DNA of 58,488 nt from an uncultured Selenomonadales bacterium (GTDB lineage Bacteria; Bacillota; Negativicutes; Selenomonadales; Selenomonadaceae). Positions 1 to 58,488 of the stretch are shown in pieces. The position numbers and the translations under genes are program-made. Location: assembly GCA_900314765.1 (NCBI GenBank), contig OMWN01000072.1, forward strand, positions 1-58,488. The letters run 5' to 3'. How positions within the stretch are numbered: the first letter of the stretch is position 1; every line of letters starts with the position of its first letter. The notes beneath the pieces were generated by a model. It made no database searches. It was given only the letters and a program-made list of their open reading frames with translations, and was not told the DNA's origin.

Positions 1-260
1 AAAGTATACTTTGTGAAACGATTTCGGAAACACATGAAGAAAGGCTATGCGTAGCGGAATCAAATAGCAGAAGCGTCCCATTTATTGATATAACTTCACA
101 AAACTTACGCGTCTTTATGACGCAACGATAAATAAAAATACAATGCAACATAACGTTGTCAAAATCACCCCACCACCGCCTACGGGAAGACATGCCACTG
201 GCATGTCTTCCCCCTTCCCTCAAGGGGCGGACAAATACACGGTCGTAAGCAAACATTTTC
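1..260. other. Gene-free window edge with a perfect palindrome
   Basis: No credible coding region is seen here. It contains a perfect 13-bp inverted repeat (184-196 and 200-212, loop ACT), followed by a C-rich/G-rich pair around 213-230. The flanking string CACCCCACCACC recurs near 33042, next to a family C repeat, so this may be another repeat type of this genome. Any gene it belongs to lies outside the window. Confidence 0.4.
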
Positions 261-266
261 ACCACT

Positions 267-317
267 AAAAAACGGCATCGCGAACGAGACTAAAAATCTC
301 GTCACGATGCCGTTTTT
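267..317. terminator. Bidirectional intrinsic terminator
   Basis: A 13-bp stem (AAAAACGGCATCG with CGATGCCGTTTTT) continues into a second short stem (CGAGA/TCTCG). It is flanked by A and T tracts, so it could stop transcription on either strand. It may end an upstream gene outside the window. Confidence 0.7.
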
Positions 318-353
318 ATTTGGCAAAATATGCGATTATACGTCAAATACGAA

Positions 354-388
354 TCAAAAAGCCCTGATGCATACGCATGCATCAGGGC
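354..388 (-). terminator. Terminator after tRNA-Glu / gltX
   Basis: A perfect 12-bp inverted repeat (361-372 with 377-388, 4-nt loop) is followed on the minus strand by TTTTTGATT. It lies just 3' of tRNA-Glu and fits the end of a gltX-tRNA-Glu transcript. Confidence 0.8.
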
Positions 389-400
389 GAATTTGCAAAT

Positions 401-475
401 TGGTGACTCCTACCAGATTCGAACTGGTGAACCCGCCGTGAGAGGGCGGTGTCTTAACCACTTGACGAAGGAGCC
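401..475 (-). tRNA. tRNA-Glu (anticodon CTC)
   Basis: A complete 75-nt cloverleaf reads on the minus strand. The 7-bp acceptor stem is GGCTCCT with AGGAGTC (one G-T wobble), the T-arm contains GTTCGAATC, and the 3' CCA is encoded. The anticodon loop CTCTCAC between CCGCC and GGCGG gives anticodon CTC, which reads GAG. It lies 13 nt downstream of the stop of gltX, whose product charges this tRNA, so the two may be co-transcribed (inference). Confidence 0.95.
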
Positions 476-488
476 GTGGATTATATTA

Positions 489-1955
489 CTATATTTCTTC
501 CAATTTTGCAAGTCCTTTTTTCAATCTTTTTATAGATTCTTCTTGACCGAGCAGATAAAGTATCTCGGTGACGCCGCCCGGTGTGACTTTTTGACCGGAA
601 AGCGCAATTCTCAGCGGCCACATGACGGTGCCGAGCTTCGCCGCTGCGCGCGTCACGACGCCGGGCATCGTGGCGTCGATGGAGTACGGCGTCCAGCCCG
701 GCAGATACGAGAACATGTCTATGGCAATCGGGATGATATTTTTTGCGACATCGAGCGTGACTTTGTTACGTTTGTTTTTGAAAAGCTCGACATCGTAGTC
801 CGGCAGCTCGCGGAGGAATGCTATTTTCTCTGGTATTTCACTGAAGCGAGAAACTCTCGTGCGAAGGATGCCCGCAAGGTACAGCCACTTCTCGCGCACT
901 TCATCCGTCAGCTCTCCAGCGAACGGCAGCGCCGCCCGCGCAAAATCGTTGTCGTTCATCGCCTTGAAATATTCGCTGTTGAACCAATCGAGCTTCGCGT
1001 AGTCGAAAACAGCAGGCGATTTCGAAAGCCCATCAAGCGAGAAAATCTTCATGAGCTCGTCCATCGAGAAGACCTCTTGATTTGACTTCGGGCTCCAGCC
1101 CAAAAGCGCCACGTAATTCGTGATGGCCTCCGGCAGATACCCCATCTCCGTGAGCTCGGCAAAGCTCGTCGCGCCGTGACGCTTCGAGAGCTTCGAGACG
1201 GAGCCGTCTTCATTTTTGCCCATGACAGGCGCAAGGTGAATAAACGCCGGCAGCTCCCAGCCGAACGACTCATAAAGGAGCACATGCTTCGGCGTCGATG
1301 TGATGAACTCCGTGCCGCGAATGATGTGCGTCACACCCATCAAGTGATCGTCGATGACGTTGGCGAAATTATACGTCGGCATGCCGTCTCGCTTAATGAG
1401 CACTTGGTCCTCGAGCTCGTCGTTGTTGATAGTAATCGCGCCGTGCACGACATCGTTGAACGTCGTCGTTCCCGTGAGTGGCATTTTCTGACGAATGACA
1501 AACGGGTCGCCATCATCGAGATGCTTTTTTATCACCTCTGGCGCAAGGTCGCGACAATGACGATCATAGCCCGCATAGCTTTTTCCGTCGCCGCTGTCCT
1601 TGTGCTCAGCGTCTGGGTCGCAGAAGCAGCGATACGCATAGCCCTTTTCGACGAGTTCCATCGCATACTTCATATATATTTCCTTGCGCTCGCTCTGCAC
1701 ATACGGGCCAAAGTCTCCGCCGATGTCCGGGCCCTCGTCGGGGATGATATTCGCAGCGGCGAGCGTCCTTTTTATGAAATCAACGGCATCCGGCACGTAG
1801 CGCGCCCTGTCCGTGTCCTCTATCCTCAAAATAAAGTCGCCGCCATTCGCCTTCGCGAAAAGATAAGCGTAAAGAGCAGTGCGCAGATTACCGATATGCA
1901 TGTAGCCTGTCGGGCTCGGTGCAAATCGAGTGCGCACACGTTTTTCCTCTAGCAA
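489..1955 (-). CDS. gltX: Glutamyl-tRNA synthetase
   Basis: Class I cytosolic synthetase that attaches glutamate to tRNA-Glu. The nucleotide-binding motif appears as PSPTGYMHIGN near the N-terminus and the KMSKS equivalent is KLSKR, with a GltX-type anticodon-binding domain behind it. The frame is open from an ATG at 1991, but neither that ATG nor the one at 1970 has a ribosome site. The TTG at 1955 has GGGGG eight bases upstream; a GTG at 1937 (GAGG, six bases) would also suit the family, whose members usually start just before VRTRFAPSPTG. In organisms lacking GlnRS this enzyme may also charge tRNA-Gln; that cannot be judged here. Function is secure; the exact start is not. Confidence 0.95.
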   Translation of the reverse strand: MLEEKRVRTRFAPSPTGYMHIGNLRTALYAYLFAKANGGDFILRIEDTDRARYVPDAVDFIKRTLAAANIIPDEGPDIGGDFGPYVQSERKEIYMKYAMELVEKGYAYRCFCDPDAEHKDSGDGKSYAGYDRHCRDLAPEVIKKHLDDGDPFVIRQKMPLTGTTTFNDVVHGAITINNDELEDQVLIKRDGMPTYNFANVIDDHLMGVTHIIRGTEFITSTPKHVLLYESFGWELPAFIHLAPVMGKNEDGSVSKLSKRHGATSFAELTEMGYLPEAITNYVALLGWSPKSNQEVFSMDELMKIFSLDGLSKSPAVFDYAKLDWFNSEYFKAMNDNDFARAALPFAGELTDEVREKWLYLAGILRTRVSRFSEIPEKIAFLRELPDYDVELFKNKRNKVTLDVAKNIIPIAIDMFSYLPGWTPYSIDATMPGVVTRAAAKLGTVMWPLRIALSGQKVTPGGVTEILYLLGQEESIKRLKKGLAKLEEI

Positions 1956-2002
1956 TTTTTTTACCCCCATATAGTTAGATATTATGCTCATAGATGATAC
2001 TT

Positions 2003-2032
2003 ATTTTACTACATATTGCTTGATTGAGACAA
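2003..2032 (-). promoter_or_regulatory. Probable gltX promoter
   Basis: On the minus strand, TTGTCT (2027-2032) and TAAAAT (2003-2008) are 18 bp apart, just upstream of gltX. It diverges from the promoter of the LPS operon. Confidence 0.5.
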
Positions 2033-2050
2033 GACAATTTAAGTCTCTCA

Positions 2051-2059
2051 TGATATAAT
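2051..2059 (+). promoter_or_regulatory. Extended -10 promoter of the LPS heptose operon
   Basis: TGATATAAT (TG, one base, perfect TATAAT) sits 34 bp before the TTG start of the first heptosyltransferase gene. The -35 region is weak, as is usual for extended -10 promoters. Confidence 0.6.
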
Positions 2060-2092
2060 TATGAAGATAAATTTTTAAGGACGCGATAAAAT

Positions 2093-3124
2093 TTGAATAA
2101 CATAACGGTGCCGAAGGACATCAATCGCATATTGATCATCGACCTCGCATTCATCGGCGACGTGCTACTGATGACGCCTGTTGCGCGCGCACTCAAAAAA
2201 ACATACGCCAACGCGACCATCACGGTCATGACGATACCGATGACGGAATCCATCGCGCGCATGAACCCGTACATCGATGACGTCATTGTCTACGACAAGC
2301 GCGGCAAAGACAGCGGGCTCATCGGCATGTGGCGCGTCGCTGAGCGCATAAAGCCGAAAAATTTCGACCTCACCGTGTCGATGAACTTCGCGGTGCGCGG
2401 TGCCGTCGTCGCATGGCTTGCCGGCATTCCCTATCGCCTTGGCTATGATGCTCAGCACGGCGGGCTTTTCCTCAATCTCATTCAGTCGTCGAAGCGCGAC
2501 GACATAAAGCATGAGACGGAAAATCACCTCGAGGTGCTGCGCCCACTTGGCATAAACGACAAGGCACAGGACACATCGCTTGCGCTCAACATCCCTGAGA
2601 GCGCTGTCGCCTCACTCGCAGAAAAAGCAAAGCGGCTTCACATTCCCAATGAAGGCTATCTCGTTCTCTGTCCATTCGGCAGCTACGAGCGAAAGGACAT
2701 ATTTCAAGCGACGGCGGCTCACATCGTGCGCCACTACTCCGCGCGGCGTGCCATTTTCCTCATAGGCGGCAAGGCAGAGGAGCCTCGCCTCATGGAAATA
2801 GCGCGACTCGCAAAGCTCCCGCAGAACAACGTGCTGGCAGGTACGCTGACGCTTGCGGAGCTTGCCGCGTTTCTCTCGAAGGCCGATTGCCTCATCACGT
2901 GCGATACAGGCCCCATGCACATCGCGCAGGCCGTTGGCTGCCGCACAGTCGCGATATTCGGACCTACTGACCCTCGCGTGTGGGGGCCGCGCGGCAAAAA
3001 CGACGTCACACTCACGCAGGATTTCGACTGCTCGCCCTGCTGGGGCAAAGGAAAATGCCTCCACGAGTACGCCTGCGTCGGCAATACGACGGCACGCGAC
3101 ATCATGCGCGCCGTGGAGCAATAA
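2093..3124 (+). CDS. LPS heptosyltransferase, GT9 family (WaaF/RfaF type)
   Basis: Predicted to transfer ADP-heptose to the LPS inner core on the cytoplasmic face of the inner membrane. The 343-residue length is normal for glycosyltransferase family 9. The N-terminal strand ILIIDLAFIGDVLLMTP is typical, and the nucleotide-sugar signature CDTGPMHIAQAVG begins at about residue 270, followed by FGPTDPRVWGP. The start is TTG, with AAGGA upstream. It opens a co-directional run with a second GT9 enzyme, hldA, hldD and gmhB, whose products make the ADP-heptose donor. Whether it adds the first or second heptose cannot be told from sequence alone. Confidence 0.88.
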   Translation: MNNITVPKDINRILIIDLAFIGDVLLMTPVARALKKTYANATITVMTIPMTESIARMNPYIDDVIVYDKRGKDSGLIGMWRVAERIKPKNFDLTVSMNFAVRGAVVAWLAGIPYRLGYDAQHGGLFLNLIQSSKRDDIKHETENHLEVLRPLGINDKAQDTSLALNIPESAVASLAEKAKRLHIPNEGYLVLCPFGSYERKDIFQATAAHIVRHYSARRAIFLIGGKAEEPRLMEIARLAKLPQNNVLAGTLTLAELAAFLSKADCLITCDTGPMHIAQAVGCRTVAIFGPTDPRVWGPRGKNDVTLTQDFDCSPCWGKGKCLHEYACVGNTTARDIMRAVEQ

Positions 3125-3173
3125 ACTAATGGCAACGCATTAAGAAATTCAAATCTAAGGAAAATAATCTGAC

Positions 3174-4334
3174 ATGGCTGACACATATAAAAATATTCTT
3201 GTCATAAACTTGATGCATATCGGTGACCTCATGCTCGTAACGCCCGTGCTGAGGACGCTGCGCTCATTCTACCCGAAGGCGCGGCTCACGCTCTTGGCCG
3301 ACAAAAAGCTACGCGACCTCGTCGAGTACAATCCCCACATCGATGAATGTATGCTGATTGACAAAAAAGGCAAGGACGACCACCTCGGCGCCTTCATAAA
3401 ATTCATCGGCAAGGTTCGTGCCAAAAAATTCGATCTCGTCATCAATCTTCATCGCAACGAAAGAGCCTCAGCGCTCGCGGCATTCTCGGGCGCAAAGCGC
3501 ATCGTCGGATATTCAAAGCCCGGCTTTTCACTTTTCTTCGACGAAGTGTTGCCGAACAAAAAGGCCATCATGCACCAAATTCATTCGCATTTTGAAGTGC
3601 TCGAGAAAGCGTGCGGCGTCACGAGGCTCGACGACGGCGGCCTTGAGATGGAGCTGCCTCCCGGGGCTGATGATGAAGCAAAAAAGCTATGGGAAAAGAA
3701 TTTCCCTAAAGGCAAAAAAGTCATCGCGTTCAATATTGGCGCAAGCTGGGAGACAAAGCGCTGGCTTGACAGCTATTTTGCAGAGTGCGCTGATAATCTT
3801 TTAGACCGTGGATACGCCATAGCATTTTACGGTGGCCCGATGGATGAGGAAATCGTGAGGCGCTGCATCAGCAAAATGAAGCACAAGGACAGCGAAAACA
3901 TCAAAATTTTCACGGGCAAGGTCTCGCTCGGCGTGCTCGCAGGCATGCTGAGGCGCTCTGCGCTCTTTCTCACTACGGACTCTGGCCCCATGCACGTCGG
4001 CGTCGCCATGAATGTCCCCATTGTCACGATGTTTGGCGCGTCGCCCGTGCCGGGATTTTACCCGTACGACGCGAAGGATATTCTCATAAAAACGCCAGAG
4101 CCCTGCCATCCCTGCGGCATTCACGTATGTCCGAAAAGGGGCGATGACTTCATGGGCTGCATGAAGCACATGCCTCCTGCCCTCATAATGAAATACGTTG
4201 ACGAGCTGCTCGCGAAATATGAAAACATGACGGGGCGGTGGCCGTCGCATTACGGCAAATACGAATGTGAGGTAATAGAGCCCACGATAAATGACGTCCT
4301 GTCGCTCATGCCAAAGCAGAAGGAGATTTCATGA
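3174..4334 (+). CDS. LPS heptosyltransferase, GT9 family (second copy)
   Basis: A second family 9 glycosyltransferase (386 residues), clearly paralogous to the gene before it. It has NILVINLMHIGDLMLVTPVL at the N-terminus and TTDSGPMHVGVAMNVP followed by FGASPVPGFYPYD in the C-terminal donor domain. It carries a C-terminal extension of about 50 residues, and a cysteine-rich stretch (CHPCGIHVCPKRGDDFMGC) whose role is unknown. It starts 49 nt after its neighbour, and its stop overlaps the hldA start (ATGA), indicating translational coupling. It probably adds another heptose to the core; the acceptor is unknown. Confidence 0.87.
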   Translation: MADTYKNILVINLMHIGDLMLVTPVLRTLRSFYPKARLTLLADKKLRDLVEYNPHIDECMLIDKKGKDDHLGAFIKFIGKVRAKKFDLVINLHRNERASALAAFSGAKRIVGYSKPGFSLFFDEVLPNKKAIMHQIHSHFEVLEKACGVTRLDDGGLEMELPPGADDEAKKLWEKNFPKGKKVIAFNIGASWETKRWLDSYFAECADNLLDRGYAIAFYGGPMDEEIVRRCISKMKHKDSENIKIFTGKVSLGVLAGMLRRSALFLTTDSGPMHVGVAMNVPIVTMFGASPVPGFYPYDAKDILIKTPEPCHPCGIHVCPKRGDDFMGCMKHMPPALIMKYVDELLAKYENMTGRWPSHYGKYECEVIEPTINDVLSLMPKQKEIS

Positions 4335-5338
4335 ACAAAAATCATAAATCGCTGATTGATTTCGTAAAGAACAGCGTCAAGGATTGCCACGTCCTCGTCG
4401 TTGGCGACGTGATGCTCGACAAATATTTCTACGGCGAGGTCACGCGCATTTCACCGGAGGCTCCCGTGCCCATCACGCGCGTCACTCGCGTGAAAGAGAC
4501 ACTCGGCGGCGCGGCCAATGTCGCGCACAACCTCTCGCGCATGGGCGCGAATACGTCCATAGCGGGATTCATCGGCACCGACTACCACGGCGACAGCCTC
4601 ATGGAGCAGTTTCGCCTGCGCGGCATTGACACGAAAAACATCATAGAGGCATCGGTCCCGACGACCACAAAGCTGCGTGTCATCGGCGGTCATCAGCAAA
4701 TGATGCGCCTCGATTTCGAGGACACAACGGCGCTGGATGACGGCGCAATGGAAAAACTCATAAAGAGCGTGAAGGCCGAGCTCAAGCAGCACAGCGAAAA
4801 CACGGCGGTGATACTCTCCGACTACGGCAAAGGCGTATGCACAGCGGAAAACTGTGCGGCCATCATAGATGCGGCACACGAGAGCGGCATCCCCGTCATC
4901 ATTGACCCGAAAGGGCGCGACTGGGAGCGCTACAGTGAGGCCGACTACATCACACCAAATCTCAAGGAACTGAACGAGGTGCAGAAAACGCCCGCCGCGA
5001 ATACAGATGACGAAGTGGCTCACGCTGCTCGATACGCCATGAGGAAATACCACATACACGGCATGGTCGCGACGCGCTCCGAATGTGGCCTCACGCTCGT
5101 GAGGTCGCACGTGAAGAACGCCGTGCACATTCCGACAAAGGCGCAGGAAGTCTTCGATGTCTCAGGCGCCGGCGACACGGTCATAGCGATATTTGCACTC
5201 GCCATTGCGGGCAGCATAGCGCCACGTGATGCCGCGTACCTCGCGAATTTGGCCGCAGGCGTCGTCGTCGCTCACCTCGGCACGTACGCTATCAGCAACG
5301 ACGAGCTTCTAAGTGCCCTCGAGCAAGAACAGGAATAA
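4331..5338 (+). CDS. hldA: D-glycero-beta-D-manno-heptose-7-phosphate kinase
   Basis: PfkB/ribokinase-fold kinase that phosphorylates heptose 7-phosphate at C1, an early step to ADP-heptose. GDVMLDKYFYG begins at residue 25, the substrate region ISPEAPVPITRV follows, and the catalytic GAGD motif has its Asp at residue 282. At 335 residues only the kinase half of the bifunctional HldE is present. The adenylyltransferase half must come from a separate hldC gene, which is not in this window. The start codon overlaps the preceding stop. Confidence 0.92.
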   Translation: MNKNHKSLIDFVKNSVKDCHVLVVGDVMLDKYFYGEVTRISPEAPVPITRVTRVKETLGGAANVAHNLSRMGANTSIAGFIGTDYHGDSLMEQFRLRGIDTKNIIEASVPTTTKLRVIGGHQQMMRLDFEDTTALDDGAMEKLIKSVKAELKQHSENTAVILSDYGKGVCTAENCAAIIDAAHESGIPVIIDPKGRDWERYSEADYITPNLKELNEVQKTPAANTDDEVAHAARYAMRKYHIHGMVATRSECGLTLVRSHVKNAVHIPTKAQEVFDVSGAGDTVIAIFALAIAGSIAPRDAAYLANLAAGVVVAHLGTYAISNDELLSALEQEQE

Positions 5339-5392
5339 ATTCAATTTAAAATAAACGACATAACATTTCACATCATTTTAGGAGGAAAAAAC

Positions 5393-6364
5393 ATGATCAT
5401 CGTAACAGGTGGCGCCGGATTCATCGGCAGCAACATCGTGAAAACACTGAACAGAGAAGGGCGCGACGACATTCTCATCGTCGACGACCTCAAAGATGGA
5501 CAGAACTATAAAAACCTGCGTGGTCTGAAATTCATTGACTACTGCCACAAGGACAACTTCCTGCAGAGCATTGAGTCCAACGACTTCGACGGCTCCGACG
5601 TCGATGCCATTTTCCACGAGGGCGCTTGCTCCGACACGATGGAGTACGACGTGAACTTCATGATGACGGTGAACTACGAGTACTCGAAAGCGATGCTCCA
5701 CTATGCGCTAGAGCATCGCATACCGTTCTTCTACGCATCGTCCGCCTCCACATACGGCGACGGCTCCAATGGATTCCGTGAAGAGGACGACTGCGAGAAT
5801 GCGCTCAATCCATACGCGTTTTCAAAACTCGTGTTTGACCGCTACGTCCGTCAGCTGCTTCCGGACGCGAAAAGCCAAGTCGTTGGCCTCCGCTATTTCA
5901 ACGTCTACGGCCCGCAGGAGCACCACAAAGGCAAAATGGCCTCCATTTTCTATCAGCTCTACAATCAAATAAAAGAGACGGGCGTCGCGAAACTTTTCGG
6001 CGCATACGACGGCTACGAAAAAGGCGAGCAGCGCCGCGACTTCATATACGTGAAAGACGTCGTGCGCGTCAACCTCTGGTTCTTCAAGCACAAAGGACCG
6101 AACGGCATCTACAACTGCGGCACGGGACACGCCCACACATACAACGAGGCGGCGCAGGCCGTCATCGACGCCCTCGGCAAAGGCAAAATCGAATACCGCG
6201 CGTTCCCTGAGGTCCTGCGCGGCAAATATCAGTCATTCACCGAGTCAGACCCATCAAAGCTCATGAGCGCCGGCTACGACGAAGGATTCTACGACATGCG
6301 CGACGCCGTGAAAGAATACGTCGACTTCCTCGAAGACGGCGGCTACTTCAGATATGTCAAATAA
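5393..6364 (+). CDS. hldD: ADP-L-glycero-D-manno-heptose 6-epimerase
   Basis: Extended short-chain dehydrogenase/reductase that epimerises ADP-D,D-heptose to ADP-L,D-heptose, the donor for the heptosyltransferases upstream. The Rossmann motif TGGAGFIGS starts at residue 5. The catalytic pair is Tyr141 and Lys145 (YAFSK), and SSASTYGDG provides the Ser/Thr. A strong AGGAGG lies seven bases before the ATG. The 323-residue length is normal. Its last 11 bases overlap gmhB. Confidence 0.93.
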   Translation: MIIVTGGAGFIGSNIVKTLNREGRDDILIVDDLKDGQNYKNLRGLKFIDYCHKDNFLQSIESNDFDGSDVDAIFHEGACSDTMEYDVNFMMTVNYEYSKAMLHYALEHRIPFFYASSASTYGDGSNGFREEDDCENALNPYAFSKLVFDRYVRQLLPDAKSQVVGLRYFNVYGPQEHHKGKMASIFYQLYNQIKETGVAKLFGAYDGYEKGEQRRDFIYVKDVVRVNLWFFKHKGPNGIYNCGTGHAHTYNEAAQAVIDALGKGKIEYRAFPEVLRGKYQSFTESDPSKLMSAGYDEGFYDMRDAVKEYVDFLEDGGYFRYVK

Positions 6365-6854
6365 GGCGCTGTTTTTTGATAGAGATGGCACGCTGAATGT
6401 CGATGTGCATTATCTCCACAAAATAGAGGATTTTAAGTGGATAAACGGCGCGCCAGAGGCTATCCGCTACGCGAATGAAAAGGGTTATCTCGTCATTGTC
6501 GTGACAAATCAAAGCGGCATCGCGCGCGGATATTTCACGGAGGACGATGTCCATGCACTTCACGATTACATGAATGAGTGTCTCGAAAAATACGGCGCGC
6601 ATATTGACGATTTCTACTATTGCCCGCATCTCGTTGACGGCAAGGTAAAATCGTATGCTATCGATTGTGATTGCCGTAAGCCGAAGCCGGGTCTCATCGA
6701 GCGCGCGATAAAGGAGCATGACATCGACCGCAGTGCCTCGCTGTTGATTGGCGACGGCGACCGCGACATCGAGGCAGCACAAGCGGCTCATGTGCGCGGC
6801 GTGAAGTACACAGGCGGGAGTCTCCTCACGCTTGTAAAGGAATGTCTTGATTAA
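6354..6854 (+). CDS. gmhB: D-glycero-beta-D-manno-heptose-1,7-bisphosphate 7-phosphatase
   Basis: HAD-superfamily phosphatase that removes the 7-phosphate in ADP-heptose synthesis. The nucleophile motif is Asp9-Arg-Asp11 (FFDRDGTLN). The GmhB-type zinc site is visible as Cys90, His92, Cys105 and Cys107, with RKPKPG after it and GDGDRDIEAA as the C-terminal acidic motif. The start lies within the end of hldD, so translation is probably coupled. It is the last gene of the operon, and a terminator follows. GmhA, which starts the pathway, is not in the window. Confidence 0.92.
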   Translation: MSNKALFFDRDGTLNVDVHYLHKIEDFKWINGAPEAIRYANEKGYLVIVVTNQSGIARGYFTEDDVHALHDYMNECLEKYGAHIDDFYYCPHLVDGKVKSYAIDCDCRKPKPGLIERAIKEHDIDRSASLLIGDGDRDIEAAQAAHVRGVKYTGGSLLTLVKECLD

Positions 6855-6907
6855 AAAATTCCAAACTTTGGCCGTTTGGATTTTGCAAAATACATATCGT
6901 GAGCATT

Positions 6908-6953
6908 AAAGATGAGTGAACATTAAATTTCGCTCATCTTTATTTTTGCTTTT
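6908..6953 (+). terminator. Terminator of the LPS heptose operon
   Basis: An 11-bp stem with one mismatch (6908-6918 with 6931-6941) is followed by TATTTTTGCTTTT. It lies about 55 nt after the gmhB stop. Confidence 0.8.
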
Positions 6954-6954
6954 C

Positions 6955-6983
6955 TTGAAAAAAGGCATATTCGATAGTATAAT
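6955..6983 (+). promoter_or_regulatory. Promoter of the LysR-family gene
   Basis: TTGAAA (6955-6960) and a perfect TATAAT (6978-6983) are 17 bp apart, 62 bp before the ATG. Confidence 0.75.
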
Positions 6984-7045
6984 ATCTATTGATATTTAAT
7001 ATACCTGTCTTGCATATTTAACTAAAACGCTAAGAGGCGAAGCAA

Positions 7046-7942
7046 ATGGAACTAAAGGACATGCAGGCTTTCTATGCTGTGGTCGAGGAAGGAAACATCA
7101 GCCACGCGGCCATACGGCTCGACATCGCGCAGCCCGCGCTTTCGCGCCAGATGAAGCGGCTCGAGTCATCGCTCGGCGTCCAGCTTTTCGAGCGTGGCAG
7201 CCGCAGGATACGCCTGACGGACGCGGGGCGTCTACTTTATTCGCGCGTTGAGCATATACTGTCGATGGTGGACGGCACGGTCAGGGAAATCACGGAAATC
7301 GGCTCCGGCCTCTCGGGCTCGCTCCGCATAGGCGCGGTCACGTCGTCGGGCGCCATGATTCTCCCCTACCTCATGAGCGCGTTTCACAAGCTGTACCCTC
7401 ACGTGCTCTTCGAGGTCTGGGACGCGGAGGGCACGCGCGTCCTCGAGATGCTCGACAATCACATGATAGACATCGCCATCACGCGGACGCAGGTCGAGAA
7501 AAGCCTCTACGAGTCAATTCTCCTCACGAACGAGCCGCTTGTCATGGTCATGAGAAAAGACGACGCCATGAACGCGCACATAAAAATCGACGATGCGCCG
7601 CTCCCCATTGCGACGCTAAAAGATAAGTCCATCATCTTGCCACTCAGATGGAAGGCCGCCTTCAACTCTCAGTGCCAGAAGGCGGGCTTCACGCCGTCGA
7701 TCGTCTGCGAGAGCGACAGCATCGTGCAGGATGTCCTCGCCGTGCGTGCGGGGCTCGGCATGGCGCTTCTGCCTGACTCGGCGCGCGGGCTGATCACGGA
7801 CGACGGTGCGCTCATCGTCAAAAAAATACAGCCGGAGCTTTTGACGCATACCGTCGTGTCGTGGCTCAAAAAGCACAGTCTCTCGGCCAGCGCCGCGCAT
7901 TTCATAGAGCTGTTCAAGAAAATGTATGTGGAGAAACACTGA
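7046..7942 (+). CDS. LysR-family transcriptional regulator
   Basis: DNA-binding regulator of 298 residues with a winged helix-turn-helix in the first 65 residues (NISHAAIRLDIAQPALSRQM, then LFERGSRRIRLTDAGR). A periplasmic-binding-protein-like effector domain follows. The AGAGG site lies eight bases before the ATG, and the gene has its own consensus promoter. Neighbours on both sides are in the same direction but have their own promoters, so the usual divergent-target clue is missing and neither regulon nor effector can be named. Confidence 0.9.
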   Translation: MELKDMQAFYAVVEEGNISHAAIRLDIAQPALSRQMKRLESSLGVQLFERGSRRIRLTDAGRLLYSRVEHILSMVDGTVREITEIGSGLSGSLRIGAVTSSGAMILPYLMSAFHKLYPHVLFEVWDAEGTRVLEMLDNHMIDIAITRTQVEKSLYESILLTNEPLVMVMRKDDAMNAHIKIDDAPLPIATLKDKSIILPLRWKAAFNSQCQKAGFTPSIVCESDSIVQDVLAVRAGLGMALLPDSARGLITDDGALIVKKIQPELLTHTVVSWLKKHSLSASAAHFIELFKKMYVEKH

Positions 7943-8013
7943 TTTTCGTCAGTCTGCCCATTTCAATCAACGTTAATCCGTCTTAATCAATGTTGCCGAT
8001 GAGAATTAATCTG

Positions 8014-8042
8014 TTGCATAAATCGCTTCATTGTCGTATAAT
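8014..8042 (+). promoter_or_regulatory. Promoter of the FlK-like thioesterase gene
   Basis: TTGCAT (8014-8019) and TATAAT (8037-8042) are separated by 17 bp, 50 bp before the chosen ATG. Confidence 0.75.
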
Positions 8043-8092
8043 GTACGGAACGAAAGAAAACTTTTACATTTTATGATTTTGAGGTGAAGAAA

Positions 8093-8518
8093 ATGGCAGA
8101 GGAAAAGAAAATCAACGTTGCTGAGAAAATAAAGGTCGGGATGGAGCGCCTGGAGTCGACGTCATGCGACGCGTCAAACACGGCGCAGGCGATGAAAAGC
8201 GGCACACTGCCCGTATTCGCGACGCCCGCGATGACAGGCCTCATGGAGCACGCCGCATCAAATCTCGTCGAGCTTTTGCTGCCTGACGGATGGACGAGCG
8301 TCGGCACGATGATCAACGTCGAGCACGTCTCAGCGACGCCATTCGGCATGAGGGTCACGGCGAAAGCGACGGTGACGAAAGTCGAAGGCCGCAAGATCAC
8401 GTTCGACGTCAAGGCACTCGACGCCACGGGCGAGATTGGGCATGGCATCCATGAGCGTTTCATCGTCAACAAGGCCAAGTTCCTCGACAAAGCGCTCGCC
8501 AAGGTCAACACAAAATAA
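8093..8518 (+). CDS. Hotdog-fold thioesterase, FlK (fluoroacetyl-CoA thioesterase) family
   Basis: Small single-domain hotdog protein of 141 residues. It matches the FlK pattern: VFATPAMTGLMEHAA, then SVGTMINVEHVSATP. The three residues used for catalysis in Streptomyces FlK have equivalents here: Thr44, Glu52 and His78. The ATG at 8093 is preferred because GAGGTGA sits five bases upstream; the GTG at 8084 is part of that site. FlK itself hydrolyses fluoroacetyl-CoA, but the widespread anaerobe relatives have no proven substrate, so only acyl-CoA thioesterase activity is inferred. It has its own promoter and a repeat downstream. Confidence 0.8.
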   Translation: MAEEKKINVAEKIKVGMERLESTSCDASNTAQAMKSGTLPVFATPAMTGLMEHAASNLVELLLPDGWTSVGTMINVEHVSATPFGMRVTAKATVTKVEGRKITFDVKALDATGEIGHGIHERFIVNKAKFLDKALAKVNTK

Positions 8519-8575
8519 TTTAAACGCCCGCGTCTTGACGACGGTGGGACAAAAAGTTTCATAAATTTGTAAAAT

Positions 8576-8922
8576 ATGATTTTGTGCATATTCCCGAGAC
8601 GATGCCAGTTCGAAGTAACTTAGCGGTTTCCTATAGGCTCTTAAGGAAACACTGATTATCTCAGCAGTCGTCTTGACGGGTCTTTTTCCGTATATCTTCG
8701 TCGATGCTCATCCACGTAGCACCGCTACGTCTCTTCGCATCTCCTTGCTGTACGAAAAAATCCCTCGTCAATACTCCTACTTCAATTAATCAGTGTTTCC
8801 TCCAGCTGGCTCCGAAGCGGCGTGTCTTCGCTTTTGCCGCGAGGAAGCCAGTCTTAGAGCCTATCGAAATTGCGCAGTGAATGAGGGCTGGCATCGCCGA
8901 GTCACATTCCATATAGCAAAAT
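8576..8922 (+). repeat. Palindromic element A, copy 1, interrupted by element B
   Basis: Core ends are GATGCCAGTTC (8601) and GGGCTGGCATC (to 8895), which pair fully if G-T wobbles are allowed. The weaker outer arm starts with ATGATTTTGTG at 8576. A solo copy of the same family at 51781 lacks the 8643-8801 insert. It fills most of the gap between the thioesterase gene and the response regulator gene. Confidence 0.85.
8643..8801 (+). repeat. Palindromic element B, copy 1, nested in element A
   Basis: Terminal inverted repeats AAGGAAACACTGATTA and TTAATCAGTGTTTCCT bound a long imperfect hairpin. Inner arms are TTGACG/CGTCAA and an apical ACGTAGC/GCTACGT stem with loop ACC. It interrupts element A after its GGCTCT, at the same place as in the copy at 48890. 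Confidence 0.85.
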
Positions 8923-8925
8923 AAA

Positions 8926-8996
8926 AGCATTTTCAGGGTGACTAACTAGATTATAGTTAGATTAATTCATCATGAGAGTGCTTTATTTTTTTTTAT
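8926..8996 (+). terminator. Probable intrinsic terminator upstream of the two-component genes
   Basis: AAAGCATTTTCA (from about 8932) pairs with TGAGAGTGCTTT using G-T wobbles, and is followed by ATTTTTTTTT. It would stop transcripts running through the A/B repeat before the response regulator. Confidence 0.55.
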
Positions 8997-9060
8997 TGAT
9001 AGACTAAAATAATTATATAATATAAATCCATTTTAATCTAAATTATAGGAGGGAACGAAA

Positions 9061-9750
9061 ATGGCTGACACCGCAAGAATTTTCATTGTTGATGATGAAC
9101 GCCGCATCGCTCGATTCCTTCAAATGGAGCTCGAGCACGAGGGCTTCAGGACAGCGACAGAGTCAAACGGCAGGCGCGCATACGAGCGCATCCTTCAGGA
9201 GCAGTTTGACCTCGTGCTTCTCGACCTCATGCTGCCGGACATGGACGGCCTCGAGATATGCAAAAGCGTCAGAAAGCTCTCCGACGTGCCGATAATCATG
9301 CTCACGGCGAAGGACGACGTCGAGGACAAGGTCAACGGCCTCGACATCGGCGCAAACGATTATCTGACGAAGCCATTCGCCATACAGGAGCTCTTGGCGC
9401 GCATCCGCGCCGTGCTGCGCAATCACCGCCCAGAGACGGAGGCGCCCGAGGGCGAAATCCTCGTCGTGAAGGACCTCGTCATGTACCCGGCGCGCTACGA
9501 GGTCAAGGTGAAGGATCAGCACGTCGACCTCACGAAAAAAGAATACATGCTCCTCGAGTATCTCCTGCGCAACAAGCGCACGGTGCTCACGCGCGACCAG
9601 ATACTGCAGAAGGTCTGGGGCTATGACTACGTCGGCGACACGAACGTCGTGGACGTGTACATTCGCTACCTCAGAGCGAAGATAGACGAGCGCTTCGGTC
9701 AGAAATACATATACACCCTGAGAGGCGTGGGGTATGCCATCAAGGATTAA
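9061..9750 (+). CDS. OmpR-family response regulator
   Basis: Two-domain response regulator of 229 residues. The receiver domain shows the acidic pair Asp11/Asp12, phospho-acceptor Asp55 (LLDLMLPDMDG), Thr82 and Lys104 (LTKPF). The C-terminal winged helix ends with DVYIRYLRAKID and the hairpin YIYTLRGVGYAI, which places it in the OmpR/PhoB class. TAGGAGGG lies seven bases before the ATG. It overlaps the kinase gene by 17 nt, so the two are certainly a pair. The layout resembles ArlRS/CssRS-type systems, but the stimulus and targets are unknown. Confidence 0.95.
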   Translation: MADTARIFIVDDERRIARFLQMELEHEGFRTATESNGRRAYERILQEQFDLVLLDLMLPDMDGLEICKSVRKLSDVPIIMLTAKDDVEDKVNGLDIGANDYLTKPFAIQELLARIRAVLRNHRPETEAPEGEILVVKDLVMYPARYEVKVKDQHVDLTKKEYMLLEYLLRNKRTVLTRDQILQKVWGYDYVGDTNVVDVYIRYLRAKIDERFGQKYIYTLRGVGYAIKD

Positions 9751-11251
9751 ATCACTCCGCATCTCGACGCGGCTGATGCTCATCAACGCCGCGATACTCA
9801 TCTCCGTGCTGCTGCTGACGAGCACGCTGACCGTCGTCGGCCTATATTTCTCCGTATATCATCAAGCGGACATCGAAATGCAGCGAAGCATCGACAAGAC
9901 GCTCTCTGTCATCAGCGAGGCGGAAAACATGTCGCCCGAGGAATTCCCTCCCCCGCTTTCAAATGCGCAGAAAGAAGCCATCCTCATTGAAAATCCTGAT
10001 TGGACACCGCCGCCGAAATTCACGTCGCAGATTTTCAGAAAAGGCGCCATTTTGCCGGGCGTCGTCCTCCGCATAGAGGACAAAGATGGCCGCATCGTAT
10101 TCGACAACGCGAGCCACTACCCATCAATGGATGAAATAGAGGAAAATTCGCTCTCCACGCTTCCTGTGTGGGCAAATCAAAGCATGAACGTGGCAACGCT
10201 CGGCAATTTTCACATGTACTACAAAAATATCGATGTAACGTGGCATGGCGAGCCATACACGCTCCACTTCATTCGCATGATAACGGCGGAGCGAAATTTT
10301 TTCAAATCGCTCACACGCGGCCTCATACTTACAAATTCGCTCGGCATACTCATAGCGCTCATCGCCTGCTATGTCGTGAGCCGAAAGACGCTGAGGCCTA
10401 TCCGGAGCATCACGCAGACAGCGCAGGAGATAGAGGTCAGCGACCTGTCGAGGCGCATGGACGTGCCGCCTGCCAACGATGAGCTTCGGCAGCTCGTCGT
10501 CACATTCAACCACATGCTTGACAGGCTCGAGCTCGGCTTCGAGCAGCAAAAGCGATTCGTCTCGGACGCGTCGCACGAGCTCAGGACGCCCGTCACCGTC
10601 ATACTCGGCTACTCCGATATGCTGTCGCGCTGGGGTCGCGAAGACCCCGAGACGCTCGACGAAGGCATTGCCGCCATCCACTCTGAGGCGGAGAACATGA
10701 AGGGCCTCATCGAAAGGCTTCTCTTCCTCGCGCGGGCGGATCTCAATCGTCAAGTGCTCAGCAAAGAGCAAATCCCTATGGATGAGCTCATAGGCGACAT
10801 CTACAAGAAGGCTGCGCTTGTAGCGACAAAGCAGGAAATGACGCTCATGGCGAACGACCGCGCGCTGATATACGGCGACACGGTCACCATCAGGCAAATG
10901 CTCCGCATCTTCATCGAGAACGCGATGAAATACACGCCCGCAGGGGGGCATATCGCCATTTCCTCGACGATGGAGAATAGCACGCTCCACGTCGCCATAA
11001 AGGACGACGGCATCGGCATCGCGCCTGAGCATCACAAGAAAATATTTGAGCGTTTCTACCGCGTCGACACATCGCGCACGAAAAATGAGCGCGATGCAAA
11101 TGAAAAAAGTGGCGAAGGCGTGAGCGGCACGGGGCTCGGGCTCTCCATCGCACGCTGGATTGCCGACGCGCACGACATCACGATAAAGCTCGACAGCGCC
11201 CTCGGCAAAGGCACGACCATACACCTCTACATCCCGACCATAAAAGCATAA
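9734..11251 (+). CDS. Sensor histidine kinase, HAMP type
   Basis: Membrane kinase of 505 residues paired with the preceding regulator. Transmembrane segments lie at about 15-37 and 195-215, enclosing an extracytoplasmic sensor loop of about 155 residues. A HAMP domain follows (SRKTLRPIRSITQTAQEI onward). The dimerisation/phospho-acceptor box FVSDASHELRTP has His281. The ATP-binding domain carries N, G1, F and G2 boxes (IENAMKYTP, DDGIGIAPEH, IFERFYRVD, GTGLGLSIARWI). The sensor loop is rich in Pro and acidic residues and resembles no sensor domain I recognise. Confidence 0.93.
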   Translation: MPSRIKSLRISTRLMLINAAILISVLLLTSTLTVVGLYFSVYHQADIEMQRSIDKTLSVISEAENMSPEEFPPPLSNAQKEAILIENPDWTPPPKFTSQIFRKGAILPGVVLRIEDKDGRIVFDNASHYPSMDEIEENSLSTLPVWANQSMNVATLGNFHMYYKNIDVTWHGEPYTLHFIRMITAERNFFKSLTRGLILTNSLGILIALIACYVVSRKTLRPIRSITQTAQEIEVSDLSRRMDVPPANDELRQLVVTFNHMLDRLELGFEQQKRFVSDASHELRTPVTVILGYSDMLSRWGREDPETLDEGIAAIHSEAENMKGLIERLLFLARADLNRQVLSKEQIPMDELIGDIYKKAALVATKQEMTLMANDRALIYGDTVTIRQMLRIFIENAMKYTPAGGHIAISSTMENSTLHVAIKDDGIGIAPEHHKKIFERFYRVDTSRTKNERDANEKSGEGVSGTGLGLSIARWIADAHDITIKLDSALGKGTTIHLYIPTIKA

Positions 11252-11267
11252 AATCGAAAATTATATG

Positions 11268-11304
11268 ATTGGAAATCGCCATCGTTCGATTTCCAATTTT
11301 TATT
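11268..11304 (+). terminator. Terminator after the two-component operon
   Basis: A perfect 11-bp stem (11268-11278 with 11287-11297, 8-nt loop) is followed by TTTTATTT, 16 nt after the kinase stop. Confidence 0.85.
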
Positions 11305-11359
11305 TGCGGCATTTAATTTATAATCCACATTTATTGTCAATAATATCGATGATAAATAT

Positions 11360-11388
11360 TTGATATTTTATTTCCATCGTGCTATAAT
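11360..11388 (+). promoter_or_regulatory. Promoter of the gamma-carbonic anhydrase gene
   Basis: TTGATA (11360-11365) and TATAAT (11383-11388) are 17 bp apart. Confidence 0.75.
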
Positions 11389-11459
11389 ATAGAATATCAA
11401 GCAGAAGACAAGATGTTGCTTAATAATATGTATAAAACTTCAGAAAGAGGGACTTTGAA

Positions 11460-12017
11460 ATGTACACACTCACAAATCTCGCATTCAATGGCAAGACCCC
11501 AAAAATTGACGCTGAGGCCTTTGTCGCGCCTCAGGTATTCCTTTCCGGCGATGTCCGCGTCGGCAAATACGCGAGCCTCTGGCCTGGAGTCGTCGCGCGC
11601 GGCGACGTGAACTATATCTCCATCGGCGAGTGCTCCAACGTGCAGGACCTCACGTGCCTCCATGTGGCTGACAATCACCCATGCATCATCGGCGACTACG
11701 TCACGATCGGCCACGGCGCTGTCGTCCATGCCTGCACCATCGAGGACCACTGCCTCATCGGCATGAATGCCACCGTGCTCGACGGCGCTGTCATCGGCCG
11801 TGGCTCCGTCGTTGCGGCGGGCGCGCTCGTGCTCGGCGACACCATCATCCCACCGAACTCCCTCGTCGTCGGCGTGCCTGGCAAAGTCGTCCGCACGCAG
11901 GACAAGATAAAGAACATCCACGCGCAGGCCATAAAGTACAAGACCGAGTGGTCCATCGGCTACGGCGCATATCCAGAGATCGGCGGAGAAATCTACCACG
12001 GCGAAAAGATTATCTGA
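11460..12017 (+). CDS. Gamma-carbonic anhydrase family protein (left-handed beta-helix)
   Basis: Trimeric hexapeptide-repeat protein of 185 residues, of the YrdA/PaaY/CaiE type. Hexapeptide turns run through most of the chain (VFLSGDVRVG, VTIGHGAVVHACTIEDHCLIG). Zinc-ligand candidates are His68, His85 and His90, the last two in the characteristic H-x4-H spacing. Carbonic anhydrase activity is plausible, but many members have no measured activity. It has its own consensus promoter, a GAGGG site eight bases before the ATG and its own terminator, so it is a single-gene unit. Confidence 0.88.
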   Translation: MYTLTNLAFNGKTPKIDAEAFVAPQVFLSGDVRVGKYASLWPGVVARGDVNYISIGECSNVQDLTCLHVADNHPCIIGDYVTIGHGAVVHACTIEDHCLIGMNATVLDGAVIGRGSVVAAGALVLGDTIIPPNSLVVGVPGKVVRTQDKIKNIHAQAIKYKTEWSIGYGAYPEIGGEIYHGEKII

Positions 12018-12020
12018 TTG

Positions 12021-12051
12021 AATGCTACTGCTTCAATTAATCAGCGTTTAC
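12021..12051 (+). repeat. Fragment of element B (right end)
   Basis: CTGCTTCAATTAATCAGCG followed by TTTA matches the right terminal repeat of element B, with one or two differences. The rest of the element is absent. Confidence 0.6.
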
Positions 12052-12082
12052 TCAAGTAATGGAATGAATTTCATATAAAAGC

Positions 12083-12134
12083 AAAAGGCTGCAAAAGCGA
12101 ATGATACGGATTTCGCTTTTGCAGCCTTTTTATT
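12083..12134. terminator. Terminator after the gamma-carbonic anhydrase gene
   Basis: A near-perfect 18-19 bp stem (about 12083-12101 with 12112-12130) has a 10-nt loop and T/A tracts on both sides, so it may act on either strand. Confidence 0.85.
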
Positions 12135-12149
12135 ATGCGCATTTCGCGC

Positions 12150-12185
12150 AAAAAAAGCAGCCTCGATGAAAACGAGACTGCTTTT
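12150..12185 (-). terminator. Original terminator of ilvD, displaced by element A
   Basis: A 13-bp stem with one mismatch (12153-12165 with 12173-12185) is followed on the minus strand by a T7 run. It lies about 210 nt beyond the ilvD stop, with repeat element A in between. Confidence 0.7.
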
Positions 12186-12189
12186 CCTC

Positions 12190-12375
12190 GAATCCTATAG
12201 GAAATGTGACTCGGTGATGCCAGTCCTCATTCACTGCGCAATTAGGGCAGGCTCTAAGGCTGGCTTCCTCGCGGCAAAAGCGAAGACACGCCGCTTCGGA
12301 GCCAGCCAAAGATCCTATATGAAATTGCTAAGTTACTTTGGACTGGCATCACCTTGGGAATATTCACAAACTCAT
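12190..12375 (-). repeat. Palindromic element A, copy 2, uninterrupted
   Basis: Core ends are GATGCCAGTCC (12216) and GGACTGGCATC (to 12350), 135 bp, exactly as in the solo copy at 51806. The outer arm ends TATTCACAAACTCAT at 12375, and a second partial copy of that arm follows to 12391, abutting the ilvD stop. It is in the opposite orientation to the other copies. A short open frame through it (12166-12393) is not a gene. Confidence 0.85.
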
Positions 12376-12394
12376 ACTTTCACAAACTCATAGC

Positions 12395-14047
12395 TTATTT
12401 CAGCACCGCGCCTGTGCTTGCGGATGTCGTGAGTTTCGCGTAGCGCGAGAGGTAGCCGGTCTTTATCTTCGGCTCTGGCTTCTTCCACTCCGCTTTGCGC
12501 CTTGCGAGCTCCTCGTCCGAGACTTCGAGCTCGAGTTTTCTGTTCGGTATGTCGATGGAGATGACGTCTCCGTCCTTTATGAGCGCGATGGGGCCGCCCT
12601 CCATTGCTTCCGGCGAGATGTGGCCGATGCACGCGCCCTGGCTCGCGCCGCTGAAGCGACCATCAGTGATGAGGCCGACGCGCAGGCCCATGCCCGTGAT
12701 GACAGCCGTCGGGTTCAGCATTTCCTGCATGCCTGGGCCGCCCTTTGGACCCTCGTAGCGAATGACGACGACATCGCCATCGTGTATCTTGTGGTCCATG
12801 ATGGCATTGACGCCTTCTTCTTCGGAGTTGAAACACTTCGCCGTGCCGCGATATGTCAGCATATCTTCCTTCACAGCCGACGCCTTGACGACGGCGTAGT
12901 CCGGGCAGAGGTTGCCTTTGAGTATCGCGATGCCGCCCTCGTTCCTGTACGGCGCATCGACGCTGTGAATGACGTCTGGGCGCAGTATCTCCGCGTCCTT
13001 TATGCGGTCGCCGACCGTGCCCGTTATGGTGAGCGCATCGAGGTGAATTAGATTTTTCTTCGCGAGCTCGTGCATGACAGCAGGGATGCCGCCCGCCTCA
13101 TCGAGGTCCTGAATGTGATGAATGCCCGCTGGGCTGAGCTTCGTGATATACGGCGTCCTGCGGCTGATCTCATCAAAGAGCGGCGCTGGCAGCTCTATTC
13201 CCGCCTCGTGCGCGATGGCCGTGAGGTGAAGCACCGTGTTCGACGAGCCGCCGATGCCCATGTCGACCGTTATGGCATTCTCGAAAGCATCGCGCGTCAA
13301 TATGTCGCGCGGCTTCACATCGCGCTTCACGAGGTCCATGACGACCTCGCCCGCGCGCTTCGCGAGGATGCGGCGCGCACCCTGATATGCGGCTGGGATC
13401 GTGCCGTTGCCTGGAAGTCCCATGCCGAGCACCTCTGTGAGGCAGTTCATCGTGTTCGCCGTGAAAAGGCCCGCGCACGAGCCACAGCCCGGGCATGCGT
13501 GTGCCTCAAGAGCCGTCATCTCGGCCTCGTCCATATCGCCCGCAGCGAATTTGCCTGCTGCCTCGAATGCCTGACTCACGCTGATGTTTTTGCCGTGGAA
13601 ACGACCTGCGAGCATCGCGCCGCCGCTGACGACGACGGCAGGGATATTGAGACGCGCCGCCGCCATGAGCATGCCCGGCACGATTTTGTCGCAGTTCGGT
13701 ATCAGCACGAGGCCGTCAAATCCCGACGCCATCGCCACGGCCTCAATCGAGTCCGCTATGAGCTCGCGGCTCGCGAGCGAGAACTTCATGCCCGTGTGCC
13801 CCATCGCTATGCCGTCACATACGCCGATGGCTGGGAACTCCATCGGCGTGCCGCCCGCCGCGGCCACGCCAAGCTTTGCCGCCTCCGCGATCTCACGGAG
13901 ATGCATGTGGCCCGGTATGACCTCATTGAATGAATTACAAATGCCGATGAGTGGCTTTTTGAGGTCCTCTGGGCTATATCCCAGAGCGTGGAAGAGAGAA
14001 CGATGAGCGCACCTTGTTGGTCCTTTTTTTACGATGTCACTGCGCAT
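12395..14047 (-). CDS. ilvD: Dihydroxy-acid dehydratase
   Basis: Iron-sulfur lyase of branched-chain amino acid synthesis. It dehydrates 2,3-dihydroxy-isovalerate and 2,3-dihydroxy-3-methylvalerate to the keto acids for valine, isoleucine and leucine. The 550 residues match the short IlvD class. Cluster cysteines are visible in GICNS (Cys37), [11 protein letters not shown] and [18 protein letters not shown], with [10 protein letters not shown] upstream. TTGGAGG precedes the ATG by eight bases, and a TATAAT lies about 42 bp before it on the minus strand (14089-14094). No other ilv gene or leader attenuator is nearby. Confidence 0.96.
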
Positions 14048-14180
14048 GTTTTAGCCTCCAATTAAAATTTTAAATTTTATGATAAAAGATTATAATTAAT
14101 AACAATAAGAAATACGTAAATTTTTAAAGTAGAAATTCTGCCTGCCACTTCATCAATCCAACTTCATTGATGAAAACTGA

Positions 14181-14406
14181 ACCCTCTCCGCCTCGCATTC
14201 GCTCGGCACCTCCCCCATTGGGGAGGCTGGCATTACAGACTCTGAAATTATTTATTTTAGCTAAATCGGTTCTATCTTAATCAAAATCGTGCAACTTGTT
14301 TTGTCTGTAAAGCGAAGGTTGTCCTTCACTTTCAATTATACCGTGAAGCACTGCTTTCGCTATGCCTCCCACTCTGGGGGAGGTGCCCCGAAGGGGCGGA
14401 GAGGGT
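14181..14406 (+). repeat. Palindromic element C, copy 1
   Basis: The left end begins ACCCTCTCCGCC and runs to CCCCATTGGGGAGGC. The right end begins GCCTCCCACTCTGGGGGAGG and ends GGCGGAGAGGGT. The two ends form imperfect terminal inverted repeats of about 45 bp, each holding its own small hairpin, around an AT-rich middle. It occupies most of the 424-bp gap between ilvD and the next gene. No coding region is seen in that gap. Confidence 0.85.
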
Positions 14407-14471
14407 CTTTCACAAGCATATAAAAAATGAGCGGATATCATCCGCTCTATGAAACGAATTAATATCAAGCA

Positions 14472-15446
14472 TTATCCAAATGCCGCTGTCGGCGTATTGA
14501 GACGTATCATTGTGCGGCCGCATGAGCACGGCGCATCCATGAGCATCGCGGGCTGCCCCGTCCTGCCTCTTATGATGGGCATCGCCTCATTCGTGAGCGT
14601 CGTCAGCACGAGCTCGCCCATCACAGAGCTGCTCGTGATGATCTCATCGCTGCCAAAAGCGACGATTTCCGGGTAAAAATAATCCTCCGCCACGTGCTGT
14701 CCGATGTGGCCATCGCATTGGTACATCATGCCGACGGAGCCGAACACGGCCGAAGAGAAAAGGCTGTACACTTCCGTGCCGGTGCGCCGCTCTATGTGCG
14801 ATTTCAGCGGATTTTGAAGTGCCTCATTGAGGCAGATGATTTTGTGTATCGGGTAGTCTGCAATATCTTTGCCGTCGGCCTGCACCTGTATGATGAAGCG
14901 CATGATGCGGCGCGCCGAGCCGACGATCACGTCCGTGCTCGCGACGCCTAAAAGCGTTATGGCCCTGTCGTACTCCGTGCTCAGCAGTATCACGGTCGCG
15001 CCGACGAGCTCGAGCGCACTCTGTATGTCCATGAGCCCCGAGTCCGCCATGTCGCCGAGGATGCCGACGATGGACGCCCGCGTCACGCCCGCTGCGACGA
15101 CCGCCCGCGTCAGCATCTCGACATTGGCCGCGATGTCGTTCTGCGTGTAGTAGTGTATCGCGTACTGCGGGTGCTCCCAGAGCGCGACGCGCGCGATGCT
15201 CGAGAACGGCAGCGTCAGAAGCTCAGACCCCGGCGTCTCCGCGAGTTCCTTCGATGTCGTGAAAGGAAACTTCTCTATGTCCTCGAGATTTTTGAAATCA
15301 TCGGGACTGACCTTCGCCATGCTGAATTTTCTTTGATAAAAAAGGCTCTTTTCTCCCGCCCACGAGAGTGCCCTTTTCAAGCGTTCAGTCTGCAGCTTTC
15401 TCATAGCTTCCCTGCCAAGTTGTTCTATTTCCTGATTAGCATACAA
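14472..15446 (-). CDS. PaaK-like protein (phenylacetate-CoA ligase family), probably not a standard ligase
   Basis: The chain follows the phenylacetate-CoA ligase fold: FYQRKFSMAKVSPDDFKNL and FPFTTSKELAETPG at the N-terminus, then EDYFYPEIVAF, GELVLTTLTNEAMPIIRGRTG and CSCGRTMIRL near the end. The family's glycine-rich ATP loop (SSGTTG), expected after IARVALWEHP, is absent. The chain is about 100 residues shorter than PaaK and lacks the C-terminal lid. The start is taken as TTG 15446, nine bases after GAGGGGG; an upstream in-frame TTG at 15464 has no site. It follows cheR by about 45 nt. It could be a binding or regulatory relative; substrate unknown. Confidence 0.65.
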   Translation of the reverse strand: MYANQEIEQLGREAMRKLQTERLKRALSWAGEKSLFYQRKFSMAKVSPDDFKNLEDIEKFPFTTSKELAETPGSELLTLPFSSIARVALWEHPQYAIHYYTQNDIAANVEMLTRAVVAAGVTRASIVGILGDMADSGLMDIQSALELVGATVILLSTEYDRAITLLGVASTDVIVGSARRIMRFIIQVQADGKDIADYPIHKIICLNEALQNPLKSHIERRTGTEVYSLFSSAVFGSVGMMYQCDGHIGQHVAEDYFYPEIVAFGSDEIITSSSVMGELVLTTLTNEAMPIIRGRTGQPAMLMDAPCSCGRTMIRLNTPTAAFG

Positions 15447-15492
15447 GCCATAACGCCCCCTCAAAGAGAATAACCACAGGAAACCCTCTGGC

Positions 15493-16281
15493 TTATGCCA
15501 ACGGCCTCTGATAGAAGAACGGCTTGTAGCTTGTGTAGCCGAGCTTTCTGAAGTTCAGTATCGCCTCGGTAGCGCCGACAAAGAGGATGCCGCCCGGCTT
15601 CAGTGCCTCGAAGAAATGAGCGTAGAGCTGATCCTTTGCTTCCTCGGTGAAGTAAATGACGACATTCCTGCAGAGAATGAGGTCGAATCCTTTCTCGAAC
15701 GGGTCCTTCAAAAGGTTGTGGCGTTTGAACTCTATGCACTTTTTTATGTCATCATCGACCGCATATTTGCCGTCCGGCGTCTTTTTGAAATACTTGTTGA
15801 TGCGGTCCTTGCTCATGCTCTTTATCTCATTGTCGAGGTAGACGCCCTTTCTCGCCTTCGCGAGTATCTCGATATCGAGATCAGACGCGAGGATGCGGTG
15901 TCTCACGCCCGGCGTCAGCTCCTTCATGATCATGGCGAGCGAGTACGGCTCCGCGCCGATGGAGCAGCCCGCGCTCCAAATATTGAGCTTCGGCGAGCGC
16001 TTCAAAAGCATAGGAATGATGTCCGTCTCAAGCATGTTGAACTTGTCCGGCGTGCGGAAAAACTCTGAGACGTTTATCGTGAGATACTCGATGAAGGCCG
16101 CAAAATCGTCCTTGTCCAAGCACACATGGTCGAAATACTCAGAGTAGGAATTGAAGCTGTTCCTGTTCACAAGATTGCCGATGCGCCGCTTCATCTGCGG
16201 CTCTTTGTATAGGTCGAGATCTATTTCCGTCTTCGCCTTCAGCTTTTTCTTGAACAGTACCCAATCCTTGTCATCCATCAT
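15493..16281 (-). CDS. cheR: Chemotaxis protein methyltransferase CheR
   Basis: S-adenosylmethionine-dependent enzyme that methylates glutamates of chemoreceptors at the membrane. An all-helical N-terminal domain (YLTINVSEFFRTPDKF) precedes the Rossmann-like methyltransferase core, with SAM loop NIWSAGCSIGAEPYSLAM and the motif LILCRNVVIYF. The 262 residues are normal. AGGAGAG precedes the ATG. No cheB, cheA or receptor gene is adjacent, so the main chemotaxis cluster must be elsewhere. Presence of CheR suggests a motile cell. Confidence 0.93.
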   Translation of the reverse strand: MMDDKDWVLFKKKLKAKTEIDLDLYKEPQMKRRIGNLVNRNSFNSYSEYFDHVCLDKDDFAAFIEYLTINVSEFFRTPDKFNMLETDIIPMLLKRSPKLNIWSAGCSIGAEPYSLAMIMKELTPGVRHRILASDLDIEILAKARKGVYLDNEIKSMSKDRINKYFKKTPDGKYAVDDDIKKCIEFKRHNLLKDPFEKGFDLILCRNVVIYFTEEAKDQLYAHFFEALKPGGILFVGATEAILNFRKLGYTSYKPFFYQRPLA

Positions 16282-16420
16282 GGCAAATCTCTCCTCACTT
16301 GAAAATTTACTGTCAAATATTTTTGAAGCAATATATGTGCTTTATAAAATGCTGTAATTTACGCTTAACTCATTATATTCAACATTTTACTTTAAAAATC
16401 CTCTTTTTCAAAAATATTTT

Positions 16421-17755
16421 TTACGATTTTTCGTGAAAATGGGTAAAGCTTCCTATAACGAGCTCGGGACTCGTCTCGTGCAATCGCTCGATGAACATTC
16501 TCGTCCCGAGCGGCTTCCCCTCTGATTTTGGCATGGCTGAGAGGAACGCGTCCGGATCGAAATTGAGATTTCTCATCTGAATCATTGGGATTTTTAGCTC
16601 ACGGATGAAATCCTGCCACGCCGAAAGCTCCTCCGGCCTGTCGTTGAATCCGGGGAAATAGAGAAGATTGAGCGAGACGTAGACGCCGTTTTCCATGCAA
16701 TACCGTATGGACGCTTTCACGTCGTCGAGGCTGTACGACGCGCCCGCCCTATAGTATGCGTCGTAGCTTTCTTTGCGCGCGCTGATGATGCTGACGCGTA
16801 TCGAGTCGAGGCCCGCGTCGACGATTTTCTTGATGCCCTCCGTGTAGCCCGCGTTCGAGTTTATGTTGATCTCGCCTTTGTCCGTGGCGCTTCTGATTTC
16901 CTTTATGGCGGCCGCTATCGTGTCTGCCGCGAGCGACGGCTCACCCTCGCAGCCTTGCCCGAAGCTGATGATGGCATCGGGCGCCGACGACAGGTGATAC
17001 ACGCCAATCTCCTTGACCTCGTCGACCGTCGGGCGAAATGCGATGCGGCTCTGCGGCGATGGGCAGCACTCAGCGGGCTGCAGCGATATGCAGCCGAGAC
17101 AATTCGCGTTGCAGGCGGGCGATGTCGGTATGCCCGCTTCCCAGCGATGATAGAAAAGATTTTCCGCCGTGAGGCAATGCCACTCAAGCGAGCAATGAGC
17201 GAGATGCTCGACGAGGCGATTGTTCGGCAAATCCTGCTCGACGTTCTTTATGAGCTTTTTGAGGCTGTGCGTGTTGTAGCACGCGGGGTCCCACTTGTCG
17301 TTTTTGTCCGTGTAAATGGCGGTCGTGTAGAGCGCATCGTGATAAAGGACGACCGCCGTATAGCCGTAAAGCGGCAGCATCGGCGCATCATCCTGCTTAT
17401 GAAATGCGGGGAGATGTGTCCGCGTGTAGCCAGCGGGCAGCATCGCCGCGACCGCCGTGCCCGCGATTGTCTCGATGCCGTCGTGGCTTCGGCCAATCGC
17501 CGAGCGACCCGGCAACAGCATGAGGTCCGCGTTCTCCGGTAATGGTATCAAATCGTCGGGCGTAAGCGTCACGATTTCGTCGCCGACGCGCGCAAGCGCT
17601 TCTATGCCCGGCGCGTCGTATATTTCCCCGTCCTCATCCGCATAGAGCGCTGTGATTTTCTCATCATACACGCGCTTCTTCGGCGGACGCGGTTTGTCCT
17701 GCTTACGATTATTGTTTCTGTTATTCTGTTTACTGCTTTGCCTATTGGACTTCAT
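16421..17755 (-). CDS. Radical SAM protein of unknown function
   Basis: About 444 residues. The radical SAM cluster motif CNANCLGC (Cys215, 219, 222 from the chosen start) lies in mid-chain, followed by FGQGCEGEPSL and IRVSIISARKESYDAYYRAG, a typical radical SAM TIM barrel. About 200 residues precede it, beginning with a Lys/Arg/Asn-rich tail and containing no domain I can name. The ATG at 17755 has GGTGG eight bases upstream, and the frame overlaps the pth stop. Its position behind folK-pth hints at housekeeping or RNA-linked roles, but that is weak. The substrate is not predictable. Confidence 0.8.
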   Translation of the reverse strand: MKSNRQSSKQNNRNNNRKQDKPRPPKKRVYDEKITALYADEDGEIYDAPGIEALARVGDEIVTLTPDDLIPLPENADLMLLPGRSAIGRSHDGIETIAGTAVAAMLPAGYTRTHLPAFHKQDDAPMLPLYGYTAVVLYHDALYTTAIYTDKNDKWDPACYNTHSLKKLIKNVEQDLPNNRLVEHLAHCSLEWHCLTAENLFYHRWEAGIPTSPACNANCLGCISLQPAECCPSPQSRIAFRPTVDEVKEIGVYHLSSAPDAIISFGQGCEGEPSLAADTIAAAIKEIRSATDKGEININSNAGYTEGIKKIVDAGLDSIRVSIISARKESYDAYYRAGASYSLDDVKASIRYCMENGVYVSLNLLYFPGFNDRPEELSAWQDFIRELKIPMIQMRNLNFDPDAFLSAMPKSEGKPLGTRMFIERLHETSPELVIGSFTHFHEKS

Positions 17756-18392
17756 TTTCATTTCCACCGTTTTCACTGTTATCACTTTTGTCTTCGCTCT
17801 TGCCCTTTGACGACGGATGACGCTGCTTTTTTGGGTTGTAGCGGTTCATCGCGAGGTCAACGCCGCTCGTCACGATGCACTCGACCGCCGGAACGAGATA
17901 CGCGATTGCCTCGTCAATTTTCTTCTGCTCCTCGTCGTCGAACTTCGACAGCACGTGATTTACGACCGTCCATCCGGGCTTCGGCCTGCCGATGCCGATG
18001 CGCACGCGCGCGAAATGCTCATCCTGCACATGATACAGCACGGACTTCATGCCGTTGTGACCGCCCGCGCTGCCCTTTTTTCTGATGCGCACAGTGCCGA
18101 CGGGGATGTCCATGTCGTCGTGCATGACGATGAGATCGTCGACCGCGAGCTTGTACCAGTCCATGAGCGGTCCCACTGCCCTGCCGCTCTCATTCATGAA
18201 CGTCTGCGGCTTCACGATCAGCACCTTTTCCGCGCCAATGCGCGCCTCCGCGATGAGCGCGTCCTGCTTCAGACGAAAGTCGCCATCGACGCCGAGCTTT
18301 CGCGCGAGCGCGTCGGCGAGCATGAAGCCCACGTTGTGCTTCGTCTTAGCGTACTCGGTCCCGGGATTGCCGAGGCCAACGATGATTTTCAA
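17742..18392 (-). CDS. pth: Peptidyl-tRNA hydrolase
   Basis: Releases peptides from peptidyl-tRNA that drops off the ribosome. Recognised by VGLGNPGTEYAKTKHNVGF (catalytic His19), PQTFMNESG, HDDMDIPVG and GGHNGMKS. The conserved enzyme ends near residue 190; an extra tail of about 25 polar residues (Lys, Ser, Asp, Asn, Glu) follows. The start is TTG, seven bases after GGAGG, and overlaps the folK stop (TTGA), so the genes are coupled. Confidence 0.94.
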   Translation of the reverse strand: MKIIVGLGNPGTEYAKTKHNVGFMLADALARKLGVDGDFRLKQDALIAEARIGAEKVLIVKPQTFMNESGRAVGPLMDWYKLAVDDLIVMHDDMDIPVGTVRIRKKGSAGGHNGMKSVLYHVQDEHFARVRIGIGRPKPGWTVVNHVLSKFDDEEQKKIDEAIAYLVPAVECIVTSGVDLAMNRYNPKKQRHPSSKGKSEDKSDNSENGGNENEVQ

Positions 18393-18880
18393 TGATATTC
18401 CTCCACTCCGGCCGTCTCCTCCTTATCGAGAAGCTTAAGCCACTCCGCAACATTTTTTCCATTCACACGCAAATCGGGCGCAATTTCCACGAGCGGCACG
18501 AGCACAAACGCACGCTCCGTCATGTACGGATGCGGGATTTTCAGCCGCTCCGTCTCCATCTCATAGCCGTCGGCCATGAGAATGTCTATATCCATCGTGC
18601 GCGCGCCCCAATGCTCATGACGCACACGGCCTAGCCTGTTCTCAACGGATTGACACGCATCAAGCAGCGCAATAGGCTCGACGCTCGCCGTGACGACCGC
18701 CGCGATATTCAAAAATGGCGGCTGATCGAGATTGCCCCACGGCCGCGTCTCGTATATGCGCGACACACGCTCCACGCTCACACCTTCGGCGCGCTTAAGC
18801 AGCGCGATGGCGTCCTCTAAATTTTTCGCGCGGCCGCCGAGATTTGAGCCGATGCTCAGATACGCCTTATAGCTCTTCAT
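18389..18880 (-). CDS. folK: 2-amino-4-hydroxy-6-hydroxymethyldihydropteridine pyrophosphokinase
   Basis: Transfers pyrophosphate from ATP to the pterin, giving the substrate of dihydropteroate synthase. LSIGSNLGGR at the N-terminus, RPWGNLDQPPFLN, and the metal motif TMDIDIL followed by LKIPHPYMTERAFVL are all typical. The ATG at 18880 starts just before YLSIGSN, as in the family; the frame is open further upstream to 18919, but that would overlap folB. It lies four bases after the folB stop. Confidence 0.92.
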   Translation of the reverse strand: MKSYKAYLSIGSNLGGRAKNLEDAIALLKRAEGVSVERVSRIYETRPWGNLDQPPFLNIAAVVTASVEPIALLDACQSVENRLGRVRHEHWGARTMDIDILMADGYEMETERLKIPHPYMTERAFVLVPLVEIAPDLRVNGKNVAEWLKLLDKEETAGVEEYH

Positions 18881-18884
18881 AGAT

Positions 18885-19250
18885 TCATGCGCGCTCGCGT
18901 GAAATCGCCACATTGACATCTGCGAATTTCCCCGAGAGCGGCGCGTCCGGTTTATGCACGGTCACGCGCACCTTTTTGATGGGCGCGTATTTCTCGAGCA
19001 CCACGCTCGCCACGCTCTCCGCTATCGTCTCTATGAGCGCGAACGAATGGCCCTCGCAAACGCCCCGCACCGTATCAAAAACAGCCGCATAGTCGACGGC
19101 CCTCTTTATGTCGTCGTGCCTTGCCGCCTCCGCCACATCGTAGTACATCGCCACATCGACAATTATGCGCTGGCGATATTTGCGTTCCTCCGCCTCACAG
19201 CCGTGCGACGCGAAAAACTCCATGCCTTCGAGCTTTACCCTGTCCATCAT
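18885..19250 (-). CDS. folB: Dihydroneopterin aldolase
   Basis: Cleaves dihydroneopterin to the hydroxymethylpterin used by FolK. A short 121-residue tunnel-fold protein with MEFFASHGCEAEER at the N-terminus, DYAAVFDTV in the middle and a C-terminal IKKVRVTVHKPDAPL, where the Lys is catalytic. AGGAG lies upstream of the ATG pair. It is between folP and folK in the order folP-folB-folK. Confidence 0.92.
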   Translation of the reverse strand: MMDRVKLEGMEFFASHGCEAEERKYRQRIIVDVAMYYDVAEAARHDDIKRAVDYAAVFDTVRGVCEGHSFALIETIAESVASVVLEKYAPIKKVRVTVHKPDAPLSGKFADVNVAISRERA

Positions 19251-19266
19251 TTTATCTCCTGTCCCC

Positions 19267-20115
19267 TCAAATTTTCAGCACCGCGTCCGTCATGCGGCAC
19301 ATCCTCACAATCGGCCGCACATCATGAACGCGCACAATGTCCGCCCCGCGCTCAATACCCATCACGCACGTCGCGCCCGTCGCCTCCATGCGCTCATCGA
19401 CATCGAGTCCAAGCGTCTTGCCGATGAAGCTCTTCCTGCTCGTGCCGAGAAGCAGCGGATAGCACGCGCCCTCTATGTCCGAGAGTTCATCGAGCCTTTT
19501 CAGCACCTCGAGATTTTGCTCCACCGTCTTGCCAAAACCGATGCCTGGGTCGATGATGATTTTGTCCTCGTCGATGCCCGCATACCGCGCAATGTCAATC
19601 GAGCGCGCAAAAAATCGCTTCATCTCATCTATGATGTCGCCGTCGTACTCCGTGCCGTTCTGATTATGCATGACGACGACAGCCATGCCGTGACGCGCGG
19701 CGACGTGCGCCATCTCATACGACTCATCCGCCGCGTACTGGAGCCCCCATATATCATTGACGATGTCCGCGCCCATTGACGCCGCAAACTCCGCCGTCTC
19801 CGCCTTGAACGTGTCAATAGAGATAGGCACGTCGATTTTGCCCTTCAGCGCCTCCATGAACGGCCGCAGGCGCTTTATCTCGTCCTCCGCGCTCATCGGC
19901 ACAAATCCTGGACGCGACGACTCCGCGCCTACGTCAATGATGTCCGCCCCATCATCAATCATCGCCCGCGCGTGCGCCAGCGCCTTCTCCGTCGTGTTCC
20001 ACTCACCGCCATCTGAAAACGAATCCGGCGTCACATTCAAAATGCCCATCACAAGCGTCTTTTCCCCGATGACGAGTCTCTTCCCGCTCGGGAGATTTAT
20101 TTCACGTTCCATCAA
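19267..20115 (-). CDS. folP: Dihydropteroate synthase
   Basis: Condenses the pterin pyrophosphate with p-aminobenzoate; the target of sulfonamides. TIM-barrel motifs: MGILNVTPDSFSDGG, DVGAESSRPGF, IVNDIWGLQ, DPGIGFGKT and LLGTSRKSFIG. GGAG lies eight bases before the TTG at 20115, directly followed by an ATG at 20112. An open frame extends to an ATG at 20130 without a site. It is the first gene of the folate run; folE and the p-aminobenzoate genes are not in the window. Confidence 0.94.
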   Translation of the reverse strand: MMEREINLPSGKRLVIGEKTLVMGILNVTPDSFSDGGEWNTTEKALAHARAMIDDGADIIDVGAESSRPGFVPMSAEDEIKRLRPFMEALKGKIDVPISIDTFKAETAEFAASMGADIVNDIWGLQYAADESYEMAHVAARHGMAVVVMHNQNGTEYDGDIIDEMKRFFARSIDIARYAGIDEDKIIIDPGIGFGKTVEQNLEVLKRLDELSDIEGACYPLLLGTSRKSFIGKTLGLDVDERMEATGATCVMGIERGADIVRVHDVRPIVRMCRMTDAVLKI

Positions 20116-20192
20116 ACACATCCGCTCCATTTAATCTAAAAATAATCTAAAAATTGGCTACATACATTTTTGGAAATTTGCCAAACAGCCTA

Positions 20193-20221
20193 TTTACCAA
20201 CATATTAACAAATGATATACT
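20193..20221 (+). promoter_or_regulatory. Promoter of the racemase gene
   Basis: TTTACC (20193-20198), 17 bp, then TATACT (20216-20221) with an extended TG upstream. Confidence 0.6.
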
Positions 20222-20256
20222 TTTTTTCAATCAATAAATGAGGAGGGCGATTTCAC

Positions 20257-20949
20257 ATGAAAACGATAGGCATCATCGGCGGGATGGGTCCGCTCGCGAC
20301 CGTCGATTTGTTCAAGAAAATCATACTGCATACGAGAGCTCAGTCCGACCAAGAGCACATCCACATCGTCATCGACAACAACACAGATGTGCCCGACCGC
20401 ACGGCGTGCATCGAGGGACACGGCGCATCGCCTGTCGATGAGATATTGAAATCGGCAAAACGTCTCGAGAGCATCGGCGCGGATTTCCTCGTGATGGGCT
20501 GCAACACGGCGCATTACTTCATGCCGGAGATTTTGCCAAAGCTCAGCGTGCCATTCATGAGTCTCATAGAGGTCACCGCAAAAAAATGCAAAGAAAAAGG
20601 ACTCAAAAGCGTGTGCCTTTTGGCGACATTCGGCACTTATGAGTCCGGCATATACAAAAAAGAGCTCGAAAAATACGGCATCGAATGCCTCGAGCCCGAC
20701 GACGACGGCAAGCAGGCCATCGAAGACATCATTTACTACGGCGTGAAGGCCTGCGATGCGTCGTACGACACGAAAAAATTTGTCGCGCTCCTAAAATCGA
20801 TGCACGAAAAAGGCGCAGACGAATTCATTCTCGGCTGCACGGAGCTCCCCGTCGCCGTCGAAATGTATCACATCAACGACAAATTCATCGACGCGACCGA
20901 CGTGCTAGCCGTCGAGGCCGTGAAATTCGCGGGCGGCACCGTCCAATGA
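20257..20949 (+). CDS. Aspartate/glutamate racemase family protein
   Basis: Cofactor-independent two-cysteine racemase of 230 residues. Both catalytic cysteines are present: Cys82 in GCNTAH and Cys194 in GCTELP. The N-terminus GIIGGMGPLATVDLF is the aspartate racemase form rather than MurI. It may supply D-aspartate or another D-amino acid; substrate preference cannot be read from the sequence. AGGAGGG precedes the ATG. It stands alone, divergent from folP and convergent with the next gene. Confidence 0.88.
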   Translation: MKTIGIIGGMGPLATVDLFKKIILHTRAQSDQEHIHIVIDNNTDVPDRTACIEGHGASPVDEILKSAKRLESIGADFLVMGCNTAHYFMPEILPKLSVPFMSLIEVTAKKCKEKGLKSVCLLATFGTYESGIYKKELEKYGIECLEPDDDGKQAIEDIIYYGVKACDASYDTKKFVALLKSMHEKGADEFILGCTELPVAVEMYHINDKFIDATDVLAVEAVKFAGGTVQ

Positions 20950-20981
20950 AGCGATAAAAGCGATACACTTTGACGCGATGC

Positions 20982-21740
20982 TCAGCCTAGAAGGTCTATG
21001 AGCTGTTTGCCGATGAGCACGGTCGTGACGCCGATGAAAAGCGGCCGCACGTATTTTGCGCCTTTCGAGAGCGCCATCCTCGTGCCGCATGCCGCACCGA
21101 CAATCATCGAAAGACCCATAGGCACAGCATACCAGAAATTCGTGATGCCAAGCGTGGTGAACGTGATGAATGCGGCGAGATTGCTCGCGAAGTTGAGCGC
21201 TCGCGCATTCGCGGCCGCGCCGAGGAAATCAAAACCAATCATCAAAAACGCGAAGAGGATGAACGAACCCGTGCCGGGGCCAAAGAAGCCATCGTAAAAG
21301 CCGAAGATGAAGGCGACGGCGAGGCTCGCTATGAGCATCTTCGTCGTCATGCCGTGATACGTCGAGACGTCGCCCCAGTCCTTTTTCAGTGCGCTGTATA
21401 TGGCGACGGCGATGAGCATGACGATGACAAGCGGCCGCAGGAAGTCCGACGGGATAAGCCGCACGCTGAAGACGCCGACCATCGAGCCGATGAACGAAAG
21501 CGGAAAAAGCTTCTTTATGAGCGCGACGTCCATCTTGCCCGCGCGCAGGAACGAGACGAAGCTCGTCACCGCGCCCATGACGGACGCCGCCTTGTTCGTG
21601 CCAAGCACCGTGAGCGGCGGGAGTCCCGTCCACATCAGCGCAGGTATCGAGACCAGCCCGCCCCCACCCACGACAGAGTCGATGAACGCGGCGATGAACC
21701 CCATTACGACGAGAAAAGCCAAAGTCTGCACGTCAGGCAT
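20982..21740 (-). CDS. TSUP-family membrane transporter (TauE/SafE type)
   Basis: Integral membrane protein of about 252 residues with some seven or eight hydrophobic segments. The family signature is FIAAFIDSVVGGGGLVSIPAL near the N-terminus, repeated in the second half as FGFYDGFFGPGTGSF. Members export sulfite, sulfoacetate or other organic anions; no substrate is evident. The ATG at 21740 has AAAGGA eight bases upstream; in-frame starts before it lack a site. A second TSUP gene lies at 25600. Confidence 0.85.
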   Translation of the reverse strand: MPDVQTLAFLVVMGFIAAFIDSVVGGGGLVSIPALMWTGLPPLTVLGTNKAASVMGAVTSFVSFLRAGKMDVALIKKLFPLSFIGSMVGVFSVRLIPSDFLRPLVIVMLIAVAIYSALKKDWGDVSTYHGMTTKMLIASLAVAFIFGFYDGFFGPGTGSFILFAFLMIGFDFLGAAANARALNFASNLAAFITFTTLGITNFWYAVPMGLSMIVGAACGTRMALSKGAKYVRPLFIGVTTVLIGKQLIDLLG

Positions 21741-21822
21741 ATAAATCATCCTTTCGAGTGATGTGCGAAATTTCATGAAGCGATGTCAACAATTATAATT
21801 GATTGTGACAAATAATGAAAGA

Positions 21823-21866
21823 AAAAAATTAGACCGCCGCAAATTCATGCGACGGTCGTTTTTATT
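21823..21866. terminator. Bidirectional terminator after bioA
   Basis: A GC-rich stem (GACCGCCGC with GCGACGGTC) is flanked by A and T tracts on both strands. It closes the bio operon on the minus strand. Confidence 0.8.
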
Positions 21867-21889
21867 GGCGTTATGAAATTCTGTGCATT

Positions 21890-23239
21890 TTATTTCACAG
21901 GGAGCACTTCGTAGAGCGCTGTCTTTGCGAGTTTTATGGCTTCGTCGAGCTCGAGCTGCGTGATGTTGAGCGGCGGATTGAAGTAGAGCACGTCGCCAAT
22001 CGGACGCAGCAGCAGGCCATGCGCGAGCGCATGCTTGTATATCTCGTAGCCTGTGCGGTTCGCCTCGGGCAGCGGTTCTTTCGTTTTTTTGTCCTTGACG
22101 AGTTCAAACGCGTGGATGAGTCCGATATGGCGCACTTCGCCGACGTTCGGATGCGGCAGTATTTCCTCGTTCATGCGCTGTGTGAGCCACTTCGCATTCA
22201 CCGTGGCCGTCTCGAATATCGGCTGTGTGCGGAATATATGCTGCACGGCGAGCGCCGCGGCCGCCGCGAGCGGATTGCCCGCGAACGTGTGACTGTGGAC
22301 GAATGCGCGCCCCGTGTCCCAATCGGCGTAGAACGCGTCATATATCTCCTGCGACACGCACGTGATGGACATCGGCAGATAGCCGCCCGTAAGGCCTTTC
22401 GATATGGTCATGACGTCCGGCGAAATGCCCGCATGGTCGCATGCGAACATCCTGCCCGTGCGGCCAAAGCCCGTCGCGATTTCATCGGCGATGAGCAGCA
22501 CGCCCGTCTCGTCGCAGAGCTTCCTGAGCTTCTTTAAGTAAAGCGGCGGATAGACGCGCATGCCCGCGCTGCCCTGCAGCAGCGGCTCGACGATGATGGC
22601 CGCCGTCTCCTTCGCGTGCTCCTCGAACGCCTTCTCCGCATGCTCGAAGCACTCGCATTTGCAGTGGTCCCTGTCCTTGCCATACGGGCAGCGGAAGCAG
22701 TCCGGTGCCTCGACGTGGATGTTGTCCATCATCATCGGCTTGTACATCTTCGCGTAGAGGTCCATGCTGCCGACGGAGAGCGCGCCAATCGTCTCGCCGT
22801 GATAGCCTTCGGAGAGGCACATGAACTTCTGGCGCTCGGGGTGACCCGTCTGCACATGATACTGGAAGCACATCTTGAGCGCCGCCTCGACGGACGACGA
22901 GCCATTGTCATTAAAATGGAATTTCTTTATGCGATTCGGCACGATTTTCGCGAGCTGCTCGACGAGCTTTATGGCCGTCTCATTCGAGAAATTCGCGAAA
23001 ATGACGTGCTCGAGTTTGTCAATCTGGTCCTTTACCGCCTGATTGATGATGGGATTGCAATGGCCGAAAAGATTGCACCACCATGAGCTGATGATGTCGA
23101 GATATTTTTTGCCCTCCACATCATAGAGCCATACACCCTTTGCGTGGTCTATTACAATCGGCGGCAGCGTCTCATAGTCCTTCATCTGCGCCGCAGGATG
23201 CCAAATATATTGTAAATCGCGTTCTGCCCACTCGTTCAT
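21890..23239 (-). CDS. bioA: Adenosylmethionine-8-amino-7-oxononanoate aminotransferase
   Basis: PLP enzyme that makes 7,8-diaminopelargonic acid in biotin synthesis using S-adenosylmethionine as amino donor. ISSWWCNLFGHCNP near the N-terminus is BioA-specific. LLIADEIATGFGRTG and TISKGLTGGYLPM (PLP lysine about 282) are class III aminotransferase motifs. GGGGG lies eight bases before the ATG. It is the last gene of bioY-bioD-bioA. A Cys-rich stretch around residues 175-195 (CFRCPYGKDRDHCKCEC) is an unusual insertion. Confidence 0.95.
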   Translation of the reverse strand: MNEWAERDLQYIWHPAAQMKDYETLPPIVIDHAKGVWLYDVEGKKYLDIISSWWCNLFGHCNPIINQAVKDQIDKLEHVIFANFSNETAIKLVEQLAKIVPNRIKKFHFNDNGSSSVEAALKMCFQYHVQTGHPERQKFMCLSEGYHGETIGALSVGSMDLYAKMYKPMMMDNIHVEAPDCFRCPYGKDRDHCKCECFEHAEKAFEEHAKETAAIIVEPLLQGSAGMRVYPPLYLKKLRKLCDETGVLLIADEIATGFGRTGRMFACDHAGISPDVMTISKGLTGGYLPMSITCVSQEIYDAFYADWDTGRAFVHSHTFAGNPLAAAAALAVQHIFRTQPIFETATVNAKWLTQRMNEEILPHPNVGEVRHIGLIHAFELVKDKKTKEPLPEANRTGYEIYKHALAHGLLLRPIGDVLYFNPPLNITQLELDEAIKLAKTALYEVLPVK

Positions 23240-23288
23240 CAAAAAATCCCCCTATAGCGTTTATTTCCTTATAAAGTTTCACAAATAA

Positions 23289-23975
23289 TCAATCGTACAG
23301 CACTTTTAGCTTCTCGACGTCGATGCCTAAATCCGTGTCGCCCTTCTTCACCGTGGCAATGACGGGGACGCCCGTTATCTCCGTTATCATCTTCTTGTTG
23401 TCCTCCTCCATCACGTCGCCGTCATGGAAATTGTTGAGGATGACGCCCTTTATCGCGATGTCACGCGCTCTGAGGTGCTCTATCGTGAGCACTGCCGAAT
23501 TTATCGTGCCGAGGCCCGCGTCGGCGATGACGATGCAGCCGAGGCCGAGACGCTTCACGAGATCGTCAATGATGACGTGCTCCTTCTCGTCCCAGCGCAG
23601 CGGGCAGATGATGCCGCCACTGCCTTCCATCGTCAGGTAATCGAACTTTTTGAGTGCACGATGAAATTCGCTGTCGACATGGTCGAAATCAATCTGCTGA
23701 TTGTTGATTTTCGCGGCGAGATGCGGCGACACAGCCTCAAGATAGACGTAGGAAACGAGATTTTCCTGCGTCTCGCCGATGCCCGCGACCTTGTTGACAT
23801 AAAGCGCATCGCCCGCGAGCAGTTCACCATTCGGCCCCTTCTCCGCGCCGCTGATGGCCGCCTTGTAGTAGCCCGCGTTGAGCCCCGCATCGCGGAGCTT
23901 CTTCACAATGAGCCCCGTCACGTACGTCTTGCCAATATCTGTTCCCGTTCCTGTGACAAATACACCTTTTCCCAA
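23289..23975 (-). CDS. bioD: Dethiobiotin synthetase
   Basis: ATP-dependent carboxylase that closes the ureido ring of dethiobiotin. P-loop GTGTDIGKT lies at the very N-terminus, then YYKAAISGAE, and MEGSGGIICPL in the middle. The TTG at 23975 is chosen because GGGAG lies seven bases upstream and the family begins right before the P-loop; the frame is open to 24029, inside bioY. About 229 residues, the expected size. Confidence 0.93.
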   Translation of the reverse strand: MGKGVFVTGTGTDIGKTYVTGLIVKKLRDAGLNAGYYKAAISGAEKGPNGELLAGDALYVNKVAGIGETQENLVSYVYLEAVSPHLAAKINNQQIDFDHVDSEFHRALKKFDYLTMEGSGGIICPLRWDEKEHVIIDDLVKRLGLGCIVIADAGLGTINSAVLTIEHLRARDIAIKGVILNNFHDGDVMEEDNKKMITEITGVPVIATVKKGDTDLGIDVEKLKVLYD

Positions 23976-24007
23976 AGCAAACGCTCCCTTTATATCTAAT
24001 TTGAAAA

Positions 24008-24604
24008 TTATGCTTCCTTGAGGCCACACGCCGCGTCAGGCGCATCGCTCTCGACCCAAATGCCGGCATGCGCGAGCTTCACCGCAGCCGAGGCAGCGAC
24101 GACGCAGAGCAAGAAATCCGGCACGACCTGAAGAATGCCGCAGTAGAAAATGACAGGCCACACGGCGATTGGCGTATCGATGACGTAGTTCGACACGAAG
24201 TAAAAATAGCTGATGCCGAGCACGTAGACGATGGCCATGCCGCCAACATTGACGAGCAGCAGACGCTTGAAGTTCCTCTTAGACTCCTCGATTTTCCTCG
24301 ACGCCTTGCCGCAGTACCACGCCTGGATCACAAAGCCGATGAGATAGCCAAACGTAGGCTGAAGCACGTACGACGGCCCCGCACCCGACGCGAACACGGG
24401 GACACCGACGAGGCCGAGAATGATGTAGACAGCGACGGCGGTGGCGCCGAGCCGTGGCCCGAGCAGCAGTCCCGCGAGCAGCGTGAACATGAACTGCAAC
24501 GTGTAGACGTCAGACCCGACAGGTATGCGGATGAATGCCCCGACCGCGACAAGTGCAACAAACAGCGCGCAGAGTATCATCTCACGAAGTGAAAGCTTTT
24601 GCAT
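24008..24604 (-). CDS. bioY: Biotin transporter BioY (ECF S component)
   Basis: Substrate-binding membrane subunit for biotin uptake, about 198 residues with six hydrophobic segments. Typical features are GAFIRIPVGSDVYTLQFMFTLLAGLLLGPRLGA and GYLIGFVIQAW. The ATG at 24604 has GGGAGG about eight bases upstream; an earlier in-frame ATG at 24649 has none. It is the first gene of the operon, behind a promoter overlapped by a BirA operator. No ECF ATPase or T component is nearby, so it must borrow a shared module or act alone. Confidence 0.93.
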   Translation of the reverse strand: MQKLSLREMILCALFVALVAVGAFIRIPVGSDVYTLQFMFTLLAGLLLGPRLGATAVAVYIILGLVGVPVFASGAGPSYVLQPTFGYLIGFVIQAWYCGKASRKIEESKRNFKRLLLVNVGGMAIVYVLGISYFYFVSNYVIDTPIAVWPVIFYCGILQVVPDFLLCVVAASAAVKLAHAGIWVESDAPDAACGLKEA

Positions 24605-24658
24605 TGAATATGCCTCCCACAAATTTGAAAAATAATTTGAAAATTTCATACGTCCTTA

Positions 24659-24687
24659 ATGTTACGCTCTTTGAATGTGATTGTCAA
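24659..24687 (-). promoter_or_regulatory. Promoter of bioY-bioD-bioA
   Basis: On the minus strand a perfect TTGACA (24682-24687), a 17-bp spacer and TAACAT (24659-24664). The -35 box lies inside one arm of the BirA operator. Confidence 0.8.
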
Positions 24688-24712
24688 CCAAGTAATTTTA
24701 TATGGTTTACCG
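24681..24712. promoter_or_regulatory. BirA (biotin repressor) operator
   Basis: TTGTCAACC (24681-24689), 14 bp, then GGTTTACC (24704-24711) matches the known BirA palindrome of two TTGTAAACC-like arms about 14-16 bp apart. It overlaps the -35 box of the bio promoter, as expected for repression when biotin is plentiful. It also lies just upstream of the divergent gene at 24796. Confidence 0.85.
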
Positions 24713-24731
24713 AAAATTGAATGACAAAAAT

Positions 24732-24760
24732 TTGATTGTTTCCCTCATAAATGTTAATAT
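24732..24760 (+). promoter_or_regulatory. Promoter of the exported-protein gene
   Basis: TTGATT (24732-24737), 17 bp, TAATAT (24755-24760). Confidence 0.5.
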
Positions 24761-24795
24761 AAATCAATAAAACTTTTCAAAGCGAGGAATCAGTC

Positions 24796-25512
24796 ATGAA
24801 AAATATGAAGCAATTCATCTGCGCGGGTCTCGCCGCTTGCACCATTTTCTCGATGAGCACGGCGACCGTATTTGCTGACGAAGTGGATGAGTACTACGAC
24901 GAGCCGTCATACGAGGAGCCAGCGCCGATGGTTGGCATGCCAAACCCGATGATAGAGTACAAGGATGTGCCGGAGCTCGAAAAGGCCATCGGCTTCCCTG
25001 TCATGTATCTGCCGAGCAATCTCTACTCGCTCTATCATCCTGCCGTCCACGTCTTCGCCATCAGCGGACAGGTCGCGGACCTCAGATTTGAGAACAAGGC
25101 CGACGGCACGAAAATCACACTCCGCTCTGCGCTAAAAGAGCGCGTGCTCACGGACGACATCAGCGGCTGCTACGGCTTTGCGTGGCACAAGCAGTCGGCG
25201 GGCGACGTGAAGCGCACGAAAGTCGATGTCGGCATCCCTGCCGAGGGCGAGCGCGTCGCGAAATGGGAGGCGGGCCGCTTCGTCTTCTCGCTCTACGTCA
25301 CGGGCGTTGACGATGACAGCTTTGCGCCGTTGCTCAAAAACTTCGTCGCCGTCTCGAACCGTTTCTCCTACAAATACAGAAACTTCACGCTCAATCCATA
25401 CGCCGACATAAACAAGGCGGACAACAAAGCGCCAGCACCCGCAGCGAACGACACCGCTGCGACTGATGCAACTGCAACGACTGAAACGACAGCTGCAGCA
25501 GAAGCAAAATAA
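24796..25512 (+). CDS. Exported protein of unknown function
   Basis: 238 residues with a clear signal peptide: basic start, hydrophobic stretch and a cleavage site after TVFA (residue 27). Mature protein starts with an acidic Asp/Glu/Tyr-rich stretch. A globular part of about 150 residues follows (PELEKAIGFPVMYLPSNL, VADLRFENKADGTKITLRSA), then a low-complexity Ala/Thr tail of about 35 residues, so it is probably periplasmic. The globular region recalls DUF4367-like exported domains, but the match is only impressionistic. GAGGA lies seven bases before the ATG; own promoter and terminator. Confidence 0.75.
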   Translation: MKNMKQFICAGLAACTIFSMSTATVFADEVDEYYDEPSYEEPAPMVGMPNPMIEYKDVPELEKAIGFPVMYLPSNLYSLYHPAVHVFAISGQVADLRFENKADGTKITLRSALKERVLTDDISGCYGFAWHKQSAGDVKRTKVDVGIPAEGERVAKWEAGRFVFSLYVTGVDDDSFAPLLKNFVAVSNRFSYKYRNFTLNPYADINKADNKAPAPAANDTAATDATATTETTAAAEAK

Positions 25513-25548
25513 AACGCAGTCATTCTCGCACAAAATATTCACGAACGC

Positions 25549-25589
25549 AAAAATCCCCCAGACCAATCACGGTCTGAGGGATTTTTTTG
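25549..25589. terminator. Bidirectional terminator
   Basis: A stem of about 14 bp (AAATCCCCCAGACC with GGTCTGAGGGATTT) with loop AATCAC and a T7 run. It lies between the exported-protein gene and the convergent amino-sugar operon and serves both. Confidence 0.85.
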
Positions 25590-25599
25590 TGTATAAATC

Positions 25600-26355
25600 T
25601 CATTTCAAGAGTATCGTCAGCGCGCCTGTCATTGGCAAGAGCACGATGCACGCTTTCAAAAATGGGCGCGGCGCGAGATGCGTGAATTTTGCGCCGATGA
25701 ATGCGCCAACCATGAGCCCTGCGAGTGTCTGTATGAAGATGGAGAAATCGAGAAAGCCGTTGAATATGTACGCGACGCTACCCGCCATGGAAATCGGCAG
25801 CACGACCATCATGCACGTGCCGATGGACTGGAGTATCGGCACACCGAAGACGACCATGAGTGTGAGCTGTATGAATGCCGCGGCGCCGATGCCGAACGCG
25901 CCAGAGAGAAATCCATTGATGAAGCCGAATATGATGCCGTACACATATAGCTTCTTCCCCTCGAGCGGTTCCTCGCGCGGCGGCAGATACTTGTTCAGCA
26001 CGCTCTCACGATAAACCTTTATATAGAGAATGATTGCTGACAGCAGCAGCATGCCGCCCGTCAGATAGCTCAGCAGCGCGGCAGGTATGAACTCCGCACA
26101 TTCCGCGCCGATGAGCGCGCCGAACACGCCGCCGAAACCGAGTATCGCGCCCGTTTTCAAAACGACTTCGCCCTCGCGAAAATGGCTGATGGTCCCCGAA
26201 ATCATCGTGAACACCATCGAGGCGAGTGCGACCGCAAGCGCCGTATGAATGGGCACGTCGAAGCCCGCCGTCAAGAGCGCAATCGTCACGCCTGCGCCAC
26301 CCGCGCCGACAAAGCCGATGACGGCGCCCAAAATGAGCATGGAAAAAAGCAGCAT
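25600..26355 (-). CDS. TSUP-family membrane transporter at the end of the amino-sugar operon
   Basis: 251 residues, seven or eight hydrophobic segments, with the two TSUP half-repeat signatures GFVGAGGAGVTIALL and GFINGFLSGAFGIGAAAF. It begins one base after the stop of the EIIA gene, so it is translated with the amino-sugar genes. What it carries is unknown; sulfite or sulfonates are typical for the family, and an organic acid from sugar breakdown is another possibility. It is only distantly similar to the TSUP protein at 20982. Confidence 0.85.
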   Translation of the reverse strand: MLLFSMLILGAVIGFVGAGGAGVTIALLTAGFDVPIHTALAVALASMVFTMISGTISHFREGEVVLKTGAILGFGGVFGALIGAECAEFIPAALLSYLTGGMLLLSAIILYIKVYRESVLNKYLPPREEPLEGKKLYVYGIIFGFINGFLSGAFGIGAAAFIQLTLMVVFGVPILQSIGTCMMVVLPISMAGSVAYIFNGFLDFSIFIQTLAGLMVGAFIGAKFTHLAPRPFLKACIVLLPMTGALTILLK

Positions 26356-26356
26356 A

Positions 26357-26839
26357 TCACTTCACCGCGACCGTGAGCACCGAAGATTTTTCATTCAAAT
26401 TTTTCGTCATGCTCTTCACGGCGTCGTCGCCATTCGTTATGACAATCATCGTCGTCGCGTCCTTGCCCTTCGACTTCAAAAGCGCACCGTCAAACTTTAT
26501 GAGCGCATCGCCGCGCTTTACGCTGTCACCCGTGCTCACGAGCGCCGTAAATCCCTCGCCGCCGAGCGTCGCCGTGTCGAGTCCGACGTGTATGAGAAGC
26601 TCGAGCTTTCCGCTGTCGCCCGCCGCTATGGCCACGGCGTGCCTCGTGTCCGGCACGAGCATAATCTTCCCGTCGCACGGCGCGACTATCGTGTCCGCTC
26701 CATCGCTCGGCACGACCGCGAAGCCGTCGCCCATCATTTTATCCGCGAAAACAGGGTCATTGACCGCCGTGATGTCTATGATTTTCCCATCGAGCGGCGA
26801 CGCGATTTTTACTTCTTCCTTTTTGCCAAAGCCAAACAT
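26357..26839 (-). CDS. PTS EIIA component, glucose type
   Basis: A stand-alone 160-residue IIA-Glc-type domain. His67 (DTRHAV) and His84 (LLIHVGLDT) correspond to the two active-site histidines, the second being the phosphorylated one. SPLDGKIIDI opens the beta-sandwich. It could phosphorylate a separate GlcNAc- or glucose-type IIBC permease, none of which is in the window, or act in regulation. Its ATG overlaps the nagA stop (TAATG). Confidence 0.9.
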   Translation of the reverse strand: MFGFGKKEEVKIASPLDGKIIDITAVNDPVFADKMMGDGFAVVPSDGADTIVAPCDGKIMLVPDTRHAVAIAAGDSGKLELLIHVGLDTATLGGEGFTALVSTGDSVKRGDALIKFDGALLKSKGKDATTMIVITNGDDAVKSMTKNLNEKSSVLTVAVK

Positions 26840-28044
26840 TACTTTATCACACCTTCGCCAATATGCTTTCCCTCGTCGCTGGAATAGACGACCTCGCCGC
26901 CGACGATCGTATGCGACACGCGCACCGCGCCATCGAAAATCGTGATGTCCGCGCGCTTGCCGACCTCGAGTGAGCCACGCTCGTCAAACACGCCGATGCT
27001 CTTCGCTGGTATCTTCGTCGCGCACGCGACGACCGTCGCAATGCCCGCGCCTGTGTTCGCGGCGAAATTCGCGACGGCGCGGTCCAGTGTGAGCACGCTG
27101 CCCGCTATCGTGCCATCGGCGAGCGTCGCGACAGGCCCCGACACGCGCACGAACTGACCGCCGAGCTCTGAGTCGCCGTCGCCGAGGCCGCAGGCACGCA
27201 TCGAGTCCGTTATGAGTATGACGTGGTGTCCCTGCTTCACGCGCCAGACGAGCCTCTGCGTCATCGGGTGAAGGTGCACGTTGTCCGCGATGAGCTCGCA
27301 GTCGACAGGCGTATCGAGCGCCGCGCCGACGAGACCCGGCCGCCTGTGATGGAACGGCACCATGCCGTTGAAAAGGTGCGTCACGTGGTTGATGCCGTAC
27401 GAGAGGATTGCACGACGCGCCGTGTTGTAGTCGGCAGAGCTATGGCCGAGCGAGACGACGATGCCCTCGCGTTGGCAGCGCTCGACGAATGAGTAGTCGC
27501 CCTTGAGTTCCTCCGGCGCAATCGTCAGGATTTTTATGACGTCCTTGTACGCCTCAATCTTCGAGAAATCCGCGGGCACGATGTTTTCCTTTGCCTGCGC
27601 GCCGCGCCGCTCCACATTGATGAACGGCCCCTCCATGTGAGCACCGAGCACCTGCGCGCCGCTGATGTGCTTTTTCATGGCCGCGCGCACATGGTCGAGC
27701 GCCATGTATATGCGCGGGAAATCATACGTCATCGTCGTCGGCAGCATGGCCGTGACGCCCGTCGATGCTTGAAACTTCGCTATCGCGGGTATCGCGTCGT
27801 CGCTGTCGTCCATCGTGTCACAGCCGACGGAGCCGTGCAGATGCACGTTGATGAAGCCCGGCGACACGTACTCGCCGCGCGCATCGATGACATCTTCAAA
27901 AGGCTCATGCCCGCGTCGCATGATTTCCATCTCTGGACAAATGCGCGCTATCGTTTCATCGAAAATCAGCGCCTGATGCGCCACAACATGAAATTTTCCC
28001 TTGTCATTCGGCAAAATCAGTTTGCCATTTATTATCGCTTTCAT
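26839..28044 (-). CDS. nagA: N-acetylglucosamine-6-phosphate deacetylase
   Basis: Amidohydrolase that removes acetate from GlcNAc-6-phosphate. Metal and substrate motifs are HLHGSVGCDTMD, GAHMEGPFIN, SLGHSSADY, VTHLFNGM and LITDSMRACG. GAGG lies seven bases before the ATG at 28044; the frame opens 12 bases earlier without a site. It hands GlcN-6-phosphate to NagB, encoded just upstream. Confidence 0.95.
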   Translation of the reverse strand: MKAIINGKLILPNDKGKFHVVAHQALIFDETIARICPEMEIMRRGHEPFEDVIDARGEYVSPGFINVHLHGSVGCDTMDDSDDAIPAIAKFQASTGVTAMLPTTMTYDFPRIYMALDHVRAAMKKHISGAQVLGAHMEGPFINVERRGAQAKENIVPADFSKIEAYKDVIKILTIAPEELKGDYSFVERCQREGIVVSLGHSSADYNTARRAILSYGINHVTHLFNGMVPFHHRRPGLVGAALDTPVDCELIADNVHLHPMTQRLVWRVKQGHHVILITDSMRACGLGDGDSELGGQFVRVSGPVATLADGTIAGSVLTLDRAVANFAANTGAGIATVVACATKIPAKSIGVFDERGSLEVGKRADITIFDGAVRVSHTIVGGEVVYSSDEGKHIGEGVIK

Positions 28045-28079
28045 TTTTTGCCTCATAAAAATTTAAAATTTATACTCAT

Positions 28080-28829
28080 TCAATCTGCCTCTGACTCATT
28101 CCTCTGGAGGCGCGCCGCCGCAGCTTTGTCCGCGAGCACGAGCACATTTCTGTGCAGCTGCAGTATCGACGCGGGCGCCATCGGCGTGATGTCGCCGCAG
28201 ACCGCTTTCCACAGCGCTTCTGTCTTCCCCGCGCCGCTCGCGAGCAGCAATATATTTTTCGCGAACATGATGTCGCGAATGCCCATGCTCACAGCCCATC
28301 GCGGCGTGTCATCTACGCTCTTGAAAAATCGCGAGTTTGCTTGGCGTGTCGCATCCGAGAGCTCGACGACGTGCGTCTCCGGCACGAATGCTGGCCCTGG
28401 CTCATTGAAGCCGATGTGCGTATTCGAGCCAATGCCAAGCACCAAAAGGTCTATGCCGCCCGCCGCCTCTATCATTGCGCCGTAGCGCGCGCACTCCGCC
28501 GCTATGTCGTCCGCCATGCCGTCCGGCATCATCGTATGCTCAGGCGGCAGCCCCAGTGCGTCGAAAAGCTGCTTTTTCATGAAGTAATGATAGCTTTGCG
28601 GATTGTCCGGCGCGAGCCCGATATATTCATCAAGATTGAACGTTCTGATGCGCGAGAAATCTATCGTTTTGTCGCGCGCCGCCTCGCCCATTTTCTTATA
28701 AAGCAGCAGAGGCGTGCTGCCCGCCGCGAGTCCGAGCACCGCGTCAGGCTTTATGCGAATTTGGTCCATGATGAGCGCCAAAGCCGCATCGCTCATGTCC
28801 TCATACGTCTCAGTGACCCTTACCTTCAT
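28080..28829 (-). CDS. nagB: Glucosamine-6-phosphate deaminase
   Basis: Converts GlcN-6-phosphate to fructose-6-phosphate and ammonia. Motifs are LGLAAGSTPLLLY, RTFNLDEYIGL, IDLLVLGIGSNTHIGFNEPG and SMGIRDIMFAKNILLLASG. The 249 residues fit the short form without the C-terminal allosteric tail of Escherichia coli NagB. It is in the middle of the amino-sugar operon. Confidence 0.95.
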   Translation of the reverse strand: MKVRVTETYEDMSDAALALIMDQIRIKPDAVLGLAAGSTPLLLYKKMGEAARDKTIDFSRIRTFNLDEYIGLAPDNPQSYHYFMKKQLFDALGLPPEHTMMPDGMADDIAAECARYGAMIEAAGGIDLLVLGIGSNTHIGFNEPGPAFVPETHVVELSDATRQANSRFFKSVDDTPRWAVSMGIRDIMFAKNILLLASGAGKTEALWKAVCGDITPMAPASILQLHRNVLVLADKAAAARLQRNESEAD

Positions 28830-28859
28830 TTCCTTGCCCCCTAATCAGTATTTATTTCT

Positions 28860-29774
28860 TTAACCGTTGTTAAATTTCTTTTTAAAATGATACAACGCGC
28901 CGAGCATCCCCGCGTCATTTCCGAGCCGCGAGAAATCAATCGTCATATTTTCATATACTCTCGGCACGACCAGTGCCTTCAGCGCCGCGATGAGCCGTGG
29001 CTTTAGGTAACCCGCTTCTGCCGATATTGCCCCGCCGATGATGACCATCTCGGGATTTAGACAATAGCAGATATTTGCGATGCCGCGCGCGAGATTTTTG
29101 ATGAACGTGTCTATCGCCCGCACGGCGGTCTCGTCGTGCGCCCGCGCCAGCGCGAATATATCCTGCCCGTCCACCGTAGCGGCGTCGATGTCCTTCATGC
29201 GCGCGAAATGCTTTATGAGCGCCGATGTCGCGGCCACGTCCTCAAACTTTTCATCGCCGACAGTCATGAAGCCCACCTCACCAGCAAATCCCGACGCACC
29301 GTGCAGTACGTGACCATCAATCACGATGGCGCCGCCGACACCCGTGCCGAGCGTCATCACGAAAAATGGAGAAGGCTGACGCGTCATGCCGCGACGCAGT
29401 CGCCCTGCGCCGAGCCAATACTCGCCGAGTGCCGCCGCGTTCGTATCGTTTTCGACGACGACGGGCAGATGCGCGGCCTCGCCCACGATGCGCCCGAGCT
29501 CCGTGCCCGTATAGTTTGGAATATTGTCCGATGCGTAGGCGATGCGCCCTGTCTCCGTATCGACGACACCCGCCGTGGCGATGGCGACGCCCGAAAGCTC
29601 GAGTTTATCTCCCGCCGCTCGTATGCGTCCGATGATTTCAGACAGCATATCACCGACGCTCGTCTCACGGGCAGGATTTTTCATCAGCCCCTTTTCGACA
29701 AATCTGCCACTGCCATCCGAAATGCCATATTTGATTGTCGTCCCACCGATGTCTATCAAAAAATAATTTGCCAT
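28860..29774 (-). CDS. ROK-family sugar kinase, probably for N-acetylmannosamine or N-acetylglucosamine
   Basis: 304 residues with the ROK fold: phosphate loop DIGGTTIKYG at the N-terminus, VVENDTNAAALGE with the catalytic Asp, and VMTLGTGVGGAIVIDG. The zinc-binding CxCGxxGC motif of many ROK proteins is missing (GFMTVGDEKFEDVAATSAL stands there). With nanE at the head of the operon, phosphorylation of ManNAc (NanK role) is the best guess; GlcNAc or glucose are alternatives. Confidence 0.82.
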   Translation of the reverse strand: MANYFLIDIGGTTIKYGISDGSGRFVEKGLMKNPARETSVGDMLSEIIGRIRAAGDKLELSGVAIATAGVVDTETGRIAYASDNIPNYTGTELGRIVGEAAHLPVVVENDTNAAALGEYWLGAGRLRRGMTRQPSPFFVMTLGTGVGGAIVIDGHVLHGASGFAGEVGFMTVGDEKFEDVAATSALIKHFARMKDIDAATVDGQDIFALARAHDETAVRAIDTFIKNLARGIANICYCLNPEMVIIGGAISAEAGYLKPRLIAALKALVVPRVYENMTIDFSRLGNDAGMLGALYHFKKKFNNG

Positions 29775-29793
29775 AACGTATCTATTTTAGAAT

Positions 29794-31152
29794 TTAACCC
29801 GAAATGTAGCTCCTATCGGGCACGTCGCACCAATCGAGCACATTTGCGTCTATTTTATTTTTCGCGCTCCATGCTGCGGCAATGCCCGCCGCCTCGCCGA
29901 TGCTCATGCACGTTGGCTGTATACGCATCGATGATTGCAGAATGAAGCTCACCGATATGCACCTGCCCGCGACAATGAGATTACGCGCCTCATGCGTCAC
30001 CATAGCGCGATATGGTATCTCGTAGTACGCGCCCGCGGGCAGGTACTCGCCCACGCGCTCACCATGCGCATCGATGTAGTATCCCGTCCGCGCGACCGCG
30101 TCAGCGAAGCGGCGCTCGCTGTGGTAGTCGCCCTCCGTGAGATACGCGATGCCTTTTATGCGCCACGACTCACGCGTGCCCATCATCGTCGCCATGCGGC
30201 TGATATACGCATGCTCAAATCCCGGTATATGCTTCTTCGCGAAATTTGCTATGCGCCTCATTGACGCTCTGCCGTATGTGACGCCCTCGCTGTAGCTCAC
30301 GGCGTCGCTCGCAGAAAATTTCAACGGCAGCTCTGGGCAATTCATCGCCATCGTGTCTGGCCGCCCGACAACAGAGAATGCCTGAAAATATTCGGCGTCG
30401 TCCTCGGCGAGTTCACCGTTCTCTATGCCTTGAACGAAAAGCGGCTCGACGGCGTACTTCATCTCACGATGACGCGCAAGCCCAATCTCCACGTAAGGCG
30501 GCGCCGTCACGCATCGCGCGTCATGAAGCTCATCCTTCAGATAGTGATAAAGCCGCTCTATGTCGATGCCTGACATCTCGAAGCGGTAGCTCATTGGCTG
30601 ATTATGTCTCGTCTTCTCATAGCCGCACTCGCATGGCACTCCCGCGAGCCGCGCGAGCATCGCGTCGCCCGTTGCGTCTATGAATACGCGCGCACGGATG
30701 CGCACCACGCCCTCGATTGTCTGTACCAACACGGTGGAGAGCACCCCACCATCAACGATTACGTCGAAAAGCGTGGCATTGTACAGCACATGGACGCCCG
30801 CCTCGCTCGCGAACTCATCGTAGCACTCGACAAGCACATCGGGATTTGTCCACGATGTGCCCGTCACGCCATCGCTCGGCTCTATGCCATGACGCCGCAA
30901 ATATTCCTTTACCTCACTGACAAACGGCGTGTCGCTGCCCGCACAGTTCGTCGGCATCATCGGCATGACGAGCCCTTGCGTCTGTGAGCCGCCGAGCACG
31001 ATGCCGCGTTCCACGATTACCACGTTCGCACCGCGCCGCGCCGCTGATATTGCGGCCGCGACGCCTGTCGTCCCGCCGCCCACGACAAGCACATCTATGT
31101 CACCCCACGCCGTGAGGTCTTTCATCTCGTATCTATCATGCGCGGAAATCAT
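29794..31152 (-). CDS. FAD-dependent oxidoreductase (FAD_oxidored family)
   Basis: 452 residues. A dinucleotide-binding motif VLVVGGGTTGVAAAISAARRG lies near residues 20-40, with an Glu-Arg at the end of the second strand (VVIVERG). FIDATGDAMLARLAG and the C-terminal NLIVAGRCISVSF with PTCMSIGEAAGIAAA complete the FAD site. It belongs to the group often labelled FAD-dependent or xanthan-lyase-like oxidoreductase; few members have known reactions. GGGAGG precedes the ATG, which overlaps the previous gene by 17 nt. Its operon suggests an oxidised or dehydrated amino sugar as substrate (inference). Confidence 0.8.
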   Translation of the reverse strand: MISAHDRYEMKDLTAWGDIDVLVVGGGTTGVAAAISAARRGANVVIVERGIVLGGSQTQGLVMPMMPTNCAGSDTPFVSEVKEYLRRHGIEPSDGVTGTSWTNPDVLVECYDEFASEAGVHVLYNATLFDVIVDGGVLSTVLVQTIEGVVRIRARVFIDATGDAMLARLAGVPCECGYEKTRHNQPMSYRFEMSGIDIERLYHYLKDELHDARCVTAPPYVEIGLARHREMKYAVEPLFVQGIENGELAEDDAEYFQAFSVVGRPDTMAMNCPELPLKFSASDAVSYSEGVTYGRASMRRIANFAKKHIPGFEHAYISRMATMMGTRESWRIKGIAYLTEGDYHSERRFADAVARTGYYIDAHGERVGEYLPAGAYYEIPYRAMVTHEARNLIVAGRCISVSFILQSSMRIQPTCMSIGEAAGIAAAWSAKNKIDANVLDWCDVPDRSYISG

Positions 31153-31414
31153 GTGTGCCTCCCGTGCGCTTTATGTCCTCGTGCTGCTCGCGCTCCTGCT
31201 CCTTCTGCTTCGGCGTCTTCTCTGCCTCGGCCTTCTCTATATTTTTGCCGTGCTCCTTCATCAGCGACTTGACGGACGCGCCGAAATCCTTTTGATCGAC
31301 ACGCGGAGGCGGCTCCTCATACGTTGGTTCATCGGGAAGCTCTATTGCCTGTATTTTTTTTCGTTCGCTTGTGGCTGTAAGCAGTAGATTGTCTAGCCAG
31401 TCGCTCATGCCCAT
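31136..31414 (-). CDS. Small charged protein of unknown function
   Basis: 92 residues, strongly charged, no membrane segment. The N-terminus MGMSDWLDNLLL could be a short amphipathic helix, followed by a Pro/Glu-rich part and a Lys/Glu/Gln-rich helical tail that may be coiled. GGGGGA lies nine bases upstream. It is a real gene by context: it sits between nanE and the FAD enzyme and overlaps the latter. Confidence 0.65.
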   Translation of the reverse strand: MGMSDWLDNLLLTATSERKKIQAIELPDEPTYEEPPPRVDQKDFGASVKSLMKEHGKNIEKAEAEKTPKQKEQEREQHEDIKRTGGTHDFRA

Positions 31415-31488
31415 CTGAAATAGTCCCCCGAAATGATTTGCTCGAAAATTTTATTCACGTATATTCTATCACAAATTAGTTACATCCG

Positions 31489-32223
31489 TCACTTGTCGCC
31501 GCCACTTGTGCATTTCACGCCGCGCGCCACTGCCTCGGCAAATTTCTTCGTGATGAGCTGTGGCCGCGTGATGGCCGAGCCAATGATGACTGCCCACGCA
31601 CCGACCGCCATCATGCGCTGCGCATTCGCGTCAGACGATATGCGCCCCTCTGCGAATACGGGAACTTTGAGCGCCGCCGCAAGCTGACCGACGAGCGACA
31701 CGTCTGGCTCATCCTGCTGCGTCGAGTACGGCGTATAGCCCGCGAGCGTCGTCGATACCGCGTCGGCACCGAGAGCCTCCGCCGCCACGCCCTCGTCATA
31801 CGTCGATATGTCGGCCAGCACGAGCCGCCCTGCCTCATGAACGTGCGCGACGAGCGACGCGGCATCCTCGCCGTGTGGTCTCTCGCGCTTCGTCATGTCG
31901 AGCGCGATGATCTCGCATGGCGTCTCTATGAGCTCATCAACCTCGCGCATCGTCGGCGTGATGTATATGTCCGAGTCATCATAGTCGCGCTTTATGAGCC
32001 CGATGATGGGCAGTCCCGTCGTTTTTTTGATTTCCCTGATGTCGTCCACGCTCTCCGCGCGTATCGCTGCCGCGCCGCCCACCTTCGCGGCGTACGCCAT
32101 GCGCCCCATCACATGAGTGTCGCGCAGTGGCTCGTCTGCCTGCGCTTGGCATGAGACGATGAGCCTGTCTTTCAGTTCACAGAAAATCGCATCGATATGA
32201 TTGTCATCAATGGAAGCCGTCAT
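31489..32223 (-). CDS. nanE: N-acetylmannosamine-6-phosphate 2-epimerase
   Basis: TIM-barrel enzyme converting ManNAc-6-phosphate to GlcNAc-6-phosphate. LIVSCQAQADEPLRD, GAAAIRAESVDDI, GLIKRDYDDSDIYITPT, ALDMTKRERP and FAEGRISSDANAQRMM are typical NanE sequences. GGGGAGG lies nine bases before the ATG at 32223, with a GTG just before that ATG. It heads the amino-sugar operon; the sialic acid lyase NanA and a transporter are not in the window. Confidence 0.93.
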   Translation of the reverse strand: MTASIDDNHIDAIFCELKDRLIVSCQAQADEPLRDTHVMGRMAYAAKVGGAAAIRAESVDDIREIKKTTGLPIIGLIKRDYDDSDIYITPTMREVDELIETPCEIIALDMTKRERPHGEDAASLVAHVHEAGRLVLADISTYDEGVAAEALGADAVSTTLAGYTPYSTQQDEPDVSLVGQLAAALKVPVFAEGRISSDANAQRMMAVGAWAVIIGSAITRPQLITKKFAEAVARGVKCTSGGDK

Positions 32224-32335
32224 CACATTTTCCTCCCCGCACATCAACATAAAACGCCATTTTATATATTATTCGCCATGAATATAACTTTTCCCTTTAA
32301 ATTTTATCTAAAATAAAAAAATTCTTTCAATTCTA

Positions 32336-32344
32336 TGATAGAAT
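32336..32344 (+). promoter_or_regulatory. Extended -10 promoter of deoC
   Basis: TGATAGAAT (TG, one base, TAGAAT) lies 28 bp before the deoC ATG; no clear -35 box. Confidence 0.45.
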
Positions 32345-32371
32345 ATTATCAACGAAAAGGAGGTATTTTCT

Positions 32372-33037
32372 ATGAAAGGATCTGAAATTTTATCACACGT
32401 TGACCACACGCTGCTCGCGCCGACGGCCACATGGCAGGACATCAAGGCGCTGTGCGACGAGGCCATCACATATCACACGACGTCTGTCTGCATTCCCGCC
32501 TCATACGTCAAAAGGGTCAAAGATGCGTACGATGGGCGCCTCAAAATTTGCACGGTTATCGGCTTTCCGCTCGGCTATGACGCGAAGGAGACGAAGCTCG
32601 CCGCAATGACGACAGCGATAGAGGACGGTGCCGACGAAATCGACGCCGTCATAAACATCGGCGACGCAAAAAATGGCGACTTCGACAAAATCACCGACGA
32701 AATAAAATCGCTCCGAAAAATTTCCACGGGCAAAATTTTCAAAGTCATCATCGAGACGTGCTACCTCACCGATGAAGAGAAGATATGCCTCTGCCAATGC
32801 GTGACAGACGGCGGCGCCGACTACATCAAGACATCGACAGGATTTGGCACGAAGGGCGCGACGCACGATGACGTGAGGCTCATGCGCACGCACATCGGCA
32901 AAAATGTGAAGATAAAAGCGGCGGGCGGCATCCGCACGATAGACGACATGAAAAAATATTTGGCTGAAGGCTGCGACAGGCTCGGCTGCAGTGCCGCCGT
33001 GAAGCTTTTGAAAGACAAATACGACGAAGAAGTGTAG
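32372..33037 (+). CDS. deoC: Deoxyribose-phosphate aldolase
   Basis: Splits deoxyribose-5-phosphate into glyceraldehyde-3-phosphate and acetaldehyde in deoxynucleoside breakdown. 221 residues; HVDHTLLAPTATWQDIKALC at the start, VIGFPLGYDAKETKL, and the Schiff-base lysine in DYIKTSTGFG, with KAAGGIRT carrying the second lysine. A perfect GGAGG lies eight bases before the ATG. It is a single gene, divergent from the amino-sugar operon and convergent with glgA. Confidence 0.96.
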   Translation: MKGSEILSHVDHTLLAPTATWQDIKALCDEAITYHTTSVCIPASYVKRVKDAYDGRLKICTVIGFPLGYDAKETKLAAMTTAIEDGADEIDAVINIGDAKNGDFDKITDEIKSLRKISTGKIFKVIIETCYLTDEEKICLCQCVTDGGADYIKTSTGFGTKGATHDDVRLMRTHIGKNVKIKAAGGIRTIDDMKKYLAEGCDRLGCSAAVKLLKDKYDEEV

Positions 33038-33129
33038 CGTATAGTCACCCCACCACCAACTTCGTTAATCAATCGCAAGCGTGAATTGCGGAAAACTTCA
33101 CACTCAGCTGCAAGCGGCATAAGCGCACA

Positions 33130-33391
33130 ACCCTCTCCGCCTCGCATTCGCTCGGCACCTCCCCCATTGGGGAGGCTGGCGTTACAGATGCTGGGATTAT
33201 TTACTCTAGCAGAATATTTTGCTAATGAAACATAGTGCCTTTTGTTCTTATGTTTAGTTTTAAGTGTAAAACGTTGAATAATCGATTAATGAAAGTGTGC
33301 AGCTCTTTATTCGTTCGTCAAATTTTAGCGTAAAGACTCGCAAACTATGCCTCCCACTCTGGGGGAGGTGCCCCGCAGGGGCGGAGAGGGT
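33130..33391 (+). repeat. Palindromic element C, copy 2
   Basis: Same ends and orientation as copy 1 (ACCCTCTCCGCC left, GGCGGAGAGGGT right). The middle contains GAATAATCGATTAATGAAAG, which recurs inverted inside copy 3. It fills most of the 458-bp gap between deoC and glgA; a terminator follows at 33436 and nothing coding is seen. Confidence 0.85.
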
Positions 33392-33435
33392 CTTTGTGCC
33401 TTCATCTTCAACACTTCACAGCACAAACGCTATAC

Positions 33436-33479
33436 AAAAACGCCTCGAATGTTCATCGCGAACATTCGAGGCGTTTTTG
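33436..33479. terminator. Bidirectional terminator between deoC and glgA
   Basis: A perfect 19-bp stem with a 5-6 nt loop, flanked by A5 and T5, lies 16 nt beyond the glgA stop. It ends the glycogen operon on the minus strand. Confidence 0.9.
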
Positions 33480-33495
33480 ATCCACTGATTCTTTT

Positions 33496-34932
33496 TCACT
33501 TTTTGATTCTCTCGTAGAGGTCGATATATTCTTTCGCCGATTTGCTCCAGCTGTAGTCTGTGATCATCGCGTTGCGCACGACGACCTGCCAGCTCGTCAT
33601 ATCGCGATAGAGACCGAGCGCGCGCTTCACGGAGTACATGAGCTCATGCGCGTTGTAGTTAGGGAACGTGAAGCCATTGCCTGTGCCGCGGCTCTTGTCA
33701 TACGGCTGAACCGTGTCCATGAGGCCGCCCGTCGCGCGCACGACAGGCACAGCGCCATAGCGCATGGCGATGAGCTGGCCGATGCCGCACGGTTCATAGA
33801 GCGACGGCATCAGGAAAATATCCGACGCCGCGTAGATGCGCTGCGCCAAATCATTGTTGAAGAAAATATTTACCGACACTTTCGACGGGCGACGCCACGC
33901 GAGCTCTCTGAACCAATCCTCATAGACTTTGTCGCCAACGCCGAGCAAAACGAACTCCATGTCCTCATGCTCCAAAAGCTCATCCATGATGCGAATGACG
34001 AGGTCCAGTCCCTTCGCTTCGACGAGGCGCGTAATCATCGAGACGAGTGGTGTGCGACGACGCTGCGGCAGACCGAGTTCCGCCTGAAGCGCGATTTTGT
34101 TGTCCGCCTTTTTCACCATTTCATCGACGCCGTAGTTCTCGACGAGCGCCTTGTCCGTATGCGGGTTGTACAGCTCATAGTCTATGCCGTTCACGATGCC
34201 CGAGAGCGCATTCTGCCTCGCGCGCAGGAGTCCATCGAGCCGCTCGCCGAAGTACGGGTACTGTATCTCCTCCGCGTACGTGCGCGACACCGTCGTGATG
34301 CAGTCCGCATAGATGACGGCGCCCTTCATGAAGTTCACAGCGTCGTAGAATTCCAAATCGCCGTTGTTGAAATATTTCCAGTCGAGGCCGAGCACATCAT
34401 TCATCACGGTCTTCGGGAAAATGCCTTGATACTTGAGATTGTGTATCGTGAACATCGTACGTATGCGCTCATACCGTTCATCGCCCATGTGCTCGAGGCG
34501 CAGGAGCACGTTCACGAGCGCCGTGTGCCAATCATTCGTGTGAATGACGTCTGGCCAGAAATCTACCATCGGCAAGACGTCGAGCACGGCGCGGCAGAAA
34601 AACGAAAACCGCTCGGCGTCGTCATCGTAGCCGTAGAGGCCATCACGCGCAAAATATTCCTCATTGTCAATGAAGTAGAACGTCACGCCGTTCATCTGGA
34701 GCTCGTCGACGCCCACATATTTTTTGCGCCACGCGACCGGCAGCTCGCCATCATACACATGACGCATCTCATTCCTGTATTCCTGCGCTATGGCCGAGTA
34801 TTTCGGCAACATGACGCGCACGTCCACGTCCTGCACGGCGAGCGCCCTCGGCAGAGAGCCCGCCACATCGGCGAGGCCGCCCGTCTTCACAAATGGCACT
34901 GCCTCAGATGCCACGTACAATACCTTCAGCAT
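33496..34932 (-). CDS. glgA: Glycogen synthase (ADP-glucose, GT5)
   Basis: Extends alpha-1,4-glucan from ADP-glucose. 478 residues; the ADP-glucose lysine motif KTGGLADVAGSLP is near the N-terminus, HTNDWHTAL in the first Rossmann domain, and PSLYEPCGIGQLIAMRYGAVP in the second. GGAGG lies upstream of the ATG. It is the last gene of the glycogen set and follows glgB by 24 nt. Confidence 0.96.
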   Translation of the reverse strand: MLKVLYVASEAVPFVKTGGLADVAGSLPRALAVQDVDVRVMLPKYSAIAQEYRNEMRHVYDGELPVAWRKKYVGVDELQMNGVTFYFIDNEEYFARDGLYGYDDDAERFSFFCRAVLDVLPMVDFWPDVIHTNDWHTALVNVLLRLEHMGDERYERIRTMFTIHNLKYQGIFPKTVMNDVLGLDWKYFNNGDLEFYDAVNFMKGAVIYADCITTVSRTYAEEIQYPYFGERLDGLLRARQNALSGIVNGIDYELYNPHTDKALVENYGVDEMVKKADNKIALQAELGLPQRRRTPLVSMITRLVEAKGLDLVIRIMDELLEHEDMEFVLLGVGDKVYEDWFRELAWRRPSKVSVNIFFNNDLAQRIYAASDIFLMPSLYEPCGIGQLIAMRYGAVPVVRATGGLMDTVQPYDKSRGTGNGFTFPNYNAHELMYSVKRALGLYRDMTSWQVVVRNAMITDYSWSKSAKEYIDLYERIKK

Positions 34933-34956
34933 GATTTGTTCCTCCTTTATGTCAAT

Positions 34957-36858
34957 TCATTTTTTCTTCAGCTTCAAATATATCGTCGAAAGCGGCGGCA
35001 GCGTGAGCACCATCGACTGCTCCCTCTCGTGGAATGGCACTGGCTCCGTCTCGAGCGCGCCGTCGTTTTTCACGCCCGAGCCACCATACTTCGTGTCGTC
35101 GCTGTTCAGCACCTCGACATACGTCCCCGCCTCCGGCATGCCGACGCGATAGCCGTGGCGCACTTCCGGCGTGAAATTTGAAATCACGACGACAAAATCA
35201 TCGGCGTTCTTCGCCTTCCTGACGAATGAAATCACGCTGTGATCCGCGTCGTTGCAATCTATCCACTCAAACCCGCGCCAATCGAAATCTATCTGCCACA
35301 TCGCGGGTTCATCGCCATAAAATTTATTGAGCTCGCGCGAGAACATCTGCATTTCCCTGTGCTTGTCGTACTGCTCGACGAGGTGCCAGTCGAGGCTGTC
35401 GTCGAAATTCCACTCTATGAACTGCGCGAATTCGCCGCCCATGAATATCAGCTTTTTGCCCGGGTGCGCCATCCAATAGCCAAAAAACGCGCGCAGTCCT
35501 GCAAATTTCTGCCAATAGTCGCCCGGCATTTTCTCAATCAGCGAGCACTTGCCATGCACGACCTCATCGTGCGACAGCGGCAGCACGAAATTCTCCGAAA
35601 ACGCGTACATGAGCGAAAACGTCAGCTTGTCTTGATTCCATTTGCGATAAATCGGGTCGAGGCTCATGTATTTCAGCGTGTCGTTCATCCAGCCCATATT
35701 CCACTTGTAATTGAAGCCCATGCCGCCAATGTAGACGGGCTTCGATATGAGCGGCCAGTCCGTCGACTCCTCGGCAATCATGAGCGCATTCGGGTGATAC
35801 TGGAACACGGCCGCGTTCAGCTTCTTGAGGAAATCCATCGCCTCGAGGTTGCCCGTGCCGCCGTATTTGTTTGGCTGCCACTCGCCCTCTTTGCGGTCAT
35901 AGTTTAAGTACAGCATATTTGCGACGGCGTCGATGCGCAGGCCGTCTATGTGATATTCCTCAATCCAAAACAGCGCATTGGAAATGAGAAAACTCTGCAC
36001 TTCCGTGCGGCCGTAATCGAAATTCGTCGTGCCCCAGCCTTTATTCTCGGCGCGCTGTTCGTTGTCAGACTCGTAAAGATTTGGCCCGTCGAATCGCCGA
36101 AGTCCTTGATCATCATTGCAGAAATGACCCAGCACCCAGTCCATGATGACGCCGATGCCGTTCTTGTGTGCCTCATCGACGAGCGCCTTGAATTCCTCGG
36201 GGCGGCCGTAGCGGCTTGTCACCGCGAAATATCCCGTCGCCTGATAGCCCCACGAGCCATCATACGGATGCTCGCAGAGCGGCATGACCTCTATGTGCGT
36301 GTAGTGCATTTCCTTCACGTACGTCACGAGGTCGCGCGCCATCTCACGATACGAGAGATAGCCACCATCGGGATGACGACGCCACGAGCCTAGGTGCACC
36401 TCGTACGTCAGCATCGGGCTCTCATACGACGCATGATGGCGCTTCGACTCATACCACTCATCGTCGTGCCATTCATACGGCTTCATGTCGTACGTCTTCG
36501 ACGCCGTCTCTGGCTTCTTCTCCGCGAAAAATCCGTACGGGTCCGCCTTCATGATGCGCGCGCCGCCCCACGGCGGATCAATGGCGTATTTATATATCGT
36601 CTCGCTTGGGAGTCCCTCGACGAACACGCTCCAGACCTCGCCGTCGCCGAGCCGCGTCATGGGATTTACGCGCGTGTCCCAGTCGTTGAAATCGCCGACG
36701 ACAGACACGGCGCGTGCGTGAGGCGCCCACACGGCAAAACGAACGCCACGTTTGCCGCCCTGCTCCACATAATGCGCGCCAAGCATTTCCTGCGCGTGAA
36801 AATTCGTGCCTTGATGAAAGAGATAGAGATCATAGTCCGCAAGTGCCGCTGTTTTCAT
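34957..36858 (-). CDS. glgB: 1,4-alpha-glucan branching enzyme
   Basis: Introduces alpha-1,6 branches. 633 residues: a CBM48 domain (GVRFAVWAPHARAVSVVGDFNDW), then a GH13 barrel with DGLRIDAVANMLYL (nucleophile Asp), MIAEESTDWP (acid/base Glu) and LPLSHDEVVHGK, then a C-terminal beta domain. The first N-terminal domain of the longer Escherichia coli enzyme is absent, as in many Firmicutes. Repeat element C copy 3 lies right before it, so it may need its own promoter. Confidence 0.96.
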   Translation of the reverse strand: MKTAALADYDLYLFHQGTNFHAQEMLGAHYVEQGGKRGVRFAVWAPHARAVSVVGDFNDWDTRVNPMTRLGDGEVWSVFVEGLPSETIYKYAIDPPWGGARIMKADPYGFFAEKKPETASKTYDMKPYEWHDDEWYESKRHHASYESPMLTYEVHLGSWRRHPDGGYLSYREMARDLVTYVKEMHYTHIEVMPLCEHPYDGSWGYQATGYFAVTSRYGRPEEFKALVDEAHKNGIGVIMDWVLGHFCNDDQGLRRFDGPNLYESDNEQRAENKGWGTTNFDYGRTEVQSFLISNALFWIEEYHIDGLRIDAVANMLYLNYDRKEGEWQPNKYGGTGNLEAMDFLKKLNAAVFQYHPNALMIAEESTDWPLISKPVYIGGMGFNYKWNMGWMNDTLKYMSLDPIYRKWNQDKLTFSLMYAFSENFVLPLSHDEVVHGKCSLIEKMPGDYWQKFAGLRAFFGYWMAHPGKKLIFMGGEFAQFIEWNFDDSLDWHLVEQYDKHREMQMFSRELNKFYGDEPAMWQIDFDWRGFEWIDCNDADHSVISFVRKAKNADDFVVVISNFTPEVRHGYRVGMPEAGTYVEVLNSDDTKYGGSGVKNDGALETEPVPFHEREQSMVLTLPPLSTIYLKLKKK

Positions 36859-36899
36859 TGTCTACCTCCGCTGATTTATAGTTGAATGAGTTTGAAAAG

Positions 36900-37138
36900 A
36901 CCCTCTCCGCCCCTGCGGGGCACCTCCCCCAGAGTGGGAGGCAAAGTATGAGATACTTTGGCTAGAACTTAACAAAATAATAGAAAACGTTACACTTTCA
37001 TTAATCGATTATTCAACTAGAATAAATGTCTCACACTTTAATGTGCGAATCGATTCAGCTAAAGTAAATAATCTCAAAATCTGTGACGTAAGCCTCCCCA
37101 ATGGGGGAGGTGCCGAGCGAATGCGAGACGGAGAGGGT
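36900..37138 (-). repeat. Palindromic element C, copy 3, inside the glycogen operon
   Basis: Same ends as the other copies but inverted: starts ACCCTCTCCGCCCCTGCGGGG and ends GACGGAGAGGGT. The middle shares an inverted stretch with copy 2 (ATTAATCGATTATTCAA). It lies in the 446-bp gap between glgP and glgB; the rest of that gap holds the hairpin at 37216. Confidence 0.85.
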
Positions 37139-37215
37139 CATTCCGCCGTTGCACTAGCCAGCAAAGGCTTGACACAAATTTTACAAACCCACATTTTCTA
37201 TTTCAGATTTTTCGT

Positions 37216-37288
37216 CCTGCCTAGGAGAAGCGCGCCGCCGCGTACTTTTAGCCGTGCGGTACGCAAGGCGCGCTTCGACAACGGCAGG
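37216..37288. repeat. Large GC-rich hairpin downstream of glgP
   Basis: Three nested stems: CCTGCC/GGCAGG (37216, 37283), GAAGCGCGCC/GGCGCGCTTC (37227, 37267) and GCGTAC/GTACGC (37240, 37259). No T tract follows on the minus strand, so it is not a standard terminator. It may be a separate repeat family, or protect the 3' end of glgP mRNA. The open frame across it (37198-37419) is not considered a gene. Confidence 0.65.
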
Positions 37289-37304
37289 GCGGAAAAGATG
37301 CGCG

Positions 37305-39743
37305 TCAAGGAATTTTGACGGGATTGATATGCCATATATCCCGCGCATACTCCCTTATCGTCCTGTCTGATGAAAATCTCCCCGAGTACGCTATGTTCAT
37401 GAGCATGGAGCGACGCCACTGCTCTGTGTCCTTGTAGCGTCGATAGACTTCCTCGTGCGCTTTCCTGTACGCGTCGAAGTCCTTCAATATGAAGAACTCG
37501 TCGTTGTCGTCGAGCAGATAGTGATAGAGCGACGAGAAATCGCCGTACGTGCCATCGCAGAGCCTGTCGAGTACGCGGCGCACGGATTCATTTTCGTGAT
37601 ATTCATTCCACGCCGAGTAGTCGCCCTTCTCGTAGTGGCTGATGACTTCCTTCGCCGTGAGTCCGAATATCACGCAGTTTTCGTCGCCGACGGCGTCGCG
37701 TATCTCGACATTCGCGCCGTCGAGCGTGCCGAGCGTGATGGCGCCGTTCATCATGAATTTCATGTTGCCCGTGCCCGACGCTTCCTTGCTCGCCGTCGAG
37801 ATTTGCTCAGAGACATCGGCGGCTGGGTATACCGTCTCGCCGAGCGACACGCCGAAATTCTCGAGGAACACGACGTTCAGCAAGTTCTCCATGTCCTTGT
37901 CGTTTTGTATCTTGTCTGCGACGGCGCAAATGAGGCTGATTGTCTCCTTCGCGATGTAGTAACCTGGCGCTGCCTTGCCGCCGAAGAAAAATGTCGTCGG
38001 CAGATATTTGTCCTTGAGCTCGCCGTTTTTGAGCCTGTCGTAGAGGTAGATGACATGAAGGATATTCATGAGCTGTCTCTTGTACGAATGAATACGCTTC
38101 ACCTGTATGTCGAATATCATATCGGGGTTCACGTGCACGTTGGCCTTCTCACGCACATAGCGCGCGAGGATTTTTTTGCGCGTCGTCTTTATCTTCGCGA
38201 GTTTTTCGAGGACGTTCTCATCGTTAGCGAACTTTGCAAAATCCGAAAGCTTCGACGGCTCCGTGCGCCATGCAGGTGTTATCGTGTCGTCGAGCAGCTC
38301 GGCGAGCTCGGGATTGGCCGCGATGAGCCAACGACGATGCGTGATGCCATTCGTCTTGTTGTTGATTTTGCCCGGATAGAAATCATGAAACGGCTTCAGC
38401 GTCTTGTGCTTGAGGATTTCCGTGTGTATTGCCGCGACGCCGTTCACGCTGTGGCTGCCGACGACGGCGAGGCGCGCCATGTGCACTTGGCCGTCCTGTA
38501 TGATGGAGAGCTCGTGCACCTTGTCCTCGTCGCCCGGGTAGCGTCTCCTCACTTCGATGAGGAAGCGACGGTTTATTTCATCGATAATCATGTAAATGCG
38601 TGGCAACAGCGGCCTGAACATGCTGACAGGCCATTTCTCGAGCGCCTCGGGCATTATCGTGTGATTCGTGTACGCAATCGTGCGCACGGTGATGCTCCAC
38701 GCCTCGTCCCAGCCAACGTGCTGCTCATCGACGAGTATACGCATGAGCTCCGCAACCGCGATGGCGGGGTGCGTGTCGTTGATGTGAATGGCAACCTTGT
38801 CCGCAATCTGATGCGGCGAAATGCCGTCTTTCATCACGTGGCGCACGATGCTCTTGACGCCCGCCGCGACGAAGAAATATTCCTGTATGAGCCTCAGACG
38901 CTTGCCCTCGTATGAGCTGTCATCGGGGTACAGGAACTGCACGATGTTGTTGACGGCCTTTCTGTACTCTTGGCGCTCCTTTATCTCGCCCTGCGTCAGC
39001 GTCTCGTAGACGGTGAAGTCGTGCCCGACCTCGGCGTTCCAGAGCCTCAGCGTGTTCACCGTATGGTTTCCCGCGCCGACGATGGGCACATCGTACGGCA
39101 CGGCGAGCACCTCTGTGTAGCCCTCATGCACGAGCTCAAGAGAGCCGTCGGGCTTCTGCTTCATGTACGCGTTGCCGCCGAAGCGCACATTGACGGCCTT
39201 GTCCGGCTTCCTGTACTCCCAGACGAATCCGTCGCGCAGCCACGCGTCCGGCACCTCGACCTGCTGACCACCGACGATTTTCTGCTTGAAAAGGCCATAG
39301 TGATAGCGTATGCTGCAGCCGTGCCCAGGGAGCGACAGCGCAGCCAAAGAGTCGATGAAGCACGCCGCGAGTCTGCCGAGACCGCCATTGCCGAGGCCCG
39401 CATCGGCCTCCTCGTCATAGTAGTTCGAGAGTGAAATCCCGAGCCCCGCCAGCGCCTCCGTCATTAGGTCCTTCGCGCCGAGATTTATAAGATTAGAATT
39501 CAGCAGCCGCCCGAGCAGGAACTCAACAGAAAAGTAGTAGACCTGCTTCGTCTGACGCTCGTCATACGTCTTGTTCGTCTTTATCCAGTTTTCCGACAAA
39601 AGCTCCTTCACCGTGGCGGCGATGGTGCGGTATATCTCCTGATCGGTGAGGTCCCCCACCTCGCGCCCCCACAGCGCGTGCGCCGTCATCACAAATCGAT
39701 TCTGGAGCATGATGACCTCAGCGGATTTTATTTTCTTGGACAT
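37305..39743 (-). CDS. glgP: Glycogen phosphorylase
   Basis: Phosphorolyses alpha-1,4-glucan to glucose-1-phosphate. From the chosen ATG it has 812 residues, the size of bacterial GlgP. Key sequences are GNGGLGRLAACFIDSLA near the N-terminus, FDIQVKRIHSYKRQLMN and the PLP lysine in EASGTGNMKFMMNGA. Starts further upstream are open (to 39830) but lack a site; AAGGGGG lies about 13 bases before the ATG at 39743, a rather long spacing. Confidence 0.95.
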   Translation of the reverse strand: MSKKIKSAEVIMLQNRFVMTAHALWGREVGDLTDQEIYRTIAATVKELLSENWIKTNKTYDERQTKQVYYFSVEFLLGRLLNSNLINLGAKDLMTEALAGLGISLSNYYDEEADAGLGNGGLGRLAACFIDSLAALSLPGHGCSIRYHYGLFKQKIVGGQQVEVPDAWLRDGFVWEYRKPDKAVNVRFGGNAYMKQKPDGSLELVHEGYTEVLAVPYDVPIVGAGNHTVNTLRLWNAEVGHDFTVYETLTQGEIKERQEYRKAVNNIVQFLYPDDSSYEGKRLRLIQEYFFVAAGVKSIVRHVMKDGISPHQIADKVAIHINDTHPAIAVAELMRILVDEQHVGWDEAWSITVRTIAYTNHTIMPEALEKWPVSMFRPLLPRIYMIIDEINRRFLIEVRRRYPGDEDKVHELSIIQDGQVHMARLAVVGSHSVNGVAAIHTEILKHKTLKPFHDFYPGKINNKTNGITHRRWLIAANPELAELLDDTITPAWRTEPSKLSDFAKFANDENVLEKLAKIKTTRKKILARYVREKANVHVNPDMIFDIQVKRIHSYKRQLMNILHVIYLYDRLKNGELKDKYLPTTFFFGGKAAPGYYIAKETISLICAVADKIQNDKDMENLLNVVFLENFGVSLGETVYPAADVSEQISTASKEASGTGNMKFMMNGAITLGTLDGANVEIRDAVGDENCVIFGLTAKEVISHYEKGDYSAWNEYHENESVRRVLDRLCDGTYGDFSSLYHYLLDDNDEFFILKDFDAYRKAHEEVYRRYKDTEQWRRSMLMNIAYSGRFSSDRTIREYARDIWHINPVKIP

Positions 39744-39931
39744 TGTCTTGTCATTTCCCCCTTGGACGCGCAAAGCACATTCCATGCCACGCAGATTCAT
39801 ATCTTCTGTATCCATTGGCTTTCCTACCATTTTCTTCCATTATGTCTGCTTACTATCACAATGTCAATCAAGTGACAAAATTTTGCCCGAATTTTTCTTT
39901 CGGCTGCATACAAAGCTTCATAAAATATGTT

Positions 39932-39978
39932 ATACTTTTGTCAAAAGAATTTTACTAAAATCAAATTGACAAAAGTAT
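39932..39978. promoter_or_regulatory. Perfect inverted repeat upstream of the AAA ATPase gene, possible operator
   Basis: Two 13-bp arms, ATACTTTTGTCAA (39932-39944) and TTGACAAAAGTAT (39966-39978), with a 21-bp spacer, lie 24 bp before the ATG. A TATACT hexamer overlaps the left arm. It is also just upstream of glgP on the other strand, so it might affect either gene. Confidence 0.5.
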
Positions 39979-40002
39979 TCATGACAAAGAAAGGACTCAA
40001 CC

Positions 40003-41382
40003 ATGAAATTTTTAGGACGCACTAACGAACGCAAACGCTTGCACACCATAATTGAAAGCAACCGTCAGGAAGTCGCGCTGCTTTACGGGCGCCGACGTGT
40101 CGGAAAAAGTGCGCTATTAAAGCAAGTCCTCAGTGAAACGAAAACGCCCAGCCTCTACTACGAATGCAAACAGACATCGGAACGAAACAACGTCGAAAGT
40201 ATCTCCGCACTCCTCGCAGAATCTCTCAGGCTGCCGCCGCTCGCCTTCAACGGCATCGAGCCACTGCTCTCCTATTTTTTTCAGCGTGCTGAAAAGACAC
40301 CGTCCATACTTGTGCTCGACGAGTATCCATACCTGCGGGCGGCCGTACCCGGGCTCGACAGCATACTGCAATCGCTCATAGATCGCTATGCCGAAAGCTC
40401 AAAGCTGCACCTCATCCTCTGCGGCTCTTTTGTCGATACGATGAAATCCCTGCTGCTTGCGCACAATCCTCTCTATGGCCGCATCAGCCTCGCTATGGAA
40501 CTTCGTCCCATGGATTATTTCGAGGCTGCCGACTTCTACCCATCATTCTCCGCTGAAGACAAAATTTGCATCTACAGCGTATTCGGCGGCATCCCTTATT
40601 ACAACAGGCTCATTGACCCAGAAAAAAGCGTGACTTGCAATCTGCTCGATCTTATAGTCTCGCCAGGTGCGCGGCTCGAAAATGAAGTCCAGTTCTATCT
40701 TCAAAGCGAGCTATCGAAATTTCAGAACGCAAATGAAGTGTTCGAAGCACTGGCACGCGGCTTTTACCGCTACAGCGACATCTTGTCCCAATCTCATCTG
40801 AGCAGTCCTGTGCTCTCCAATGTTCTGAAACGTTTGCTGCAGATGGAAGTCGTCAAAAAAGAAATACCCATCAACGACCCAAACAACCGCAAACGCTCCG
40901 GCTACACCATCTCCGACCCACTGTCTGCATTCTACTACCGATATCTCCATCGCTACGCGTCTCAACGCCAAGTCATGCCGCCAGAAAATTTTTGGAACCG
41001 CTACATCGCAAACGATTTTAATGCTTCCTACGTCCCGCATTTCTTTGAAACAATTTGTCGTCAGTTCCTCATCCGCCAAAATCAACATGGCAGACTCTCT
41101 GAGACCTTCGATCTCATTGGAAAATACTACTACGATCTCCCTGCCGAGCATCAAAACGGCGAATTTGATGTCGTTACAAAAGACCGTCTCGGATATGCAT
41201 TTTATGAGGCAAAATTTCGCAAAGAGCCCGTGACGGCTGCCATGATAGAACATGAAATCCAGCAGGTGAACGCCACGGGCTTGCATTGTCATCAATATGG
41301 ATTTTTCTCGCGCAGCGGCTTTGAGTCAACCGACCGTCCCGATGTCGTCCTATACAAATTAGAAGACCTCTATAAATCGTAA
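40003..41382 (+). CDS. AAA ATPase with C-terminal DUF234/PD-(D/E)xK-like domain
   Basis: 459 residues of the archaeal-type ATPase family (PF01637 plus DUF234). Walker A is GRRRVGKS (29-36), Walker B SILVLDEY, and a sensor-like LILCGS follows. A winged helix lies at about 245-300 (FYRYSDILSQSHLSSPVLSNVLKRLL). The end shows GEFD (Asp389) and YEAK (Glu402, Lys404), the spacing of a PD-(D/E)xK nuclease active site. Function of these proteins is unknown; they are scattered, often multicopy, and may be selfish or defence-related. It sits on the opposite strand inside the glycogen genes, with lower GC than its neighbours, suggesting insertion. Confidence 0.82.
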   Translation: MKFLGRTNERKRLHTIIESNRQEVALLYGRRRVGKSALLKQVLSETKTPSLYYECKQTSERNNVESISALLAESLRLPPLAFNGIEPLLSYFFQRAEKTPSILVLDEYPYLRAAVPGLDSILQSLIDRYAESSKLHLILCGSFVDTMKSLLLAHNPLYGRISLAMELRPMDYFEAADFYPSFSAEDKICIYSVFGGIPYYNRLIDPEKSVTCNLLDLIVSPGARLENEVQFYLQSELSKFQNANEVFEALARGFYRYSDILSQSHLSSPVLSNVLKRLLQMEVVKKEIPINDPNNRKRSGYTISDPLSAFYYRYLHRYASQRQVMPPENFWNRYIANDFNASYVPHFFETICRQFLIRQNQHGRLSETFDLIGKYYYDLPAEHQNGEFDVVTKDRLGYAFYEAKFRKEPVTAAMIEHEIQQVNATGLHCHQYGFFSRSGFESTDRPDVVLYKLEDLYKS

Positions 41383-41500
41383 TCAACACGTCGTGTCTCA
41401 TGCATAGAGCAAATCACAGCCATTGCCTTGGACTAACGCATCTTGCATCACGCCTAAGATTTTCAATGAACAATATCACGCCGCTTTTAACACGCCTTCA

Positions 41501-42610
41501 TTATATCCTTACATTTTTCCCCACGAATACGGGGTACGTCTTGGCGCCCTCGAGCACCTTGCCAGCGGACACCACGACATTCTTGTCGCACACGACGCAG
41601 TTCGTTCTCGCATTATCCTGAATGAATCCATTCTGCATGATGATGCTGTCCCTCACAACGGCCCCCGGTGCAATCTTCACGCCTCTGAAGAGCACGCTGT
41701 TTTCGACCGTGCCGTATATCTCGCAGCCGTTCGCCACGAGCGTGTTCGTGACGTTCGACCCTTCCTTGTACTGCACGGGCGCCATATCCTTCACCTTCGT
41801 GAAAATTGGATGCCCCTCGCGCATGAACATTTCCTTCCAAATGTCGGGCTGGAGCATTGCCATATTCGTCTCATAGTACGCGAGCATCGAGCAAATACGG
41901 CGCGAAAAGCCCCTGTGCTCGTACGCGAATATCGTGCGATTTTTGAACGCCTCGAGCACCAAATCGACTCTGAAATCCGTCCCGCCATGCTCGTACGCGC
42001 GTCTCACGCCGCTGCAGAAGCAGTCTTTTCTCGCGATGTACACGCCGAGCGCGCGCATCTCGCCCTTTTTTATGTCGGGCTTCACCGTGATGTCCTCGAC
42101 GAGGCCGTTCTCCGCCATCTTGACGACAATGCCGCGCGCCATGTCATCATGCGCGGCAGGGCTCACGACGATTGTGACATCCGCGCGCGTATTCTCATGA
42201 AAACGCATGATGGGATTGAAATCCATGTTGTATATGCAATCGGCGCGCGCGAGAAGCACATACTCCTCACTGTTCGACTCTATGAAGTCAAGATTTGCAT
42301 AATAATTTTTGAGGTCGCCCTCCTTGCGCCCATTGTCTGCAGGCGCGGGCGGCAGATAGCAAAGGCCCTTATGATGACGCGCGAGGTCCCAGTCCTTGCC
42401 CGAGCGAATGTGGTCGAGTATGGAGCGCGATTTTTCAGGCAGCAGCACACCGACATTTCTGATGCCCGAATTCACCATGCTCGACAGCGCGAAATCAACG
42501 ATGCGGTATCGCCCCGCAAAAGGGAGCGACGCAATCGTGCGCTTCTTTGTCAAATCCCCCAAATATGACGAGTCCTGCTGCAGGTCAACGAGACCCATTA
42601 CATTTTTCAA
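41501..42610 (-). CDS. glgD: Glucose-1-phosphate adenylyltransferase subunit GlgD
   Basis: Non-catalytic or regulatory partner of GlgC in ADP-glucose synthesis. It has the nucleotidyltransferase plus left-handed beta-helix layout, but the GlgC motif GGxGxRL is replaced by MGLVDLQQDSSYLGDLT, as is normal for GlgD. The start is taken as TTG 42610, nine bases after GAGGTG, which gives the family N-terminus KNVMGL; the frame stays open to 42712, inside glgC. About 369 residues. Its 3' end faces the inserted ATPase gene. Confidence 0.93.
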   Translation of the reverse strand: MKNVMGLVDLQQDSSYLGDLTKKRTIASLPFAGRYRIVDFALSSMVNSGIRNVGVLLPEKSRSILDHIRSGKDWDLARHHKGLCYLPPAPADNGRKEGDLKNYYANLDFIESNSEEYVLLARADCIYNMDFNPIMRFHENTRADVTIVVSPAAHDDMARGIVVKMAENGLVEDITVKPDIKKGEMRALGVYIARKDCFCSGVRRAYEHGGTDFRVDLVLEAFKNRTIFAYEHRGFSRRICSMLAYYETNMAMLQPDIWKEMFMREGHPIFTKVKDMAPVQYKEGSNVTNTLVANGCEIYGTVENSVLFRGVKIAPGAVVRDSIIMQNGFIQDNARTNCVVCDKNVVVSAGKVLEGAKTYPVFVGKNVRI

Positions 42611-42665
42611 TTTTGGATTCACCTCATCCAGCCTGTTCAGCCAAAATTCTCTTCTGTCCATATCA

Positions 42666-43820
42666 TCAGACGGCCGCCTTGCGCGCCTCTGACTCCGGCG
42701 TGACGAGCTCATCCTCGCCCGTCACGGCTATGGCGCCTTCGGAGCCAATGACCTGCGCGCCTGCCATGATATTCGTATGCTGTCCGATGATCGCGTGATC
42801 GACGACGGCGCCCTCGCCTATCACGGCGAACGGCATCACGACAGAATTCGTCACACGCGCGCCCTCTGCCACGCGCACGCCCGTCGAAATGATGGAGTGC
42901 TCAACCGTGCCGAACACGATGGAGCCCTCATTGACTATGGACGACGTCACGCGCGCCTCTGGCCCCATGTAGTGCGGCGGCACAGGCTGATTAGCCGAGC
43001 GTATGCGCCTGTCGCCGCTGATGTCTATCGGCGGCTTCGCAGCCAAGAAATCCATATTCGCCTGCCACAAGCTCTCTATCGTGCCGACATCCTTCCAGTA
43101 TCCGTGGAACGGGAACGAGAACAGCCTGCCGCGGTCGGCGAGCATGGCCGGTATGACGTTCTTGCCGAAATCGTGCTCCGACGATTTGTCCTTCGCGTCC
43201 ATCACGAGATAGCGCTTCAGATACGACGCCGTGAAGATATAGATGCCCATCGACGCGAGATTGCTCTTCGGCTCTTTTGGTTTCTCGACAAATTTCTCAA
43301 TGCGCCCGCTCTCATCCGTCTCCATGATGCCGAAGCGTGACGCCTCAGACCACGGCACCTCGATGACGCCGATGGTCGCATCGGCGTTCTTGCGTCGATG
43401 AAGGTCGAGCATTTCCGAATAATCCATCGAGTAAATGTGGTCGCCCGAGAGTATCAGCACATAGCTTGGGTCCGACATCTCGATAAAATTCAGATTTTGA
43501 TAGATGGCGTCGGCCGTGCCGCGGTACCAGTCAGCGCCCTCCGTGCTCTGATACGGCGGCAATATGAACACGCCGCCGTAGCGTCCGTCGAGGTCCCACG
43601 CGTTGCCATTGCCGACGTAGTTGTGCAGCTCAAACGGGCGGTACTGCGTCAAAACGCCCACACGCTCTATGCCGGAATTCGCGCAGTTCGACAAAGGAAA
43701 ATCTATGATCCTGTATTTTCCTCCAAAAGGCACAGCAGGCTTGGCAATATTTTTCGTGAGCGCGCCCAGCCGGCTGCCCTGCCCACCAGCCAATATCATG
43801 GCAAGGCAGTTTATCTTCAT
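42666..43820 (-). CDS. glgC: Glucose-1-phosphate adenylyltransferase
   Basis: Makes ADP-glucose from ATP and glucose-1-phosphate, the committed step of glycogen synthesis. N-terminal [35 protein letters not shown] is diagnostic; [12 protein letters not shown] and [10 protein letters not shown] follow, then beta-helix repeats at the C-terminus. GGAGGGG lies six bases before the ATG at 43820. First gene of the glycogen set. Confidence 0.96.
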
Positions 43821-44065
43821 TACATTCCCCTCCTCCATAGCTTCATAAATCGTATCGTCGTTAAATTTATCAAAAGTGATTGATTTTTCACAAGCAGTTC
43901 TTTGTCCTCATGCTCATGACTGACACAAAAGCAAAATTTCAAGATGACGTTCATGATTCGCGTGACATATATACATATAGATTATTATTTCTACGTGGAG
44001 GCGTCTTTTTCCTTCTTTTTTTCGAAAATTTTTCAAATATTTACAATCATTTATTATGCGTGCAA

Positions 44066-44104
44066 ACAAAAATGGACATCAGCTGATGTGGCGATGTCCA
44101 TTTT
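44066..44104 (-). terminator. Terminator after the small membrane protein gene
   Basis: A perfect 12-bp stem (44069-44080 with 44093-44104) and, on the minus strand, a T5 run. The remaining 43821-44065 gap shows no gene. Confidence 0.7.
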
Positions 44105-44134
44105 ACATTCTTGAGATTGTCATCATCACGCACG

Positions 44135-44422
44135 CTATAAAAACATCATGATGAATGAACCAATGCCGACGGAAACGGAGAAGCCCTTCATCACATTCGC
44201 GAGCGATTCGCTCAAATACTTCGCGACGAGTGGGCGCAGCATGAACATGAGAAAAGACACGAGCAGAAAAAAAAGCGGCAAATCCCATGCAACGAGCGCG
44301 TAAATCAAAAGGAAAACGGCAAGCACCATGCTCGCTTTCTGTGGATGCGTGAAAAGTCTGTCGCGCTTTTTCGGCGGCTCGTCCTCGAGCTCCGGTATAT
44401 GGCTGTGAAATGCCTTGCTCAT
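44135..44422 (-). CDS. Small membrane protein of unknown function
   Basis: 95 residues. A charged cytoplasmic N-terminus (IPELEDEPPKKRDRLFTHPQK) precedes two or three hydrophobic segments at about 32-60 and 75-95. GGAGG lies ten bases upstream of the ATG. A longer frame on the same strand (44103-44453) overlaps it, but its translation looks random. Terminators lie on both sides, so it is probably transcribed alone. No family is recognised. Confidence 0.6.
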   Translation of the reverse strand: MSKAFHSHIPELEDEPPKKRDRLFTHPQKASMVLAVFLLIYALVAWDLPLFFLLVSFLMFMLRPLVAKYLSESLANVMKGFSVSVGIGSFIMMFL

Positions 44423-44453
44423 GTTGCCATGTCCTCCCGACGAAAATCATCAT

Positions 44454-44490
44454 AAAAAAAGTGGGGCGAATAAATTCGTCCCACTATTAT
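44454..44490 (-). terminator. Terminator after the DUF5610-like gene
   Basis: Stem AGTGGGRCGAAT with ATTCGYCCCACT (one wobble), 2-nt loop, T7 on the minus strand. Confidence 0.8.
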
Positions 44491-44547
44491 ATCATACGCG
44501 AAGCGATTTTTGCCAATATCAATCATCGGCAATGGCTCTTCGCTTTC

Positions 44548-45288
44548 TTACGCTTCTTCCGCTGGCGCAGCGTCCGTCTTGCTTTCGTCATTCGTCTCGT
44601 CCGTCTTCGGCGCCGTCAGCTCCGCCATGAGCTTTTCAAAGCGGCTCGTGATCTCATCATGTGTCTTCTTCGTGATCTCGGGCATCTCGTCCTCGCCCAT
44701 CTCATCTTTCCACGTGATGCCGGCCTGCTTGAAGCCCGCCTCGACAGCGTCCTGCATTGCCTTGAGTCTCTCAGGGTCGCCGCCTGCTATCGCCGAGGCC
44801 ATGCCAAATATGCGCGTCGCCACAGCATCAATCGACCAGTCGCCGCCATCGGCTACAGCTTTCTCTGCCTCCTCCGGCGTCGTTGCGACTGCCGGCAGCG
44901 CGAACTCTGCCGCGTCGATGATGGTGCCGCTGAAATTGAGCTTGCCGATGCCGTCATCGAGCCAGCCCTGGAGCTTCATGTTCTGCTCCGTCATCGTCTT
45001 TATCATCAGAGCTTGGCTCTTCGCGATGCCATCCTCGAGGATTTTTACCTGATCATCTGTCAGTCCTTTGATTGCATCCGTGTGATTGTAGTCGGTCTTC
45101 TCGCCGTCAGCGATTTTGTCGACGGTCGCTTTGCCGCTCGTGACCTCTGCCGAGATGTCGAGCTCGAACGCCTCGCTCGTGGCGCGGGTCTCCTTGCCCG
45201 TCGCTTTGTCGGTCGACTTCGTCGCCGTCTTTGCGTACGCTACCGTGAGACTTGCTGTCGTCATGCGCGATGTCATGCTTACATCCAT
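44548..45288 (-). CDS. Conserved hypothetical protein, DUF5610-like
   Basis: 246 residues, no signal peptide or membrane segment. Thr/Ser/Lys-rich N-terminus (SMTSRMTTASLTVAYAKTA), a helical middle (LTDDQVKILEDGIAKSQ) and a C-terminal part reading WSIDAVATRIFGMASAI, then GFKQAGITW and MPEITKKTHDEITSRFEKL. The last pattern is reminiscent of DUF5610 proteins of motile bacteria (tentative). It ends in an acidic Ala/Thr/Asp tail. GGGAGG precedes the ATG, and an AT-rich promoter region with TTGACA lies upstream. Confidence 0.65.
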   Translation of the reverse strand: MDVSMTSRMTTASLTVAYAKTATKSTDKATGKETRATSEAFELDISAEVTSGKATVDKIADGEKTDYNHTDAIKGLTDDQVKILEDGIAKSQALMIKTMTEQNMKLQGWLDDGIGKLNFSGTIIDAAEFALPAVATTPEEAEKAVADGGDWSIDAVATRIFGMASAIAGGDPERLKAMQDAVEAGFKQAGITWKDEMGEDEMPEITKKTHDEITSRFEKLMAELTAPKTDETNDESKTDAAPAEEA

Positions 45289-45434
45289 GTTTATTACCTC
45301 CCTGTGCGGAAAATCCGCTTCCTGCTACTACACTACCTCACTTATATTATACAATATATCTTGTCAAAGTCTAGCCTTATCATCATGAAAATTTTCATTT
45401 GCCACGTCATCACTGATGCGCATTATTTTATTCA

Positions 45435-45463
45435 TTGCAATTCGTCCCGTGTCCACTTATAAT
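45435..45463 (+). promoter_or_regulatory. Promoter of trpS
   Basis: TTGCAA (45435-45440), 17 bp, TATAAT (45458-45463). The leader is only about 55 nt, too short for a T-box. Confidence 0.75.
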
Positions 45464-45524
45464 AAGGGAATGAATTTGTTGCTAAATTCATTGATAAATA
45501 TACAGACGTTTAGGAGGCATTCCA

Positions 45525-46580
45525 TTGAGCGAGAAAGCAGAAAAAATCATACTGACTGGCGACAGACCGTCGGGCAAACTTCATATTGGCCATTACGTTG
45601 GCTCGCTGCGTCAGCGCGTCGAGCTTCAGGACTCGGGCGAATTCAAGAAAATATACATCATGATTGCCGACACGCAGGCGCTCACTGACAACTTCGCGAA
45701 CCCCGACAAGGTCAGGGCCAGCGTCACGGAGGTCGCGCTCGACTATCTCAGCGTCGGTCTCGACCCGAATAAGTGCACGATATTCATTCAGTCACAGGTG
45801 CCGGAGCTCACGGAGCTCACCATGTACTACATGAACCTCGTCTCTATCGCGCGCGTCGAGAGAAATCCGACCGTCAAGGCCGAGATTGCGCAGAAAAATT
45901 TTGGTGAGGGCGTGCCGTGCGGCTTCGTCTGCTACCCCGTGAGCCAGACGAGCGACATCACCGCGTTTAAGGCGACGACTGTGCCAACGGGCGAGGACCA
46001 GAAACCGATGCTCGAGCAGGCGCGTGAGATTGTGCGAAAATTCAACGAAATATACGGGCCCACCCTCGTCGAGCCAGACATACTGCTTGCCTCGAACAAG
46101 GCGTGCCTCAGGCTCCCTGGCACAGACGGCCACGCGAAGATGAGCAAATCGCTTGGCAACTGCATTTACCTCTCCGACGACGCCGACACCATTCGCGAGA
46201 AAATCATGTCGATGTACACGGACCCGACGCACGTAAAGGTCAGCGACCCAGGGCACATCGAGGGCAACACGGTCTTCACGTACCTCGATGCCTTCAGCCG
46301 CCCAGAGCACTTCGAGCGCTACAACATTGGATTTGCAAATCTCGACGAGATGAAAGAGCAATACAAAAAAGGCGGCCTCGGCGACGTCAAAGTCAAGCGC
46401 TTCCTCAACGACATCATTCAAGAGGAACTCCAGCCCATTCGCGAGCGCCGCGAAGAATACGCAAAGGACATCCCCGCGCTCTACGACATGCTCAAAAAAG
46501 GCTGCGAAACGGCACGCGAGGCAGCGTCGCAGACGCTTGCCGAAGTAAAGCACGCCATGAAGATAGATTATTTCGGCTGA
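45525..46580 (+). CDS. trpS: Tryptophanyl-tRNA synthetase
   Basis: Class I synthetase charging tRNA-Trp. 351 residues; [17 protein letters not shown] holds the HIGH motif, and KMSKSLGN is intact. The start is TTG, six bases after GGAGGC. The chain carries extra sequence between the motifs compared with the Bacillus enzyme, as in the longer clade of TrpS. Confidence 0.95.
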
Positions 46581-46605
46581 TTGACAAAAATAAAATCACG
46601 CAAAT

Positions 46606-46659
46606 AAAAATCGCATTGACCACGCAGATCTTACTGCGAATGGCCAATGCGATTTTTTA
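46606..46659. terminator. Bidirectional terminator between trpS and the GT8 gene
   Basis: Stem AAAATCGCATTG/CAATGCGATTTT, with an inner CGCAG/CTGCG stem and T6. It directly abuts the stop codon of the GT8 gene on the minus strand. Confidence 0.85.
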
Positions 46660-47691
46660 TCAGCTGAACAGCTTCGACAAAAACGAGCCCACTTTTATGC
46701 GCAGCATTTGACGACTCAGCGAATGATTCGTTTTGCTCTCATTCGGCTGCGGCATCGGCGCATCTCTGAATGATGTGTGCGCGAGCGCATCGTAGTATTC
46801 CACGTTGAATCCTTCACGCTTTTCATATTCCCACGGTTTGTAGCCGCCCGCGTAGTGAAGTATGGCTGGATTTTTTCGCGCCTCTGCCGCGATTTTCCTG
46901 TATTTGCTCGACAGGACGACCTTGAGCTGCATCTGATAAACAGGCGGTATGACGTCCCAGCGAAGCGGCACGACGCTCCAATCTCCCATGAACATTTTAT
47001 TCATGGCATCTTGGTCGTGGTGCGGATAATGGTGCTCCGCGGCATCCTTTATGAGCAAATCACCGAGGCGCTTCTCACGCCACTGAGCTAAATCCATGAG
47101 CAGCACGCCCGAATTGAAATAAGGCGCATCATTCGGAAGGCCTATCACTTCTTCTTTTTCTTTGCGACGCTTTGACGATGCCATGATGCCAAAATCCATC
47201 GTCGCGCCCATCGGATGACCCTCGAAGTCATGCGTGAAAAGCTCAGCGATGTCCCCGAGCACGACGAGGTCGCAGTCGAGATAAATCAAGCGGCTCACGG
47301 TCTCCGGCAATATCTCCGCAACATATAGTCTGAAATACGCCGCGCGCGAAAGTCCCGCGCTGACGTAAAAATCATTTTCGAGACTCGGCTCATAAAAAAG
47401 CACATCGCTCTCGAAGCCCTTCACCGTCTCCTTTATTTTTGCTTTTGATTCCGCCGCGATGCCATCACCGATGACATGAAAAAGCACATCTTGCGGCGTC
47501 TTCGTGTGCATGAGTATCGACGCCATCGCGACGGCCGCATGCTGCGCGTAGTTGTCATCTGTCGCGAACGCCACATTGATTTTGTGCGCGGCCGACGATA
47601 TGAGTTCGGCCTCCACCATGTTGATGGCGTCCATGCGCTTTGGCTTTTCATCTGACTTCCTCCACGGATGACGTGAATGTTTTTTTCTCAT
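46660..47691 (-). CDS. Glycosyltransferase family 8 (LPS-type)
   Basis: 343 residues with a basic N-terminus, then NVAFATDDNYAQHAAVAMASIL, the metal motif LIYLDCDLVVLGDI (DCD) and YFNSGVLLMDLAQW. These are hallmarks of retaining GT8 galactosyl/glucosyltransferases such as WaaI/WaaJ of the LPS outer core. AGGG lies seven bases before the ATG at 47691. An LPS role agrees with the heptose genes at 2093-6854, but donor and acceptor are unknown. Confidence 0.88.
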   Translation of the reverse strand: MRKKHSRHPWRKSDEKPKRMDAINMVEAELISSAAHKINVAFATDDNYAQHAAVAMASILMHTKTPQDVLFHVIGDGIAAESKAKIKETVKGFESDVLFYEPSLENDFYVSAGLSRAAYFRLYVAEILPETVSRLIYLDCDLVVLGDIAELFTHDFEGHPMGATMDFGIMASSKRRKEKEEVIGLPNDAPYFNSGVLLMDLAQWREKRLGDLLIKDAAEHHYPHHDQDAMNKMFMGDWSVVPLRWDVIPPVYQMQLKVVLSSKYRKIAAEARKNPAILHYAGGYKPWEYEKREGFNVEYYDALAHTSFRDAPMPQPNESKTNHSLSRQMLRIKVGSFLSKLFS

Positions 47692-47757
47692 CGAATAGCC
47701 CTGTCTTTCCAAATTTTATTTCTTAGCCAAAATCATATCAAAATGCACAGACGTTGT

Positions 47758-47790
47758 CCATAAAAAAAGGACGGCCACCGCCGTCCCTTT
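47758..47790 (-). terminator. Terminator of mdh
   Basis: GGACGG/CCGTCC stem with a 6-nt loop, then T7 on the minus strand. Confidence 0.8.
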
Positions 47791-47804
47791 CGCTTATGCT
47801 GCTT

Positions 47805-48755
47805 TCACGCCAACGCGCCTGCAAGATGTGCGTTCGTCTCGCGCGCCGCCTTGACACTCGCCTCAAACGCTTCTTTCTCTTTGCCATCGAGCGCGACATC
47901 GACGATGCGCTCAACGCCCTTCGCGCCGAGTATGACAGGCACGCCAATGCAGAGGTCATGCTCGCCGTACTCGCCATCGAGATAGACACAGCACGGGATG
48001 AGCTTTCTCGCGTCCGTCACTATCGTGCCGACGAGCGTTGCCACAGCCGCGCCCGGCGCGTACCACGCCGACGTGCCGATGAGCCCCGTGAGCGTCGCGC
48101 CGCCTTTCTTCGTCTGCGCGACGGCCTCATCTATCGCCGCCTGCGAGAGTATCTTCGTTATGGGGATGCCGCGATACGCCGCATAGCTCACGAGCGGCAC
48201 CATCGTCTTGTCGTTGTGACCACCGACGACCATGCCATCCACATCCGTGAGCGACGCCGGTATGCCCGCTTTGTGGAGCTCCTGCGCGAGATAATATTTG
48301 AACCTGCTGCTGTCGAGCAGCCCTCCGAGGCCGAGCACACGGTTGCGCGGGAGCTTCGTGCTCTTTAGCGTGAGGTACGTCATCGCGTCCATCGGATTCG
48401 ATATGACGATGAGTATCGCGTCAGGCGAATACGCGAGCACATTGTCGACGACGCTCTTGACGATTTTCGCGTTCGTGCCGATGAGATCCTCGCGGCTCAT
48501 GCCCGGCTTTCTCGGCACGCCCGACGTGATGACGACGACCTTCGAGCCAAACGTCGCGGCGTAATCATTCGTCACGCCCGTCACCATCGTGTCTATGCCA
48601 AGCATCGGCGCGGACTGCATCATGTCCATCGCCTTGCCCTCAGCGACGCCCTCCTTTATATCGAGGAGCACGACCTCGCTTGCGAAATTCTTCATCGCAA
48701 TGACATTCGCGACCGTCGCCCCGACATTTCCGGCGCCAACAACTGTTACCTTCAT
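47805..48755 (-). CDS. mdh: Malate dehydrogenase
   Basis: NAD-linked 2-hydroxyacid dehydrogenase of 316 residues. GAGNVGATVANVIA binds NAD; GVPRKPGMSREDL carries the Arg that marks malate rather than lactate specificity; GGHNDKTMVP has the catalytic His. In a Selenomonas-type fermenter it would interconvert oxaloacetate and malate on the route to succinate or propionate (inference). Confidence 0.93.
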   Translation of the reverse strand: MKVTVVGAGNVGATVANVIAMKNFASEVVLLDIKEGVAEGKAMDMMQSAPMLGIDTMVTGVTNDYAATFGSKVVVITSGVPRKPGMSREDLIGTNAKIVKSVVDNVLAYSPDAILIVISNPMDAMTYLTLKSTKLPRNRVLGLGGLLDSSRFKYYLAQELHKAGIPASLTDVDGMVVGGHNDKTMVPLVSYAAYRGIPITKILSQAAIDEAVAQTKKGGATLTGLIGTSAWYAPGAAVATLVGTIVTDARKLIPCCVYLDGEYGEHDLCIGVPVILGAKGVERIVDVALDGKEKEAFEASVKAARETNAHLAGALA

Positions 48756-48822
48756 AGCTTTACGCTTCCTTTATTTCTCAAATCGATTCCCAATGCGATT
48801 TTAAAATTCAATCCTCAAATCC

Positions 48823-49175
48823 ATGAATTTGTGACTAATATCGAGGCGATGCCTGTCCGAAGTAATTTAGCAATTTCATATAGGCTCTCAAGGAAACACT
48901 GATTATTTCAGCAGTCGTCTTGACGGATCTTTTTCCGTATATCTTCGTCGATGCTCATCAGCGTAGTACCACTACGCTTCTTCTCATCTTCTTGATATAC
49001 GAAAAAATCTCTCGTCAATACTCCTACTTCAATTAATCAGCGTTTCCTTTGGCTAGCTCCGAAGCGGCGTGTCCTCTCTTTTGCCGCGAGGAAGCTGGCC
49101 TTAGAGCCTATCGAAATTGCGCAATGGATGAGGACAGGCATCGCCGAGTCAATTCCCCTATGTTTTCACAAGATC
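48823..49175 (+). repeat. Palindromic element A, copy 3, interrupted by element B
   Basis: Core ends are GATGCCTGTCC (48848) and GGACAGGCATC (to 49142). Compared with the other copies, one base pair of this stem is changed on both sides (A-T to T-A). The outer arm starts ATGAATTTGTG. It lies between the rubredoxin stop and mdh and fills that 434-bp gap; no gene is seen there. Confidence 0.85.
48890..49049 (+). repeat. Palindromic element B, copy 2, nested in element A
   Basis: Ends AAGGAAACACTGATTA and TTAATCAGCGTTTCCTT. Apical stem GCGTAGT/ACTACGC with loop ACC; copy 1 has ACGTAGC/GCTACGT, so two pairs differ on both sides at once. Confidence 0.85.
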
Positions 49176-49189
49176 ACAAAGGATAACCT

Positions 49190-49351
49190 TTACTCCTGCT
49201 CCTCAAACTGATCCTTGCCGACGCCGCACACTGGACATACGAAGTCATCTGGCAAATCCGCGAACGGCACGCCCGGTGCGAGATCGTAGTCGGGATCGCC
49301 CTTCTCCTCATCATAAATCCATCCGCATACACTGCAAACCCACTTTTTCAT
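49190..49351 (-). CDS. Rubredoxin
   Basis: Small iron protein for electron transfer, often serving oxygen or peroxide detoxification in anaerobes. 53 residues; the four iron ligands are Cys6, Cys9, Cys39 and Cys42 (VCSVCGW, VCPVCGV). A strong AGGAGG lies eight bases before the ATG at 49351; the frame is open upstream to 49375 but that overlaps the PHP gene. It follows that gene by 20 nt and is probably co-transcribed with it. Confidence 0.95.
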
Positions 49352-49371
49352 TTCGTTTTCCTCCTCATTTT

Positions 49372-50244
49372 TCATTTCATTTTATTGTGATATTCGGTGA
49401 TTTTCTTCTTCACATTATCGAGAGCACTCAACGGTATTCTCATATTGCCATTGCGCCCCGTGCCCATCGACACATTTGGACGGTTAAATCCGTGATAATC
49501 CGTGCCGCCCGTCGCGACGAGACCGAGCGTCTCTATCATCTCTGCCGCGAATGCTTTCTCTGGCTCCCTGTACGACGGGTACCACTGCTCCATGCCGTCG
49601 AGACCAATCTCATGGAGGCGCCGTATCGTGCTGCGCTTCTCGTCGTCCGTCATATCCTTCAGGCCGATTTTCTTATGATAATGCGCGAGAGACGTCATGC
49701 CGCCCGCCTCATGTATCGCCGTGAATGCCTCCTCTGGGTCAATCTCGCCAAGCCCGAGCTCCGCGAGCACTGGGTCAAGGTAATTGTCCCAAAGTGGCTG
49801 GATGCCGCTCGTCATGTGGAGCGCAACCATATATCGCATGACGGCGTAGCGGTCGACTTTCGCGTCCGTGAATTCCTGTACCTTCTCCATCGTGATGTCC
49901 ACGCCGCGCGCGCGTATGCCATCGATGAGCTCGTCCATCTTGCTTTCCTTGTTCGCGCGGATTTTCTTGTACAGCTTCACAAACGACGGATGCTCCGCCT
50001 CAAAGCCAAGCGTCACCACATGTATCTTGTGCCCATCAATCGTCGTCGTAAGCTCCATGCCGGGGATGAACTCAACGCCTAAGTCGCGCGCCTCGCTCGC
50101 GGCTATTTTGTTGCCGTCGATATTGTCATGATCCGTCAGCGCGAATGCCGCGATGCCGTTCTCCCGCGCGAGATGAGCGAGCCACGACGGTGAACACGTG
50201 CCATCCGACACCGTAGAGTGCGTATGCAAATCAATAATATCCAT
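49372..50244 (-). CDS. PHP-domain phosphoesterase (YciV/TrpH-like)
   Basis: 290 residues. [16 protein letters not shown] and [10 protein letters not shown] are the first metal motifs of the PHP fold, followed by [16 protein letters not shown] and GGTDYHG. Relatives are 5'-to-3' RNases/3',5'-nucleotide phosphatases (RNase AM type). GGGGGG lies five bases before the ATG at 50244. Rubredoxin follows. Confidence 0.88.
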
Positions 50245-50339
50245 ACAATCCCCCCAACAAGAGGCAAAAGCAAACATCTATCTACTTTTCAACAAATATA
50301 TTATACACCTTTACCATATTTCCACACAACCCAATTTTA

Positions 50340-50348
50340 TGCTATAAT
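50340..50348 (+). promoter_or_regulatory. Extended -10 promoter of the CNNM/HlyC gene
   Basis: TGCTATAAT (TG, one base, TATAAT) lies 43 bp upstream of the start codon; the -35 box is poor. Confidence 0.55.
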
Positions 50349-50391
50349 CGTTGTTAAGTTTTTCATGTAGAAAAGGAATGGTGTATTTTAA

Positions 50392-51714
50392 TTGGACAGC
50401 AGTGATATAGGCTTATTGTTTTTGCTGATAGTCGTATGTATCGGGGCGAATTCTTTTTTCGTGCTCATAGAGACGGCGCTGACGGAGAGCCACAAGAACA
50501 GGCTTGAGAAGCTCGCTGACGATGGCGACAGCCGCGCCGCGCGAGTGCTCACGTTTTACGATGAGCCGGAGGACATCATGTCGTTCGTGCAGATTGGCAT
50601 CACGTTCGCAGGCATACTCGTCGGCACGGCCATCGGCGCGAGGATTGCGCCCGAGATAGAGGCGATCATCCACTCGCCGCACGCGTATTGGATTGCGCTC
50701 GTCTCTTCCATCATCATCGTGACGTATATCAATCTTCTCTTCGGCGAATTTCTGCCGAAAATCATCGCGCTGCAGAAACCCGAGGAAGTGCTCATGCAGC
50801 ACTTCGGCAAGCTCATCGCCATTCAGACGATTTCAAAGCCGTTCGTTCTTTTCCTGTCGAAATCAGCGAGCGTCATTCTGCTCATTCTCGGCCTCAATCC
50901 GCACGTCGACGACACGGTCACGGAGGACGAAGTCAAAGACCTCATCGAGCAGGGCACGGAGGACGGCACGTTCGAGAAAACGGAGCAGGACATGGTCGAC
51001 CGCATATTTCACATGAGCGACCAGACGGCGTACTCGCTCATGACGCCGCGCACGCAGATGCATTGGCTCGACCTCGAGGACTCGCTCGCGTACAATCTGC
51101 AGCTCATCAAGAAGAATCCCGCGACCGTGTTCCCCGTCGGCAAAAATAATCTCGATGATTTTCGTGGCATCGTCTATGCGAAAGACCTTCTGAATGCGGC
51201 GATTTCAAAAAAATCACTCGACATCGAGCAATACATAAAAAAGCCGCTCCTCATCACGCGGTCGATGGAAATGTTTCGCGTGCTCGAGCGGTTTCAGGAG
51301 AGCGGCGTCCATGAGGCGGTCGTGCTCGACGAGTACGGCGGCGTCATCGGCTTTATCACACTGCAGGACATCGTCGAGGAGCTCATCGGCGAGACGGAGG
51401 CCGAGGGCAAAAAGGAGGACTCCCCCATCACGGCGGCGGGCTCAAATATATGGTACTTGGACGGTCTCTGCACTGTGGATGATTTCAAGGAAGAATTCGA
51501 CATCGACGACGAGCTGCCAAACGAGGTCAAGGACCACTATCAGACAATGGGCGGCTTCGTGACGTCGTATTTGGGCTACATCCCGCACGTCAACGAGACG
51601 CTCACGTGGGACGAGTTCACATTCAAAATCGTGAAAATGGATCGCGCGCGCATCGACAAAATGATGATTACGCGCACGCCGAAGGAAAAAAAGCCCGAAG
51701 GCGACGAAGAGTAA
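50392..51714 (+). CDS. CNNM/HlyC-type membrane protein with CBS pair
   Basis: 440 residues. A DUF21 membrane domain with about four hydrophobic segments fills the first 170 residues (VQIGITFAGILVGTAIGARIAPEIE). Two CBS domains follow (MTPRTQMHWLDL; VVLDEYGGVIGFITLQDIVEELIGE), then a C-terminal CorC/HlyC FAD-like domain. Relatives export magnesium or cobalt. The start is TTG; an in-frame stop directly before it excludes a longer form. Single gene with its own promoter and terminator. Confidence 0.9.
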   Translation: MDSSDIGLLFLLIVVCIGANSFFVLIETALTESHKNRLEKLADDGDSRAARVLTFYDEPEDIMSFVQIGITFAGILVGTAIGARIAPEIEAIIHSPHAYWIALVSSIIIVTYINLLFGEFLPKIIALQKPEEVLMQHFGKLIAIQTISKPFVLFLSKSASVILLILGLNPHVDDTVTEDEVKDLIEQGTEDGTFEKTEQDMVDRIFHMSDQTAYSLMTPRTQMHWLDLEDSLAYNLQLIKKNPATVFPVGKNNLDDFRGIVYAKDLLNAAISKKSLDIEQYIKKPLLITRSMEMFRVLERFQESGVHEAVVLDEYGGVIGFITLQDIVEELIGETEAEGKKEDSPITAAGSNIWYLDGLCTVDDFKEEFDIDDELPNEVKDHYQTMGGFVTSYLGYIPHVNETLTWDEFTFKIVKMDRARIDKMMITRTPKEKKPEGDEE

Positions 51715-51737
51715 CGTTATAGGGAAACAACGACACA

Positions 51738-51781
51738 AAAATAGGCACTGGCGAAATCAAAATGTCAGTGCCTATTTTTTA
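51738..51781. terminator. Bidirectional terminator
   Basis: A stem of about 11-12 bp (AATAGGCACTG with CAGTGCCTATT), T6 on the plus strand and T5 on the minus. It ends the CNNM gene and, beyond element A, the YnbB-like gene. Confidence 0.85.
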
Positions 51782-51976
51782 TGAGTTTGTGAATATCCTC
51801 GAGGTGATGCCAGTCCAAAGTAACTTAGCTATTTCCTATAGGCTCTTTGGCTGACTCCGAAGCGACGTGTTTTCGCTTTTGCCGCGAGGAAGCCAGCCTT
51901 AGAGCCTATCGAAATTGCGCAGTGAATGAGGACTGGCATCAACGAGTTTATTTTCCCCATGATTTTACAAACTCAT
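51781..51976 (+). repeat. Palindromic element A, copy 4, uninterrupted
   Basis: The best intact copy: outer arms ATGAGTTTGTGAATA and TTTTACAAACTCAT; core ends GATGCCAGTCC (51806) and GGACTGGCATC (to 51940), 135 bp. A middle hairpin pairs GGCTGACTCC with GGAAGCCAGCC. It lies between the YnbB-like stop codon and the shared terminator. Confidence 0.88.
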
Positions 51977-51984
51977 GCTTATTT

Positions 51985-53226
51985 CTATTTTACATCCTCG
52001 ACGGCCTGCGCCGCACCGAGTATGCCGATTTTCGCGTGCTCGAATGTGAGCCCGCCCTGCAGATATACGTTGTACGGCGCGCGCATCGGACCGTCCGCGC
52101 TGAGCTCTATGGACGCGCCCTGCACGAATGTGCCTGCGGCCATGATGACTTGGTCGGCGTAGCCCGGCATGTCCCACGGCTCTGGCGCCGCAAATGAATC
52201 GACAGGCGAATATTTCTGGAGCCCGCCGCAGAACGCGATGAGCTTTTCCGGCGTGCCGAGCTCGATGGCCTGTATGATGTCGCCGCGCCTCTCCGTCGGA
52301 AGCGGCGACACACGATAGCCGAGGCGCGAGAACACACCCGCGGCGAATATCGCGCCCTTTATCGCCTGCGACACGACGTGCGGTGCGAAGAAAAGCCCCT
52401 CGAATATGAGCCTGTTGTTCGCGAGTGACGCGCCAAGCTCATCGCCCATGCCCGGCGCCGTCAGCCTGTACGACGTGAGCTCCACGAGGTCGCTCCTGCC
52501 CGCGATGTAGCCGCCCGTCGGCGCGATGCCGCCGCCCGGGTTCTTTATGAGCGAGCCTGCCATGATGTCGGCGCCGGCGGCCACGGGCTCCGAGGTCTCG
52601 ACAAATTCGCCATAGCAGTTGTCGACGAAGCAAATCGTATTTTTATTGATGCTCTTGACGCGCGCGACGATTTCGCCGATGTCCGCAATCGAGAGTGGCG
52701 GCCTCATGCTGTAGCCGCGCGAGCGCTGTATGAGCGCGACCTTCGTCTTCGGCGTGATGATGCTCTTTATGCCGTCGAGATCGACCTTGCCGTCCTTCAT
52801 CGGCAACTCATCGTAGCCGACGCCAAATTCCTTCAGCGACCCCGGTGATGGATTGGCGTAGCCGATGACCGTCTGCATCGTGTCATACGGCGCGCCCGTC
52901 AACGAGACGAGCGTGTCCCCCGGGCGCAGTATGCCGAAAAGCACCGTCGCGAGCGCATGCGTGCCCGAGACGAACTGAGTGCGCACGAGCGCGCGGCCCG
53001 CGCCAAATATTTTCGCGTAGAGCTCGTCGAGCTTTTGGCGGCCAATGTCGTCGTACGCGTAGCCCGACGTCGTATTGAAATGTGCCTCGGACACCTTAGT
53101 CTCACGCATCGCGTCAAGGACTTTCAGCGTGTTCTTTTCCGCCGTGTCCTCTATCGCCTTGTAAAGCGGCTCGGCTGCCTTCAGCGCCTCGTCCTTTATC
53201 TCCATCAATTTCTCTGAAAATGCCAT
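51985..53226 (-). CDS. PLP-dependent enzyme, methionine gamma-lyase/YnbB (aluminium resistance) family
   Basis: 413 residues of the fold type I Cys/Met metabolism class. The conserved set FNTTSGYAYDDIGRQKLDELYA, TQFVSGTHALATVLFG, FVDNCYGEFVE and the PLP lysine in SLIKNPGGG matches the YnbB group, whose labels (aluminium resistance, methionine gamma-lyase) are weakly supported. The ATG at 53226 overlaps the stop of the upstream gene (TGATG); AGGAGAG lies eight bases before it. A C-S lyase or related reaction is likely, with an unknown substrate. Confidence 0.85.
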   Translation of the reverse strand: MAFSEKLMEIKDEALKAAEPLYKAIEDTAEKNTLKVLDAMRETKVSEAHFNTTSGYAYDDIGRQKLDELYAKIFGAGRALVRTQFVSGTHALATVLFGILRPGDTLVSLTGAPYDTMQTVIGYANPSPGSLKEFGVGYDELPMKDGKVDLDGIKSIITPKTKVALIQRSRGYSMRPPLSIADIGEIVARVKSINKNTICFVDNCYGEFVETSEPVAAGADIMAGSLIKNPGGGIAPTGGYIAGRSDLVELTSYRLTAPGMGDELGASLANNRLIFEGLFFAPHVVSQAIKGAIFAAGVFSRLGYRVSPLPTERRGDIIQAIELGTPEKLIAFCGGLQKYSPVDSFAAPEPWDMPGYADQVIMAAGTFVQGASIELSADGPMRAPYNVYLQGGLTFEHAKIGILGAAQAVEDVK

Positions 53227-53918
53227 CAAATTTTCTCTCCTTTTGCCGCCTGCTCGCGAATTTTCCGCAAATACGGGATAAGCAGGCGATTGAGCTTTTC
53301 CTCGAGTTCCTTTATCGTCTTTGAGTCGAAATCATAGCTGATGTCCGGCACGTTGCGCACGCGCGACTCGCCGAAAAATTCATCGCGGAAAACATTGTAA
53401 TATATGATGAAATTGCTGTCGGTATCGAAGTCCTCATAATCAAACACAATCACAGAGCCATTCGTGATTTTTATGGGCTCCGACGGCCGAATGAAAAGCG
53501 TAAAGCCCTCGAGCGCGTCCGGCAACATTGCGTGATAGTCCCATGAGTCGATGTTCTTCTCCTGCACGAGGATGCCAAGATTGCGCGGATCATACGTCAC
53601 GAGGCCATCGAGGATGCTGTCAAGATGTGTGCGCAGGAGCCCCTCGAACGACGCGACGTCGCCCGCGATGCACTCGATGCGGCAAAACTCCAAAAGCCCG
53701 ACGCGCTCCCTGACCTTGTACTCCATCGTCTCCTCATGAAAATACGCGTACACGCTCCTGTGCATGGGCACATTCTCATACTCGAAAATGTCGAATATGT
53801 CGTCCTTCACGCGATGCTCAAGGCTCAGCGTGAAGCCGTGCGCCTCGCTCGGAAGCTCCGCGGGATATTGCCAGTCCTTTATCTCGGCCTCGACCTTTTG
53901 CCTCGTCTCGTCCTTCAC
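53226..53918 (-). CDS. Unknown protein with an internal duplication, coupled to the PLP enzyme
   Basis: 230 residues from the GTG at 53918, which has AAGGG nine bases upstream; longer frames would run through tRNA-Arg and are rejected. No signal peptide or membrane segment. Two halves align by eye: WQYPAELPSEAHGFTL (from residue 16) and WDYHAMLPDALEGFTL (from residue 126), each followed by an acidic, aromatic-rich stretch. The C-terminus is a basic helix. Overlap of its stop with the next start suggests a functional link to the PLP enzyme. No family is recognised. Confidence 0.7.
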   Translation of the reverse strand: MKDETRQKVEAEIKDWQYPAELPSEAHGFTLSLEHRVKDDIFDIFEYENVPMHRSVYAYFHEETMEYKVRERVGLLEFCRIECIAGDVASFEGLLRTHLDSILDGLVTYDPRNLGILVQEKNIDSWDYHAMLPDALEGFTLFIRPSEPIKITNGSVIVFDYEDFDTDSNFIIYYNVFRDEFFGESRVRNVPDISYDFDSKTIKELEEKLNRLLIPYLRKIREQAAKGEKI

Positions 53919-53986
53919 ATTTTCACGCCCTTCTGTTTCCACGCATAAATAAAGCGCAACGACAAGTCGCGCGCTCAAATTCTTTA

Positions 53987-54061
53987 TGGTGCGCTCGGTG
54001 GGAGTCGAACCCACGCTTCCAGCTCCGGAGGCTAGCGTCCTATCCACTGGACTACGAGCGC
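53987..54061 (-). tRNA. tRNA-Arg (anticodon CCG)
   Basis: A 75-nt cloverleaf with perfect acceptor stem GCGCTCG/CGAGCGC, T-arm GGGTTCGACTCCC and encoded CCA. The anticodon loop CTCCGGA gives CCG, which reads CGG codons. It lies 68 nt upstream of the preceding gene's start on the same strand and right next to repeat B copy 3. Confidence 0.95.
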
Positions 54062-54066
54062 TTCAT

Positions 54067-54207
54067 GAAGCAGTCGTCTTGACGGATCTTTTTCCGTATA
54101 TCTTCGTCGTGGTTCTAAGCATAGCACCACTACGCTTCTTCACATCTTCTCGATATACGAAAAAATCTCTCGTCAATACTCCTACTTCAATTAGTCAACG
54201 TTTCCTT
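54067..54207 (+). repeat. Palindromic element B, copy 3, left end missing
   Basis: Begins at GAAGCAGTCGTCTTGACGG, lacking the AAGGAAACACTGATTA arm, and ends TCAACGTTTCCTT. It is not inside an element A. Its truncated end abuts the 5' end of tRNA-Arg. Confidence 0.8.
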
Positions 54208-54251
54208 AAAAGCACAAAATATTATATCATAGCAGATTTTCTTTGTCCACA

Positions 54252-55085
54252 TTATATGACGGGCACGAGATTGGCGAGCGTCACATGGCCGTCCTTCGCG
54301 AGGTCGTTCTGGAAATTTTCCAGCGCCGCCGCGAGCCTCGGCACAGTGAGGCGCGCCTTGAAGCGGAGCAACGTGTGGTCATTCGCGCCGAATATCGGCA
54401 CACGGTGAAGCTCATACATGTTGTCGCCAACGTGGTCGTAGCCGAGCGACACCGTAAAAGCTGCGTGATAGCCTGCCGCTTTTGTGGCATCCTGTATCTC
54501 CTGCGTCTGGAAGCCGCACGGATACGCCAAAAGCTTCATCTCACGACCGAGTCTCCACTCGAGCGCCGCCTTCGACTGCGTGAGCTGATTATTCACCTCG
54601 CCCATCGAGGCACATTGCGTCAGCGGCGTATGGTTGAGCGTATGGCTGCCGAACTCTATGCCATTTTCCTGCATCTCAAGGATTTGATTCCATTTGAGAT
54701 AATTCGGATAGAGTCCGACGAAATCCGAAATGATGAAAATCGTCGCCTTCATGTCGCGTTCCTTTAGTATGCCATAAGCATGCTTGTAATTGTCGAGATA
54801 GCCGTCGTCGAACGTGATGAGTATCGATTTTTCGGGAAGGCTTTTGCCGTTCTCCATCGCGTCGAGGAACTCCGCCTGCGTCAGCGTGTGGTAGCCTTTC
54901 TCCTTCAGCCAGTCCATCTGCGCCGCGAACTGCTCCGGCGCGATTGTCAGCGCGTTCTCGTCGCGGTCGTTTATCTGATGATAGTTGAGCACGGGGATGC
55001 CGCTTGGCGTCGAGAATACGCCGTAGCACACCGCGCAAATGATGATGACGGCCGCGATGATGATACGCTTCGTTATAAAACCCAT
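54252..55085 (-). CDS. Polysaccharide deacetylase (NodB/PgaB-like), membrane anchored
   Basis: 277 residues. An N-terminal hydrophobic segment (residues 7-24) anchors or exports it. The NodB domain shows VLNYHQI, ILITFDDGYLDNY (metal Asp) and SHTLNHTPL (metal His pair), then LLAYPCGF. It would remove acetyl groups from N-acetylated cell-surface glycan or poly-GlcNAc in the periplasm. It begins 13 nt after thiE and may share its transcript, although no functional link is apparent. Confidence 0.88.
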   Translation of the reverse strand: MGFITKRIIIAAVIIICAVCYGVFSTPSGIPVLNYHQINDRDENALTIAPEQFAAQMDWLKEKGYHTLTQAEFLDAMENGKSLPEKSILITFDDGYLDNYKHAYGILKERDMKATIFIISDFVGLYPNYLKWNQILEMQENGIEFGSHTLNHTPLTQCASMGEVNNQLTQSKAALEWRLGREMKLLAYPCGFQTQEIQDATKAAGYHAAFTVSLGYDHVGDNMYELHRVPIFGANDHTLLRFKARLTVPRLAAALENFQNDLAKDGHVTLANLVPVI

Positions 55086-55098
55086 GATGCATTAAACC

Positions 55099-55794
55099 TC
55101 ATTTTCCTGCTTTATTCCACAAATCCACGAGCTCACGCGCCGCTGCGCTCGGATCGTCCGCACCTGCGACGGCGGACACGACGAAAAATCCCTCGACGCC
55201 CGTTGCATGAAGTGCCTCTATGTCGCGCGCCTTCACGCCGCCGCCCACGACGACCGGCACAGGGCTCACGGCGTGAAGCTCTCTGAGCTCATCGAGACTC
55301 CGCGTAATGATGTGGCCGTCGATGTCCTTGCCGCAGTCGGGCTTCGTCGCCGTCTCATGAAGCGGCCCCGCGCCGAAATAATCGATGTCGCTCGTGTCGG
55401 CGTGCTTCACGTACTCCATGAGCTCATGAGAACGCGCCGAGAGACCGACAATCGCGTCATCGCCGAGGTAATAGCGGCAAATTTCAGGCGGTATGTCCGT
55501 CTGGCCGACGTGGATGCCATCGACCTTTATGCCAAGCCGCCGCGCCGCGAGCACGACGTCGAGCCTGTCGTCGACGAGCAGCGCGACACGGTCGCTTTTG
55601 CCTGCCGCGCTGATTGCCTCGGCGGCATCGCGCACGTCGTCAATCATCTCGCGCGCCGTCGCGACCTTCGAGCGTATCTGAACGCACGTAAATCCCGCGT
55701 CCACAGCCGCACGCACGATGTCGCGCACGGGGCGGCCAAGCGTATTCTCACGCCCGACGACGAGATACGCCGAAATATCAAGATTTTCTCTCAT
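55099..55794 (-). CDS. thiE: Thiamine-phosphate synthase
   Basis: TIM-barrel enzyme joining the hydroxymethylpyrimidine and thiazole phosphates. 231 residues; VQIRSKVATAREMIDDV, ALLVDDRLDVVLAA, GIHVGQTDIP, IVGLSARSHELME, DYFGAGPLHETATKPDCG and VVVGGGVKARDI are typical. GGAG precedes the ATG, which overlaps the preceding gene by 17 nt. Confidence 0.94.
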   Translation of the reverse strand: MRENLDISAYLVVGRENTLGRPVRDIVRAAVDAGFTCVQIRSKVATAREMIDDVRDAAEAISAAGKSDRVALLVDDRLDVVLAARRLGIKVDGIHVGQTDIPPEICRYYLGDDAIVGLSARSHELMEYVKHADTSDIDYFGAGPLHETATKPDCGKDIDGHIITRSLDELRELHAVSPVPVVVGGGVKARDIEALHATGVEGFFVVSAVAGADDPSAAARELVDLWNKAGK

Positions 55795-56098
55795 CGTTAT
55801 TTGCTCCTAATATTTTATCGACCTTCGCCGTCTTCGAATGCATCATATCCGTGTAGCCCGGGCGAATATCCGCCTTCAGCACGACTTCCGTGCGAATGCC
55901 GCGCTCGGCAAGCACCATCGTCGCGTCCTTCACGACGCGCATCACGTCATCCCACTCGCCCTCTATCTCCGTGAACATCGAGTTCGTACGATTGGGAAGG
56001 CCGCTCTCGCGTATCACGCGAATGACGTCTGAGACCTCTTTGCTCATTTCCTCGCCCGTGCCGCACGGCGCGATTGCCACCGCCACAAGCGTATTCAT
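55778..56098 (-). CDS. Thiamine-binding protein, YqgV/MTH1187 family
   Basis: 106 residues forming one ferredoxin-like domain (VAVAIAPCGTGEEMSKEVSDVI, GLPNRTNSMFTEIEGEWDDVM, VVLKADIRPGYTDMM). Members bind thiamine or its hydroxymethylpyrimidine part. Its place between thiM and thiE, overlapping both (ATGA with thiM), supports this role. Confidence 0.88.
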   Translation of the reverse strand: MNTLVAVAIAPCGTGEEMSKEVSDVIRVIRESGLPNRTNSMFTEIEGEWDDVMRVVKDATMVLAERGIRTEVVLKADIRPGYTDMMHSKTAKVDKILGANNDERKS

Positions 56099-56943
56099 CG
56101 CTCGGCCTCCTCAACGCTGATATTCATGTCGGCAACCTCAGCCGCGCCCGCGCGGTAGAGCTCATCGAGGAAATTCACCTGAAAGCTCCCTGGCCCGTGC
56201 GTTGCGTCGCTATCCTCTGCCGCCCTGCCGGCGAAATCAAACATCATCGTGCTCGTCAGAGCCGCGATGAACGGCGTCGCACAGCACGCATATATCGCCA
56301 TCGCGCCGCCAAGCGAGCAGCCCGCGCCCGTGATCATCGGCATAAATTTCGAGCCGCCCGACACCGTCACGACCGCCGCGCCGTCCGTCACGAGATCCGT
56401 CGCGCCCGACACGGCCACGGCTCCGCCGATGAAGCGCGCGAGCGACACAGCCGCGCGACGCGCCGACTCCACCGTATCCGTCGAGTCCACGCCGCGCACG
56501 CCCGCATCATCGACATTCGTCTCGAGTCCCCAGAGATTGGCGAGCGCGATGATCTCCGACGCGTTGCCGCGCACGATGCTTGGCGGGAAATCCTTGAAAT
56601 CCTTCAACGCGTTCATGCGGATGCTGCCGAGCCCGATGCCGACAGGGTCGAGCACCCACGGCTTCTTCATTTTGTGAAGCGCTCGCGCCGTACGCGCGAG
56701 CGTCTCCGTGTATATCGACAATATCGTGCCCATGTTGATATACGTCGCGCCGCCCGCCGCGGAGATGGCTTCGCCCTCGTCGGGCATGTACACCATCGCG
56801 GCCGAGCCGCCAATGGCAAGCTGCACATTCGCGACAAGATTTATCGTCACCGTATTCGTGATGGACGGCGCCATCGGATTTGTCCGACGCACATCATCGA
56901 TGGCCTGACGCACAGCTCTTCTTATCTCATCTTTCTTCAACAT
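56095..56943 (-). CDS. thiM: Hydroxyethylthiazole kinase
   Basis: Salvages the thiazole part of thiamine by phosphorylation. 282 residues; TNTVTINLVANVQLAIGGSAAM, KPWVLDPVGIG, VRGNASEI and ITGAGCSLGGAMA with the catalytic Cys are conserved. The ATG at 56943 has GAGGTG five bases upstream; the open frame reaches 56964 without a site. It leads the operon with the thiamine-binding protein, thiE and perhaps the deacetylase. Confidence 0.94.
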   Translation of the reverse strand: MLKKDEIRRAVRQAIDDVRRTNPMAPSITNTVTINLVANVQLAIGGSAAMVYMPDEGEAISAAGGATYINMGTILSIYTETLARTARALHKMKKPWVLDPVGIGLGSIRMNALKDFKDFPPSIVRGNASEIIALANLWGLETNVDDAGVRGVDSTDTVESARRAAVSLARFIGGAVAVSGATDLVTDGAAVVTVSGGSKFMPMITGAGCSLGGAMAIYACCATPFIAALTSTMMFDFAGRAAEDSDATHGPGSFQVNFLDELYRAGAAEVADMNISVEEAER

Positions 56944-56973
56944 CAATGCACCTCTATAAAGCAAATCTTGTTT

Positions 56974-57002
56974 ATTCTACCATCTTTTTACTCATAATAC
57001 AA
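56974..57002 (-). promoter_or_regulatory. Promoter of the thiM operon
   Basis: On the minus strand TTGTAT (56997-57002), 17 bp, TAGAAT (56974-56979) with an extended TG. The leader is too short for a TPP riboswitch. Confidence 0.7.
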
Positions 57003-57017
57003 TTCAAAACAATTCAA

Positions 57018-57066
57018 AAGGCGTATTCGTCGTTCGCAATTTCATCATGAGCAACGAATACGCCTT
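57018..57066. terminator. Terminator of thiC
   Basis: A 13-bp perfect stem (AAGGCGTATTCGT with ACGAATACGCCTT) around a loop of about 20 nt, followed by TTTTG on the minus strand. It separates thiC from the thiM operon. Confidence 0.75.
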
Positions 57067-57079
57067 CTTTTATTTCTTT

Positions 57080-58369
57080 TTATTTCTCGTCCATATATTT
57101 GTTCACAATTTTCACGGCGCAGTAGTCACCACACATCGAGCACGCCTCAGCGTCTTCATCGTTTCGCGCACCGCGCTTCTTCTTCGCGAGCTCCGGATCA
57201 ATCGCGAGGCGCATTTGCTCCGGCCAATCGAGGCGCTTCCGTGCTTTCGCCATCGCAATGTCCTGCTCCATCGCGCCTGGCACCTTTCTCACGATGTCAG
57301 CCGCATGCGCCGCAATGCGCGACGCCATGACGCCATCATGGACGTCCTCAATCGTCGGCAACGCGAGATGCTCTGCGGGCGTGACGTAGCAGAGGAAGTC
57401 TGCGCCCGAGACAGCCGCAAGCGTGCCGCCGATGGCCGCCGTGATGTGATCGTAGCCCGGCGCGATGTCCGTCACGAGTGGCCCGAGCACATAGAAAGGC
57501 GCACCATGACACACGCTTTTCTCGAGTTTCATATTCGTCGCTATCTGGTCAAACGGCATGTGCCCCGGGCCCTCGACCATGACTTGAACGCCGCGCTCCC
57601 ACGCGCGCTGCGTGAGGTCGCCGAGCGTCAGCAGCTCCGTTATCTGCGCTCTGTCCGTTGCGTCAGCGAGGCAGCCAGGGCGCAGTCCGTCGCCGAGGCT
57701 GATTGTCACGTCGTATTTCTCGCAAATATCGAGGATGTCATCGAAGCGCGAGAAAAATGGATTTTCTTTTTCATTGTGAAGCATCCAGCCCGTGATGAAT
57801 GAGCCGCCGCGGCTCACGACGTCCATGATGCGCCCTTCGCGACGCAGTCTCTCTATCGCCGCGCGCGTGAGACCGCAATGCATCGTGAGAAAATCCGAGC
57901 CGTCCTTCGCGTGTTTCTCGATGGTTCTCAGTATGTCGTCCTCCGTCATGTCAACGACAGCGCCGCGCTCCTTTATCGCGTCAACTGTCGCCTGATATAT
58001 CGGCACCGTGCCAATCATCACAGGCGAATGGTCGATGATTTGGCGCCGCGACTCGTCGATGTCGTCGCCCGTCGAGAGATCCATCACGGCATCTGCGCCC
58101 GAGCGCACGGCCTCGTCGAGCTTCTTGAGCTCCGGCTCTATGTCGGGGAACGCGCTCGACGTGCCGATGTTCGCGTTCACCTTGACTCGCAGTCCCTCAC
58201 CCACGCCTGCGGGCACGAGATTTTTGTGATTGACATTCGCGCAGATTGCCACGGTGCCGCGCGCCACGCGCTCACGTATCGACTCCGCCGTCTGGTGCTC
58301 CTTCTCCGCGACGATTTTCATGGCGTCGGTGATTTTGCCATCGCGTGCCGCCTGCATCTGAGTTGCCAT
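57080..58369 (-). CDS. thiC: Phosphomethylpyrimidine synthase
   Basis: Radical SAM enzyme converting aminoimidazole ribotide to hydroxymethylpyrimidine phosphate. 429 residues, the short class seen in anaerobes, without the N-terminal domain of the 630-residue enterobacterial form. Zinc and substrate motifs are MTMHCGLTRAAI, SLGDGLRPGC, VEGPGHMPFDQI and YVTPAEHLALP. The C-terminal cluster cysteines are CSMCGDYC, one residue tighter than the CX2CX4C of longer ThiCs. GGAGG lies upstream of the ATG. Confidence 0.95.
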   Translation of the reverse strand: MATQMQAARDGKITDAMKIVAEKEHQTAESIRERVARGTVAICANVNHKNLVPAGVGEGLRVKVNANIGTSSAFPDIEPELKKLDEAVRSGADAVMDLSTGDDIDESRRQIIDHSPVMIGTVPIYQATVDAIKERGAVVDMTEDDILRTIEKHAKDGSDFLTMHCGLTRAAIERLRREGRIMDVVSRGGSFITGWMLHNEKENPFFSRFDDILDICEKYDVTISLGDGLRPGCLADATDRAQITELLTLGDLTQRAWERGVQVMVEGPGHMPFDQIATNMKLEKSVCHGAPFYVLGPLVTDIAPGYDHITAAIGGTLAAVSGADFLCYVTPAEHLALPTIEDVHDGVMASRIAAHAADIVRKVPGAMEQDIAMAKARKRLDWPEQMRLAIDPELAKKKRGARNDEDAEACSMCGDYCAVKIVNKYMDEK

Positions 58370-58374
58370 TTATA

Positions 58375-58488
58375 TCATCCTCCAATTTTATCTTCAATTT
58401 TTATGAGGCTTCCCCCATAACTGTGGGTAAAACAGCATAAAAAGAAACCACTTGCACACTCTGCTATAGTAGAAGCTGCTAAACCAAA
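58375..58488 (-). other. thiC leader region without a recognisable TPP riboswitch
   Basis: The 5' region up to the window edge lacks the conserved CTGAGA and ACCTGATC boxes of the THI element. It holds an imperfect hairpin, GGTTTC (near 58450) with GAAGCC (near 58413), enclosing a CCCA/TGGG stem. Its role is unknown, and the true promoter may lie beyond the window. Confidence 0.4.

Follow-up and report, generated by a model that had tools for sequence, protein, structure and literature searches.

The window, by which we mean the whole stretch of DNA that was analysed (58,488 nucleotides), corresponds to contig C93 in a draft genome of 2.33 Mb that comprises 103 contigs and is 98% complete. 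It carries copies of a hairpin repeat, element A, and of a second repeat, element B, which are nested at two places. In agreement with the initial annotation, A is uninterrupted at two sites of the window and is split by B at 8575–8913 and 48823–49171, in both cases after GGCTC. The nested B copies of the window measure 156 bp each and have inverted ends (GGAAACACTGATTA / TAATCAGYGTTTCC). The features are the following:

8575–8640, plus strand: left part of A, composite 1 (blastn against the A consensus; sequence)
8641–8644, plus strand: left flank of B, 4 nt, TTAA (composite 1)
8645–8800, plus strand: element B, assigned as IS5-type MITE, GGAAACACTGATTA...TAATCAGTGTTTCC (composite 1)
8801–8804, plus strand: right flank of B, 4 nt, TCCA, unequal to the left flank TTAA (composite 1)
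8805–8913, plus strand: right part of A, composite 1 (blastn against the A consensus)
48823–48887, plus strand: left part of A, composite 2 (blastn against the A consensus)
48888–48891, plus strand: left flank of B, 4 nt, TCAA (composite 2)
48892–49047, plus strand: element B, GGAAACACTGATTA...TAATCAGCGTTTCC (composite 2)
49048–49051, plus strand: right flank of B, 4 nt, TTTG, the most frequent allele among empty A sites (composite 2)
49052–49171, plus strand: right part of A, composite 2 (blastn against the A consensus)
12196–12376, minus strand: uninterrupted A, empty site (blastn against the A consensus)
51780–51976, plus strand: uninterrupted A, empty site, with outer repeat TATGAGTTTGTGAA (blastn against the A consensus)
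54069–54206, plus strand: B copy outside A, 5'-truncated (left end absent), adjoining a tRNA (53990–54061, minus strand)

Full reading covered 0.88 of the 2.33 Mb of this genome, in stretches picked around known A and B copies, and 120 sampled genomes of the host's family served for comparison. End motifs were counted in the window's genome (with up to two mismatches for B) against the reversed motif as a control.

The full A repeat is about 195 bp long and consists of a 141-bp hairpin core (GGCGATGCCAGTCC...GGACTGGCATCGCC) within outer repeats (TATGAGTTTGTRAAA); the 135-bp A described earlier corresponds to the core (135–141 bp) and not to the complete repeat. The end motif of the core was found 142 times in the window's genome versus 13 times for the control, which corresponds to about 65 A copies. 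These are dispersed and mainly intergenic, and a simple ORF call in the sampled stretches placed them mostly between co-directional (26) or convergent (8) genes and rarely between divergent ones (2). The outer inverted repeats start with TA. The core is predicted to fold with a z of about −10 to −11.5 as RNA and of about −9 as DNA, and the pairing of its stem is kept: 46 ungapped copies show 37 double compensatory cells versus 12.5 ± 2.4 with the 3' letters shuffled, a type of count that is inflated by kinship among copies. The compensatory changes support selection on the A stem, short of proof.

With its terminal inverted repeats TATGAGTTTGTRAAA and its dispersed copies, A is MITE-like. No IS partner for the outer repeat was found in the 120 family genomes; a parent was sought via this repeat, which is used only by the window's genome save for one isolated match (genome G006). 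A cmscan of the window against Rfam at gathering score returned two tRNAs only and left A unmatched, and the idea of a known structured RNA was dropped. Neither Rfam nor the 120 related genomes provided a match to a named repeat family, and the hairpin core had no exact match across the genome collection. Since the 120 family genomes, one of them of the same genus, contained no substantial match (one of 23 nt, E 9e-4), A appears to be private to the host species. The earlier statement that these repeats belong to no nameable family thus still applies to A, while B can be placed as described below. The outer repeat TATGAGTTTGTRAAA is also present on some copies of two further hairpin families (CCCTCTCCGCC...CCTCCCC and GTCACCCCACC...GGTGGGGTGAC), located at 14180–14410, 33129–33395 and 36896–37138 of the window and at G000:C41:11700–11999, which suggests one mobilising enzyme for all three families; no such enzyme was found. 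A possible A remnant at G000:C84:18992–19038 has two A ends just 47 bp apart overall, comparable to the short B stubs.

Element B comprises 156 bp plus 4-bp flanks (GGAAACACTGATTA...TAATCAGCGTTTCC), is non-coding and is present in about 45 full copies in the window's genome, where its end motif was counted 196 times versus 3 for the reversed control. It shares its terminal inverted repeats with an autonomous IS5 element of a sister genus (L174; 1263 bp, 1292–2554) that has GGAAACACTGATTAA ends, TTAA/TTAA flanks and a 333-aa transposase. A second sister-genus locus (L175) has ends similar to those of B, TAAA/TAAA flanks and a 330-aa transposase; both transposases match NF033581 (IS5_4) far over the cut-off and also PF05598 and PF01609. 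B-like MITEs of the sister genera, mostly of about 160 bp, have perfect 4-bp duplications (TTAA, TTAG, TCAA, TAAA) in 10 of the 16 copies read. Judged by its size, ends and relatives, B is a non-autonomous MITE of the IS5 family. The best-matching named relatives include Schwartzia, Selenomonas bovis and uncultured Veillonellaceae/Selenomonadaceae, which makes Selenomonadaceae the probable family of the host; a plasmid collection contained no B. Paired B-type ends were also recovered by a pattern search in Nitrosomonas, Acidobacteriota, Clostridia and others, and since they recur in unrelated phyla, MITEs with such ends are widespread. Many pairs lie 143–160 bp apart in an Acidobacteriota MAG (JAIRVC01, L288) and in a Nitrosomonas MAG (CP091134, L232 and L233).

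The annotation had noted that no transposase is nearby and that mobilisation would have to occur in trans. This extends to the whole draft assembly as searched, in which no IS5 transposase of the B type was found and the L174 transposase was unmatched. Just two PF01609 matches (L082 and L083) are present in the window's genome; these DDE transposases look IS1182-like by eye, are both without B-type ends and were dropped as parents of B. A transposase with matching ends, which the annotation had recommended looking for, accordingly exists in sister genera but was not found in the window's genome, and with none found there B was probably mobilised in trans. A transposase in the same genome that can act in trans is desirable for an IS5-family MITE but does not strictly define it, as the parent is often lost.

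Genome-wide, eight A+B composites occupy three positions of A, and most B copies lie outside A. Besides the two of the window, the composites are located on contigs C6, C29, C22, C31 and C60 and on C32/C54, the latter being two contig ends with identical overlapping B parts that were counted as one element. Five of the eight have B at A core positions 44–47 (GGCTC^NNNN^GCTGG). The C22 copy is inserted at positions 23–26 in the outer left arm, and in C31 and C60 B is reversed at positions 90–93 in the right arm. The one fixed point proposed earlier is therefore correct for both window composites and for the five of the hot spot, but not for the remaining three; B elsewhere in A, which had been named as evidence against that proposal, does occur, and a strong preferred site remains. 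Eight of about 45 B copies in A compare with 1.3–1.8 expected if B followed the share that A has in intergenic DNA (P 4e-5 to 4e-4), a preference of about 4- to 6-fold, and the placement of five of eight composites within 4 nt has a P of ~1e-4 under uniform placement; both tests were chosen once the pattern had been seen, and the site count is small. The mirror of the hot spot, core positions 97–100 in the 3' arm (mostly TTAG), resembles the B target more closely than the hot-spot TTTG and is used by none of the eight composites.

At two of the three positions the insertion site includes bases that are unpaired in the predicted A stem, and at the third a bulge is 2 nt away. Together with the high stability of the stem (RNA z about −10) and its kept pairing, this would fit recognition of folded A (cruciform or single-stranded) by B, the internal loops being the real target. 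However, it is in these same loops that A is rich in A/T, much like the A/T-rich targets of B outside A, so that sequence preference alone can explain the positions, and we regard recognition of folded A as unlikely. The more specific proposal that the extruded A hairpin guides the B transposition complex, with insertion at internal loops and both hairpins still foldable, is more doubtful; if true, an IS5-type (DDE) transposase would be choosing its target by structure.

The four hot-spot nucleotides of empty A copies read TTTG 29 times and otherwise TTAA, TTTA, TTGG, TTCA or others, and some empty copies have CAAA or TAAA blocks that match filled ones. Such variability could represent scars of B excision, in which case many more A copies would once have held B. 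Yet two of the hot-spot bases are situated in an unpaired loop and could be free to drift, and A positions 34, 37, 69, 96 and 108 vary more, which makes excision scars a rather improbable source.

Read in the orientation of A, the 4-nt flanks of nested B are CCTA/TTCG (C6), TTAC/TTTG (C29), TTAA/TCCA and TCAA/TTTG (the two window composites), TGAA/TTAG (C22), CAAA/TTAA (C31) and TAAA/TAAA (C60). Only the last is clean, and an empty A copy (C9) has a matching TAAA allele. The comparison of empty and filled sites for target duplications, suggested at the outset, thus yields a match for one of the seven complete nested copies; the other six are unequal. Perfect 4-bp repeats flank 6 of 28 full B copies in the window's genome, so a 4-bp target duplication is found there as well as in the sister genera (10 of 16), but most B copies of the window's genome, nested or free, have unequal flanks. 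Several nested copies combine TTAA, TTAC or TCAA on the left with TTTG on the right, which is not predicted by a simple 4-bp duplication. Ends of the form AAGG...CCTT without a duplication would fit some nested junctions better; they are contradicted by TTTA, TATA, TTAG and TCAA duplications elsewhere.

Matching 4-bp flanks are found in 7 of 39 shortened B copies versus 2.5 expected (P 0.0045). Short pairs of B ends number 39 in the sampled stretches; most of them are 31–49 bp long, and several are joined internally at TTCA, which both B ends have as a short repeat. We suggest that palindrome instability lies behind the B stubs and the unequal flanks. In a similar way, three ISRm22 copies have unequal flanks that were ascribed to inter-copy recombination or adjacent deletions (PMC1525189). 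The sampled 0.88 Mb hold about two dozen B-end palindromes of 31–49 bp, whose 4-bp flanks match more often than expected (for example G000:C48:6937–6970, C10:20461–20495, C44:10357–10388 and C65:18882–18920), and several sit directly upstream of a ribosome-binding site and start codon.

The A halves of the four complete hot-spot composites have a mean pairwise identity of 0.79, a value lowered by indels in C6, versus 0.88 in random A sets, and composite A halves are dispersed among uninterrupted copies in the A tree. The flanking DNA differs between composites and similarity stops at the edge of A; segmental duplication was dropped as a source on these grounds. The composites have no recent common composite ancestor: their scattered A halves and differing surroundings argue that B entered separate A copies and that A+B did not spread as a unit. 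Nested B copies are intermixed with free ones and resemble each other more than random sets of free copies do (P 0.0008), as expected if the nested copies are younger. Divergence in the five ungapped composites is about 0.037 for B versus 0.060 for A (the ungapped A values of C6 and C22 are unusable because of indels), hence B is only modestly younger. Of the two options offered by the annotation, targeting of A by B agrees with the eight composites, the over-representation of B in A and the scattered A halves. Multiplication of an A+B composite as a unit through the outer ends of A would account for the common insertion position and B orientation of five composites and for the likeness of nested B copies, but with A halves no closer than random copies, variable junction bases at the hot spot, two other insertion positions, one with B reversed, and differing flanks it is very unlikely.

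We consider it probable that B, an IS5-family MITE moved in trans, was repeatedly inserted into copies of the older, species-private A. Under this reading A would have spread first, and B would have entered separate copies several times by the action of an IS5 transposase that is no longer found in the host genome. The targets that B presumably picks are short and A/T-rich (TTAA, TTTA, TTTG, TTAG) and either span internal loops of the G+C-rich A stem or are close to them, and the interval between GGCTC and GCTGG would be its hot spot. Later recombination or replication errors at palindromes may have blurred the 4-bp duplications, and the same errors may have trimmed many B copies to stubs of 31–49 bp; these errors, the order of events and the transposition in trans are what we infer from the observed copies. 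The unequal flanks of most nested copies, the failure to find a B-type IS5 transposase in the genome and the small age difference between B and A in the composites speak against this reading. The dozens of A copies provide built-in empty and filled sites, so that one genome shows directly which targets an IS5-type MITE selects and what becomes of its flanks.

B resembles IS5-family MITEs and their parent IS (NF033581, IS5_4) in its GG...CC repeats (GGAAACACTGATTA), its TTAA-like 4-bp duplications and its gene-less body of about 160 bp, and an IS of a sister genus with an IS5 transposase has the same ends. It differs from such systems in that the parent IS was not found in the window's genome, that many copies are shortened to palindromes of 31–49 bp and that most nested flanks are unequal. 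A resembles the ERIC, Correia/NEMIS and RUP MITEs in its roughly 65 dispersed, mainly intergenic copies and in its outer inverted repeats that start from TA and enclose a long stable stem-loop (PMC2229807, PMC10969869); unlike these, it matched no named family in Rfam or the 120 related genomes, and neither a parent transposase nor a clear target duplication was found for it. By our comparison, the closest precedent for the nesting is provided by IS elements that target REP palindromes, such as ISPsy8, ISPpu9, ISPpu10 and ISRm22, and a preference for REP palindromes is also known for an IS5 member, ISNm1106 (PMC1525189). Common to both is the repeated insertion at defined points of a dispersed palindrome, and the imperfect direct repeats of the REP-targeting elements, ascribed to inter-copy recombination, have a counterpart in the unequal flanks found here (PMC1525189). 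In contrast to those elements, B is a MITE devoid of genes; it enters a 141-bp hairpin where they enter a short REP, and the majority of its copies are located elsewhere than in this target. The nesting is thus an unusually clear case of a known phenomenon and no new kind of system, in which a gene-less IS5-type MITE joins the IS elements known for palindrome targeting.

Follow-up and report, generated by a model that had tools for sequence, protein, structure and literature searches.

In two nested repeats of an uncultured Selenomonadales genome, one strand of the fold is favored, i.e., the + strand in the repeat designated here as A and the - strand in the repeat designated as B, as judged from substitution counts evaluated with control columns. 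We think it rather probable that A and B are distinct MITE-like repeats, both non-coding, that B hopped into A, and that the cores of both have been kept as strand-specific folds, with a transcribed, folded RNA as the simplest reading. Folded repeats are widespread in bacteria, but it is seldom established whether selection acts on the fold or whether folding simply follows from the inverted repeats. Counting G-U versus A-C pairs by strand separates selection on an RNA or other single strand from copying between arms, and the same count gave opposite answers for the two nested elements studied here.

The window (i.e., the whole stretch of 58,488 nt analyzed) contains four copies of A and three copies of B, with A copies 1 and 3 each cut by B. 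The preliminary description of this DNA had placed its paired base changes at positions 48823-49175; this interval does hold one copy of A (147-nt core), A copy 3, interrupted by one copy of B (160 nt), B copy 2, and includes no open reading frame of 80 or more amino acids, but B copy 1 is located in A copy 1, approx. 40 kb away. The stem strings quoted for A copies 1 and 3 and for B copies 1 and 2 are all present, and A copy 1 does stay paired by way of G-T wobbles. The features are located as follows:

8595-8641, + strand: left core part of A copy 1
8601-8611 and 8885-8895: end stem of A copy 1, GATGCCAGTTC and GGGCTGGCATC, with two G-T wobbles
8642-8801, + strand: B copy 1, within A copy 1
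8714-8730, + strand: apical hairpin of B copy 1, ACGTAGC-ACC-GCTACGT (arms 8714-8720 and 8724-8730)
8802-8901, + strand: right core part of A copy 1
12210-12356, - strand: A copy 2, uncut core
48842-48888, + strand: left core part of A copy 3, its 147-nt core being split by B
48848-48858, + strand: left arm of the end stem of A copy 3, GATGCCTGTCC
48889-49048, + strand: B copy 2, 160 nt, within A copy 3; RNA-like on the - strand
48961-48977, + strand: apical hairpin of B copy 2, GCGTAGT-ACC-ACTACGC (arms 48961-48967 and 48971-48977)
49049-49148, + strand: right core part of A copy 3
49132-49142, + strand: right arm of the end stem of A copy 3, GGACAGGCATC
51780-51793, + strand: TATGAGTTTGTGAA, a motif resembling a terminal repeat, on the left side of A copy 4
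51800-51946, + strand: A copy 4, uncut core
51964-51977, - strand: inverted form of TATGAGTTTGTGAA, on the right side of A copy 4
54062-54206, + strand: B copy 3, with degraded left end

A right-end remnant of B was also observed at 12021-12056, between a gene and A copy 2, and a strong perfect hairpin followed by a T-run, resembling a terminator, adjoins A copy 2 at 12083-12130. A search of the window against Rfam at gathering score yielded two tRNAs only and no match to A or B; relaxed thresholds added weak unrelated matches only.

A covariance model, used to score 150 of 1375 first-look candidates, identified 52 uncut A cores in the own genome (147-183 bits). Below the score gap that follows these cores, one B-cut copy (106 bits) and one further copy (92 bits) were found, and the matches under 92 bits represented reverse-strand and B-cut matches. 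Cutting by B was observed in nine A copies (window copies 1 and 3, and the copies at loci L039, L040, L043, L044, L053, L055 and L068), of which two lie at contig ends. The own genome is a draft of 103 contigs, several of which terminate in these repeats (C83, C54, C32, C78, C97 and C34 stop within copies of A or B or in the adjoining flanks); as the assembly breaks at A and B repeats, all copy numbers are lower bounds. Our first A set consisted of the best 40 of 84 candidates, and the flank test reported below was redone on all 52 covariance-model cores with unchanged result. Searches of the other genomes of the family with blastn and with the covariance model (at stricter filters) found A in none of 188 genomes, and plasmid searches for A gave no match. 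Viral contigs contained no match to a 22-mer of A or a 26-mer of B; a degenerate version of the A 22-mer matched the genome contigs once, and the alignment of this match looks like chance.

B resembles a MITE and duplicates a 4-bp target of the YTAR type. It comprises 160 nt of non-coding DNA without a transposase gene, and at least 38 own-genome copies of at least 100 nt were found (40 of 107 candidates were scored in one search); relatives occur in 41 of 189 family genomes, representing 14 of 30 genera. The terminal inverted repeats (GGAAACACTGATTA / TAATCAGCGTTTCC) are conserved across these relatives, the ends being GGAAACRCTGATTA and its inverse. Identical flanking 4-mers were present at 27 of 56 copies, as compared to a mean of 9.7 and a maximum of 18 among shuffled sets, and the duplicated 4-mers were mostly TTAA, TTAG and CTAA. 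An element with B-type ends placed the length of an insertion sequence (IS) apart was established at none of the 30 (of 40) PF01609 matches examined in five genomes, and none was established among 20 relative loci, one of which (L155) has two B-type ends 2.26 kb apart. The orientation of B relative to genes was unbiased in the own genome (left, 12 vs. 11; right, 11 vs. 10; 29 copies outside A, the rest unassigned). One B copy, at positions 350-510 of locus L065, differs from the usual 4-bp pattern in that a longer direct repeat, TTTACAGCTGATT, borders it on both sides. The pattern AGGAAACRCTGATTAA occurred in 34 stretches of viral contigs, which we took as mostly chance.

The stems of A are paired to a degree that slid or shuffled partners do not reproduce. 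Over 54 pairs and 42 copies, 96.3% of cells pair, as compared to 32-42% with slid partners; 13 pairs showed double-sided changes (4.9 +/- 1.4 in shuffled data, with 0 of 500 shuffles reaching 13), and 32 cells were changed on both sides (11.1 in shuffled data; 0 of 500). When changes were placed on a tree, 10 double changes from one Watson-Crick pair to another fell on the same branch (null mean 1.4, maximum 4). The A trees are weak, as the copies lie at nearly equal distances from one another (with a mean pairwise difference of 14.7, as compared to 18.2 for summed consensus distances), and event counts in A are thus close to counts against the consensus. Our own version of an R-scape-like G-test found none of the 54 pairs significant under two nulls in the 42 A copies, which probably reflects low power, given 230 substitutions. 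A lack of significant covariation had been named beforehand as an observation that would speak against selection on the fold; for A this lack is what the strict test returned, and it is not what the shuffle, slide and event tests returned.

Several individual pairs in A indicate how such changes arose. At pairs 53/96 and 54/95, most copies have T-A and G-C, two wobbles are present in one copy (L105), T-G is combined with A-T in window copy 3, and C-G with A-T in two copies (L311 and L294); this series is a stepwise chain through G-U pairs. The flipped end-stem pair reported for A copy 3 is present as T-A, but it is rare: among the 52 uncut copies, core pair 13/135 is A-T in 50, T-A in one and T-T in one, and the T-T copy is likely a surviving intermediate of the flip seen in copy 3.

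B shows the same tendency over a much wider range of hosts. In the own genome, 12 same-branch Watson-Crick double changes were found in the B core (null mean 0.9, maximum 5). For the comparison across genera, we used an alignment of 74 rows, consisting of 62 of 71 relatives (nine poor or short ones were dropped by name) and 12 of the 38 own copies. In this alignment, 77.6% of cells pair, as compared to 65.7% in shuffled data (maximum 66.5) and 38-43% with slid partners, and 100 same-branch double changes were counted. The strict R-scape-like test found 2 of the 64 structure pairs significant and none outside the structure among all column pairs. Moreover, the internal-loop letters TGCGTC have a mean entropy of 0.62 beside stem letters at 1.48; conserved loop letters next to variable stems are as expected of a structured RNA. 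The apical stem of B had been described as differing by two compensated pairs between copies 1 and 2. While the strings are correct, the innermost pair does not fit this account, as C stands opposite A in 35 of the 38 own copies (C-G in two, T-A in one); copies 1 and 2 thus carry two different single repairs of a C/A mismatch. Read on the - strand, this C/A pair would be a G-U wobble.

These counts bear on the idea that A and B are plain MITE families, whose stems would be relics of descent from inverted repeats and whose paired changes would be inherited subfamily differences. Several observations would fit: both elements are small, non-coding and present in many copies, terminal repeats and a target duplication are found in B, and the strict covariation test on A was negative. 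The double-change counts, however, exceed both the shuffles and the tree nulls, the near equidistance of A copies and their flat linkage argue against a few inherited subfamilies, and the structure of B is kept over 14 genera despite much sequence change; we regard this idea as quite improbable.

We used the kind of mispair left by single changes to separate folding of one strand from processes that treat both strands alike. Starting from a Watson-Crick pair, G-U results from C-to-T or A-to-G changes, and A-C from G-to-A or T-to-C changes; if no folded strand is favored, the numbers of G-U and A-C should be alike. On the + strand of A, 69 G-U and 25 A-C were found among the 52 copies over all 54 pairs, and 66 and 18, respectively, on the tree with five uncertain pairs dropped. 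Counted by pair, the excess was 19 vs. 4 (P = 0.003), and recurrent variant types also favored G-U (16 vs. 4; P = 0.012). Variants seen once showed no G-U excess (7 vs. 9), so that the bias in A stems from changes that recur. The unpaired columns of A had the opposite tendency (16 C>T plus A>G changes, 41 G>A plus T>C changes), which excludes a plain mutation bias as the cause. Conversely, in B the bias on the + strand was reversed across genera (60 G-U vs. 105 A-C over 64 pairs; 6 vs. 23 when the core was counted by pair, P = 0.002), with even counts in columns outside the element (141 vs. 155) and 86 vs. 37 in the unpaired core. The own genome alone showed the same trend for B, although weakly (20 vs. 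32; P = 0.13). The opposite biases indicate that the folded strand is the + strand in A and the - strand in B.

These results also weigh on the proposal that stems stay paired by arm copying, i.e., template switching or gene conversion through the hairpin, with no need for selection on the fold. Such a mechanism has been described for RNA hairpins (PMC8794818, as far as the portion consulted goes), and in B, some of the double changes are transversions without a wobble path, as is also true of the flip to T-A in A copy 3. Neither bias is expected from arm copying or a cruciform, however, as these would treat both strands alike; moreover, all 10 traced double changes in A were transitions, able to pass through G-U, and wobble intermediates survive. 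As a general explanation arm copying is hence unlikely; of the two mechanisms offered in the preliminary description, the structure- and strand-dependent substitution bias supports, for both A and B, selection acting on a folded RNA or single strand, while copying through the hairpin is not needed for most A changes, given the transitions and the surviving stepwise series, but may still account for the transversional double changes in B and the flip in A copy 3.

The core of A is conserved independently of its surroundings. Core identity to the consensus was 83-97% (median 93.2%; 53 rows, one of them B-cut), and flanks ranged from near consensus to near random. Among 52 rows, core identity was uncorrelated with flank identity (rho 0.11 and -0.07); the identities of the two flanks, by contrast, were correlated with each other (0.48; P = 3 x 10-4). 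Of the 147 core sites, 54 never changed, as compared to 5.8 expected, and in the outer internal loop AAG is invariant on the left side, as is ATGA on the right. Linkage between sites does not vary with distance (mean r2 about 0.03 throughout). We read the contrast between core and flanks as indicating that A copies are old and each still under constraint; homogenization between copies could also keep the core alike, and nine copies being cut by B implies that none of them has to be essential individually. Conserved letters surround the core even where the flanks have decayed (AT at -5/-4 before it, TCATTT after it), which suggests that the A unit carries its own start and end and points to a putative promoter-terminator unit.

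We further assessed the genes around 55 A places (the 53 alignment rows plus window copies 1 and 3), as predicted by a simple gene caller that relies on codon scores and had been trained on the window. On the right, A is faced by a stop codon in 39 of 55 places and by a start in 16; on the left, a stop faces A in 16 and a start in 33, with six unassigned (P = 1.6 x 10-4; Fisher's exact test). The facing stop codon lies at a median distance of 43 nt from the right end of A. This position would suit a 3' element, i.e., a terminator or mRNA end protector of the gene facing the right end, but the mRNA would carry the - strand of A, while the tolerated wobbles are on the + strand, and such a role seems to us distinctly unlikely.

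Between genes of the same direction, A is antisense in 26 cases and sense in eight (P = 0.003), and the GC skew of its flanks, read in the direction of A, is negative at 34 of 51 places. An orientation against genes and a skew fitting orientation by replication would be in line with a fold of one-strand single-stranded DNA, formed for transposition or in lagging-strand replication, rather than of RNA. Such DNA would give the same G-U/A-C bias, as G-T is milder than A-C in DNA as well. A role in transposition only, however, fails to explain a kept A core with decayed terminal-repeat-like flanks, and B has a 4-bp target duplication, which is typical of elements that move as double-stranded DNA. 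In addition, the own genome had no TnpB match (PF07282), while the same search was positive in six of 14 control genomes; we also rejected A as a TnpB guide RNA on these grounds. The profile for IscB/IsrB (PF14239) matched neither the own genome nor the control genomes. We give a single-stranded DNA fold a low probability, and we favor RNA as the folded strand in A and B.

If transcribed, A RNA would form one long stem of approx. 147 nt with two internal loops able to form tandem G-A pairs, which, as read from conserved letters, would be CC-GAA-G facing UGA-GG and CC-GAA-GC facing GC-GAG-G. The RNA would start near the left edge of the core and end in the U-rich stretch GAGUCAUUUU, and most copies are located approx. 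40 nt past the stop codon of the facing gene. A mutation would hit one arm, changes leaving G-U would be tolerated, and these would later be completed to a new Watson-Crick pair, with selection presumably acting copy by copy; this course would account for the paired changes noted in the preliminary description. Beyond this, A may possibly represent an RNA-gene or cis-acting RNA family of approx. 52 copies, each under purifying selection after insertion and forming genome-wide RNA-producing units just past gene ends, with B as another structured RNA that is distributed across the family and spreads as a MITE; we put this forward only tentatively. If A copies are individually maintained, a mobile repeat would have turned into a dispersed RNA unit in one species.

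Among known repeats, the available part of the description of QMITE2 of Coxiella burnetii (PMC5896051) indicates the closest anatomy to A: both have approx. 50 copies and a stable fold, QMITE2 being 150-190 bp in length. QMITE2 is located mostly in 3' regions and between genes, serves as target for another element, and yields an sRNA from one copy. By description, it has direct repeats of 7-11 nt, while A has a kept core and decaying terminal-repeat-like flanks, and the portion consulted includes no strand-resolved covariation, unlike the present data for A. The bcr repeats of the Bacillus cereus group are, according to the part seen of PMC3446304, intergenic families of which bcr1-bcr3 are MITE-like and bcr10 and bcr18 are predicted functional RNAs with conserved structure; they resemble A and B by description, in another host, and that part reports neither nesting nor a strand test. 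BOX, RUP and SPRITE of Streptococcus pneumoniae are described in the excerpt of PMC3049150 as short interspersed elements with MITE features, extensive folding and occasional nesting. SPRITE is terminator-like, while A is a long stem with internal loops, and both host and sequence differ. The duplicated 4-mers of B fit the YTAR rule that the consulted part of PMC10359306 reports for IS5. IS5-type elements are transposase-bearing, unlike B, and the searches made found no element with the ends of B. No paper was recognized as describing A or B from titles and abstract openings, a comparison by wording rather than by sequence, and thus weak evidence of absence.

The motif TATGAGTTTGTGAA and its inverse flank many A copies and are decayed in others; as judged by eye, there is no clear target-site duplication at A beyond AT. 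We considered whether the flanks represent a pre-existing target and rejected this, as the motif was found only at A copies and at one place beside a third repeat, C, with no empty target (144,650 nt in total, comprising own-genome loci and the window, partly overlapping; up to two mismatches). In the relative genome G027, five places of locus L158 have paired B-type ends within 5 kb, which suggests local clustering of B. Repeat C is present in the window at 14175-14435, 33130-33395 and 36867-37138, with the ends GACCCTCTCCGCCCC...GGGGGAGG, and 38 distinct C end sites were found in the own-genome loci examined. An end of C often adjoins the left flank of A, with a palindrome common to both (e.g., at L296, L265, L274, L083 and L096, among others).
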